Made by a program: the position numbers and the translations under genes. This document shows positions 1 to 35,495 of a DNA stretch of 35,495 nucleotides, one piece after another. The notes under the pieces were generated by a model. It did no database searches. It was not told where the DNA came from and worked only from the letters and a program-made list of their open reading frames with translations. The stretch is from Verrucomicrobiota bacterium. GTDB taxonomy: Bacteria; Verrucomicrobiota; Verrucomicrobiia; Opitutales; Opitutaceae. How positions within the stretch are numbered: position 1 is the first letter of the stretch; every line of letters starts with the position of its first letter. The stretch lies in contig JANXRL010000161.1 in NCBI GenBank assembly GCA_025352985.1, positions 1-35,495 on the forward strand, given 5' to 3'.

Positions 1-471
1 CAGACCTTTGGCGTCGGCCGCGGTGGCGGGAACGATGACTTTAACACCGGGGTGGTTGGCGAGGACGTTTTCCGGGGTGTGGGAGTGGGTGGCACCGACG
101 TTGGTGCCACCGTTGGCGGGGCCGCGGATAACGATGGGGCAGTTGATGAGGCCGCCGGACATGTAGCGGACGTTGGCGGCGTTGTTCAGGATCTGGTCGA
201 AGGCGACCGAGTAGAAGGACCAGAACATGAGCTCCATCACAGGACGGATGCCGAGCATGGAGGCGCCGACGCCCATGCCGATGAAGCCGGCTTCGGAGAT
301 GGGGGTGTCCACGATGCGCTTGGGGCCGAATTTTTCGAGGAGGCCTTCGGAGACTTTGTAGGCGCCGTGGAAATTGGCGACTTCCTCGCCGAGGAGGACG
401 ACGTTTTCATCGCGAGTGAGTTCTTCGGAGAGGGCGGCGCGGATAGCTTCGCGGTAGGTGAGAACAGCCAT
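1..471 (-). CDS. pdhB: Pyruvate dehydrogenase E1 component, beta subunit (partial, 3' end outside window)
   Basis: This is the N-terminal 157 residues of the E1 beta chain, which with E1 alpha forms the thiamine-diphosphate-dependent pyruvate decarboxylase of the cytoplasmic pyruvate dehydrogenase complex. I translated the minus strand from the ATG at 471. It opens MAVLTYREAIRAALSEEL and contains LLGEEVANFHGAYKVSEGL, a DTPISEAGFIGMGVGASM segment and RGPANGGTNVGATHSH, all typical of the transketolase-like pyrimidine-binding domain of E1 beta. The family is usually about 325 residues, so roughly half is missing off the left edge. It lies 51 bases downstream of pdhA on the same strand, so the two are probably co-transcribed; E2 and E3 genes would be expected further left but cannot be seen. 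No Shine-Dalgarno sequence precedes the start. The 2-oxoisovalerate dehydrogenase beta subunit is a close relative and the main alternative. Confidence 0.93.
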   Translation of the reverse strand, partial: MAVLTYREAIRAALSEELTRDENVVLLGEEVANFHGAYKVSEGLLEKFGPKRIVDTPISEAGFIGMGVGASMLGIRPVMELMFWSFYSVAFDQILNNAANVRYMSGGLINCPIVIRGPANGGTNVGATHSHTPENVLANHPGVKVIVPATAADAKGL

Positions 472-481
472 GGAAATTTAC

Positions 482-509
482 GATTTCAGATTTGTGATTT
501 TAGATTGCT
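482..509. repeat. Four-unit heptanucleotide tandem repeat in the pdhA-pdhB spacer
   Basis: Four consecutive 7-base units, GATTTCA, GATTTGT, GATTTTA and GATTGCT, share a GATT(T) core with a strict period of seven. They fill much of the 51-base gap between the pdhA stop and the pdhB start, in locally AT-rich DNA. In pdh mRNA orientation the core reads AAATC. No function is evident; it may be a short dispersed repeat of this genome. Confidence 0.6.
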
Positions 510-522
510 TGGGGCGCGGGGC

Positions 523-1626
523 TTAGTCGAAGAAGAGGCGTCCTTTAGAGGCGCGCTTGTCGGGATTGTCGGTCTCCCAGTAAACGTCTTTCTGGATGTC
601 TTCGGGGGTGGGGTAGGGGCTGGCCTCCGCGAAATCGGCGGCAAGATCGGCCTCGGCTTTCGCCTCGATGTCGATCTGCTCGACAATGGCTTCTGTGAGG
701 ACAGCTTCGGTAATCAGTTTTTGTTGGAAGACTTGGATCGGATCCTTGGTGCGGCGGTATTCCTCGATCTCGTCTTTGGTGCGATAGGTGTTGTCCGGGT
801 CGGCGACCGAGTGGCCACGGTAGCGGAAAGTGTCGATTTCGACGACGGCGGGTTTTGACTCCTCGCGAGCGAGCTTGAGAAACTTGTCCATGGTGGCGCG
901 GACTTCGTAGAGGTCGTGACCGAAGCAGGTGCCCCAATTCATGCCGTAGGCTACGGCACGTTGGGCAAGGCCGGGGCCGGCGGAGGAGCGCTCTTGGCTC
1001 GTCCCCATGGAGTAGCCGTTGTTTTCGATGACAAATATGACGGGGAGATTCCAGAGGGCGGCGAGATTGTAGGCTTCATGCACGGCACCTTGGTTGACCG
1101 CACCATCGCCCATGAACGCCATCGCGGCGCCTTTGAGCCCCTTATATTTAAGAGCGTAGGCGAGACCGGTGCCGAGTGGGATCTGGCCGCCGACGATGCC
1201 GTGGCCACCCCAGTAGTTAAGTGAAGGGGCAAAGTAGTGCATGGAGCCTCCCTTGCCCTTGGAACAGCCGGTGATCTTGCCGTAGAGTTCGGCCATCAGT
1301 TGCTTGGTATCCATGCCGACCGCCATAGCGTGCCCGTGGTCGCGATACGCGGTGATGACGTGGTCGTTGGCTCCCATCAAAGAGCAGCAGCCGACGGCGA
1401 CGGCTTCCTGACCGATATAAAGATGGAGAAAACCGCCGATTTTCTTGGACTGATAAGCGCGGAGACTGCGCTCCTCGAAACGGCGGATGCGCACCATCTT
1501 CCGGTAAAGCTCGATCTTCTCGGATTTTGCTAGGTTGGCATTGATCGGGGCCTGTTCGGAGACGCCGCAGTCGGACGTGGAAGAGTCATCCTTTTTATCG
1601 ATGGTGGTGGTGTCTTTTTTGCTCAC
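523..1626 (-). CDS. pdhA: Pyruvate dehydrogenase E1 component, alpha subunit
   Basis: The product (367 residues) is the thiamine-diphosphate-binding chain of E1, which decarboxylates pyruvate and passes the acetyl group to the lipoyl arm of E2. The ThDP motif is clear: GDGAVNQG at residues 173-180 and ENNGYSMGTS from 201. Also present are AYRDHGHAMAVG around 93-104, GKGGSMH at 124-130 and the conserved FRYRGHSVADPD loop near 265-277. The length matches the heterotetrameric E1 family, with a polar N-terminal extension of about 30 residues before the conserved LYRKMVRIRRFEE. The start is GTG at 1626, with no Shine-Dalgarno sequence. pdhB follows 51 bases downstream. The branched-chain 2-oxoacid dehydrogenase alpha subunit is the nearest alternative, but GGSMHYFAPSLNYWGGHGIVG is more typical of pyruvate-specific E1. 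Confidence 0.95.
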   Translation of the reverse strand: MSKKDTTTIDKKDDSSTSDCGVSEQAPINANLAKSEKIELYRKMVRIRRFEERSLRAYQSKKIGGFLHLYIGQEAVAVGCCSLMGANDHVITAYRDHGHAMAVGMDTKQLMAELYGKITGCSKGKGGSMHYFAPSLNYWGGHGIVGGQIPLGTGLAYALKYKGLKGAAMAFMGDGAVNQGAVHEAYNLAALWNLPVIFVIENNGYSMGTSQERSSAGPGLAQRAVAYGMNWGTCFGHDLYEVRATMDKFLKLAREESKPAVVEIDTFRYRGHSVADPDNTYRTKDEIEEYRRTKDPIQVFQQKLITEAVLTEAIVEQIDIEAKAEADLAADFAEASPYPTPEDIQKDVYWETDNPDKRASKGRLFFD

Positions 1627-1711
1627 AGGAAGTGCGTTTTGAATGTTAAAAAGAGAAGTCTTCGTCAGATGGTTAAGAAATCAAGTGTTTACTCGACGGC
1701 TGCGGCGACGG

Positions 1712-2215
1712 TTAGACGGGTGTGATTTGTTCGACTTCCACGATCAGCGGTTTTCCTGGAGTGCAGTCCGCGCGCAGGGCGACGAACCGGTCGTTATACT
1801 GGTCGTAAATCGGCCAGAGTGCGGTTCGGTCTGTTTCCGGCAACGGCAGACTCTCGATGGCGGGACGGGCAAAAAAACCGAACCGTCCCTCTTGCATTTC
1901 AGGCGGCAGAGCGGGAATTGACCGGCGGCACTTGAATAGAAAAAGCAGCCAATGGGATTCTCCTTCGTAGGATTTTTCCGCTATCATGGCGAAGAGATGA
2001 AGGTCGGAAGGGGTGATGGTAAGACCGGTTTCCTCACGGGTTTCACGGGCTGCGCATTCGAACGGGGATTCACCGATAGAGGTTTCCAGCTTGCCTCCGA
2101 TAGGACTCCACGAGCCGAGATTGGGGGGCTTGGCTCGGAGAAGAAGGAGTTGTTCGCCACTGTCATTTTCAATGAATACAAGCACGGCGATTTTGTAAGA
2201 GGTGGATGAATGCAT
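1712..2215 (-). CDS. Nudix hydrolase
   Basis: This 167-residue protein has one Nudix domain, the fold that hydrolyses nucleoside diphosphates linked to another moiety. The Nudix box is seen as GGKLETSIGESPFECAARE followed by TREETGL. The catalytic REXXEE core is intact, but the loop between GGKLE and GES carries two more residues than the usual GX5EX7REUXEEXGU spacing. The N-terminal strand (KIAVLVFIENDSGEQLLLLRA) and the proline-flanked SWSPIGGK are typical of the family. The substrate cannot be told from sequence; dihydroneopterin triphosphate, 8-oxo-dGTP and ADP-ribose type activities are all possible. It is on the same strand as pdhA, 85 bases upstream of it, and divergent from the exported-protein gene at 2313. 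No Shine-Dalgarno sequence is visible. Confidence 0.88.
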   Translation of the reverse strand: MHSSTSYKIAVLVFIENDSGEQLLLLRAKPPNLGSWSPIGGKLETSIGESPFECAARETREETGLTITPSDLHLFAMIAEKSYEGESHWLLFLFKCRRSIPALPPEMQEGRFGFFARPAIESLPLPETDRTALWPIYDQYNDRFVALRADCTPGKPLIVEVEQITPV

Positions 2216-2253
2216 CGGGGAATCGAACTGGATGAAAAATATTACGAAGCAAG

Positions 2254-2274
2254 AGGCGTTTTAGCGTGACGCCT
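2254..2274. promoter_or_regulatory. Inverted repeat between divergent genes
   Basis: AGGCGT at 2254-2259 and its exact complement ACGCCT at 2269-2274 flank a 9-base spacer. The element sits in the short divergent intergenic region between the Nudix gene and the gene at 2313. It could be an operator or a small leader hairpin; no clear -35/-10 pair is visible around it. Confidence 0.25.
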
Positions 2275-2312
2275 AAGCGGAGATGCCCAATGGTTTTGAA
2301 GTTATCCCCCGT

Positions 2313-2930
2313 ATGAACCCCTCCCCTTGTCGTTCTATCCTGTCGTGGTGCGCGTTTGTCTTTGCGTCTGCACTGCCCATCTTTTCAGAAACTGCGACTC
2401 CAGCCGAAGTCGAGGTCACTGCAATCAAGTTCAACCCCATTCATCAGTCCAACAGCCAGTCAGTCTGGTATGAAAGCGATATTGAGCTCACGGCCAAGCC
2501 AGCGCCCGAAAACGGCAGGTTCACCGGCCGCGTCAAGGTCACGTTGAATGTCGGCATTGAGGCATCGTTGCCGGGCGGCAAGAAACAGATAAATATCTAT
2601 CGCGCCTCTGCTGAGTTGATCGCTCTCGAAGCAGGCAAGAGCAACGTGCGCTTTTATCTTCCCCCCGAGATCGTCAAGCGGGACATGGTAAGGGAGGTTA
2701 AGTATTATTTTGTCGAGCTGGGCGTTGGTGGCAAACCCATTCCCCCGACCAAGACCAGCGTGTCGTTCGCGACGCTGGGCGGTCCGGCGGTGCTGGAAAG
2801 TTTCCGCACAAAAGTAGCGTCTGACGCAGCTGCTAACGATGGCATTATGCTTCCTCAATACCTCACGCCATACATGTTTGATTCATCTCGTCCCACGCCT
2901 TCCTTTGTGCGGATGGAAAATACCCATTGA
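2313..2930 (+). CDS. Small exported protein of the pilus-like cassette (position of Amuc_1102)
   Basis: I place the start at the ATG at 2313 (205 residues) because it puts a signal-peptide-like segment at the N-terminus: SWCAFVFASALPIFSETA, followed by a polar mature region. An in-frame ATG at 2283 would add ten residues before it. The mature part is rich in alternating beta-strand-like stretches (VEVTAIKFNPIH, SVWYESDIELTAKP, GRVKVTLNVGIEA, VKYYFVELGVGG), consistent with a beta-sandwich, and has no membrane segment after the signal. It is the first gene of a same-strand block whose following members are PilM-, Amuc_1100-, Amuc_1099- and secretin-like. In Akkermansia muciniphila the equivalent position holds Amuc_1102, described as an exported Ig-like-fold protein. 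Assignment rests on position and general features; the biochemical role is unknown. Confidence 0.65.
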   Translation: MNPSPCRSILSWCAFVFASALPIFSETATPAEVEVTAIKFNPIHQSNSQSVWYESDIELTAKPAPENGRFTGRVKVTLNVGIEASLPGGKKQINIYRASAELIALEAGKSNVRFYLPPEIVKRDMVREVKYYFVELGVGGKPIPPTKTSVSFATLGGPAVLESFRTKVASDAAANDGIMLPQYLTPYMFDSSRPTPSFVRMENTH

Positions 2931-2932
2931 AC

Positions 2933-2953
2933 AGGCTGAATAAAATTCAGCTT
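2933..2953 (+). terminator. Intercistronic hairpin without a U-tract
   Basis: GCTGAAT (2935-2941) and ATTCAGC (2945-2951) form a perfect 7-bp stem around an AAA loop, extendable by two weaker pairs. It starts three bases after the stop codon of the exported-protein gene and ends before the PilM-like gene. The 3' side is TTGCACG, not a U-run, so it is more likely an RNA-stability or attenuation hairpin than a full terminator. Confidence 0.4.
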
Positions 2954-2994
2954 GCACGTGCCGAGTTGTTCTGAAATCGACTCATTTTTACCCT

Positions 2995-4713
2995 ATGTCT
3001 TCTTCTCGCGTCCTTGCTGTTGACAGTGGCGCCGGCCATGTTGCTTGCGGCGTATTCACGTCTTCTAAATCCGGTCGTCTTGTCTTGGAGCAATTCGATC
3101 TTGAATCGTTCAATCCAGACGCCGCGATCGAGTCGCAATGGACTGAAATGGTTTCCCATTCGTTGGCAGCGGTCACAAAGCGCGCCAGCCTTTCCGGTGC
3201 GGCTGTGTTGTGTGTGCCGGGGCACCAGACACTCACGAAGTTCGTCAAGACTCCCGCTGTCGAAAAATCGAAACGCGATAAAGTAATACATTTTGAAGCC
3301 CAGCAAAATATACCTTATCAGCTAAATGAGGTTGTTTGGGACCACCTCGCTGTCAGCGACGATGGCCTAGACCTTGAAGTAATGCTGGCTGCGGTGAAGT
3401 TGGATGTGATGGAGGAACTATGCGCTGCCATAAATGAGGGGGGCGTGTCCGTTAAGTCAGTCTCGCCCTCGGCTCTCACTCTCTATCGTTCCTTTAAGTA
3501 TAATTATCCTGAGGTTTCCGACGGCGTTTTGGTCGTTAGTATCGGAGCTCGTTCAACCAATTTACTGTTTATCGACAAAAACCGATTTTTTGTGCGAACC
3601 ATCGCGCAGGCGGGTAATAGTGTCACCCAAGCTATTTCCGATGAGATCAAGCAGGATTTCGTGCAGGTCGAATCCCTGAAAGTCCAAGTATTGTCTGGGC
3701 AAAGCGACTTGCCCGAGGCATCTCCAGCTCGCGCCACCGTGCTCAATGCTGCCCATGCGTTTGTGGCCCGGCTTCATCTCGAAATCACCCGTTCCACTGT
3801 AAATTACCGCCGTCAAAGCGGTGCCGAACAGCCTGTCTGCGTTTATGTTACCGGGGGTGGTGCGCTCATTCCCGAACTTATCCCGACATTAGGTGAGAAA
3901 CTCAAAATACGTGTCGAGCGATTTGATGCCCTGCGCAACGTGGATGTAGCTGCCGGTGCCGAGAGTGCCCGCGAGCATGCCGCCGTGTTGGCCGATCTAG
4001 TGGGTTTGGCTACCCGCCTTTCAAATAAAAGCGAACCCGCGTTTACCCTGCTTCCCCCCGCCTTGGTTAAAGGCATAGTCTTCGCAAAGCAGCAGCCCTT
4101 TTACGTGGGTGCAGCCGCTTTGGTGGCGGTTGCCCTGGTTCTACCTATGTGGAGCATCAATCAGCGCGCCGAGATTGCCGCCCTCCAAATCAAAACGATC
4201 GAAGCGCAGATGCAGCCTCTTCGGCAGCTCAAGGAAGTGAATGTGGCTAATCTCGACAAAATTGAGACGACCAAAAAAGAAGTCGTTGCGATACAAAGTC
4301 TCTTTGAGTCGAAATCCAACTGGATCAATTTTTTGACTGATCTCCAAGAGCGTCTCGTAAAGGTTGAGGACGTATGGTTGGAAAAACTGCAAGTCCTGCG
4401 CCCTACCGCAACAGAGTCTACGACCGCATCCACCGCTTCCGCCGGAGTTTTTGGCGGTGTGCCTGCCGGTCAGGGGGCCGCTCCGGTCGCAACCCCCGTT
4501 TTGCGTCTTAACGTAAGCGGACGCCTGCTCGATAAAAACAACCCGGTTTCCAAGGTGAGCCAGGATTCATATAACCGTGTTAAATCTCTGCTGGCCAGTT
4601 TCGCTGACGACAAGTTTATCGCGTCAGTCGAGAAAGAAAATTTTAACCCCAACCAGCCCGGTATTCTCAGTTTCGACTTCATCCTTGTGGTCGATTCCAA
4701 AAAACCGCTCTGA
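2995..4713 (+). CDS. PilM-like actin-fold ATPase fused to a PilN-like membrane segment (position of Amuc_1101)
   Basis: The 572-residue product looks like two pilus-assembly proteins joined. Residues about 5-345 form a PilM/FtsA-type actin-like ATPase: LAVDSGAGHVACGVF near the N-terminus (phosphate-1), LVVSIGARSTNLLFID near 180-195 (phosphate-2) and VYVTGGGALIPELI near 283-296 (adenosine motif). After a linker comes FTLLPP (from residue 350), resembling the PilN N-terminal NLLP motif that docks onto PilM. A single membrane segment follows (FYVGAAALVAVALVLPMW, about 369-386), then a charged coiled-coil-like stretch to about 450 and a periplasmic domain with an Ala/Thr/Gly-rich low-complexity patch. 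In Pseudomonas and Thermus type IV pilus systems PilM and PilN are separate proteins. The cassette lacks a separate PilN, which supports the fusion. Predicted location is the inner membrane, with the ATPase domain in the cytoplasm. No Shine-Dalgarno sequence is present. Confidence 0.85.
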   Translation: MSSSRVLAVDSGAGHVACGVFTSSKSGRLVLEQFDLESFNPDAAIESQWTEMVSHSLAAVTKRASLSGAAVLCVPGHQTLTKFVKTPAVEKSKRDKVIHFEAQQNIPYQLNEVVWDHLAVSDDGLDLEVMLAAVKLDVMEELCAAINEGGVSVKSVSPSALTLYRSFKYNYPEVSDGVLVVSIGARSTNLLFIDKNRFFVRTIAQAGNSVTQAISDEIKQDFVQVESLKVQVLSGQSDLPEASPARATVLNAAHAFVARLHLEITRSTVNYRRQSGAEQPVCVYVTGGGALIPELIPTLGEKLKIRVERFDALRNVDVAAGAESAREHAAVLADLVGLATRLSNKSEPAFTLLPPALVKGIVFAKQQPFYVGAAALVAVALVLPMWSINQRAEIAALQIKTIEAQMQPLRQLKEVNVANLDKIETTKKEVVAIQSLFESKSNWINFLTDLQERLVKVEDVWLEKLQVLRPTATESTTASTASAGVFGGVPAGQGAAPVATPVLRLNVSGRLLDKNNPVSKVSQDSYNRVKSLLASFADDKFIASVEKENFNPNQPGILSFDFILVVDSKKPL

Positions 4714-4726
4714 CCCCTGACTCTCC

Positions 4727-5737
4727 ATGGCCAGTTTTAAGTCCAATCCCATTTTTTGTTCCGCTCTTATAGTCATAGGGGTGGTCGTTGCCGGCGAGGG
4801 CTGGTGCATTTTTGAACGCAGTAGGGCGGTGCAAAAAAACCAAAAAATTCTCGTGCAAAAGCGCCGGGAACTCGCGGCTCTGCAAGAGGTGAATCCTTTT
4901 CCCAGTGAAGCAAATAAGGCGGCGGTCGAGGCGGATCTCGCTCGGACGCAGACCGCGCTTGCCACCATGCGCGAGGAACTCAAGGGCCGCGGACCCACTG
5001 CCGGTCAGCTCCGCAGCGCCAAAGTGCCGGCCGAGCCCACCGACGTGTTTTTCGACCTCGCCAATTTTGTTGAGAAGAATCGCGACAATGCGAAGCAGTT
5101 CGGAGTGAAAATAAAAGCCGACGAGCGTTTTGGCTTTTCTGCCTATTCCAGCGCAGGACCTGATCGTGAGTTGATCCCTCAGGTTTTCCGCCAGCGTCAA
5201 ATCGCCCAATACCTTATCGAAGCCCTTTTCAACGCACATCCCCGCGAACTATTTTCCCTCCAGCGCGAACGTCCCCGAACGAACGCGGAGATGGTTGCCA
5301 TCGCCTCCGGTCAACCCTTGCCCGTGACTGTCGGCGAGCCACGCTTGTCATCGGCGGACACCGATTTGTTTGAAATAGATTCACGTATTTCAGCGCGGGT
5401 GCCGGGTTTTGTTACAGCTACGGCTTTCCGCCTCACGTTTATCGGTGAGACGGAGTCCCTCCGCACCCTGCTCAACAAGCTGGCGACTTTTGAACTACCC
5501 TTGGTGGTGCGCAGCGTCGAAGTTGAACCGTCTGCAGGGACGACGTCGGTCGCTGAATCTGGCACCACGAATTCCCTGAGCACCATTTTTGGCAACACAT
5601 CCAGTGGCGTTGCAACCCCTGCGGGGCCGACAAAGCCAAAGCCTCTTGTAGCTAAAGTGCTTTCTAAATTCACCGTGACCATCGAGCTGATAGATCTCGT
5701 GTCCACCACCTCCACTGCAGCCACCCCGACTTCCTGA
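4727..5737 (+). CDS. PilO-like single-pass membrane protein (position of Amuc_1100)
   Basis: This 336-residue protein starts 13 bases after the PilM-like gene. A short cytoplasmic N-terminus is followed by one membrane segment (IFCSALIVIGVVVAGEGWCIF, about residues 9-29) and a long charged coiled-coil-like region rich in Lys/Glu/Gln to about residue 90. The rest is a soluble periplasmic part. That layout, short N-tail, transmembrane helix, coiled coil and mixed alpha/beta domain, is the layout of PilN/PilO and GspL/GspM proteins. In Akkermansia muciniphila the same gene position encodes Amuc_1100, about 317 residues, known for signalling through host TLR2 and reported to resemble such assembly-platform proteins. 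Homology is inferred from order, size and topology; no host-interaction role should be assumed here. It ends in a Thr/Ser-rich tail. The next gene begins one base after its stop, so translation may be coupled. Confidence 0.75.
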   Translation: MASFKSNPIFCSALIVIGVVVAGEGWCIFERSRAVQKNQKILVQKRRELAALQEVNPFPSEANKAAVEADLARTQTALATMREELKGRGPTAGQLRSAKVPAEPTDVFFDLANFVEKNRDNAKQFGVKIKADERFGFSAYSSAGPDRELIPQVFRQRQIAQYLIEALFNAHPRELFSLQRERPRTNAEMVAIASGQPLPVTVGEPRLSSADTDLFEIDSRISARVPGFVTATAFRLTFIGETESLRTLLNKLATFELPLVVRSVEVEPSAGTTSVAESGTTNSLSTIFGNTSSGVATPAGPTKPKPLVAKVLSKFTVTIELIDLVSTTSTAATPTS

Positions 5738-5738
5738 C

Positions 5739-6665
5739 ATGGCCGCCCAATCTCAAGAAAAAATCATCTTTGGTGCAGCCTTGCTGGCTTTGCTGGCGGC
5801 GGGAGCGTGGACGTTTTTACAGCTGCCCAAATTGGCGGCTCTACGCAAAGTTTCCTCATCCAGCACCGTCCAGGCGGCCTATGTGCCCGTAGGGCTCGAT
5901 GCCTCCAATGTTAGCACCAGCATTTGGCCAACCGCTCCTGCGCAGACGCGCGGGGCCGAATGGATTTACGACGTATTCACCCCTCCCGAGATTTACTACA
6001 ACGAGGCAACCAAGGAATTTAGCGTAACCCCGCCAACGACTCTCGTAGTTGAGAAGCCGGTGGAAATTCCGTTCGGACTTGAGCTTATTGAAATCAAGCA
6101 GGATGTTTTCCGCCTTCAACTTGTCGGCTACGTCGGCAATGTCGGTTCCTATCTAGGCACTTTCGAGAACACGGTGACCGGGGACACCTTCCTCGCTAAA
6201 GCCGGTAAAAAAGTTCCAACACTCGGGCTGACCGTGCGCGCGTTTGAGGTGAAGCGTAATTTGGTGCCCGCCAAGGACAGCATGCCGATCTACGAAACCA
6301 TAGCAACCGCCGTGGTGGTTGACGACAAGACCGGCGCCGAAATCATGCTGACCAACAAACAGCGCCTTATCAAGGGTTCGCCTATCGCCGTCCTCAAGGC
6401 GACCGGGAGCGACAAGTTGTTCGAACAAAAAGCGCAAACGTCATTCTCGGTCGGTGATGTCAATTACAGCGTAGGCGTCGTCGCGGCCGATCCTGCGGCG
6501 GTCGAGGTCACCAAGACCGCTCCGAGTTTGAAGTCGCCTGAGACCAAAACCCTGACCCTAAGCCAGCCTGTCGCGGCGCCCGCGGCTCCTGCGGCCGATG
6601 CATCCAAGCCCGATCAATCGGCGGCTGCGGCTCCGGTGGTTTTCCCTCCGATGTCAGCTCCTTAA
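5739..6665 (+). CDS. Membrane-anchored periplasmic protein of the pilus-like cassette (position of Amuc_1099, PilP-like role)
   Basis: The product has 308 residues. An N-terminal membrane anchor (IIFGAALLALLAAGAWTFL, about 9-27) precedes a periplasmic region. Its middle part contains beta-rich motifs such as FGLELIEIKQDVFRLQLVGY and GDTFLAKAGKKVPTLGL, which resemble the small beta-sandwich of inner-membrane-to-secretin connector proteins (PilP/GspC HR-type). The C-terminal 60 residues are an Ala/Pro-rich, probably unstructured tail. The gene begins one base after the stop of the Amuc_1100-like gene and precedes the secretin gene by 61 bases, the usual place for PilP next to PilQ. I did not see a lipobox, so it is anchored by a helix, unlike lipoprotein PilP. 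The connector role is inference from position and topology. Confidence 0.65.
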   Translation: MAAQSQEKIIFGAALLALLAAGAWTFLQLPKLAALRKVSSSSTVQAAYVPVGLDASNVSTSIWPTAPAQTRGAEWIYDVFTPPEIYYNEATKEFSVTPPTTLVVEKPVEIPFGLELIEIKQDVFRLQLVGYVGNVGSYLGTFENTVTGDTFLAKAGKKVPTLGLTVRAFEVKRNLVPAKDSMPIYETIATAVVVDDKTGAEIMLTNKQRLIKGSPIAVLKATGSDKLFEQKAQTSFSVGDVNYSVGVVAADPAAVEVTKTAPSLKSPETKTLTLSQPVAAPAAPAADASKPDQSAAAAPVVFPPMSAP

Positions 6666-6726
6666 AAACGTCATTTTACCATCGCATCTCCTCTTTTCCA
6701 ATCTACATCTACAGAGCATCCCCTAA

Positions 6727-9525
6727 ATGAAAAAGCTAACGCTCCCCAAAACCCTCCTTGTCCTGCTGGTCGCCCCGGCAATGCTGGCTCTCGTGTTGCC
6801 AGCAGGTCGCCTAATGGCCCAAAGCCAGACAGAGACCAAAATTCGCCTCATGGCTGACGCTCTCCGTGCGCGTGATGGCGGTGATCTAGATACCGCTAAG
6901 AAGAATCTCGAGGAACTGCTGGCCCTAGCCCCGAACGACGCCACGGTGCAGCGTCTTTTGAGTGGTGTGAACACGTCGCTTGAGACCAAGGCATTGTCTC
7001 CGGCGCCCGTGGTTGCAGCAGCGGTTGCCCCGGCTTTGGCTGAACCGGTAGAAGTTACTTTTCCCAAGCCTACTGCCCCCGCCCCTCAGCCGATTGTTCA
7101 GACGCCCGAGCAGGCCGCCGCCGCCCAAGCCGATATGCTTGCGAAACAGGAGAACGAGCGGATCAAGGGCCTGATTCAAGATGCTTCAGCGAAACGATCC
7201 GAGGCCCGTCGCTTCGCCAAGGACGGACGCTTTGATGATGCCGCCGCCGTTCTTGACGCCGCCGCAAAACCCATTCCCGTCAATCCCGCCACTAAGAGCA
7301 CGCTGGCCGCTATTCAGTCTGAAAAGAACTCGCTGCTGCTTGAAAAATCCCACTATCTGCTCGATCAAGGAGATACTGATGGTGCTCATGCCGCCATCGA
7401 GGCCTATCGCGCTGCTTCGGCTGACACCAAGAAAGCCGATAAGTTTTCCCGAAAAATTGACAGTATTGAATTGAATCCGTCGATGCCAGCCATCGATCCC
7501 AAGTCCAAGTTCATCGTTGATCAGAAGGAGATCGCAAAGCTGGTGGCCAAAGGTCGCGGACAATATCTCGCGGCCGACGTCGATGGCGCACAGGAAACCT
7601 TCCGCCTTGTCGAGTCGATCGATGCAACCAACCCTGAGGCTAAAAGCTTCCTCACGCGTATTGCCGATGAAAAAGCGAAAATAGGCGTGCTGAATCGTTC
7701 CAAGACTCGCGCGCAGATGGTCGAGGAGGTGACAAATGCTTGGGCACGTCCCAGTGTTTACATTGAGCGCGGCGGAGACAGCACGGGAACGAGAAACGGT
7801 TCCACGCCGCTCGCTCAGAAACTGAACTCGATTCTGATTCCCAGCGTAAACTTCCAAGGCGTGGAGCTGAGCAAGGTTGTCAGCACCCTCACCGCTATTT
7901 CCGAGGAATATGACAAGAGCGAAGGCGCCAAGGGCGTAAACATTGTTCTGCTCGATCCGAGCAACAAAAATCCTTCGGTCAGCATCACCCTGCGCAATCT
8001 TTCGTTGAAGCGTATTCTTGATTTCATAACCGACTCCACTGGTTACCAATATGAAATCCAGGCCGATGCCATCGTGCTCCGGCCCGGTGGTGAGACGAGC
8101 ACGCTCGATACCGCATTCTTCCCGGTCACTCGCTCCACGGTTATCCGCATGACAGGTGTCGGCAGCTCGACAGGCGCTTCGACCTCGGCTGGCGCTGCAG
8201 ATCCATTTGCTGCAGCACCTGCCGCAGGTGCTGCGACAGGTGGTGGCGGCTCTGGCAATGGTGATGCAGGCTCCTTGAAGGCGTTTCTGCAACAGGCCGG
8301 TGTTAACTTCGAAGGCACGCCGGGTTCAAGTTTGGCGTATGATGGTGCTGCCATCATCGTTACCCAGTCCAACCGTAATATTGAGCGTATCCGTAATATT
8401 CTCAACCGTTACAACGATGTTCGTCAGGTTGAGATCGAGGCCAAATTCATGGATGTCCAAGACGGAGCGTTGGATGAACTGGGCGTTGATTGGACTGCTT
8501 CCGGGCACGGTGTCCCCCAATACAATGCCACAACGGGAGCGACTATCTTGGGCTCTGATGGCAAACAACTTCAGACGTATAACCAGCAATACGCCAGCAA
8601 CAACCGTTCCTTGAACGGGACTTTTTCTAGTGCAGCTAGTTCCGCCGGTGGCAGTATCAATCAGCAGTCGTTCATTACTGGAGCGGTCAGCACTATCCCG
8701 ATCATCAATTCCGCACCGAGCCTTCCCGGTGGTGTTAATTTGGGTGCTGGTGCTAATTCATTGGGAGTCATCACTGGGGTGATCGGAGACTTTAACGTGA
8801 ATGCCACCATTCGCGCCCTTTCCCAGAAGCAAGGAACCGATTTGCTCAGCGCTCCCAAGGTCACTGTTCTCTCAGGGAATCCAGCCAACATCGTTGTGGC
8901 CCAAGAACTGCGCTATCCTCAGAGCTATGGTGAAGTGCAAAGCCAAGTCGGCACCGGATCCAACGGCGGCGGTGCAGCCGGTGTCACGATTACTGCTGGG
9001 ACACCGCAAGAATTTACTATGCGCAATGTCGGTGTCGAACTCAAGGTTACTCCTACGGTTGAAGAAGACGACTACAGCATCAGCCTCGATCTCGATCCCA
9101 AGGTCACAGAGTTTGAAGGTTTCGTAGAATACGGTGGCCAGAGCGTGGCCATTTCAGGTTCCACCACGGTCACGGTGCCATCCGGCTTCTTCCAGCCGAT
9201 TTTCTCGACCCGTGAGGTTACCACCAAGGTTACCGTTTGGGATGGTGCGACCCTCGTTATGGGTGGATTGACGCGCGAAGAAGTCAAAAAGACCAACGAT
9301 AAGGTTCCTATCCTTGGAGATATTCCCTTCATCGGCCGCGCGTTCCGCTCAAAGGGCGAATCCACTCAGAAGCGTAACTTGCTGATTTTTGTTACCGCCA
9401 ACCTCGTGAGCCCCGGCGGCTCCCCCAAGAAACAGCAGCTGCGGAGCGTAGCACCGGCGTCTATGTTCCAGAATCCAACGATCGTCACTCCTGGCAGTGC
9501 CGAATCACGTGTTCGCTCCAAGTAA
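6727..9525 (+). CDS. PilQ/GspD-type outer-membrane secretin (position of Amuc_1098)
   Basis: The 932-residue precursor begins with a signal peptide (LPKTLLVLLVAPAMLALVLP, likely cut after LMA at about 31). Residues about 40-330 are helical and TPR-like (ALRARDGGDLDTAKKNLEELL and similar), an unusual N-terminal extension instead of AMIN domains. About 360-455 is a secretin N0/STN-like domain (SILIPSVNFQGVELSKVVSTL; ITLRNLSLKRILDFITDSTG). About 460-565 is an N1-type domain with a Gly/Ala-rich insertion, ending IIVTQSNRNIERIRNILNRY. The secretin core follows, with LLSAPKVTVLSGNPANIVV and the signature VTVWDGATLVMGGLTREE. After it come KVPILGDIPFIGRAFRSKG and the terminal LLIFVTANLVSPGG. It would form a multimeric gated channel in the outer membrane. 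It closes the five-gene cassette. No Shine-Dalgarno sequence precedes the ATG. Confidence 0.93.
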   Translation: MKKLTLPKTLLVLLVAPAMLALVLPAGRLMAQSQTETKIRLMADALRARDGGDLDTAKKNLEELLALAPNDATVQRLLSGVNTSLETKALSPAPVVAAAVAPALAEPVEVTFPKPTAPAPQPIVQTPEQAAAAQADMLAKQENERIKGLIQDASAKRSEARRFAKDGRFDDAAAVLDAAAKPIPVNPATKSTLAAIQSEKNSLLLEKSHYLLDQGDTDGAHAAIEAYRAASADTKKADKFSRKIDSIELNPSMPAIDPKSKFIVDQKEIAKLVAKGRGQYLAADVDGAQETFRLVESIDATNPEAKSFLTRIADEKAKIGVLNRSKTRAQMVEEVTNAWARPSVYIERGGDSTGTRNGSTPLAQKLNSILIPSVNFQGVELSKVVSTLTAISEEYDKSEGAKGVNIVLLDPSNKNPSVSITLRNLSLKRILDFITDSTGYQYEIQADAIVLRPGGETSTLDTAFFPVTRSTVIRMTGVGSSTGASTSAGAADPFAAAPAAGAATGGGGSGNGDAGSLKAFLQQAGVNFEGTPGSSLAYDGAAIIVTQSNRNIERIRNILNRYNDVRQVEIEAKFMDVQDGALDELGVDWTASGHGVPQYNATTGATILGSDGKQLQTYNQQYASNNRSLNGTFSSAASSAGGSINQQSFITGAVSTIPIINSAPSLPGGVNLGAGANSLGVITGVIGDFNVNATIRALSQKQGTDLLSAPKVTVLSGNPANIVVAQELRYPQSYGEVQSQVGTGSNGGGAAGVTITAGTPQEFTMRNVGVELKVTPTVEEDDYSISLDLDPKVTEFEGFVEYGGQSVAISGSTTVTVPSGFFQPIFSTREVTTKVTVWDGATLVMGGLTREEVKKTNDKVPILGDIPFIGRAFRSKGESTQKRNLLIFVTANLVSPGGSPKKQQLRSVAPASMFQNPTIVTPGSAESRVRSK

Positions 9526-9574
9526 AAATCGTGGCGTAAAAAACTAATTCTTCATCTAATCCCCCAAAAAGTTG

Positions 9575-9592
9575 GCATTTTTTTTAAAATGC
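9575..9592 (+). other. AT-rich hairpin overlapping the upstream candidate start
   Basis: GCATTTT (9575-9581) and AAAATGC (9586-9592) are perfect complements around a TTTT loop. The 3' arm contains the ATG at 9589. If the transcript from the secretin gene reads through, this stem would hide that ATG, which favours the in-frame ATG at 9607 as the real start. It is not a convincing terminator, because no U-run follows the stem. Confidence 0.35.
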
Positions 9593-9606
9593 TTATTTCA
9601 AAAATC

Positions 9607-12600
9607 ATGAAAATCATTAATTTTATTACAATGCTGGGTATAGCATTGTTTGGGTTGTTAGGCACGGCCAATGCCCAGGCGACTCGATTTCTTGTCACCG
9701 AAGCGGGCACATCCAATGCTGTTGGAACTACCCCCATACAAGCTGGTTCACCGTTTAGCGTAAAGATAGCGGCCGTAGATTCGTCTGGGAATGTGGTTAC
9801 CTCCTATAACCAGTCGGTGACCATTACTTTGCCGGAACCACGACTACCTAATTATAGCTGGGCTAAGGTTACGGCTAATTTGGTAAATGGCTTGGTGGAT
9901 AATGTTGTTCTAAATCCCATTCACGGTGGCAAATCAGATCGGCGAATTGCTGTCACGGATGGAAATATCGCAACGTATGATGCGACGCAATTGCCAAGTG
10001 CGCAGAACGGATTGTTTACCATTAGCCCTAATTACTTTGTTGTTACGCAAGCTGGCTCAAGCATCAGTAATCTTCGGAATAATTATGTAGATGGCCAAAC
10101 CGCCGATGTCAGGGTCATCGCCCTAAACTCTGATGGAACGGTCGATGAAACTTACGTCGGTATAGTCACGCTCGCATCCAATTCCGGATTGTTTGCCGAC
10201 GTTAATGTATTTTTTAGCGGCCTTACCAATGGCGTAGTCGATAGTTACGGAAAGATTGCGTTTAACGGAAGCGGCAGTGATTCCATAAGTGCTTCGGATA
10301 ATTCTGCAGTTGGGGTCTTTACCTTCGATGCATCCGCGACATTTACAGTTTTAGATAGTGTGGCGACGATTGGAACGACCGCAAATGTTGATCGTCTTGT
10401 CATAAGCGCGGTCAGCGCTTCAGGTGTTAACCCCGGTCAGTTTACTACAATAAAATTTACTGCCACCAACCCGGCAAGCGGCACCAAAGGTGATAATAAT
10501 AATCCAACGATACCTCCTACTAATGTAACTGGGCCTGTTGATTTTACGATCACCATTAGAGATTCGTCGAATGTGTTAATAACCTCCATTTTTTACAGGT
10601 ATAACGGAAATATAAATGGCGACTTTGCAAATCCGACTACCCGAGCTCTTCAAGCCGATGTTCTTATTCCAGACTCGGTAACCCCGGGAACATTTACCGT
10701 TGATGTTACGGCGGTGCAAACGGGTTCGGGGTCATTGGCGGTTGGTGGAACACCTGATCTTCAAATAACGCGCTTGGATTATGCTCCGGGGGAATATCGC
10801 GGGGGTGAAGCCTTGCGTTTTGATATGGCATGGATCAATCGGACACTAACTACTAATTCGCGTAATTCCAAGGTCATCATTGCTTCCTTCTATCGTGTTG
10901 AAATTCACCTTTCCGCCAATTCTGTTTTTGGTGATTCGGATGATGTTCTGGTTTGGGCAGGGACATTTGCGGGAAATCAGTTGGGAAGTGAATTACTACC
11001 TGGTCAGTCCGTCACACTAAACGATGCAATTTTACTTCCTAAAAATCTACCCGGTAGTTTTTTCCTTTTGGCCAAAATTAACAGTGCCGGTGGAAGGGTG
11101 AGCACAACTGATGTTACTCAAAATTTTTCATCTGGATTCAAAGAGACAATCGGTCCAAAGCCAACTAATGTTTATAGTGACGGCAATGATATTTTGTTAG
11201 GTGCCGAAGACGCGAAATTAACTCTTCTTCCTGAGCAAAATTCCGAAACACATCGCATCAGTTTAATCAATAATATGACGGAAGCAGATACAGGTGCTCA
11301 ATCGTCCGGACTCAGCGACCAACCTGCCATCAGTCAAGACGGCCGTTACACTGTTTTCCAAAGCCAAGGTTCATTCGGTTCTGGGACAGTTCAGGCTAAT
11401 ACATATAACATTTTTATTCGTGATGCGTTGCTCAATAAAACAACGTTACTTTCCTCATCCGCAAGCAAAGGAGCGGCTAACGGAGACAGCATCAACTCAC
11501 GCATGAGCAGTGATGCAAAGTATGTAGTATACCAATCTGCTGCTACCAATATAAGAAACGCCGATAATAACGGGTATACCGATATATTTATTTGTGATAC
11601 GCTTAATTCAAATACCATTAGATTGACGCCCTCCAGTTCAGTTCAAGCAAATCAGGGATCTTTTCTTCCCGATATCAGTGGAAATGGCCGTTTTGTAGTA
11701 TTCGAATCAACTGCGACCAATATTATAACTGGAGCAAATTCACTGGGGCGGCGTCAAGTGTATCTCTATGATCGTGATGTCAGTGGATCGGGTGTTTATG
11801 ATACTGCCGGTAATACAAAATATACCCTTGTTTCGAAAACACTCGGCGGTGTCACTGGCAATGGAGACAGCGCGACTCCGCGGATTTCTAGGGATGGTAA
11901 CTATGTGGTCTTTAGCACTAAAGCACCTAATCTTATCGGCGGAATATCTCCGTTTTCTCAAGTAGTAAGATGGGAACGTGCGACTGGGAAAATACTCACA
12001 ACTTCAACTAATATCGGGGCGACGTTCGCAGATGGTGATACTGCTTATCCTATCATAAATGCTAATGGTGCATATGTCGTTTTCGCGTCGCGTGCCAAAA
12101 ACCTAACTGCGGATTTAAGTCAAGTTGGTGTCCCTCACCTATTCAGGGCTGGAATTGTTTCCGGAGTGGTAACATCTGTAATTCGGATTAACGGGTATAC
12201 CGGAGCCGCTGCGGCCGCATCTATCGATTCTACTGGGGTTGTGGATTCGATTTCGATCACTAATGCAGGTTCTAGTTATACAACTGCGCCGATTGTTACT
12301 ATTACTGGTGGCGGCGGAACTGGAGCGACTGCAACCGCTCAAATTGATGTTTTTACGGGCAGAGTGATCGATGTTTCCGTTACCAACGGTGGTTCTGGTT
12401 ATACCTCAATGCCGGTTGTCACGGTTGGCTCGCTTGGGGCGACCGAACCTAATAACCCTGACTTCGGCTATATTGCAATGCCGGATCTGGGCAGTTTTGA
12501 ACCAACAGTTTCGGACGACGGAATGCTTGTTGCTTACGTTAGTGAATCCGTGAATTTGCTGCCGCCAGTGCCTGTTCACCATATTGATCGCAGCACTTAT

Positions 12601-14847
12601 CAAAGTTCCTCGGTTCAAAACTATGAGGATCGAAATGGTTGGTCAGATGTTTATATTTCGGATCTTAGCAATCCCTTGGTTCCTACCAATAAGCGGGCGT
12701 CGATCAGTAGTTTTGGCTATGAAGCAACTCCATACGGCGTAGATGGCTTGGGAACACTCCAATCCCTTTCCTCTCGTGCTCCCGCGATGTCAGGGAACGG
12801 TCGTTACGTAGCTTTTGCCTCCGACGCAAAGGGGCATAATGGATTGATTTTTGGTGTTACTAACTTTGACTATTTGGCCACGAATAGCGTAAAAGATATT
12901 TATATATACGATAACAAGGTTGGTTTGCCTGCAAATGTCGCTGACCTCCCAATTGTAGTAAGTGCCATGGATGCAAATGTTACAACCAGTGCCAATTTAT
13001 CTCTCCCGCTGGTTGCGACGGCAAGTAGCTCCTATCGGCAAATCTCATCAGTCGAGTTTTATGCTGACGGGCTTCTTGTAAGCACTGTCAACCAGCCCAC
13101 GTCGACGGCGAGTGGCCGATTTGTAGGGACATGGGATATGTCGGTGTTGGGAATTTCTGTTCTCAGGACATTTATCATAACTGCGGTTGCGATTGATTCA
13201 TTCGGTCAACGTTCGCTTGAGACTCAAATATCTAACGTGACGGTAAACCCGGTTATAGGTTTGCTCCCCAATGTTGTTATCACAAATCCGGTCTTGGGAA
13301 CTCGTTCCAGCGTAACGACAACAACGGTATCCACCCTATTGTTGAGCGCGACTGCATCCGACTCCGACGGGGCGGTTACCTCGCTTGGATTTTATATGGA
13401 TGGGACTTTGATTGCCGTGGGAGTTCGTGATGGCACGACTTTTAATTACAAGGCTTTTTATTCGATTGCCAATCCTGCATTGGGTGCTCCCTTGGCTGTG
13501 GGCACGCATTCGCTAACTGCAAAGGTTGCCGATAATTCAGGTAATGCTGTGATTTCGGCGACTGTTCCTGTAAGTATTGTTGCCGCATCGGGACCTGCCT
13601 CTACGGTCGTAGTTAAGCCTGTATCCGCAAACATTGATCTTACAAATAAGCAAACGATCACTGTAATTGCTTCACCAGGGGCTGGTGGGGTTATAAATAA
13701 TGTGGTTGTTTACGCCAATGGTTTGATCATTGGTTCATACTCCAATGTCGATCGAGTTCTTTTTCCTCTAATAGTCGGTGATTACACTCAGACATTTTCC
13801 TATATACCCACCACAACGGGGATAATTAATCTCTATGCTGTGGTTACTGATTATGATAATAATTCCAATATTAGCACCTTTTCAGGTTTTACGGTGAATC
13901 CTAACATAGTTAATGTTAACGTGGGTGGAGCTTACCAAGGTTTGCTTTTGCGTGATCCGACTAATTCGGAAGTGCAAGCGGCCATCAAGTTATACGGAGG
14001 TAATCCAACGGAAGCACAGTCTGCACTTCTTGTTGCACAATCATCTGAATTTAGAGATAATGGTGGCAATATCCTTCTTGATTACCTTGGTGTCTGGGGA
14101 AGATTTCCTACTTACGATGAATATTCGACATTGCTGGGCGAGCGACTTTTAGCCGCGATCGATACTGATATCGTTGGTGCACTTCTCGCCTCCGCCGATT
14201 ACAAGTATTTGTATGGAGACCTTAACGATCTCATGATCACCCGGTTTGCCCAATATGGATTAATTAAAAAATTCGCAGTTCGTAGCTACATGAACCTAAG
14301 TGGCGTGGGTTCTGGTCTCGTAAACTCAAATACTGTCGCGCAGACTTTCTTCAATAGCATCTCCACGAATAAGCAGACTCCTACAGTCGCTCTAGTTAAT
14401 TATATTTCTGCTAACTTCACGGGAACTAAGTCGAAAACTGCAGGAACAAAGTTGAGGATTGCCGGGTTAATCTTGAATCTTTCAAATAATGTTCCCACTT
14501 CGGACGAGGTAAATGGTTTGGCTACGGTTCCGCTGGATAGTATCGCCCAATATTATTCAACGGGGGTTTCTCCTACAAAATTCAAACCAGTCATTGCGGA
14601 AAAACCTGCGGCCATCAAAACTTCGATAGGTGGATCTGCGACTTTCAAAGTTCGTGCAGTTGGTTGGCCTGCCCCAACCTTGCAGTGGTATAAGAAGGGA
14701 AAAAAGACCGTCTTGATCCCTGGGGCTTCATCGAGCAGCTATGTTATTCCTAATGTGGCGAGCGGGGATGTCGCCCAGTATTATGTGACGGTTAAGAATT
14801 CTTCCGGCTCAGTTTCGTCGACACCGGTCGCTTTGACGATCCAGTAA
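9607..14847 (+). CDS. Very large exported protein: Ig-like, seven-blade TolB-type propeller and DUF4214-like domains
   Basis: Starting at the ATG at 9607 (1,746 residues) gives a clean signal peptide, MKIINFITMLGIALFGLLG, ending TANA. An in-frame ATG at 9589 adds six residues. Residue numbers here count from 9589. About 30-560 are beta-rich Ig/invasin-like segments. Seven blades of a TolB/WD40-like propeller follow, each marked by a line such as DGRYTVFQSQ (584), AKYVVYQSAATN, NGRFVVFESTATN (698), DGNYVVFSTKAPN, NGAYVVFASRAKN, DGMLVAYVSESVN (977) and NGRYVAFASDAKG (1070). Two Gly-rich repeats interrupt it at about 868-950. Then come three bacterial Ig-like domains with VEFYADGLLVST-type strands (1123-1437), a helical DUF4214-like part opening YQGLLLRDPTNSEVQAAI (about 1446-1657) and a final Ig-like domain (1668-1752). 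No LPXTG, PEP-CTERM or other sorting tail is visible. Base composition is much AT-richer than in neighbouring genes. The function is unknown; a surface or secreted adhesion or scaffold role is inference. Confidence 0.85.
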   Translation: MKIINFITMLGIALFGLLGTANAQATRFLVTEAGTSNAVGTTPIQAGSPFSVKIAAVDSSGNVVTSYNQSVTITLPEPRLPNYSWAKVTANLVNGLVDNVVLNPIHGGKSDRRIAVTDGNIATYDATQLPSAQNGLFTISPNYFVVTQAGSSISNLRNNYVDGQTADVRVIALNSDGTVDETYVGIVTLASNSGLFADVNVFFSGLTNGVVDSYGKIAFNGSGSDSISASDNSAVGVFTFDASATFTVLDSVATIGTTANVDRLVISAVSASGVNPGQFTTIKFTATNPASGTKGDNNNPTIPPTNVTGPVDFTITIRDSSNVLITSIFYRYNGNINGDFANPTTRALQADVLIPDSVTPGTFTVDVTAVQTGSGSLAVGGTPDLQITRLDYAPGEYRGGEALRFDMAWINRTLTTNSRNSKVIIASFYRVEIHLSANSVFGDSDDVLVWAGTFAGNQLGSELLPGQSVTLNDAILLPKNLPGSFFLLAKINSAGGRVSTTDVTQNFSSGFKETIGPKPTNVYSDGNDILLGAEDAKLTLLPEQNSETHRISLINNMTEADTGAQSSGLSDQPAISQDGRYTVFQSQGSFGSGTVQANTYNIFIRDALLNKTTLLSSSASKGAANGDSINSRMSSDAKYVVYQSAATNIRNADNNGYTDIFICDTLNSNTIRLTPSSSVQANQGSFLPDISGNGRFVVFESTATNIITGANSLGRRQVYLYDRDVSGSGVYDTAGNTKYTLVSKTLGGVTGNGDSATPRISRDGNYVVFSTKAPNLIGGISPFSQVVRWERATGKILTTSTNIGATFADGDTAYPIINANGAYVVFASRAKNLTADLSQVGVPHLFRAGIVSGVVTSVIRINGYTGAAAAASIDSTGVVDSISITNAGSSYTTAPIVTITGGGGTGATATAQIDVFTGRVIDVSVTNGGSGYTSMPVVTVGSLGATEPNNPDFGYIAMPDLGSFEPTVSDDGMLVAYVSESVNLLPPVPVHHIDRSTYQSSSVQNYEDRNGWSDVYISDLSNPLVPTNKRASISSFGYEATPYGVDGLGTLQSLSSRAPAMSGNGRYVAFASDAKGHNGLIFGVTNFDYLATNSVKDIYIYDNKVGLPANVADLPIVVSAMDANVTTSANLSLPLVATASSSYRQISSVEFYADGLLVSTVNQPTSTASGRFVGTWDMSVLGISVLRTFIITAVAIDSFGQRSLETQISNVTVNPVIGLLPNVVITNPVLGTRSSVTTTTVSTLLLSATASDSDGAVTSLGFYMDGTLIAVGVRDGTTFNYKAFYSIANPALGAPLAVGTHSLTAKVADNSGNAVISATVPVSIVAASGPASTVVVKPVSANIDLTNKQTITVIASPGAGGVINNVVVYANGLIIGSYSNVDRVLFPLIVGDYTQTFSYIPTTTGIINLYAVVTDYDNNSNISTFSGFTVNPNIVNVNVGGAYQGLLLRDPTNSEVQAAIKLYGGNPTEAQSALLVAQSSEFRDNGGNILLDYLGVWGRFPTYDEYSTLLGERLLAAIDTDIVGALLASADYKYLYGDLNDLMITRFAQYGLIKKFAVRSYMNLSGVGSGLVNSNTVAQTFFNSISTNKQTPTVALVNYISANFTGTKSKTAGTKLRIAGLILNLSNNVPTSDEVNGLATVPLDSIAQYYSTGVSPTKFKPVIAEKPAAIKTSIGGSATFKVRAVGWPAPTLQWYKKGKKTVLIPGASSSSYVIPNVASGDVAQYYVTVKNSSGSVSSTPVALTIQ

Positions 14848-14864
14848 TAAATAATCTAATCACG

Positions 14865-14900
14865 GGCTGGCCTTGATCCAATCAGGGTCAGCCTTTTTTT
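14865..14900 (+). terminator. Rho-independent terminator after the giant exported-protein gene
   Basis: GGCTGGCCTTGA (14865-14876) pairs with TCAGGGTCAGCC (14882-14893) around a 5-base loop: twelve pairs, two of them G-U. Seven T residues follow at 14894-14900. The T-run directly touches the ATG of the next gene at 14901. Confidence 0.9.
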
Positions 14901-15785
14901 ATGTCTAAATGGCTCCTTGTTGACGGATTTAATCTGGCCTACCGCTGTTTTTTTGCGGTGCCGGAACTCACCCGTGCGGACGGGTTCCCCACCAACGCTC
15001 TGCATGGCTGGGTGAAGTCACTTTGGCGCCTGGCCGATCAAGAGAAGCCTGCCGCGACGCTAGTTTTCTTCGATCTTGGCGGGGCACAGGATCGCTTGGC
15101 TTTGCATCCCGAATATAAGGCGCAGCGCGCAGAGATGCCGGAGGCACTTCAAAAGCAGATTGAGCCATTGAAGGCGCTCACTCGCGCGATGGGTCATGTC
15201 GGAATCGAACAGGAAGGAGTTGAGAGCGATGATTTGCTGGCTTCGCAGGCAGTGGCCTTGGCTCGACAAGGTCACGATGTATTGATCGTGAGCGCGGACA
15301 AGGACTTCGCTCAGATCGTTAGCGAACATATTAAAATTCTGCTGCCGCCGCCTTCAGCCAACCCCAAGTTGGGTTGGCGTGTGCTGGACGTCGCCGGGGT
15401 CACGGAAAAATTCGGGGTGCCGCCCTCCCAGATCGCAGACTATCTGGCGTTGGTTGGGGACGCTTCAGACAATATTCCCGGCGTTACCGGAGTTGGTCCC
15501 AAGACGGCATCCAAGTGGTTGCAGGAGTTCAGAAACGTTGAAGAAGTCATAGCGCACGCAGCTAGCTTAAAACCGGAACGCTTTCAGGAAGCGGTGCGCA
15601 ACGGAGCGGGCAACATCCGCCGTAATCTCAAGCTGACGACGCTCAACCTAGATTTGCCTACTGTGAAAGCGGAAATCACCGAGGTGCGCCCTCAACAACT
15701 TTTGGCCCTGTTGGAAGAGATGGAAATGAAATCCAGTCTTGCGGAGGCGCGCGCGCGCTATGAACAACCCGAGTTATTTTTTTAG
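14901..15785 (+). CDS. Stand-alone 5'-3' exonuclease (PolA N-terminal domain family)
   Basis: The product (294 residues) matches the 5'-nuclease domain of DNA polymerase I without the polymerase part, acting on flaps and RNA primers. It opens WLLVDGFNLAYRCFFAVPEL, giving the metal-binding aspartate of the PIN-like fold. EQEGVESDDLLASQAV and VLIVSADKDFAQIV carry the other acidic metal ligands. The helix-three-turn-helix DNA-binding region follows as YLALVGDASDNIPGVTGVGPKTASKWL. Length and motif order fit the family throughout. The start must be at or very near 14901, because conserved residues begin at codon 3, and that ATG directly follows a terminator U-run with no leader. A full-length polA may exist elsewhere; this could be a paralogue or a dedicated primer-removal enzyme. 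Confidence 0.9.
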   Translation: MSKWLLVDGFNLAYRCFFAVPELTRADGFPTNALHGWVKSLWRLADQEKPAATLVFFDLGGAQDRLALHPEYKAQRAEMPEALQKQIEPLKALTRAMGHVGIEQEGVESDDLLASQAVALARQGHDVLIVSADKDFAQIVSEHIKILLPPPSANPKLGWRVLDVAGVTEKFGVPPSQIADYLALVGDASDNIPGVTGVGPKTASKWLQEFRNVEEVIAHAASLKPERFQEAVRNGAGNIRRNLKLTTLNLDLPTVKAEITEVRPQQLLALLEEMEMKSSLAEARARYEQPELFF

Positions 15786-15812
15786 TCTCTCGCGGTTCAA
15801 TTGAGCAATAGG

Positions 15813-16589
15813 CTAGTCAAGGGAACCGGAGTTGTGCTTTTTAGTTAGAGTCGGTGCAGCGGATTCCGGGGAGAAAATATAACCGACTCCATGAACCGTG
15901 CGGAAGTCATCAAGACTGAGACCGTGTCGTTTAAAAAGTTCACGCACTTTTACGATGTATTGGTCAAGAGAACGGCTTTTGACGTCGGCATGGATGCCCC
16001 ACACCGCGTGAATAAGGGCCTTGCGGGGGATGACCACTCCGCAGTTCTCGTGTATATGCGCGAGGATACCCAGTTCCTTGCGGCCGATCTTTTCGGTTTT
16101 CCCCTTGGGGAATTCGACTTCCAATCTGAGGGGGAGTATCCGAGCACCGCAAAATTCAAAAGGTTCGTCCATGACCTTCACATTTTTCGTGAGATTCATG
16201 TCTGTTGTTGATTCAGCGCGACGCAGCACTGCGCGAATGCGTGCGACCAACTCGGGGAAGCCGAATGGCTTAGTGATGTAATCGTCACCGCCCAACTCAA
16301 AGCCCCTTACTTTGTTTACCTCAAGGGCATTGCCAGTGAGAAAAATCGTGGGCACAATAATGTCTTTGCTCTTGAGCTCTTCAAGTAGAGCAAAACCGGT
16401 TTGGTCCGGGAGATTCACATCCAATAAGAGCAAATTGGCGAAATTTTTCTTCAGAAAACGCAGTGCTAGGGCGCATCGGTTGTAAACTTGGGTTTGCATG
16501 CCCGCATCCTCGAGGTGAAGGCAGATTAGTTTGGCCAACTCTTCTTCATCCTCGACGATTAGTATCAAAGGTTTGGGTTCAGTGCGCAT
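15813..16589 (-). CDS. OmpR/PhoB-family response regulator (orphan)
   Basis: This 258-residue regulator has a receiver domain (about 8-125) and a C-terminal winged-helix DNA-binding domain. The acidic pocket is E13-D14, the phospho-acceptor is D57 (LLLLDVNLPDQTGF), the switch threonine is T85 (IFLTG) and the conserved lysine is K107 (YITKPF). The effector domain contains IGRKELGILAHIHENCG, IPRKALIHAVWG, the recognition-helix region SRSLDQYIVKVREL and the terminal FRTVHGVGYIF. The Q in SLDQYI replaces the more usual VDVHI-type residues. No histidine kinase lies next to it: it is convergent with the exonuclease gene (27 bases between stops) and divergent from hisG. Its partner and target genes cannot be read from the window. 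Confidence 0.93.
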   Translation of the reverse strand: MRTEPKPLILIVEDEEELAKLICLHLEDAGMQTQVYNRCALALRFLKKNFANLLLLDVNLPDQTGFALLEELKSKDIIVPTIFLTGNALEVNKVRGFELGGDDYITKPFGFPELVARIRAVLRRAESTTDMNLTKNVKVMDEPFEFCGARILPLRLEVEFPKGKTEKIGRKELGILAHIHENCGVVIPRKALIHAVWGIHADVKSRSLDQYIVKVRELFKRHGLSLDDFRTVHGVGYIFSPESAAPTLTKKHNSGSLD

Positions 16590-16683
16590 GAAGTGAGAGA
16601 CTGGTTTTGGACGTTGTTGGTTTCACTAATGAGAGATAATGGCACTTTTTACAATTAAGGCATTTTGTCAAAAGAAACGTCTC

Positions 16684-17637
16684 ATGTGTTTAGAGTCTGG
16701 GCATGTGGAGAATAAACTTGAAGGCACTTCACGTGAAGTGTCCCTTGGCCCCGTGTCTGCCAATGCTCCCTTGCTCATGCTCGGTCTGCCGAAAGGCAGT
16801 CTGGAGGAATCCACTAAAAACCTGTTTGCCAAAGCGGGTTGGAAGATAACCACGAGTTCACGCTCCTACAAACCGTCGATTGATGATCCGGAGCTTGATG
16901 GACGTTTTGTGCGAGCTCAAGAGGTAAGCCGCTACGTGGAGCACGGCTTTTTTGACTGTGGCCTCACGGGTTACGATTGGATTCAAGAGAACAACTCTGA
17001 CGTGGTCGAAGTATGTGATTTGGTTTACAGTCGCGCCTCGAACTTAAAGTCCCGCTGGGTGCTTTGCGTGCCCGAGTCTTCGCCGGTAAAGACGGTGGCG
17101 GATCTCGTCGGCAAACGTGTGGCCACCGAATTAATCAACACGACCAAGCGCTTTTTTTCGGAAAAAGGTGTGGCGGCAGAGATTGAGTTTTCCTGGGGCG
17201 CGACCGAAGTTAAGGTCCCTGATCTTGTGGATGCTATTGTGGACATTACCGAGACCGGATCGTCGTTGCGTGCCAACAAGCTCCGCATTGTCGATACGCT
17301 GCTTTACACTAATACCAAACTCATCGCCAACAAGGCGAGTTGGGCGAATTCCGCGAAGCGCAAGAAGATCGAAATAATTGCGCTTCTCCTGCGTGGAGCT
17401 CTCGAAGCTGGCAGTAAGGTAGGACTTAAACTGAATCTGCCGAAGGCATCTCTTGAAGCACTCATCAAGGCCCTGCCGTCCTTACGTAACCCGACGATTT
17501 CGCCGCTGAGCTCGCCGGATTGGATCGCTGTGGAAACCATCATCGACGAAAGCGTCGTCCGAGAAATTATCCCGCAGCTCAAGGCGCTCGGAGCAGAAGG
17601 CATCGTCGAATATCCGCTCAATAAGGTCGTTTACTGA
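16684..17637 (+). CDS. hisG: ATP phosphoribosyltransferase, long form
   Basis: HisG makes N1-(5-phosphoribosyl)-ATP from PRPP and ATP, the first and feedback-controlled step of histidine synthesis. From the ATG at 16684 it has 317 residues. [21 protein letters not shown] opens the catalytic domain. [21 protein letters not shown] lies in the periplasmic-binding-protein-like fold. The PRPP loop is [16 protein letters not shown]. The C-terminal part (about 90 residues, [20 protein letters not shown] to [14 protein letters not shown]) is the ACT-like histidine-sensing domain of the long form, so no HisZ partner is needed. An in-frame ATG at 16639 would add 15 poorly conserved residues. I prefer 16684 because it shortens the non-conserved N-tail and has C at -1, like most starts here. 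No other his gene is adjacent; aguB follows after 22 bases. Confidence 0.93.
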
Positions 17638-17659
17638 GCGAATTACGCTTTTTTTAAAC

Positions 17660-18538
17660 ATGGCTAAAGTCACGCTCGGTCTTCTTCAACACGCCTGCGC
17701 TGCCGACCCCAAGGCGAACCTCAAAAAAACCCTCGCGCTTACCGAAAAGGCCGCGAAGCAAGGAGCACAAATCATCTGCACGCAGGAGCTGTTTCGCTCG
17801 CAATATTTCTGCCAGAGCGAGGAGCATAAATATTTCGATCTAGCTGAACCGATTCCCGGTCCCAGCACCTCGGCGTTTCAGAAGATTGCCAAGAAATACG
17901 GTGTGGTTATCGTCGCCTCGCTCTTTGAAAAGCGCGCCTCCGGCTTGTATCATAATACGGCGGTGATCATCGACGCTGACGGCAAGTTGCTCGGCATTTA
18001 CCGGAAAATGCACATTCCCGACGATCCTCTCTTTTACGAGAAGTTCTATTTCACGCCCGGTGACACCGGGTTCAAGGCGTGGGACACCAAGTTTGGCAAA
18101 ATCGGCGTGCTCATCTGTTGGGACCAGTGGTATCCCGAGGGCGCGCGGCTCACCGCCATGCAGGGTGCGGAGATTCTTTTTTATCCGACGGCCATCGGCT
18201 GGCATCCGTCCGAGAAAAAGGAATACGGCGTCAACCAGCATGGCGCTTGGGAAACTATCCAGCGTTCGCACGCCGTCGCCAACGGGTGCTACGTGGCGGC
18301 GATAAACCGCATCGGCCTCGAACAACCTATCGGCGGCGACGGGCTGGAGTTTTGGGGCCAGAGTTTCGTGGCAGGCACGAGCGGACAGATTCTCGCCAAG
18401 GCTTCCGTCGATAAGGAAGAAGCACTGCTAGTGCCCATCGAGCTCGGCAAAGTCGATGTGACCCGCACGCATTGGCCTTTCCTGCGCGACCGGCGCATCG
18501 ACGCCTACGGGGATTTGACGAAGCGTTTCATCGACTGA
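17660..18538 (+). CDS. aguB: N-carbamoylputrescine amidase
   Basis: This enzyme hydrolyses N-carbamoylputrescine to putrescine, CO2 and ammonia, the last step of the agmatine route to polyamines. The 292-residue protein is a nitrilase-superfamily carbon-nitrogen hydrolase with the Glu-Lys-Cys triad visible at E43 (IICTQELF), K116 (YRKMHIPDD) and C153 (GVLICWDQWYPEGAR). FYEKFYFTPGD and GWHPSEKKEYG are typical of the AguB subgroup. It sits 22 bases after hisG and 8 bases before agmatine deiminase, which supplies its substrate. That pairing makes the specific assignment strong. No arginine decarboxylase is seen in the window. The start ATG at 17660 has no Shine-Dalgarno sequence and follows a T-rich stretch. 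Confidence 0.94.
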   Translation: MAKVTLGLLQHACAADPKANLKKTLALTEKAAKQGAQIICTQELFRSQYFCQSEEHKYFDLAEPIPGPSTSAFQKIAKKYGVVIVASLFEKRASGLYHNTAVIIDADGKLLGIYRKMHIPDDPLFYEKFYFTPGDTGFKAWDTKFGKIGVLICWDQWYPEGARLTAMQGAEILFYPTAIGWHPSEKKEYGVNQHGAWETIQRSHAVANGCYVAAINRIGLEQPIGGDGLEFWGQSFVAGTSGQILAKASVDKEEALLVPIELGKVDVTRTHWPFLRDRRIDAYGDLTKRFID

Positions 18539-18546
18539 GCAAACGC

Positions 18547-19599
18547 ATGGCCGCAAAAAAAATGAACGAGACGCCCGCTGCGCTTGGGTTCCGTATGCCG
18601 GCGGAGTGGGCGCCGCAGACCGCCATCTGGCTTTCGTGGCCGCACAAGCGCGCCTCGTGGCCCGGCCAGTTTCGCCCGATCCCGTATGTGTTTGCCGGGA
18701 TCGTCGCGCAGATCAGCCGTTTTGAGGAAGTGCGCATCAACATCGCCGCCCCCCTCCAAAAACGCGCGTGGTCGCTGATTACGAAGGCCGGTGCCGATCT
18801 CTCGAAAGTCACGTTTTGCGATCATCCGACCAACGACACGTGGTGCCGCGACCACGGTCCGATTTTTGTCAAAAACGAGAAGACCGGCGAACTCGCGGTG
18901 ACTGATTGGGTGCATACCGCCTGGGGCGGCAAATACCCGCCCTACGATCTCGACAACACCATCCCTCCGCTCGTTGCGAAGAAGCTCAAGTTGCGCCGTT
19001 TTGAGAACGACATGGTGCTCGAAGGCGGCTCCATCGAGGTGAACGGCGAGGGACTGCTTCTCACCAGCGAGCAGTGCCTGCTCAATAAGAACCGCAACCC
19101 GCACCTCACGCGCGAACAGATCGAGCAGAATCTTAAGGATTACCTTGGGATTAAACAGGTGCTCTGGGTGGGTGATGGCATCATCGGAGACGACACCGAC
19201 GGGCACATCGACGACATCACGCGTTTCTACAAGTCGGACGGCTTTATCACGGTGGTCGAGCCCAACAAGCGCGATCCGAACCACGCGATCCTCGCGGAAA
19301 ACTTCACGCGACTGGCGGCGTTCCGCACGCCGAAGGGCAAGAAATTCGATATCGTCGAGTTGCCCATGCCAAAGCCGTTCGCGTTTCAGGGCCAGACGGT
19401 GCCAGCCAGCTATGCGAATTTTCTCATCATTAACGGGGCGGTCCTTGTGCCAAACTTCCGACAGAAGAAACGCGATGCCGAAGCCAACGCTCTCATTGCG
19501 TCGTGCTTCCCTAGTCGAGAAATCATCCCGGTCGACTGCTACCATCTCATCTGGGGGCTGGGCACGCTGCATTGCATCTCTCAACAACAGCCGGTGTGA
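18547..19599 (+). CDS. aguA: Agmatine deiminase
   Basis: Agmatine deiminase converts agmatine to N-carbamoylputrescine and ammonia. The 350-residue product is a guanidino-group-modifying (pentein fold) enzyme. Recognisable motifs are MPAEWAPQTAIWLSWPHK near the N-terminus, DTWCRDHGPIFVKN, MVLEGGSIEVNGEG, DDTDGHIDDITRF and the C-terminal GLGTLHCISQQQP that carries the catalytic cysteine. I chose the ATG at 18547, eight bases after the aguB stop. The open frame extends upstream to 18472, but that would overlap aguB by 67 bases and precede the conserved start. With aguB it forms a two-step putrescine-producing module in the cytoplasm. Confidence 0.95.
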   Translation: MAAKKMNETPAALGFRMPAEWAPQTAIWLSWPHKRASWPGQFRPIPYVFAGIVAQISRFEEVRINIAAPLQKRAWSLITKAGADLSKVTFCDHPTNDTWCRDHGPIFVKNEKTGELAVTDWVHTAWGGKYPPYDLDNTIPPLVAKKLKLRRFENDMVLEGGSIEVNGEGLLLTSEQCLLNKNRNPHLTREQIEQNLKDYLGIKQVLWVGDGIIGDDTDGHIDDITRFYKSDGFITVVEPNKRDPNHAILAENFTRLAAFRTPKGKKFDIVELPMPKPFAFQGQTVPASYANFLIINGAVLVPNFRQKKRDAEANALIASCFPSREIIPVDCYHLIWGLGTLHCISQQQPV

Positions 19600-19607
19600 T
19601 TCTTTTT

Positions 19608-20072
19608 ATGAAAACGCCTTTTGCCGTTGTGCTTACGGGTTGTGTTTTGGCTTTGGCGGGCTGCGGGTCAGTCGGTGCTGATCTGAAGACGAGCGTCCGC
19701 GAGAAATTTGATGGGCTGACCTATCACACCAAGGTTGTGACGGCCGATGGTCGTGCCACTTACCAAGCGGCCAAACAGGCGGTGGGGAAACTTGGTTTTC
19801 GCGTCACGGGTGGAGGCCCCGCCCAGGGGCGTATTGATGCGCTAAGTGTTTTGTCTGCTAACGATTCACTCCAAGGGGCGAGTCAGCTTTCTATGAAGGT
19901 TAAACTCAGTTCAGTGGCCACTGGCGGCACGGAAGTTGCCATGCTTCTCACGGAGCAGATCCAAGACGACTTCAACAAGGGGGCCGGACAGGTCATCGAG
20001 ACGCCTTTGCGGGAAAGTGCGCTTTACGTGGTCTTTTTTCGCTCGGTCGAGCAGGCTTTAGCGGCGAAGTAG
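19608..20072 (+). CDS. Small putative lipoprotein, DUF3568-like
   Basis: From the ATG at 19608 the product has 154 residues. It begins with a lipoprotein signal peptide: a short basic N-end, the hydrophobic AVVLTGCVLALAGC and the lipobox LAGC with the acceptor cysteine at residue 19. The mature part has the pattern of DUF3568-type small periplasmic lipoproteins: a YQAAKQAVGKLGFRV helix-strand, a strand pair (LSMKVKLSSVATGGTEVAMLL) and an ending PLRESALYVVFFRSVEQAL. It starts 8 bases after the aguA stop. That spacing suggests transcription from the same promoter, though the function is unlikely to be linked. A start at 19572 would overlap aguA and spoil the signal peptide. The function is unknown. 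Confidence 0.75.
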   Translation: MKTPFAVVLTGCVLALAGCGSVGADLKTSVREKFDGLTYHTKVVTADGRATYQAAKQAVGKLGFRVTGGGPAQGRIDALSVLSANDSLQGASQLSMKVKLSSVATGGTEVAMLLTEQIQDDFNKGAGQVIETPLRESALYVVFFRSVEQALAAK

Positions 20073-20295
20073 GGCGGGGCTACCCTCGGAAACACCTGAT
20101 TTTTGCGCTTGCGGCTGGGTGCGGCCTTGGGCGATTCTAATCATTCGTGGCATTTAGTCGGTTCCGGTCGGTGTCGCCGCGACGCTTCCATCGACCCTCA
20201 ACGTCAGTCTAACCTTCAACCAACGGTTCCGTTCACGCGGCATCATCACGGAAGATCGGCGCTTCGAAGCAGGCGGCGGTATTTCGTCTGTTCAC
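20073..20295 (+). promoter_or_regulatory. Intergenic region and leader upstream of rpsA
   Basis: This 223-base gap precedes the ribosomal protein S1 gene and must hold its promoter unless rpsA is read from the aguA side. TTGCGG at 20109 is a weak -35 candidate, but I see no convincing -10 at proper spacing. No Shine-Dalgarno sequence precedes the ATG at 20296. A 79-codon open frame at 20103-20342 has no family resemblance and overlaps rpsA, so I do not call it a gene. Confidence 0.3.
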
Positions 20296-21969
20296 ATGAG
20301 TTCTGTAATGCAAGAGCTGCTCGCTCAATCGTCCTTCGATAAGCTTAAAGAAGGCGCTATCGTTCCTGCCGTCATCACCGAAATCCGCCAGAACGACGTC
20401 GTCGTTGACATCGGTGGCAAGTCGGAAGGCGTCATTCCCGCCAACGAGTTCATCGATATCGGCGAACTCCAGATCGGTTCCACCATCGACGTCTACGTCG
20501 AGAAGCTCGAAGACAAAGGCGGCGCTCCCGTCCTCTCCTACGACAAGGCCGAACAAAAGAAGAACTGGGATAATATTCTCACCAAGTTCCCCGAAGGCTC
20601 CATCGCCGCGGGTCGCGTCAAGGCCAAGGTCAAGGGCGGCCTGATCGTTTCGATCGGCGTCGATTCCTTCCTCCCCGCCTCGCACATTGACATCCAGCCC
20701 CCGAAGAACCTCGATCAATATGTCGGCCAAACTTACGATTTCAAGGTTCTCAAAATCAATCTAGACCGGAAGAACATCGTTCTTTCCCGCCGCGAGCTCA
20801 TCGAGGAACAGCGCACCAACAAGCGCAAGAGCCTCCTCGATTCCATCCAGCCCGGCCAGGTTCGCAAGGGCGTCGTCAAGAACATCACCGACTTCGGTGC
20901 GTTCATCGACCTCGACGGCATGGACGGCCTCCTCCACATCACCGACATGAGCTGGGGCCGTATTACGCACCCCTCTGAGCTCCTCAAGCAGGGTGAAGAG
21001 ATCCAGGTCATGATCATCGAAGTGAACCGCGAGAAAGAGCGCGTTTCCCTCGGTCTCAAGCAGACCACCAAAAATCCTTGGGACGAGATCGAGCATAAGT
21101 TCCCCGTCGGCGCGAAGGTTCACGGCAAGGTCGTCAACCTCGTTCCCTACGGCGCGTTCATCGAGATCGAGCCCGGCGTCGAAGGTCTCGTGCACATCAC
21201 TGAGATGTCCTGGACCAAGCGCATCTCCAAGCCCTCCGAGCTCCTCAAAGTCGGTCAGGAACTGGACGCTGTTGTTCTCGGCATCCAGAAAGATGACCAG
21301 AAGATTTCGCTCGGCCTCCGCCAGCTCGAGCCCAACCCGTGGGACATGGTCCGCCACAACTACCCGCAGGGCGCCCGCGTCCGCGGCAAGGTGCGCAACA
21401 TGACTACCTACGGCGCCTTCATCGAACTCGAAGAGGGCATCGACGGTATGGTTCACGTCTCCGACATGAGCTGGACCCGCAAGGTCAACCACCCGTCCGA
21501 AGTCCTCAAGAAGGGCGACGAAGTGGACGCCATCGTTCTCGATGTCGATGCTTCCCAGCAGCGCATCAGCCTCGGCATGAAGCAGCTCGCCGTCGATCCT
21601 TGGACCGACATCGACGCCTTCTTCAAGATCGGCGACGTCGTCACCGGCACCATCTCGAAGATCACCTCCTTCGGCGCCTTCGTGGAGCTCAAGGACGGCA
21701 TCGACGGTCTCGTGCACATCTCGCAGATCAGCGAGGAGCGCATCGAGAAGGTGAAGGACGTGCTCAAGCCCGGTCAGGAAGTGACTGCCCGCGTCATCAA
21801 GATCGACCGTGAAGAGCGTCGTCTTGGTCTCTCGGTGAAGGCCGCCAACTACTCCGAGCAGCAGCTCGCCGCCGAGACCGCTTCTTTCGAGGCGCTCAAC
21901 CGCGACAGCTCCGGCGACATGATGAACCTCGGCGACATCCTCGATGCCGCCTCTGACAAGAAGGACTAA
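20296..21969 (+). CDS. rpsA: 30S ribosomal protein S1
   Basis: S1 binds mRNA on the small subunit and helps start translation, which matters most where Shine-Dalgarno pairing is weak. The 557-residue protein carries six S1 (OB-fold) domains at about 18-85, 103-170, 189-257, 274-344, 361-430 and 446-515. The last four have the strong RNA-binding form, for example ITDFGAFIDLDGMDGLLHIT, LVPYGAFIEIEPGVEGLVHI and ITSFGAFVELKDGIDGLVHI. The first two are more diverged (DVVVDIGGKSEGVIPANEF), as expected for ribosome-docking domains. The length equals classical six-domain S1. Codon use is strongly biased to C/G-ending codons, as in highly expressed genes. A near-perfect terminator follows at 22017. 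Confidence 0.97.
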   Translation: MSSVMQELLAQSSFDKLKEGAIVPAVITEIRQNDVVVDIGGKSEGVIPANEFIDIGELQIGSTIDVYVEKLEDKGGAPVLSYDKAEQKKNWDNILTKFPEGSIAAGRVKAKVKGGLIVSIGVDSFLPASHIDIQPPKNLDQYVGQTYDFKVLKINLDRKNIVLSRRELIEEQRTNKRKSLLDSIQPGQVRKGVVKNITDFGAFIDLDGMDGLLHITDMSWGRITHPSELLKQGEEIQVMIIEVNREKERVSLGLKQTTKNPWDEIEHKFPVGAKVHGKVVNLVPYGAFIEIEPGVEGLVHITEMSWTKRISKPSELLKVGQELDAVVLGIQKDDQKISLGLRQLEPNPWDMVRHNYPQGARVRGKVRNMTTYGAFIELEEGIDGMVHVSDMSWTRKVNHPSEVLKKGDEVDAIVLDVDASQQRISLGMKQLAVDPWTDIDAFFKIGDVVTGTISKITSFGAFVELKDGIDGLVHISQISEERIEKVKDVLKPGQEVTARVIKIDREERRLGLSVKAANYSEQQLAAETASFEALNRDSSGDMMNLGDILDAASDKKD

Positions 21970-22016
21970 TCCCTTCGCATCAACGTCGTCATTGTTCTGG
22001 CGATCCGTTTAATCTC

Positions 22017-22048
22017 AAAGCGCCCGGCCAAAAGCCGGGCGCTTTTTT
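22017..22048 (+). terminator. Rho-independent terminator after rpsA
   Basis: AAAGCGCCCGGC (22017-22028) pairs perfectly with GCCGGGCGCTTT (22034-22045) around a 5-base loop, and the T-run extends to 22048. It begins 48 bases after the rpsA stop. Confidence 0.95.
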
Positions 22049-22092
22049 GTGCCTGCTGCGAACGGATCGTGAGGAGAGAAATGTGCGTGCAT

Positions 22093-22121
22093 AAAAAAGC
22101 CGACCGTTGCCGGCCGGCTTT
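22093..22121 (-). terminator. Rho-independent terminator after the sigma factor gene
   Basis: Read on the minus strand, AAGCCGGCC pairs with GGTCGGCTT (one G-U pair) and is followed by a run of T. It lies about 30 bases beyond the stop of the sigma factor gene. With the rpsA terminator it separates the two convergent genes. Confidence 0.9.
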
Positions 22122-22149
22122 GAAACATATGGACAAATCACGTCTAATT

Positions 22150-23223
22150 TTAGTTGTTCCCGGCCTTGGCCGACTTCGTCTGAATGAACTCACGTATGAC
22201 TTCGTGACGTGCGCGGACCTGCTCTTCGATTTCGATCTCCTCGACGCTGCGCTGGTGCTCATGGTTGGCCATGGACTTGCGCATCTTGGAAAGGGCGATG
22301 TTCTGTAGCTGGCGGACGCGTTCACGGGTGACGCGGAACTTCGCCCCTACTTCCTCCAGCGTAAGTTCGTCGTGGCCGTCGAGACCGAAGCGCAGCTTAA
22401 TGATTTCGGCTTCACGAGGCTCCAATGTGGAGATCATGGAGTAGAGATCGGAGTTGCGGGTCTTCTCGCGCAGCGTCTCGAAAGGGCTGGTGGCGTTTTC
22501 ATCGCCGACCATCTCGCCAAAGGTCGAAGAGTCGCCGTCTTGGCCGACGGGTGCGTCAAGCGAGGCGGGGCGGACGCTCACCGATTTGAGGTGGGCGACC
22601 TTGGCGGTGGGAATTTGGAGCTCGATGGCGATTTCCTCGTCGGTGGGCTCGCGGCCGAGTTCCTCGGTGAGAGCCATAGCGGTGCGGCGAAGTTTTGAGA
22701 TTTTGTCCACCAAATGAACGGGGAGGCGGATCGTCTTGGACTGGTTGGCCAAGGCGCGCTTCATGGACTGCTTGATCCACCAGGCAGCGTAGGTGGAGAG
22801 CTTGCCGCCCTTGCGAGGATCGAAGCGCTCCACGGCCTTCACAAGACCGATGTTACCCTCGGAAATAAGGTCGAGCAGGGGCAGGCCGAAATCTTTGTAG
22901 TCCATCGCGATTTTCACGACGAGGCGGAGATTGGCCGAGATCATGTGATCGCGTGCGGCCTTGTCACCTTTACGGATGCGGCGTGCAAGTTTCACCTCTT
23001 CTTCGACGGTGAGCAGGGCGGTCTTGCCGATTTCCTGAAGGTAGAGCTGGAGATTGCTGCGTTCGAGCGGACCGGTATCTTTTTCGCGGGCGGCGGGCTC
23101 ATTGCGTTCCAGGAATGAGGGCGGCGCATCGAGTTCGACGGCCACCATGGGAGCCGGCGCTTCTGGCTTTTCGTTGTCGTCGGCTTCGGAAAACTTGCGG
23201 GAGGATTTCGTATAGGCGGCCAT
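22150..23223 (-). CDS. RNA polymerase sigma factor, sigma-70 family (RpoD/RpoS-like, no region 1.1)
   Basis: This 357-residue sigma factor has regions 1.2 to 4. Region 1.2 begins near SNLQLYLQEIGKTALLTVEEE (about 56). Region 2 has the core-binding and -10-reading sequences MISANLRLVVKIAMDYKDFG, LDLISEGNIGLVKAVERFDP and KLSTYAAWWIKQSMKRAL (about 98-160). Region 3 follows (IRLPVHLVDKISKL; EELGREPTDEEIA). Region 4 has REAEIIKLRFGLDG and the helix-turn-helix LTLEEVGAKFRVTRERVRQLQ (about 295-315). The acidic N-terminal region 1.1 of primary sigma factors is absent and only a 50-residue polar tail precedes region 1.2. That favours a group-2 (RpoS-like) factor over the housekeeping one, though small primary sigmas exist. 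A 40-residue charged C-terminal extension is unusual. It has its own terminator and a structured 230-base leader. Confidence 0.92.
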   Translation of the reverse strand: MAAYTKSSRKFSEADDNEKPEAPAPMVAVELDAPPSFLERNEPAAREKDTGPLERSNLQLYLQEIGKTALLTVEEEVKLARRIRKGDKAARDHMISANLRLVVKIAMDYKDFGLPLLDLISEGNIGLVKAVERFDPRKGGKLSTYAAWWIKQSMKRALANQSKTIRLPVHLVDKISKLRRTAMALTEELGREPTDEEIAIELQIPTAKVAHLKSVSVRPASLDAPVGQDGDSSTFGEMVGDENATSPFETLREKTRNSDLYSMISTLEPREAEIIKLRFGLDGHDELTLEEVGAKFRVTRERVRQLQNIALSKMRKSMANHEHQRSVEEIEIEEQVRARHEVIREFIQTKSAKAGNN

Positions 23224-23453
23224 GACAGGTAGGAGTTGGACGGTTGATCTAATATTCCGGTAAAATTCGGAAGGGACGTTTTAAACTACGACAGAGTCGA
23301 GCTGGAATCGTTCCATATTAGATAAACGGTCAACTACTAGGGGCGGATGCCAAAAATGAATAAATAAATGAGTCAATATGGCTCGCTCAGGTCTAAAATG
23401 GGACGTGGACTGTCCCATTTTATGATCCTACAGTTGTTTAACGGGTAAATGCC
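23224..23453 (-). promoter_or_regulatory. Sigma-factor leader/promoter region with inverted repeats
   Basis: This 230-base gap between trpE and the sigma gene holds several symmetrical elements. ATCTAATAT at 23247-23255 is repeated exactly inverted as ATATTAGAT at 23315-23323. TGGAA (23303-23307) and TTCCA (23311-23315) form a short palindrome beside it. The trpE-side hairpin at 23394 is listed separately. The DNA is AT-rich compared with the flanking genes. I could not fix a convincing -35/-10 pair. Confidence 0.4.
23394..23422 (-). terminator. Perfect 11-bp hairpin downstream of trpE
   Basis: TAAAATGGGAC (23394-23404) and GTCCCATTTTA (23412-23422) are exact complements around a 7-base loop. 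On the minus strand the 3' arm ends TTTTA, so it can serve as the trpE terminator, starting about 30 bases past the stop. The U-run is short and part of the stem. An operator for a dimeric regulator of the sigma gene is the alternative. Confidence 0.6.
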
Positions 23454-24938
23454 TTAAAACTGCTCAGCCATCGCGACGGCTTTAAAAAGGGCCGAGGCTT
23501 TGTTGACCGTCTCCTGATATTCGGAGGTGGGAACGGAGTCGGCTACCACTCCGGCACCGGCTTGGATGTGGATTTGGCCGTCCTTGATCATGGAGGTGCG
23601 GAGCATGATGCAGGTGTCGCTGTTGCCGTCGTAGCCGAAGTAGCCGAGGGCACCGGCGTAGAAACCGCGCTGGGAGGGTTCGTTCGCGGCGATGATCTGC
23701 ATGGCGCGGATCTTGGGCGCGCCGCTTACGGTGCCGGCGGGGAAGGTGGCGCGCATGAGATCGTAGGCGGTCTTGTCCTTGGCGATCTTGCCTTCGACCT
23801 GTGAGACGATGTGCATGACGTGCGAGTAGCGCTCGATCACGAAGCTTTCGGGCACGGTGACGGTGCCGTATTGGCAGACGCGGCCAATGTCGTTGCGGGC
23901 GAGATCGACAAGCATGAGGTGCTCGGCGCGTTCTTTTTCATCCGAGAGGAGATCCTTTTCGAGGGCGAGGTCGTCGGCGTGGGTGGCGCCGCGTTTGCGG
24001 GTGCCGGCGATGGGGCGGATTTCGACGAGGCCGTCGGTGAGGCGCACATGGACTTCGGGCGAGGCGCCGACGATGGAGAAGTCGCCTGTCTCCAGGATGA
24101 ACATGTAGGGCGATGGATTCACCGTGCGCAGCGCGCGGTAGAGATCGAGCGGAGTCCTGGAGAACGGCTTCGTGAAGCGCTGCGACGGCACGAACTGGAT
24201 TATGTCGCCGGCACGGATGAACTCTTTGGAATCTTCGACGACCTTCTCGAAGGCGGCCTGCGTGAAGTTGCCCTGCGGCACGGTGATCTTGAGCGGCTCG
24301 ACGAGCGGGGCGGGGGCGAGAGCGCGGGGTTCGCGAAGTAGAGCGTAGAGCGAGTTGAGTTCTGCGAGAGCGGCGTCGTAGGCGGCGGCGGGCGTGGTGT
24401 CGCGCAGGTGGGCGTTGACGCAGAGGCGGAGGGTTTGTTTCGCGCGATCAAAAATCAGCAGCGAATCTGACAGCATGAAATAGAGCAGGGGCATGCCGAG
24501 TTCGTCGACTTTGGCGGCGGGCACGGTGGGTTCGATGCGGGTGACGTATTCGTAGCCGATGAAACCGACGGCGCCGCCGGTAAAGCGGGGCAGGCCGGGG
24601 AGATTCACCGGATGATAGCCGCTCATCTCGGCTTCGATGAGCTTGAGAGGATCCTGCGGGGTGGGGATCGTTTGCGCGGGCTGGCCGGGAACGCGGATTT
24701 CCGTGGTCTTGGGGCCGCAGACGAAGATCTTGCGCGGACGGCAGCCGATGAAGCTGTAGCGGGAAAGAGTTTCGCCGCCTTCGACGGATTCGAGCAGGTA
24801 GGACGGGCCAGCAACTTTCAGTTTTGCGTAGGCGGACACTGGAGTCTCGAAGTCCGCCATGAGATCGGCGTAAACGGGGATGATGTTGCCTTGGGAGGCG
24901 AGCTTAAGGAAGTCTTCGCGACGGGGAAAAATGTTCAT
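23454..24938 (-). CDS. trpE: Anthranilate synthase component I
   Basis: TrpE makes anthranilate from chorismate using ammonia delivered by the TrpG glutaminase, which is not in the window. From the ATG at 24938 the product has 494 residues. The N-terminal domain carries the tryptophan-binding LLESVEGGETLSRYSFIG. The chorismate-binding domain shows IQFVPSQRFTKPF, IVGASPEVHVRL, IRPIAGTRKRG, DEKERAEHLMLVDLARNDIG, RATFPAGTVSGAPKIRAMQI and the terminal IQAGAGVVADSVPTSEYQET. The TrpE-type feedback motif and domain order favour TrpE over PabB. A TTG start at 24959 would add seven residues and lie four bases after the glmS stop; I prefer the ATG, 25 bases after glmS. Neither has a Shine-Dalgarno sequence. 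It may be co-transcribed with glmS. Confidence 0.94.
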   Translation of the reverse strand: MNIFPRREDFLKLASQGNIIPVYADLMADFETPVSAYAKLKVAGPSYLLESVEGGETLSRYSFIGCRPRKIFVCGPKTTEIRVPGQPAQTIPTPQDPLKLIEAEMSGYHPVNLPGLPRFTGGAVGFIGYEYVTRIEPTVPAAKVDELGMPLLYFMLSDSLLIFDRAKQTLRLCVNAHLRDTTPAAAYDAALAELNSLYALLREPRALAPAPLVEPLKITVPQGNFTQAAFEKVVEDSKEFIRAGDIIQFVPSQRFTKPFSRTPLDLYRALRTVNPSPYMFILETGDFSIVGASPEVHVRLTDGLVEIRPIAGTRKRGATHADDLALEKDLLSDEKERAEHLMLVDLARNDIGRVCQYGTVTVPESFVIERYSHVMHIVSQVEGKIAKDKTAYDLMRATFPAGTVSGAPKIRAMQIIAANEPSQRGFYAGALGYFGYDGNSDTCIMLRTSMIKDGQIHIQAGAGVVADSVPTSEYQETVNKASALFKAVAMAEQF

Positions 24939-24963
24939 GGCGGTGGCGTGCGCGGCCAAAGTC

Positions 24964-26817
<1,854 letters not shown>

Positions 26818-26861
26818 AATTTTTTACCTCTTTTGGCTCGCGAATTTACGGGGCGCTTCAA

Positions 26862-26875
26862 GCCTTGGGCAAGGC
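26862..26875. promoter_or_regulatory. Palindrome between divergent glmS and glgC
   Basis: GCCTTG (26862-26867) and CAAGGC (26870-26875) form a perfect 6-bp inverted repeat with a 2-base centre, in the short region between the divergent starts of glmS and glgC. It could be an operator shared by two genes that use hexose phosphates. No promoter elements could be fixed with confidence. Confidence 0.25.
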
Positions 26876-26912
26876 AATAGGTCCTAAATCCAAAATCAAT
26901 AACCCCCTGTTT

Positions 26913-28199
26913 ATGAGCATGCAGAAAAGTGTCCTCGCGGTGATCATGGGAGGCGGCCGTGGTAGTCGCCTCTATCCTCTTACGGCGGAGCGTTGCAAAC
27001 CGGCCGTTCCTCTTGCGGGTAAATACCGTTTAGTCGATATCCCGATCAGCAACTGCATCAATTCGGATATCAATCGTATCTTTCTGCTAACGCAGTTTCA
27101 TACCGCCTCGCTTCACCGGCACATCCAAAACACATACCACTTCGACCCTTTCGGAGGTGGTTTTGTGGACATTCTTTCCGCCGAACAGACCGAAAAAAAT
27201 GCTGACTGGTATCAGGGCACGGCCGACGCGGTGCGCCGTAATCTCCAGCATTTCCGCAGTTTTCCGCACGATCTTGTGCTCATCCTTTCGGGCGATCAGC
27301 TCTACCGGATGGATTTTCGAAAAATCTGCGAGCAGCACATCGCAAGCAAGTCCGACGTTACCATCGCGGCGATTCCGTTCCCGGTTTCGAAGGTCGAGGG
27401 CCTGGGCCTGATGAAGGTGGCCAACGATCTCACGGTGGAGCAGTTTGCCGAAAAGCCCAAGGATCCGGCGGTCATCCAAAGCTTGACGCTCAGCCCCGAA
27501 GTCGAGGCCAGGCTTCATTCTAACGACGGCGAAAAACACTGCCTAGCCTCGATGGGTATCTATGTTTTCAATCGTCAGGTGCTGGCCGATGCGCTGGACA
27601 ACACGATGGCGGATTTTGGCAAGGAGATCATCCCTGGTCTGCTCGGCAAAAAGAAGCTCAGCGCCTATGTTTTCGAAGGCTACTGGGAAGACATCGGAAC
27701 GGTGCACGCGTTCTTCGAGACGAATCTTGCGCTTTCCGATCCGCTTCCTCCGTTTAACTTTTTTGATCAGGAGGCTCCCATTTACACTCAGGATCGCTAC
27801 CTGCCCGCCTCCAAGCTTAACAAGTGCGACATCGACCATGTCGTCATCGGTGACGGTTCGATCATCACCGACTCCAAGCTTAAGCGCTGCGTGCTCGGCA
27901 TTCGTTCGTATGTCGGGGAAAAATCCTTTTTGGACAACGTCGTGATGATGGGCGCCGACTACTATGAGCCGGCCGAAAAGCAGGCTGAAAACAGCCGCAA
28001 TGGAGTCCCCAGCATGGGCGTGGGCAGCAACTGCCATATTTTCCACACGATTATCGATAAGAACGCCCGCATCGGCGATGGAGTGAAATTGTCTCCCGCC
28101 GGCAAAGCGGACGGCAATTATCCGCATGGCGTAATCATCCGTGACGGTGTGCTCGTCGTCCCCAAGGGCGTGGTCGTGCCGAGTGGAACGGTGATCTGA
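26913..28199 (+). CDS. glgC: Glucose-1-phosphate adenylyltransferase (ADP-glucose pyrophosphorylase)
   Basis: GlgC makes ADP-glucose from glucose-1-phosphate and ATP, the committed step of glycogen synthesis. From the ATG at 26913 it has 428 residues (ATG at 26919 is equally possible; the frame is open back to 26865). The nucleotidyltransferase domain starts VLAVIMGGGRGSRLYPLTAE, then RCKPAVPLAGKYRLVDIPIS. WYQGTADAVRRN, LILSGDQLYRMDF, EKPKDP and GIYVFNR follow, with FEGYWEDIGTVHAFFETNL ahead of the C-terminal left-handed beta-helix (about 295-428). The CKPAVPLAGKYRLVD form and the NSRNGVPSMGVGSNCHIFHTII segment resemble plant and cyanobacterial enzymes more than E. coli GlgC. No other glg gene is adjacent. 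A bidirectional terminator lies about 50 bases downstream. Confidence 0.96.
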   Translation: MSMQKSVLAVIMGGGRGSRLYPLTAERCKPAVPLAGKYRLVDIPISNCINSDINRIFLLTQFHTASLHRHIQNTYHFDPFGGGFVDILSAEQTEKNADWYQGTADAVRRNLQHFRSFPHDLVLILSGDQLYRMDFRKICEQHIASKSDVTIAAIPFPVSKVEGLGLMKVANDLTVEQFAEKPKDPAVIQSLTLSPEVEARLHSNDGEKHCLASMGIYVFNRQVLADALDNTMADFGKEIIPGLLGKKKLSAYVFEGYWEDIGTVHAFFETNLALSDPLPPFNFFDQEAPIYTQDRYLPASKLNKCDIDHVVIGDGSIITDSKLKRCVLGIRSYVGEKSFLDNVVMMGADYYEPAEKQAENSRNGVPSMGVGSNCHIFHTIIDKNARIGDGVKLSPAGKADGNYPHGVIIRDGVLVVPKGVVVPSGTVI

Positions 28200-28246
28200 C
28201 GTGTTCGATTCTCGTCTGATCCGATCATCTGAGAAGCCGGCAAAAT

Positions 28247-28283
28247 AAAAGAGGCGCGACCCTTGCGGATCGCGCCTCTTTTT
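28247..28283. terminator. Bidirectional terminator between glgC and ychF
   Basis: AAAAGAGGCGCGA (28247-28259) pairs perfectly with TCGCGCCTCTTTT (28270-28282) around a 10-base loop, with an A-run on the left and a T-run on the right. It can end both the plus-strand glgC and the minus-strand ychF transcripts. Confidence 0.93.
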
Positions 28284-28319
28284 GCGCTCATACCAGAACA
28301 GGATGCAGCGGTCGGTTGC

Positions 28320-29423
28320 TCAGTTGTTAAACCGAAACAACGCGACATCGCCGTCCTGGAAAATGTATTCTTTGCCTTCGATGCGGTATTTGCCCGCGTC
28401 ACGCGCGGCCGCAGTGCTTCCGAGGCGGGTGAGATCGTCGTAGGCGACGACTTCGGCCTTGATGAAGCCCTTCTCGAAATCGGTGTGGATCACGCCGGCG
28501 GCTTGGGGGGCCTTCCAGCCTTTCTTGATCGTCCAGCAGCGCACTTCTTTTTCACCGGCGGTGAAGTAGGTCTGCAGGCCGAGAAGATTGTAGGTGCCTT
28601 TGATGAGCTGGGAGACGCCCGAGTCGGTCACGCCGAGATCCTTCAGGAATTCCTTGGCCTCTTCCGGCGAAAGATCGATGAGCTCGGCCTCGATGCGCGC
28701 GCTGATCGGAACATAGGCGGCGTCGTGGTGTGCTTTGACGAACTCAGCCACTTTTTTGACGAAGGGATTCTCTTCGGCGGTGGCGAGATCGCCCTCGGCG
28801 ACGTTGCACGCGTAGAGGACGGGCTTGGCGCTGAGAAGCTGGAAGAGTTGCATCAACTTCTTCTCGTCGTCGGTCGCAGGGAGAACGTTCGCGGGCTTGT
28901 TCTCGTTGAGGTGGGGGACGAGGCGTTCAAGCAGGGCGAGTTCGGCCTGCGCGTCCTTGTCGCCGGACTTGGCGAGCTTTTGGGTCTTGTTGAGGCGTTT
29001 CTCCACCGCGTCGAGGTCCGCGAGGACCAGCTCGGTTGTAATCACCTCGATGTCGCGCACGGGATCGACCGCGCCCATGGTGTGAATGATGTCGTCGTCC
29101 ACGAAGCAGCGGACGACATGCACGATGGCGTCGGTTTCGCGGATGTTGGCGAGAAACTGGTTGCCGAGACCTTCGCCCTTGCTGGCGCCGGCGACGAGGC
29201 CGGCGATGTCCACAAACTCTATGGCGGCCGGGACGACGACGTTGGTTTTGGCGATGGCCTTAAGCACGTAGGCGCGCTCATCGGGCACGATCACGACGCC
29301 CACGTTGGGATCGATCGTGCAAAACGGGTAGTTGGCCGCTTCCGCCTTGCGGGAGCGGGTGAGGGCGTTGAAGAGAGTGGACTTGCCCACGTTGGGCAGG
29401 CCGACGATGCCAGCTTTTAGCAT
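28320..29423 (-). CDS. ychF: Ribosome-binding ATPase/GTPase YchF (OLA1 family)
   Basis: YchF is a universally conserved P-loop NTPase of the Obg-related group that binds ribosomes, prefers ATP and affects stress responses. The 367-residue product has G1 [15 protein letters not shown] (8-22), G3 [19 protein letters not shown] and the family segment [18 protein letters not shown]. The G4-like site is YACNVAE rather than NKXD, the known reason for the changed nucleotide preference. A coiled-coil insert (about 125-205) and a C-terminal TGS domain ([18 protein letters not shown] to the end) follow. Length and motif order are standard. The ATG is preceded on the coding strand by CCCTCCT, the reverse complement of a Shine-Dalgarno sequence. 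It is divergent from rpsP. Confidence 0.97.
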
Positions 29424-29498
29424 AGGAGGGCGGAAAGTCGCAGTCGGGTGGGGTGGGGGTCAAGGTCCGTCTTCCGTTTCCCGAAAAGAAATGGCAGC

Positions 29499-29527
29499 TT
29501 GACAACGCCGACGGCGTTCGGTGGATT
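29499..29527 (+). promoter_or_regulatory. rpsP: Candidate promoter of rpsP with a palindrome in the spacer
   Basis: A consensus -35 box TTGACA at 29499-29504 is followed, after 17 bases, by TGGATT at 29522-29527 as a weak -10. Most of the spacer is a 15-base palindrome, AACGCC-GAC-GGCGTT (29504-29518). Transcription would start about 35 bases before the rpsP ATG. The perfect -35 and spacing are the support; the poor -10 is the weakness. Confidence 0.45.
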
Positions 29528-29570
29528 CCACAACTTTTCAACTCAAGAACCTGTTCGTAACACCACTCTC

Positions 29571-29828
29571 ATGGCACTTAAAATCCGTCTCTCCCGTATC
29601 GGTTCCACGCACAACCCGATCTATCACGTGGTCGTCGCCGAAGCCCGCTCGCGTCGTGATGGCGCCCCGACCGAAGTCCTCGGCACCTATAACCCCCGCA
29701 CCAAGAACGAGTCATCTCTGAAACTCGATACCGTTCGCGCCGACTACTGGGTGAGCAAGGGTGCCGTTCCGACCGACACTGCTCTCTCCCTCATTAAGAA
29801 GGCGAAGAAGGCCGTGGTCGCCGCCTAA
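29571..29828 (+). CDS. rpsP: 30S ribosomal protein S16
   Basis: S16 is a small assembly protein of the 30S subunit. From the ATG at 29571 the product is 85 residues, the normal size. It opens MALKIRLSRIGSTHNPIYHV, then VVAEARSRRDGAPTEVLGTYNP, RADYWVSKGAVPTDTALSLI and an Ala/Lys tail, all matching the family. The frame is open upstream to 29448 but that part has no resemblance to S16. No Shine-Dalgarno sequence lies before the start (CCACTCTC then ATG), notable for an abundant ribosomal protein. It is first in an rpsP-trmD-rplS cluster, with a terminator-like hairpin directly after it. It is divergent from ychF. Confidence 0.97.
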   Translation: MALKIRLSRIGSTHNPIYHVVVAEARSRRDGAPTEVLGTYNPRTKNESSLKLDTVRADYWVSKGAVPTDTALSLIKKAKKAVVAA

Positions 29829-29852
29829 AACGCTTTTAATTTTACATTTTTC

Positions 29853-29886
29853 AATCGCCCCGGCCCTCGTGCTTGGGCGATTTTTT
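29853..29886 (+). terminator. Terminator or attenuator between rpsP and trmD
   Basis: AATCGCCC (29853-29860) pairs with GGGCGATT (29875-29882) around a 14-base loop, and a T-run follows to 29886. It begins 24 bases after the rpsP stop and ends 20 bases before trmD. It probably lowers trmD-rplS expression relative to rpsP, or isolates rpsP as its own unit. Confidence 0.75.
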
Positions 29887-29906
29887 ATTTTAACGCGTTC
29901 CTGGTC

Positions 29907-30581
29907 GTGCCTCTTCATATTGATGTTCTCACGCTGTTCCCGGGCATGCTCGATGGTTTTTTGACCGAAAGCGTGCTGGGTAAGGCGTTTGAAAACAGCC
30001 TTCTCTCGGTCAAGGTTCACGACACCCGAGATTGGTCCACCGACAAGCACCGAGCTGCCGACGACCGCCCTTTTGGTGGCGGAGCCGGAATGGTGATGAC
30101 TCCCGAGCCGGTTTTCGCAGCGATCGAACAGCTACAAACTCCCGGTTGCCGACGCATCTACCTAACCCCCGATGGCGTTCCCTATTCGCAGAAAATTGCC
30201 GAGGAACTCTCGCAGCAGTCGCACCTCATTCTTCTAAGCGGCCACTACGAAGGCATCGACCAGCGGATTCGTGACAATGTGATCGATCAGGAGATCAGCA
30301 TTGGCGATTATGTGCTCACCAACGGCACGCTTCCGGCCGCCGTGATCATCGATGCATTGGCGCGTTTTATTCCCGGTGTTTTAGGGGAAGAAAAGTCATT
30401 GACGCACGAATCCTTCACCGGCAAGTTGCTCGACTTTCCTCAATACACGCGTCCAGCCGAATTCCGAGGCATGTCCGTTCCGAAAGTGCTCCTTTCTGGT
30501 AACCATGCCGAAATCGAAAAATGGCGAAACGCGCAACGTATCGAAAAAACCCGTCAGGTCCGACCCGATTTACTCAAATAA
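29907..30581 (+). CDS. trmD: tRNA (guanine-N1-)-methyltransferase
   Basis: TrmD methylates G37 next to the anticodon of several tRNAs, using S-adenosylmethionine, and prevents +1 frameshifting. The 224-residue product has the SPOUT knotted fold motifs: [17 protein letters not shown] at the N-terminus, [34 protein letters not shown] and [20 protein letters not shown] at the SAM-binding knot. [21 protein letters not shown], then [19 protein letters not shown], close the enzyme. It is somewhat shorter than the usual 240-250 residues because the C-terminal helix ends early. The start is GTG at 29907, with C at -1 and no Shine-Dalgarno sequence. rplS follows after 10 bases, so the pair is clearly one operon. 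The usual neighbour rimM is absent. Confidence 0.96.
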
Positions 30582-30591
30582 CCACACTGCC

Positions 30592-30969
30592 ATGAGCACC
30601 CATCCCATCCTCCAAGAAATCACCGCCTTCCAGGTGAAAAAAGACACCCCGGCTTTCAAAGTCGGCGACGGCGTCCGCGTCCACACGAAAGTTCGCGAAG
30701 GTGACAAAGAGCGCACCCAGATTTTTGCCGGCATCGTGATCGCGCTCAAGGGCAGCGGCATCCACGAAACGTTCACCGTCCGCCGCATCAGCTACGGCGA
30801 GGGCGTCGAGCGTGTGTTCCCCGTCAACTCCCCGAACATCGAGAAGATCGAGATCGAGCGCACCTCCGAGCCCGTCCGCGCCCGCCTCTACTACCTCCGC
30901 ACCCGCCTCGGCAAAGCCGCCATGGCGATCAAAGAAAAGCGCACCGACCGCGCCGTCGCCACCAAGTAA
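30592..30969 (+). CDS. rplS: 50S ribosomal protein L19
   Basis: L19 lies at the 30S-50S interface. From the ATG at 30592 the product has 125 residues. [60 protein letters not shown] and [21 protein letters not shown] are all signature L19 segments. The frame is open upstream into trmD, but the family N-terminus ([15 protein letters not shown]) fits this start, ten bases after the trmD stop. No Shine-Dalgarno sequence is seen. The gene ends the cluster and is followed by a perfect terminator. Confidence 0.97.
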
Positions 30970-30990
30970 TTCGCGTTGCGAATCCCTTCA

Positions 30991-31025
30991 TGAAAAAAGC
31001 GAGTCTCCCCGACTCGCTTTTTTCA
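30991..31025 (+). terminator. Rho-independent terminator after rplS
   Basis: TGAAAAAAGCGAGTC (30991-31005) and GACTCGCTTTTTTCA (31011-31025) are perfect 15-bp complements around the loop TCCCC, with six T at the end of the GC core. The A-run on the left would also let it work on the other strand. Confidence 0.96.
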
Positions 31026-31029
31026 TGTC

Positions 31030-31059
31030 CGTTTGGGCTTCCCCGAGAGGCGCCCAACG
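31030..31059 (+). other. Bulged inverted repeat in the transketolase leader
   Basis: CGTTTGGGC (31030-31038) pairs with GCCCAACG (31052-31059), with one bulged T, around a 13-base loop. It lies between the rplS terminator and the transketolase start and has no T-run behind it. It may be a leader hairpin or an operator; I cannot tell which. Confidence 0.3.
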
Positions 31060-31102
31060 TTTAACTCGTCATCTTTCGTTCACGCTTAACCACATTTACC
31101 AC

Positions 31103-33091
31103 ATGAAACTCCAAACCGATATCCTCGCTCTTGCTGCCAACCAGGCCCGCGGCCTTGCCATGGACGCCGTCCATAAGTGCAACTCCGGCCATCTCGGTCT
31201 TCCGCTTGGCTGCGCCGAGATCGGCGCCGTTCTTTACGGCAACGTCCTCGTCCACAACCCCGATGCACCCCGCTGGTTGAATCGTGATCGTTTCGTCCTC
31301 TCCGCCGGCCACGGTAGCATGTTCATTTACAGCTGGCTCCATCTGAGCGGTTACGATCTCTCGCTCGAAGAACTCACGAAGTTCCGCGTGCTCCACAGCA
31401 AGACCCCCGGCCACCCCGAGTTCCACGAAACCCCCGGCGTTGAGGCCACCACCGGCCCGCTCGGCCAGGGTATCGCCAATGCCGTCGGTCTAGCCGTCTC
31501 AGGCCAAATGGCCGCTGCTCGCTTTAATACCTCCGAACACGTGATTTTTGATGGCCACGTGATTGCCCTCGCGGGTGATGGTTGTATGCAGGAAGGCGTC
31601 GCTCTCGAAGCTATCGCGTTCGCCGGCCACCAGAAGTTGGACAACCTCATACTCATCTACGACTCCAACGACGTCACCCTCGACGCGATGGCGAACAAGT
31701 CGCAGAGCGAGAACGCCGCCCAGCGTTTCAAGGCCATCGAGTGGGACGTCCAGACAATCGACGGCCACGACCTTGCCGCGATCCTCAAGGCCGTTAACAA
31801 GGCCAAGAAAGCCAAGAGCGGAAAGCCCCAGCTCATCATCGCCAAGACCACGATTGCAAAGGGCATTCCCGAAGTTGCCGGCACCGCCAAGGGGCACGGT
31901 GAAGGCGGCGCCAAATTTATCGACGCCGCGCGCGCCGGTCTCGGTCTGCCTGCCGACAAGCATTTCTTCGTGAGTGACGACGTGCGCGCCTACTTTGCGA
32001 AGCACAAGAAGTCCCTCGTTCGCGCCTACAAGAAGTGGGGCAAGACCTTCGAGTCGTGGAAAGCTGCCAATCCCGAGCAGGCCGCTTTGCTTGAGAGCCG
32101 CAACAGCAAGCCCAGCGCCGCGCACCTCCTCGAAAAGATTCCTCTGTTCCCTGCCGATGCGAAACTCGCAACCCGCGCCGCCGGCCAGCAGATCCTCCAG
32201 CCTCTCGCTGCCGAACTGCCGCTCGTCATCGGCGGTAGCGCTGACCTTTACGGCTCGACGCTCAACTACATCGCCGCCGACAAAGACTTCGATCCGTCCA
32301 ACCGTGCGGGTCGTAATTTCCGCTTCGGCATCCGCGAGCACGCCCAGGCTGCGATCGCCAACGGCATCGCTTACGACGGTATTTTTCATCCGTCCATCGC
32401 TACGTTCCTGGTGTTTGCCGACTACTCGCGTCCCTCCATGCGACTCGCCGCGCTGGCAAAGCTCCCCGTTGTTTACATCTACACGCATGACTCCGTCGGC
32501 GTGGGTGAAGACGGCCCGACGCACCAGCCGGTCGAGACGGTTTCCGGCCTGCGCGTGATCCCCGGTTTCGACGTGATCCGCCCTGGCGATCCCGAGGAAA
32601 CGGCGGGTGCCTATGCGGCTGCTTTCGAGCGCGCCGACGGTCCCACGCTCCTCGCGCTTTCGCGCCAGGCTCTGCCGTTGCTCAACGACATTCCTCCGCA
32701 CATCCGCCGTGCCGGCGTCCTCAAGGGCGCCTACGTCGCCGTGCAGGAAACCGCCCCGCTTACGCATATCCTCATGGCGAGCGGCAGCGAACTCCAATAC
32801 GTAGTCAATGCCGCCAAGATTCTCGGTGCCGGCGTGCGCGTCGTGTCCGTTCCTTGTTTCGAGCGCTTCAATCGCCAGTCCGCCGAATACCGCGAGGCCA
32901 TCCTTCCTTCTTCTGTGCGCAAGCGCGTCGCAATCGAAGCGGGTGTCACCGGCCTTTGGTATCAATACGTCGGTCTCGACGGCAAGGTCATCGGCATCGA
33001 CCGCTTCGGCATGAGCGCCCCGGGTGCGACCGTTTTTAAGGAACTCGGTATCACGACCGAGGCCGTGGTCGCCGCCGCCCAGTCGCTTTAA
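31103..33091 (+). CDS. tkt: Transketolase
   Basis: Transketolase moves two-carbon ketol units between sugar phosphates in the pentose phosphate pathway, using thiamine diphosphate and a divalent metal. From the ATG at 31103 the product has 662 residues, normal for the family. The N-terminal domain has [57 protein letters not shown] and the ThDP-metal motif [13 protein letters not shown] ending in a DSNDVTLDA stretch. The middle domain has [20 protein letters not shown] and [20 protein letters not shown]. The C-terminal domain ends with [10 protein letters not shown] and [11 protein letters not shown]. The frame is open back to 30812, through the rplS gene and its terminator, so that extension is not real. 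No Shine-Dalgarno sequence precedes the start. A terminator follows. Confidence 0.96.
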
Positions 33092-33121
33092 GAAGCATTT
33101 CCCTCCTCGGGTTAAAAATCC

Positions 33122-33150
33122 AAGCGCGCCTTCATCGGCGCGCTTTTTTT
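33122..33150 (+). terminator. Rho-independent terminator after transketolase
   Basis: AAGCGCGCC (33122-33130) pairs perfectly with GGCGCGCTT (33137-33145) around the loop TTCATC, with T residues continuing to 33150. Confidence 0.95.
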
Positions 33151-33241
33151 GTTGGTCGTTTACGGATGTTCCAGAAAAAACGCAAAATATCGTATCGGTT
33201 CGCTTGTGTTTTTAGTAAGGTGGCTAACTATTTCTCGTCTC

Positions 33242-33256
33242 ACGTCTTGTTGACGT
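33242..33256. promoter_or_regulatory. Short palindrome just upstream of the MarR gene
   Basis: ACGTC (33242-33246) and GACGT (33252-33256) are exact inverted repeats with a 5-base centre, ending nine bases before the MarR-type ATG. Upstream, TTGTGT and AACTAT at about 17-base spacing could be a weak promoter. MarR proteins often bind such palindromes in their own promoters, so autoregulation is possible. The arms are short and chance is not excluded. Confidence 0.3.
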
Positions 33257-33265
33257 CCATTTATC

Positions 33266-33841
33266 ATGCAACGCCTAGTCCTCAAAGAACTCCCGCGCTA
33301 CGAATGCCTTGTTGAGGCCGCGAAGCAGTTTCCCGACCTCAATCCTTCGGTGTGCGAGGCTTTCATGCACCTCATCCGCGCCGGCGATGAAGTGTCGCGG
33401 GTGATGGATGCCCACTTTGCCGATCACGATATCACCCATGGACGTTTTCTCATGATGATGCTTTTGATTGAAAAAAAGGGCACTGCCTGCGCCCGGCCGT
33501 CCACGCCGGCCGAATTGGCGGACCTCGCTTCCGTTTCTCGCGCAACTATCACGGGCTTGCTCGACACCTTGGAGCGCGACGGGTTCGTGCGGCGCGAACC
33601 CGGCACGGACGACCGGCGGCAGATGTCGGTTCACCTCACGCCCGAAGGGCAGGCGTTTATGCATGGGCTGCTGCCGGAGCATTTTCGGCTGGTCAACGAT
33701 CTCATGGGCAACCTCTCCGAGCATGAGCGTGCGACGCTCGCCAAACTTCTGACCAAAATTTCAACCAAGGCGGTGGCCTGCGGAGTCGCCCGCCGACAAG
33801 AGACCTCGGCGGCCGAGCTGCCTGCAACCATCCACATCTGA
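33266..33841 (+). CDS. MarR-family transcriptional regulator
   Basis: The 191-residue product is a winged-helix regulator of the MarR family, dimeric DNA-binding repressors often released by small aromatic compounds. An N-terminal helical part (AFMHLIRAGDEVSRVMDAHFA) leads into the winged helix. TPAELADLASVSRATITGLLDTLERDGFV (about 79-108) is the helix-turn-helix and RREPGTDDRRQMSVHLTPEG is the wing, with the family's DXRXXXVXLTXXG pattern. The C-terminal dimerisation helices follow, including LSEHERATLAKLLTKI. It is 42 bases upstream of an RND-type membrane fusion protein gene on the same strand, so it probably controls that efflux operon. Ligand and operator are not known from sequence. Confidence 0.92.
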   Translation: MQRLVLKELPRYECLVEAAKQFPDLNPSVCEAFMHLIRAGDEVSRVMDAHFADHDITHGRFLMMMLLIEKKGTACARPSTPAELADLASVSRATITGLLDTLERDGFVRREPGTDDRRQMSVHLTPEGQAFMHGLLPEHFRLVNDLMGNLSEHERATLAKLLTKISTKAVACGVARRQETSAAELPATIHI

Positions 33842-33883
33842 TTTCTTCCCGCTATCATCACTGTTCCGTCCATTCCTTGCGCC

Positions 33884-35005
33884 ATGCTTAAAAAATTCAT
33901 CATCGCCATCGTCGGTTTAGTTCTCGTCGTTGCCCTTCTGGGCGCCGTGAAAGTCGCGCAGATAAAAAAGATGTCCTCCATGCCTCATACGATGCCCGCC
34001 AGCTCCGTAACCACAACGGTAGCGCGCGAGGAAATCTGGGCGCCGATCTTGAGTGCGGTTGCCACGCTTGCGCCCGTCCAAGGCGTGACACTGGGCACCG
34101 ATGCCGACGGCATCATCAGCAAAATTGTGGTCGGAAACGGCGCGGATGTGAAAGCGGGTGACGTGCTCCTAGAATTTGACACACGGGTGGAGGCAGCCCA
34201 GCTCGCCGCTTCTGAAGCGAAGCTTACCTTGGCCAAACTGGATATGCAGCGCTCTGCCGACCTACGCGCCAAGAATACGATCAGTCAGGCCGAGCTCGAT
34301 CAGGCGACCGCGCAAATGAACCAGGCCGAGGCCGACGCCGGCGCTCTCCGCGCCCAGATGGAAAAGAAGATCGTGCGCGCTCCCTTCGACGGCCGGGTGG
34401 GCATTCGCCTGGTGAATGTAGGCCAGTTTGTTTCACGAGGCTCCCCGTTGCTGCCCCTGCAAAAACTGGATCAGATGTATGTCAACTTCACCATGCCGCA
34501 GCGTCAGTTGCCTTCGTTGGCGGTCGGTCAGGTGGTTAACGTTAAGGTCGATGCGTTTGGTGAGCGGGTGTTTGAGGGTAAAATCGCGGCGATCAATCCC
34601 GAGGTGGACGCCACCTCCCGGAATGTTTTTGTCCAAGCTTTGGTCGAAAACCCCAACGCATCCCTGCGCGCCGGCATGTTTGCCCATGTCGAGGTCGAGC
34701 TGCCCGTTTCCGCGCCTTCGATCGTCTTACCGGCGACGGCGGTCTCCTACGCGTCCTACGGAAACTCCGTGTTCATCATCGAGACCATGAAAAATCCGGA
34801 CGGCACCGAATATCTGGGCGCCCGCCAGCAATTCGTCAAACTGGGCGTGACCAAGGGCGACTTGATCGCAATCCAGGAAGGCGTGAAGTCCGGTGACGTG
34901 ATCGCCACCGCCGGAGTGTTCAAACTTCGCAACGGCCTGCCAGTCCAAGTGAACAACAGCGTTCTGCCCTCCAGCAATCCCGCGCCCAAGCCGGCCAACA
35001 CCTGA
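33884..35005 (+). CDS. RND efflux periplasmic adaptor (membrane fusion protein)
   Basis: This 373-residue adaptor would link an inner-membrane RND pump to an outer-membrane channel. The N-terminal membrane anchor is FIIAIVGLVLVVALLGAVKV (about 5-24), with no lipobox. A beta-barrel and lipoyl half-motif follows (GIISKIVVGNGADVKAGDVLLEFD). A short alpha-hairpin comes next (AAQLAASEAKLTLAKLDMQ through NQAEADAGALRAQM), then the second lipoyl half (IVRAPFDGRVGIRLVNVGQF). The barrel and membrane-proximal domains end the protein (INPEVDATSRNVFVQALVEN; ASLRAGMFAHVEVELP). The hairpin is short, as in MdtA/MexH-like adaptors. The permease gene follows 15 bases downstream, and a MarR regulator lies upstream. 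An outer-membrane factor gene is not visible. Confidence 0.95.
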   Translation: MLKKFIIAIVGLVLVVALLGAVKVAQIKKMSSMPHTMPASSVTTTVAREEIWAPILSAVATLAPVQGVTLGTDADGIISKIVVGNGADVKAGDVLLEFDTRVEAAQLAASEAKLTLAKLDMQRSADLRAKNTISQAELDQATAQMNQAEADAGALRAQMEKKIVRAPFDGRVGIRLVNVGQFVSRGSPLLPLQKLDQMYVNFTMPQRQLPSLAVGQVVNVKVDAFGERVFEGKIAAINPEVDATSRNVFVQALVENPNASLRAGMFAHVEVELPVSAPSIVLPATAVSYASYGNSVFIIETMKNPDGTEYLGARQQFVKLGVTKGDLIAIQEGVKSGDVIATAGVFKLRNGLPVQVNNSVLPSSNPAPKPANT

Positions 35006-35020
35006 ACCTAGCCCGCCGCC

Positions 35021-35495
35021 ATGAAATCCAGTTTTACCGACCTGTTCGTCCGCAAGCCCGTCATCGCGCTGGTGGTCAACATTGTGATCTTGGTCGTGGG
35101 CTTGGTGTCCTACAACAAGCTCAATGTCCGCCAATATCCCCGCAGTGACAGCGCTGTCGTTAATATCAGCACTGTGTATTTTGGCGCCAGCGCCGAGACG
35201 GTGCGCGGCTATATCACCACTCAGCTCGAGCGCGTGATCGCGAGCGCCGACGGTATCGACTACATCGAGTCCGAAAGCCGCTCCGGCCAGAGCACCATCC
35301 GCGTATTTCTGCGGCTCAACTACGACACCAACGCCGCGTTGGCGCAGATCAGCTCCAAGATCGACCAAGTGCGCAGCCAGCTTCCGCCCGAGTCGGAGGC
35401 GCCCACGATCAGCGTGGAGTCGAGCGACAGCCAGTTCGCCTCGATGTATCTGAGTTTCTACTCAGACAAATTGGAGCAAAACCAGATCACCGACT
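35021..35495 (+). CDS. RND efflux pump permease (partial, 3' end outside window)
   Basis: I translated from the ATG at 35021 to the right edge, giving 158 residues with no stop. It opens MKSSFTDLFVRKPVIALVVN, with the first membrane helix (ALVVNIVILVVGLVSYNKL), then LNVRQYPRSDSAVVNISTVY, FGASAETVRGYITTQLERVI, and the porter-domain start DYIESESRSGQSTIRVFL followed by an ALAQISSKIDQVRSQLP stretch. This matches the N-terminus of hydrophobe/amphiphile efflux (HAE1, AcrB/MexB-type) permeases of about 1,030 residues; roughly 85 percent is missing. YPRSDSAVV replaces the usual YPXIXXPXV. It is probably co-transcribed with the adaptor gene 15 bases upstream. Substrates cannot be predicted. Confidence 0.95.
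   Translation, partial: MKSSFTDLFVRKPVIALVVNIVILVVGLVSYNKLNVRQYPRSDSAVVNISTVYFGASAETVRGYITTQLERVIASADGIDYIESESRSGQSTIRVFLRLNYDTNAALAQISSKIDQVRSQLPPESEAPTISVESSDSQFASMYLSFYSDKLEQNQITD

What the first reader, a model, noticed from the sequence alone, without database searches (positions are those of the whole stretch)
2313..9525. Complete Amuc_1098-1102-type type IV pilus-like cassette in a second Verrucomicrobiota lineage
Five same-strand genes encode, in order, a small exported beta-rich protein, a PilM-like ATPase, a PilO-like membrane protein, a helix-anchored periplasmic protein and a PilQ-like secretin. The order and protein types match the Akkermansia Amuc_1102-1098 locus, whose Amuc_1100 product is known for TLR2 signalling. 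A flanking region full of ordinary free-living metabolism suggests the locus has an ancestral envelope function that predates any host role. No pilin, PilB/PilT motor or PilC platform is nearby, so it may be a motor-less trans-envelope complex or use a motor encoded elsewhere.
Basis: partly seen in the sequence, partly recalled or inferred. Interest (0 to 1): 0.72.

Follow-up and report, generated by a model that had tools for sequence, protein, structure and literature searches.

The report
Phylum-wide type IV pilus envelope cassette
This Opitutaceae genome carries the five-gene set known from the gut bacterium Akkermansia (source of the immune-active protein Amuc_1100); it is the cell-envelope half of a type IV pilus machine that almost the whole phylum has, and its motor is encoded elsewhere in the genome.

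Summary
Genes at 2283-9525 are orthologous, one by one and in order, to Amuc_1102-1101-1100-1099-1098. The cassette is phylum-wide: its PilM gene scores E<1e-20 in 217 of 241 Verrucomicrobiota genomes. In 60 sampled loci, the core four genes are in order in 58 and all five in 51. Domain by domain it is a PilM-PilN fusion, PilO (the Amuc_1100 orthologue), a PilP-fold protein (Amuc_1099) and a PilQ secretin, plus the Amuc_1102-like exported protein.

It is not motor-less at genome level. The genome has a PilB'-PilT-PilB-PilC operon on another contig. In related genomes the same operon lies directly beside the cassette, once with minor pilins. Across 103 Opitutales genomes the cassette tracks that PilC (p=6e-15), while a second, canonical PilMNOPQ operon tracks a different PilC (p=7e-25).

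Most likely it is the trans-envelope alignment and secretin complex of an ancestral verrucomicrobial type IV pilus. Attachment and large-glycan capture, as proposed for the Akkermansia MUL2 locus, is plausible but untested here. Synteny inside Verrucomicrobiales was already published, so novelty is moderate.

The parts
2283..2930 (+). g1, Amuc_1102 (MUL2A) orthologue: exported, beta-rich protein (start 2313 also possible); no prepilin motif seen
   Evidence: Profile of 54 orthologues hits solved Amuc_1102 7dsz at 1.8e-43 (the profile includes Akkermansia rows). Opitutales-only versus Verrucomicrobiales-only profiles: 97.1%, 5e-11.
2995..4713 (+). g2, Amuc_1101 orthologue: PilM actin-like domain (residues about 1-343) fused through one transmembrane helix (about 370-388) to a PilN domain
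   Evidence: NF045709 2.1e-106; PilM_2; Myxococcus PilM 1.2e-19. hhalign: N part = canonical PilM 97.6%, C part = canonical PilN 97.9%, 3.9e-13.
4727..5737 (+). g3, Amuc_1100 orthologue = PilO-type inner-membrane-anchored periplasmic protein
   Evidence: NF038287 8.7e-18. AF2 model pLDDT 88.5; VIA-align Amuc_1100 Z 17.9, PilO Z 8.5 / 7.9 / 7.0. hhalign to canonical PilO 96%, 4e-9.
5739..6665 (+). g4, Amuc_1099 orthologue: N-terminal TM helix plus periplasmic PilP-fold beta domain (about 112-276) with an inserted small beta subdomain
   Evidence: AF2 pLDDT 85.3. The top five VIA-align chains are all PilP, Z 8.5-7.3; next unrelated 4.9. Sequence profile to PilP is weak (7%).
6727..9525 (+). g5, Amuc_1098 / PilQ-type secretin
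   Evidence: NF042912 5e-132; Secretin PF00263 3.9e-38 and STN.

Best explanation
The cassette encodes the trans-envelope (alignment plus outer-membrane) half of an ancestral verrucomicrobial type IV pilus machine. The PilM half of gene 2 sits in the cytoplasm, covalently tied to a membrane-anchored PilN half. PilO (gene 3, the Amuc_1100 orthologue) pairs with it in the inner membrane and periplasm. The PilP-fold protein (gene 4) bridges to the secretin (gene 5), through which the pilus leaves. Gene 1 is an exported accessory of the same complex. The motor (PilB', PilT, PilB), the platform PilC and the pilins are encoded at other places in this genome. Shown here by sequence, structure prediction and co-occurrence: homologies, domain make-up, conserved order, vertical inheritance, and the pairing with one PilC type. 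Inferred: the physical complex, a retractable filament, and its use in attachment and glycan capture.
For: Domain assignments. Order in 58/60 (core four; the other two loci are truncated) and 51/60 (all five) loci from families across the phylum. Motor operon PilB'-PilT-PilB-PilC on G000 contig C10. The same operon is contiguous with the cassette in G157 and G015 (the latter with minor pilins between), and a PilB-PilB-PilT-PilC operon lies just downstream in G055. Opitutales co-occurrence of cassette with the C10-type PilC is 58/5/7/33, p=5.8e-15, against canonical PilM with the C71-type PilC 44/4/0/55, p=7e-25. Joint switches occur inside several families (f1, f4, f60, f62, f67). Akkermansia genomes hold exactly one PilC protein, in a PilB-PilB-PilC locus. 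The seven phylum genomes without any PilC domain are all among those without the cassette.
Against: The motor is not adjacent in this genome. Five Opitutales have the cassette without a detected C10-type PilC and seven the reverse. Which pilin is used is unknown (no pilin-body match). Gene 1 is not detected in 7 of 60 loci. PilP identity rests on a predicted fold, not sequence. Co-occurrence counts are not independent of phylogeny. No filament was observed.
Confidence: 0.86

Rival explanations
1. A motor-less trans-envelope complex (structural bridge or channel) that works without PilB/PilC.
For: No motor, platform or pilin gene in the window contig. A few genomes have the cassette without a C10-type PilC (G060, G247, G245, G248, G289).
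Against: No cassette-positive genome of 241 lacks PilC altogether. The motor operon is contiguous in several genomes. Strong pairing with one PilC type.
Confidence: 0.05
2. The cassette is the envelope part of a type II secretion system (PilM-PilN fusion like GspL, PilP fold like GspC HR, GspD-type secretin) that secretes enzymes.
For: GspL also joins a PilM-like and a PilN-like part (established knowledge); weak GspL hit (29 bits) and GspD hit (145 bits). Minor pilins of GspH/I/J type lie upstream in G015 and G187.
Against: Both T2SS scores are below curated cut-offs (65 and 351). The genome has a separate T2SS-like GspD-E-F cluster with pseudopilins on C21. The paired motor operon contains PilT, a retraction-type ATPase. 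The gene 4 fold ranks PilP first.
Confidence: 0.09
3. The machine's main job is DNA uptake (natural transformation).
For: T4P and secretin are competence parts elsewhere (established knowledge); a stand-alone 5'-3' exonuclease gene is a conserved neighbour.
Against: That exonuclease is the only one found in the genome and so probably serves replication. ComEC/ComEA were not searched. In A. muciniphila the locus is tied to mucin use (PMC13174399).
Confidence: 0.08
4. The cassette serves large-glycan attachment and uptake (MUL2-like) as its general function across the phylum. This is a claim about use, compatible with the pilus machine of the best explanation.
For: PMC13174399: MUL2 (amuc_1099-1102) proposed for particle attachment and glycan capture in Akkermansiaceae, synteny conserved. 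The present cassette is orthologous.
Against: Not tested in Opitutaceae; the cassette also occurs in lineages of unknown diet.
Confidence: 0.45

Closest known systems
Akkermansia muciniphila Amuc_1098-1102 (MUL2) locus
   Same: Five orthologous genes in the same order; all five profiles match across orders
   Different: Sequence below NCBIfam equivalog cut-offs (357/650, 65/180, 442/750 bits). Here the genome also has a second, canonical PilMNOPQ operon and a separate T2SS-like cluster. A 1752-aa surface protein follows the secretin.
Type IVa pilus alignment complex PilM-PilN-PilO-PilP-PilQ (Myxococcus, Pseudomonas, Neisseria)
   Same: PilM, PilN, PilO, PilP-fold and PilQ present in that order
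   Different: PilM and PilN fused in one chain; the PilP-fold protein has a TM helix and an inserted beta subdomain instead of being a lipoprotein; extra Amuc_1102-like gene first; long secretin N-terminus with TPR-like stretch; motor operon elsewhere.
Canonical PilMNOPQ operon of the same genome (G000 contig C132)
   Same: Same five functions in the same order
   Different: Separate PilM and PilN, PilO and PilP about 45% shorter (187 and 170 aa), and it tracks a different PilC (C71 type) across Opitutales.
Type II secretion GspL-GspM-GspC-GspD
   Same: GspL also joins PilM-like and PilN-like parts; secretin
   Different: Scores below T2SS cut-offs; paired motor operon includes PilT.

Membership tests
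Amuc_1098-1102 (MUL2) cassette | Five same-strand genes in the order 1102-1101-1100-1099-1098 | tested here: met
Amuc_1098-1102 (MUL2) cassette | Each gene orthologous to its Akkermansia counterpart | tested here: met
   Opitutales-only profiles hit the right gene in L114/L115 (g1 weakest, 2e-3 / 2e-4); profile-profile 97.1-100%
NCBIfam equivalogs NF045709, NF038287, NF042912 | Score above the curated cut-off | tested here: not met
   357 of 650, 64.8 of 180, 441.6 of 750 bits. Only 22 of 241 phylum genomes pass for NF045709, so these models are narrow. Not filed as an equivalog, only as an orthologue of the wider cassette family.
Amuc_1098-1102 (MUL2) cassette | Role in mucin or large-glycan use | not testable with these tools
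   Literature only (PMC13174399, PMC5332112)
Type IVa pilus alignment complex | PilM actin-like cytoplasmic protein | tested here: met
   PilM_2 77.6 bits over cut-off 27; TIGR01175 83 bits, below its 133 cut-off; 3jc8 PilM 1e-19
Type IVa pilus alignment complex | PilN | tested here: met
   As the C-terminal domain of gene 2: 97.9%, 3.9e-13
Type IVa pilus alignment complex | PilO | tested here: met
   Profile 96%, 4e-9; PilO Z 8.5 (2.3 A over 93 residues)
Type IVa pilus alignment complex | PilP | tested here: met
   Fold only: top five chains are PilP, Z 8.5-7.3; sequence profile not significant; a TM helix instead of a lipoprotein signal
Type IVa pilus alignment complex | PilQ secretin | tested here: met
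   PF00263 131 bits, STN 30.6 bits
Type IVa pilus machine | PilB, PilT, PilC and pilins in the genome | tested here: met
   not adjacent here, adjacent in G015, G157, G055
Type IVa pilus machine | Assembles and retracts a filament | not testable with these tools
   Needs experiment
Type II secretion system | GspL and GspD above curated cut-offs | tested here: not met
   28.9 of 65 and 144.8 of 351 bits

The most novel reading that the evidence does not exclude
The cassette defines a distinct, phylum-specific branch of type IV filament machines (PilM-PilN fusion, PilP-fold anchor with insertion, Amuc_1102 accessory, dedicated PilB'-PilT-PilB-PilC motor). Its ancestral job in Verrucomicrobiota is binding and pulling in large glycans; mucin uptake in Akkermansia is one specialisation, and Amuc_1100 is an inner-membrane PilO rather than a pilus surface protein.
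Probability: 0.3. Interest if true: 0.7.

Novelty: new member of a known kind. Interest (0 to 1): 0.42.

Why it matters
It places the much-studied immunomodulatory protein Amuc_1100 as the PilO part of an ancient pilus machine found across Verrucomicrobiota. That predicts inner-membrane/periplasmic location (so host contact would need vesicles, lysis or pasteurisation) and makes non-gut relatives usable for testing what the machine does. It also shows that Opitutales can carry two parallel type IV pilus systems with separate platform proteins.

Tried and rejected
Motor-less complex: rejected as the main reading because of the motor operon, its contiguity in relatives and the co-occurrence data. 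T2SS: scores below cut-offs and a separate T2SS-like cluster exists. Idea that gene 1 is a pilin: no prepilin motif, ordinary Sec-like N-terminus. The weak BslA hydrophobin hit of gene 1 (E=0.15) and the flagellin-like PDB hit of gene 4 (no single stretch significant) were taken as chance. Foldseek alone gave no significant hit for gene 4; the VIA-align second look gave PilP. Pilin matching between G000 and the pilins beside the G015/G187 cassettes gave no body hits. Promoter and terminator scan not informative. The genome-contig scan with one protein found only three relatives but named the family.

Full report
WHAT WAS CHECKED. The window is the whole of contig C118 of a 2.88 Mb, 92% complete genome. 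Its nearest named relative, 80% identical over gene 2, is an Opitutaceae MAG. NCBIfam gives Amuc_1101 family (2e-106), Amuc_1100 family (9e-18) and Amuc_1098 family (5e-132) for genes 2, 3 and 5, all below the curated equivalog cut-offs, and nothing for genes 1 and 4. So plain family search supports only three of five.

ORTHOLOGY OF ALL FIVE. I took 60 loci around the PilM homologue from genomes of many families of the phylum and grew a profile for each gene from the window sequence. The profiles recovered gene 1 in 53, gene 2 in 60, gene 3 in 60, gene 4 in 59 and gene 5 in 58 loci. The core four are in order on one strand in 58 loci, and the other two are short contig ends; all five are in order in 51. 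The loci were chosen because they have a good PilM hit, so these fractions describe conserved order, not prevalence. To avoid circularity, profiles from Opitutales only were searched against the other loci: every hit under 1e-3 fell on the expected gene, and all five were found in the Akkermansia loci L114/L115, with gene 1 weakest (2e-3 and 2e-4). Opitutales against Verrucomicrobiales profile-profile scores are 97.1, 100, 99.8, 98.5 and 100%; mismatched pairs give 1.1% or less. L114 carries Amuc_1100 itself. Profiles of all rows hit solved Amuc_1102 (7dsz, 1.8e-43) and Amuc_1100 (6lad, 8.9e-58) (those profiles include Akkermansia rows).

DOMAIN IDENTITIES. Gene 2 is not only PilM: residues 1-343 match the canonical PilM of the same genome's second operon (97.6%), a TM helix follows at about 370, and the rest matches canonical PilN over nearly its whole length (97.9%, 4e-13). 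Gene 3 matches canonical PilO (96%); its AlphaFold model (pLDDT 88.5) aligns to Amuc_1100 at Z 17.9 and next to PilO at Z 8.5. Gene 4 has no sequence family; its model (pLDDT 85.3) has a TM helix and a beta domain, and the five best chains are all PilP (Myxococcus, Neisseria, Pseudomonas; Z 8.5-7.3, next unrelated 4.9). Z near 8 can be a common arrangement, but five of five top hits from the expected neighbour of PilO and PilQ, in the expected gene position, is more than that. Gene 5 is a secretin with STN and TPR-like parts. The cassette is therefore a PilMN-PilO-PilP-PilQ set with an Amuc_1102-like gene in front.

HOW WIDESPREAD. In 241 Verrucomicrobiota genomes the Amuc_1101 model matches in 233 at E<=0.001. 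By my count from that table 217 are below 1e-20; the rest are FtsA-level scores or none. The gene 2 tree has Opitutales as one clade (100) and follows taxonomy overall, so vertical inheritance is the simplest reading and the cassette predates the sampled orders. PMC13174399 (2026) reported synteny of amuc_1099-1102 (MUL2) in Akkermansiaceae, often in other Verrucomicrobiales, less in Chthoniobacterales and not in Methylacidiphilales; it did not report Opitutales or the rest of the phylum in the text read here.

THE MOTOR. This genome has PilT-PilB-PilC on contig C10, preceded by the C-terminal end of another PilB cut by the contig start. The same PilB'-PilT-PilB-PilC operon lies directly upstream of the cassette in G157, and upstream with pilin genes between in G015; in G055 a PilB-PilB-PilT-PilC operon follows the cassette. 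Akkermansia-type genomes have exactly one PilC protein (two T2SSF domains), in a PilB-PilB-PilC locus. Among 103 Opitutales genomes I scored four features. Cassette and C10-type PilC: both 58, cassette only 5, PilC only 7, neither 33 (p=6e-15). Canonical PilM (C132) and C71-type PilC: 44, 4, 0, 55 (p=7e-25). The crossed pairs are weak (p=0.04 and 0.54). Genomes are related, so the p-values overstate; but cassette and C10-type PilC are gained or lost together inside families f1, f4, f60, f62 and f67. Phylum-wide, the seven genomes with no PilC domain, in two families, are all cassette-negative. So there are two parallel type IV pilus systems in this genome, and the cassette belongs to the one with the C10 motor.

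MECHANISM. Shown: homologies, order, domain fusion, pairing with a motor type. Inferred: PilB and PilT drive extension and retraction through PilC; the PilMN fusion, PilO and PilP-fold protein align the base; the secretin lets the fibre out; gene 1 is an exported accessory. Function in attachment and glycan capture is carried over from Akkermansia work (PMC5332112; PMC13174399) and was not tested. One consequence: Amuc_1100 as PilO should sit in the inner membrane facing the periplasm, whereas PMC5332112 reports it outside the cell by immunofluorescence; this conflict is testable.

VERDICT. Known kind, new member in a new order with useful clarifications. Interest moderate.

Noticed in passing
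window 14901-15785: Stand-alone 5'-3' exonuclease (DNA polymerase I N-terminal type) is the only such gene found in this genome, and its homologue directly follows the secretin in many families of the phylum. It suggests a split PolA and an ancient fixed neighbour.
   Followed up: partly
L118, L119, L136, L141, L142, L143, L145, L146, L147: Several lineages carry two secretin genes in tandem at the end of the cassette; meaning unknown.
   Followed up: no
window 9589-14847: 1752-aa exported protein with Ig-like and PD40 repeats sits between secretin and exonuclease; partly similar proteins follow the secretin in relatives L091 and L093.
   Followed up: no
L072:669-5058 (G000 contig C132): A second, canonical PilM-N-O-P-Q operon, followed by a very large protein; tracks a different PilC across Opitutales.
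   Followed up: yes
window 5739-6665 versus alignment A3: Most relatives of gene 4 hold a DxDxDGF...TxPxDxxxxP motif (calcium-loop-like) which the Opitutaceae copy lacks (consensus).
   Followed up: no
L180:8820-12126, L190:9199-11499: Minor-pilin sets (GspH/I/J/K-like) directly upstream of the cassette in family f20.
   Followed up: partly
G000 contigs C57, C124, C70, C76, C116: Extra PilB-like and PilT-like ATPases without neighbouring pilus genes.
   Followed up: no
L093, L094, L104, L107, L117, L120, L147: Gene 1 (Amuc_1102-like) not detected in front of an otherwise complete cassette.
   Followed up: no

Follow-up and report, generated by a model that had tools for sequence, protein, structure and literature searches.

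A PilM-PilN fusion retaining the PilN docking motif heads an Akkermansia-type Amuc_1098-1102 operon in Verrucomicrobiota

Results and Discussion

Organization of the locus

We analyzed a stretch of 35,495 nucleotides (henceforth the window) from the Verrucomicrobiota bacterium assembly GCA_025352985.1, in which one uninterrupted frame codes for a 572-residue protein at the head of an Amuc_1101/1100/1099/1098-type operon with the order MN, O, P, Q (Table 1). The gene order is identical to that of the Amuc_1098-1102 cluster of Akkermansia. The gene immediately downstream of the fused gene had been predicted to be PilO-like and can now be specified as a homologue of Amuc_1100 in the PilO position: its family profile retrieves the solved Amuc_1100 structure (6lad_A) with an E-value of 1.9e-64, whereas the single protein reaches only 64.8 bits with the Amuc_1100 model, for which the cut-off is 180. 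This profile derives from 79 loci, 74 with a complete frame and 64 non-redundant, less four long rows, and the homology is that of the profile as a whole. The secretin likewise scores below the cut-off of its Amuc_1098 family model NF042912 (441.6 bits against 750). For the gene between them, the PilP assignment is unproven, its family profile (30 of the 32 matches plus the window protein) recovering no solved structure in the PDB; relatives of this protein in other classes contain an inserted Cys- and Asp-rich stretch.

Directly 3' of the secretin gene lies a gene for a 1752-residue protein (9589-14847) that ends in an Ig domain at its C-terminus and also matches a beta-propeller repeat, and beyond it one for a 294-residue stand-alone 5'-3' exonuclease (14901-15785) with both domains of its family. 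Genes of the motor-ATPase type (PF00437) and the platform type (PF00482) are found on other contigs of the same genome, including C10 and C21.

Table 1. Features of the operon and of the fused protein, with coordinates in the window
Feature	Coordinates	Strand	Basis
Conserved gene in the Amuc_1102 position, 215 aa	2283..2930	+	Relatives upstream of the fused gene at related loci; named by position only
Fused PilM-PilN protein, Amuc_1101 homologue	2995..4713	+	Single frame, 572 aa
PilM domain, actin-like, residues 1-345	2995..4029	+	Pfam PilM_2; fold matches
FTLLPP, PilN N-tail (docking) motif, internal in the fusion, residues 350-355	4042..4059	+	Conservation in alignment; profiles
Single membrane helix, residues 370-388	4102..4158	+	19-mer hydropathy 2.03, no other 19-mer reaching 1.6
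Coiled-coil-like part of long helix, residues 389-457	4159..4365	+	Full-chain model
Periplasmic PilN-like domain, residues 434-572	4294..4710	+	Separate model, alpha-beta-beta-alpha-beta-beta
336-aa Amuc_1100 homologue, PilO position, with a single membrane helix close to the N-terminus	4727..5737	+	Profile; models
Gene in the Amuc_1099/PilP position, 308 aa	5739..6665	+	PilP-like by position and N-terminal helix only
Secretin of Amuc_1098 type in the PilQ position, 932 aa	6727..9525	+	Pfam/NCBIfam

A PilM domain that runs on into a complete PilN

The original prediction, that an actin-like ATPase extending to about residue 345 is covalently fused to PilN, is upheld on both counts. Pfam PilM_2 matches residues 22-341 with 77.6 bits (cut-off 27), TIGR01175 (pilM) gives 83.4 bits, below its own cut-off of 133, and the modeled domain superimposes on the PilM structures 2ych_A (Z 33.8, rmsd 2.6, 321 residues aligned) and 3jc8_Ma (Z 33.3). 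When the full-length profile is compared with PDB chains it aligns with Myxococcus PilM at positions 1-351 and then with Myxococcus PilN (3jc8_Na) at 355-485, the latter with an E-value of 7.8e-10, and it continues across the junction in 5eou, an engineered P. aeruginosa chain of the form PilM:PilN(1-12). An assembly artefact was rejected as the source of the fusion, given homologues of equal length in other assemblies, including ones with 80-81% identity across residues 1-572; the nearest named relative, at 80% identity, comes from an Opitutaceae assembly. The protein is thus a genuine PilM-PilN fusion, in which the PilM domain runs on into a complete PilN comprising, according to sequence and models, the N-tail motif, a membrane helix, a coil and a ferredoxin-like domain.

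Among NCBIfam models the best match is NF045709 ('Amuc_1101 family PilM-like pilus complex protein', E 2.1e-106), and the homology covers the PilM part, the membrane helix and the coil (model positions 4-484 of 608). As the score of 357.1 bits lies under the curated cut-off of 650, profile comparison makes the protein an Amuc_1101 homologue not classed as an NF045709 equivalog.

The C-terminal part has, as predicted, a single membrane helix, which had been placed at residues 369-386 and whose best 19-mer starts at 370. The predicted coiled-coil-like stretch and periplasmic domain also recur in the full-chain model (mean pLDDT 91.5, pTM 0.72), where one helix spans residues 355-457, with the membrane helix inside it, and leads into a small alpha/beta domain. 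A profile of residues 341-572 built from 69 sequences and compared with all PDB chains retrieves Myxococcus PilN (3jc8_Na) first, with an E-value of 2.6e-12, over PilN residues 3-133, that is, the INLLP tail, membrane helix and coil; the second match has an E-value of 0.007, and the rest among the 60 listed are mostly coiled-coil chains. The Pfam PilN model PF05137 has no match in the window protein at an E-value of 0.1 and matches 6 of the 69 fused-family members (best 0.0026), which suggests that the PilN domain has diverged.

A separate model of residues 434-572 (pLDDT 88.1) presents a helix-strand-strand-helix-strand-strand arrangement with one short additional helix in the first loop, in line with the ferredoxin-like PilN fold anticipated for this part, here as a permuted ferredoxin-like domain of the PilN/PilO/GspL type. 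The best fold match is PilO 2rjz_B (Z 9.6, rmsd 2.4, 89 aligned), and others are PilO in 3jc8 (Z 9.5, rmsd 3.2, 95 aligned), the type II secretion chain 5hl8_A (Z 9.4, rmsd 2.7, 81 of 81 aligned), XcpY 6ghu_A (Z 8.5, rmsd 2.5, 78 aligned), Amuc_1100 6kny_A (Z 8.3, rmsd 3.5, 99 aligned) and EpsL 2w7v_A (Z 8.1, rmsd 3.4, 82 aligned). Circular permutants of ribosomal S6 score up to 8.8 (6i6w), which a permuted ferredoxin fold would lead one to expect, and a phage neck protein reaches 8.0; with such proteins scoring nearly as high, Z alone is modest evidence. A plain Foldseek search with this domain returned nothing at an E-value of 0.001. The Thermus PilN structure, which we take to be solved and had expected among the fold matches, does not appear among those listed, an absence that is uninformative. 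As modeled, the C-terminal fold is common to PilN, PilO, GspL and GspM and is not by itself PilN-specific.

Given this shared fold, the protein could be read as GspL of a type II secretion system rather than as a fused pilus PilM-PilN. The domain layout is identical, the C-terminal domain has periplasmic domains of GspL among its top fold matches, and the T2SSL and gspL models are detectable in the protein. Their scores of 19.2 and 28.9 bits nevertheless fall under the respective cut-offs of 25.5 and 65, far below those of the PilM models; the C-terminal profile selects PilN and not GspL among PDB sequences; the PilN-type LLP motif is retained; and the sole T2SSL match in the genome is the fused gene itself, under the cut-off. 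Based on the profile scores and the lack of any T2SSL match above the cut-off in the genome we rejected a GspL identity, which we regard as quite improbable. Least credible of all is a PilM joined to an unrelated membrane anchor with an LLP sequence by coincidence, a reading in keeping with the failure of PF05137 on the window protein and the weak Foldseek E-values of the C-terminal domain, but largely refuted by the 131-residue profile match to PilN and further opposed by the invariant motif proline and the fold of the PilN/PilO/GspL group. We are accordingly highly confident that the gene codes for a PilM-PilN fusion that acts at the inner membrane as base subunit in a type IV filament machine like that of the Akkermansia Amuc_1098-1102 cluster.

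The internal docking motif

The junction of the two parts carries FTLLPP, which had been likened to the PilN docking motif and does align with the N-tail of Myxococcus PilN (INLLP). Its conservation across orthologues was examined in an alignment of the fused family for which 84 matching frames were available; with four loci left out (the window gene in two copies, a twin of locus L040 and one locus cut off at a contig edge), 80 rows remained, or 81 with the query. An 85% redundancy filter yielded 68 rows, 69 with the window protein, and alignment A5 holds 42 of these 69, more distant rows with long loops being excluded. In the 68-row set the motif proline is present in every row and the first leucine (L352) in 67, with one methionine, while the second leucine is variable (37 L, 19 V, 5 M and others). 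P354 is invariant with the window protein included (69/69), and in each of the 81 aligned rows [LM]xP is followed by a hydrophobic segment within about 50 residues. Members scoring above the Amuc_1101 (NF045709) cut-off keep the motif too, often as DLEP, the form found in one group of them. Judged from these alignments, the conservation of the motif far exceeds chance.

In Thermus the first eight residues of PilN are reported to sit in a narrow channel of PilM (PMC6325625). The full-chain model of the window protein is well defined across the corresponding region (pLDDT 94 and 97 for residues 341-350 and 351-360), and its first Foldseek match is 5eou_B (E 1.4e-25). In the structural comparison, for which aligned ranges give first and last residues only, the match to 5eou_B extends from residue 4 to residue 355 of the model. 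Those to 2ych_A, 3jc8_Ma and the P. aeruginosa chains of PilM alone stop at 343-345, the pattern expected of a tail in the PilN site. The 5eou crystal chimera resembles the fusion in that both profile and model span its joint and its linker is of similar length; unlike the natural fusion, it is engineered and has just 12 PilN residues. From the model we infer that residues 350-355 would dock in the PilM groove in cis.

Relationship to known fusions

The original prediction took PilN of the known pilus systems to be made as a chain of its own; this fails for the Campylobacterota, where pilM and pilN are fused in most pilus clusters (PMC11870540). These pilMNOPQ clusters share with the window the same fusion within a type IV pilus operon; they come from a different phylum, and we liken them by description, not by sequence. 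GspL/PulL offers a further parallel, in which a single chain combines a PilM-like domain in the cytoplasm, one membrane helix and a ferredoxin-like domain in the periplasm, although the sequence of the window protein is closer to PilM and PilN. PilMN of Clostridioides difficile is presumably also one fused gene. Accounts of its primary pilus cluster name PilMN beside PilC and PilO (PMC6143707, PMC7057214); this likeness is by its single name and not by sequence. Amuc_1101 itself has been termed FtsA-like (PMC5332112) and a PilM protein (PMC13174399), and not a PilM-PilN fusion, in the accessible portions of these reports. Within the partially available open-licence literature searched, we found no Verrucomicrobiota family named as such a fusion. 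PilM-PilN fusions as such are already described, namely PulL/GspL and those of most Campylobacterota pilus clusters. The present analysis adds the Akkermansia-type family to them, with the docking motif retained and an unfused paralogous set beside it.

Phyletic spread and a second, unfused operon

At an E-value of 1e-5 NF045709 has matches in 270 of 288 genomes of the phylum, 13 of them weaker than 1e-20 and possibly other actin-like proteins, and the window protein as query finds a match at 1e-10 in 72 of the 94 closer relatives. Verification of the fused layout and of the motif covered 81 rows (the window and 80 others) rather than all 270 genomes. By these searches the fusion is very widespread in Verrucomicrobiota. 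PF05137 matches 56 of 145 genomes of the phylum, and 13 of 15 such loci inspected code for GspL-like chains of about 450-570 residues (the remaining two were read in the wrong frame). Many genomes of the phylum have a further GspL-like fused chain of this size, in which an LxLaP-like motif precedes the membrane helix and a PF05137 domain is present.

The prediction that there is no separate PilN gene holds within the window and fails for the genome as a whole. Searches of the genome gave no match for PF05137, a best E-value of only 0.086 for PF04350 (PilO), and the window gene alone above the cut-off for PF11104. A same-genus genome codes side by side for PilM-like (350 aa), PilN-like (212 aa; PF05137 E 0.0019, under the cut-off), PilO-like (187 aa), PilP-like (160 aa) and secretin (524 aa) proteins. 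With its PilN-like protein and the neighbor of that protein as queries, a diverged unfused PilM/PilN-like pair emerged in our genome, and the notion of a genome without a separate PilN was dropped. The pair lies on contig C132 in the same run of genes in tight order (9668-14057; 345, 213, 187, 170 and 556 aa), the PilO- and PilP-like labels being given by position and size only; the Pfam PilM, PilN and PilO models miss its PilM-, PilN- and PilO-like genes.

Profiles of the unfused PilM-like and PilN-like proteins match no PDB chain. With hhalign the PilM-like protein aligns to the PilM part of the fused family (95.8%, E 6.9e-9) and the PilN-like protein to its PilN part (94.0%, E 1.4e-7) across the membrane helix and coil, the periplasmic domain of the latter alone giving 2.9%; alignments A6 and A7 comprise 26 of 30 and 23 of 29 rows. 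The tail of the unfused PilN-like protein is WHPNFRNxERLPDxKVVRT and not LLPP. By these comparisons the pair is weakly tied to PilM and PilN, gene order and the secretin bearing much of the case. Among the 94 relatives, 50 combine the fused protein with a separate PilN-like protein, 22 have just the fused one, 12 just the separate one and 10 neither, incomplete assemblies being counted. The unfused operon probably serves a second machine.

Functional implications

We propose that the internal LLP motif sits in the groove filled elsewhere by a separate PilN tail; occupied in cis, the groove would covalently anchor the actin-like ring, which would face the motor ATPase, to the PilN/PilO platform and leave PilM permanently PilN-bound, as in GspL. 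Motor ATPases and platform proteins for this machine would be supplied from other loci of the genome. In Thermus the motor ATPase is stimulated about two-fold by PilM and PilN together and by neither alone, and PilM and PilN are reported at 1:1, 2:2 or 3:3 (PMC6325625). The fusion would make such an ATPase-stimulating state permanent; the fixed 1:1 stoichiometry originally predicted does follow from it, yet adds little to what the Thermus pair already has. Tentatively, and with more doubt than belief, we raise the idea that across nearly the whole phylum PilM of one machine is locked in the PilN-bound state, with no regulation by PilN binding and release, which the unfused set of the second machine may retain. 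If true, nature would here offer a case in which a locked and a switchable base can be compared within one cell.

The poorly annotated Amuc_1101 family thereby gains a concrete reading, as a single chain that unites PilM with PilN in the Amuc_1098-1102 machine, and Amuc_1100, which has been studied for host effects, occupies the PilO position next to this fusion. That the docking motif is kept despite covalent fusion suggests that groove binding does more than anchor, a role that the coexisting unfused operon makes testable within one lineage.
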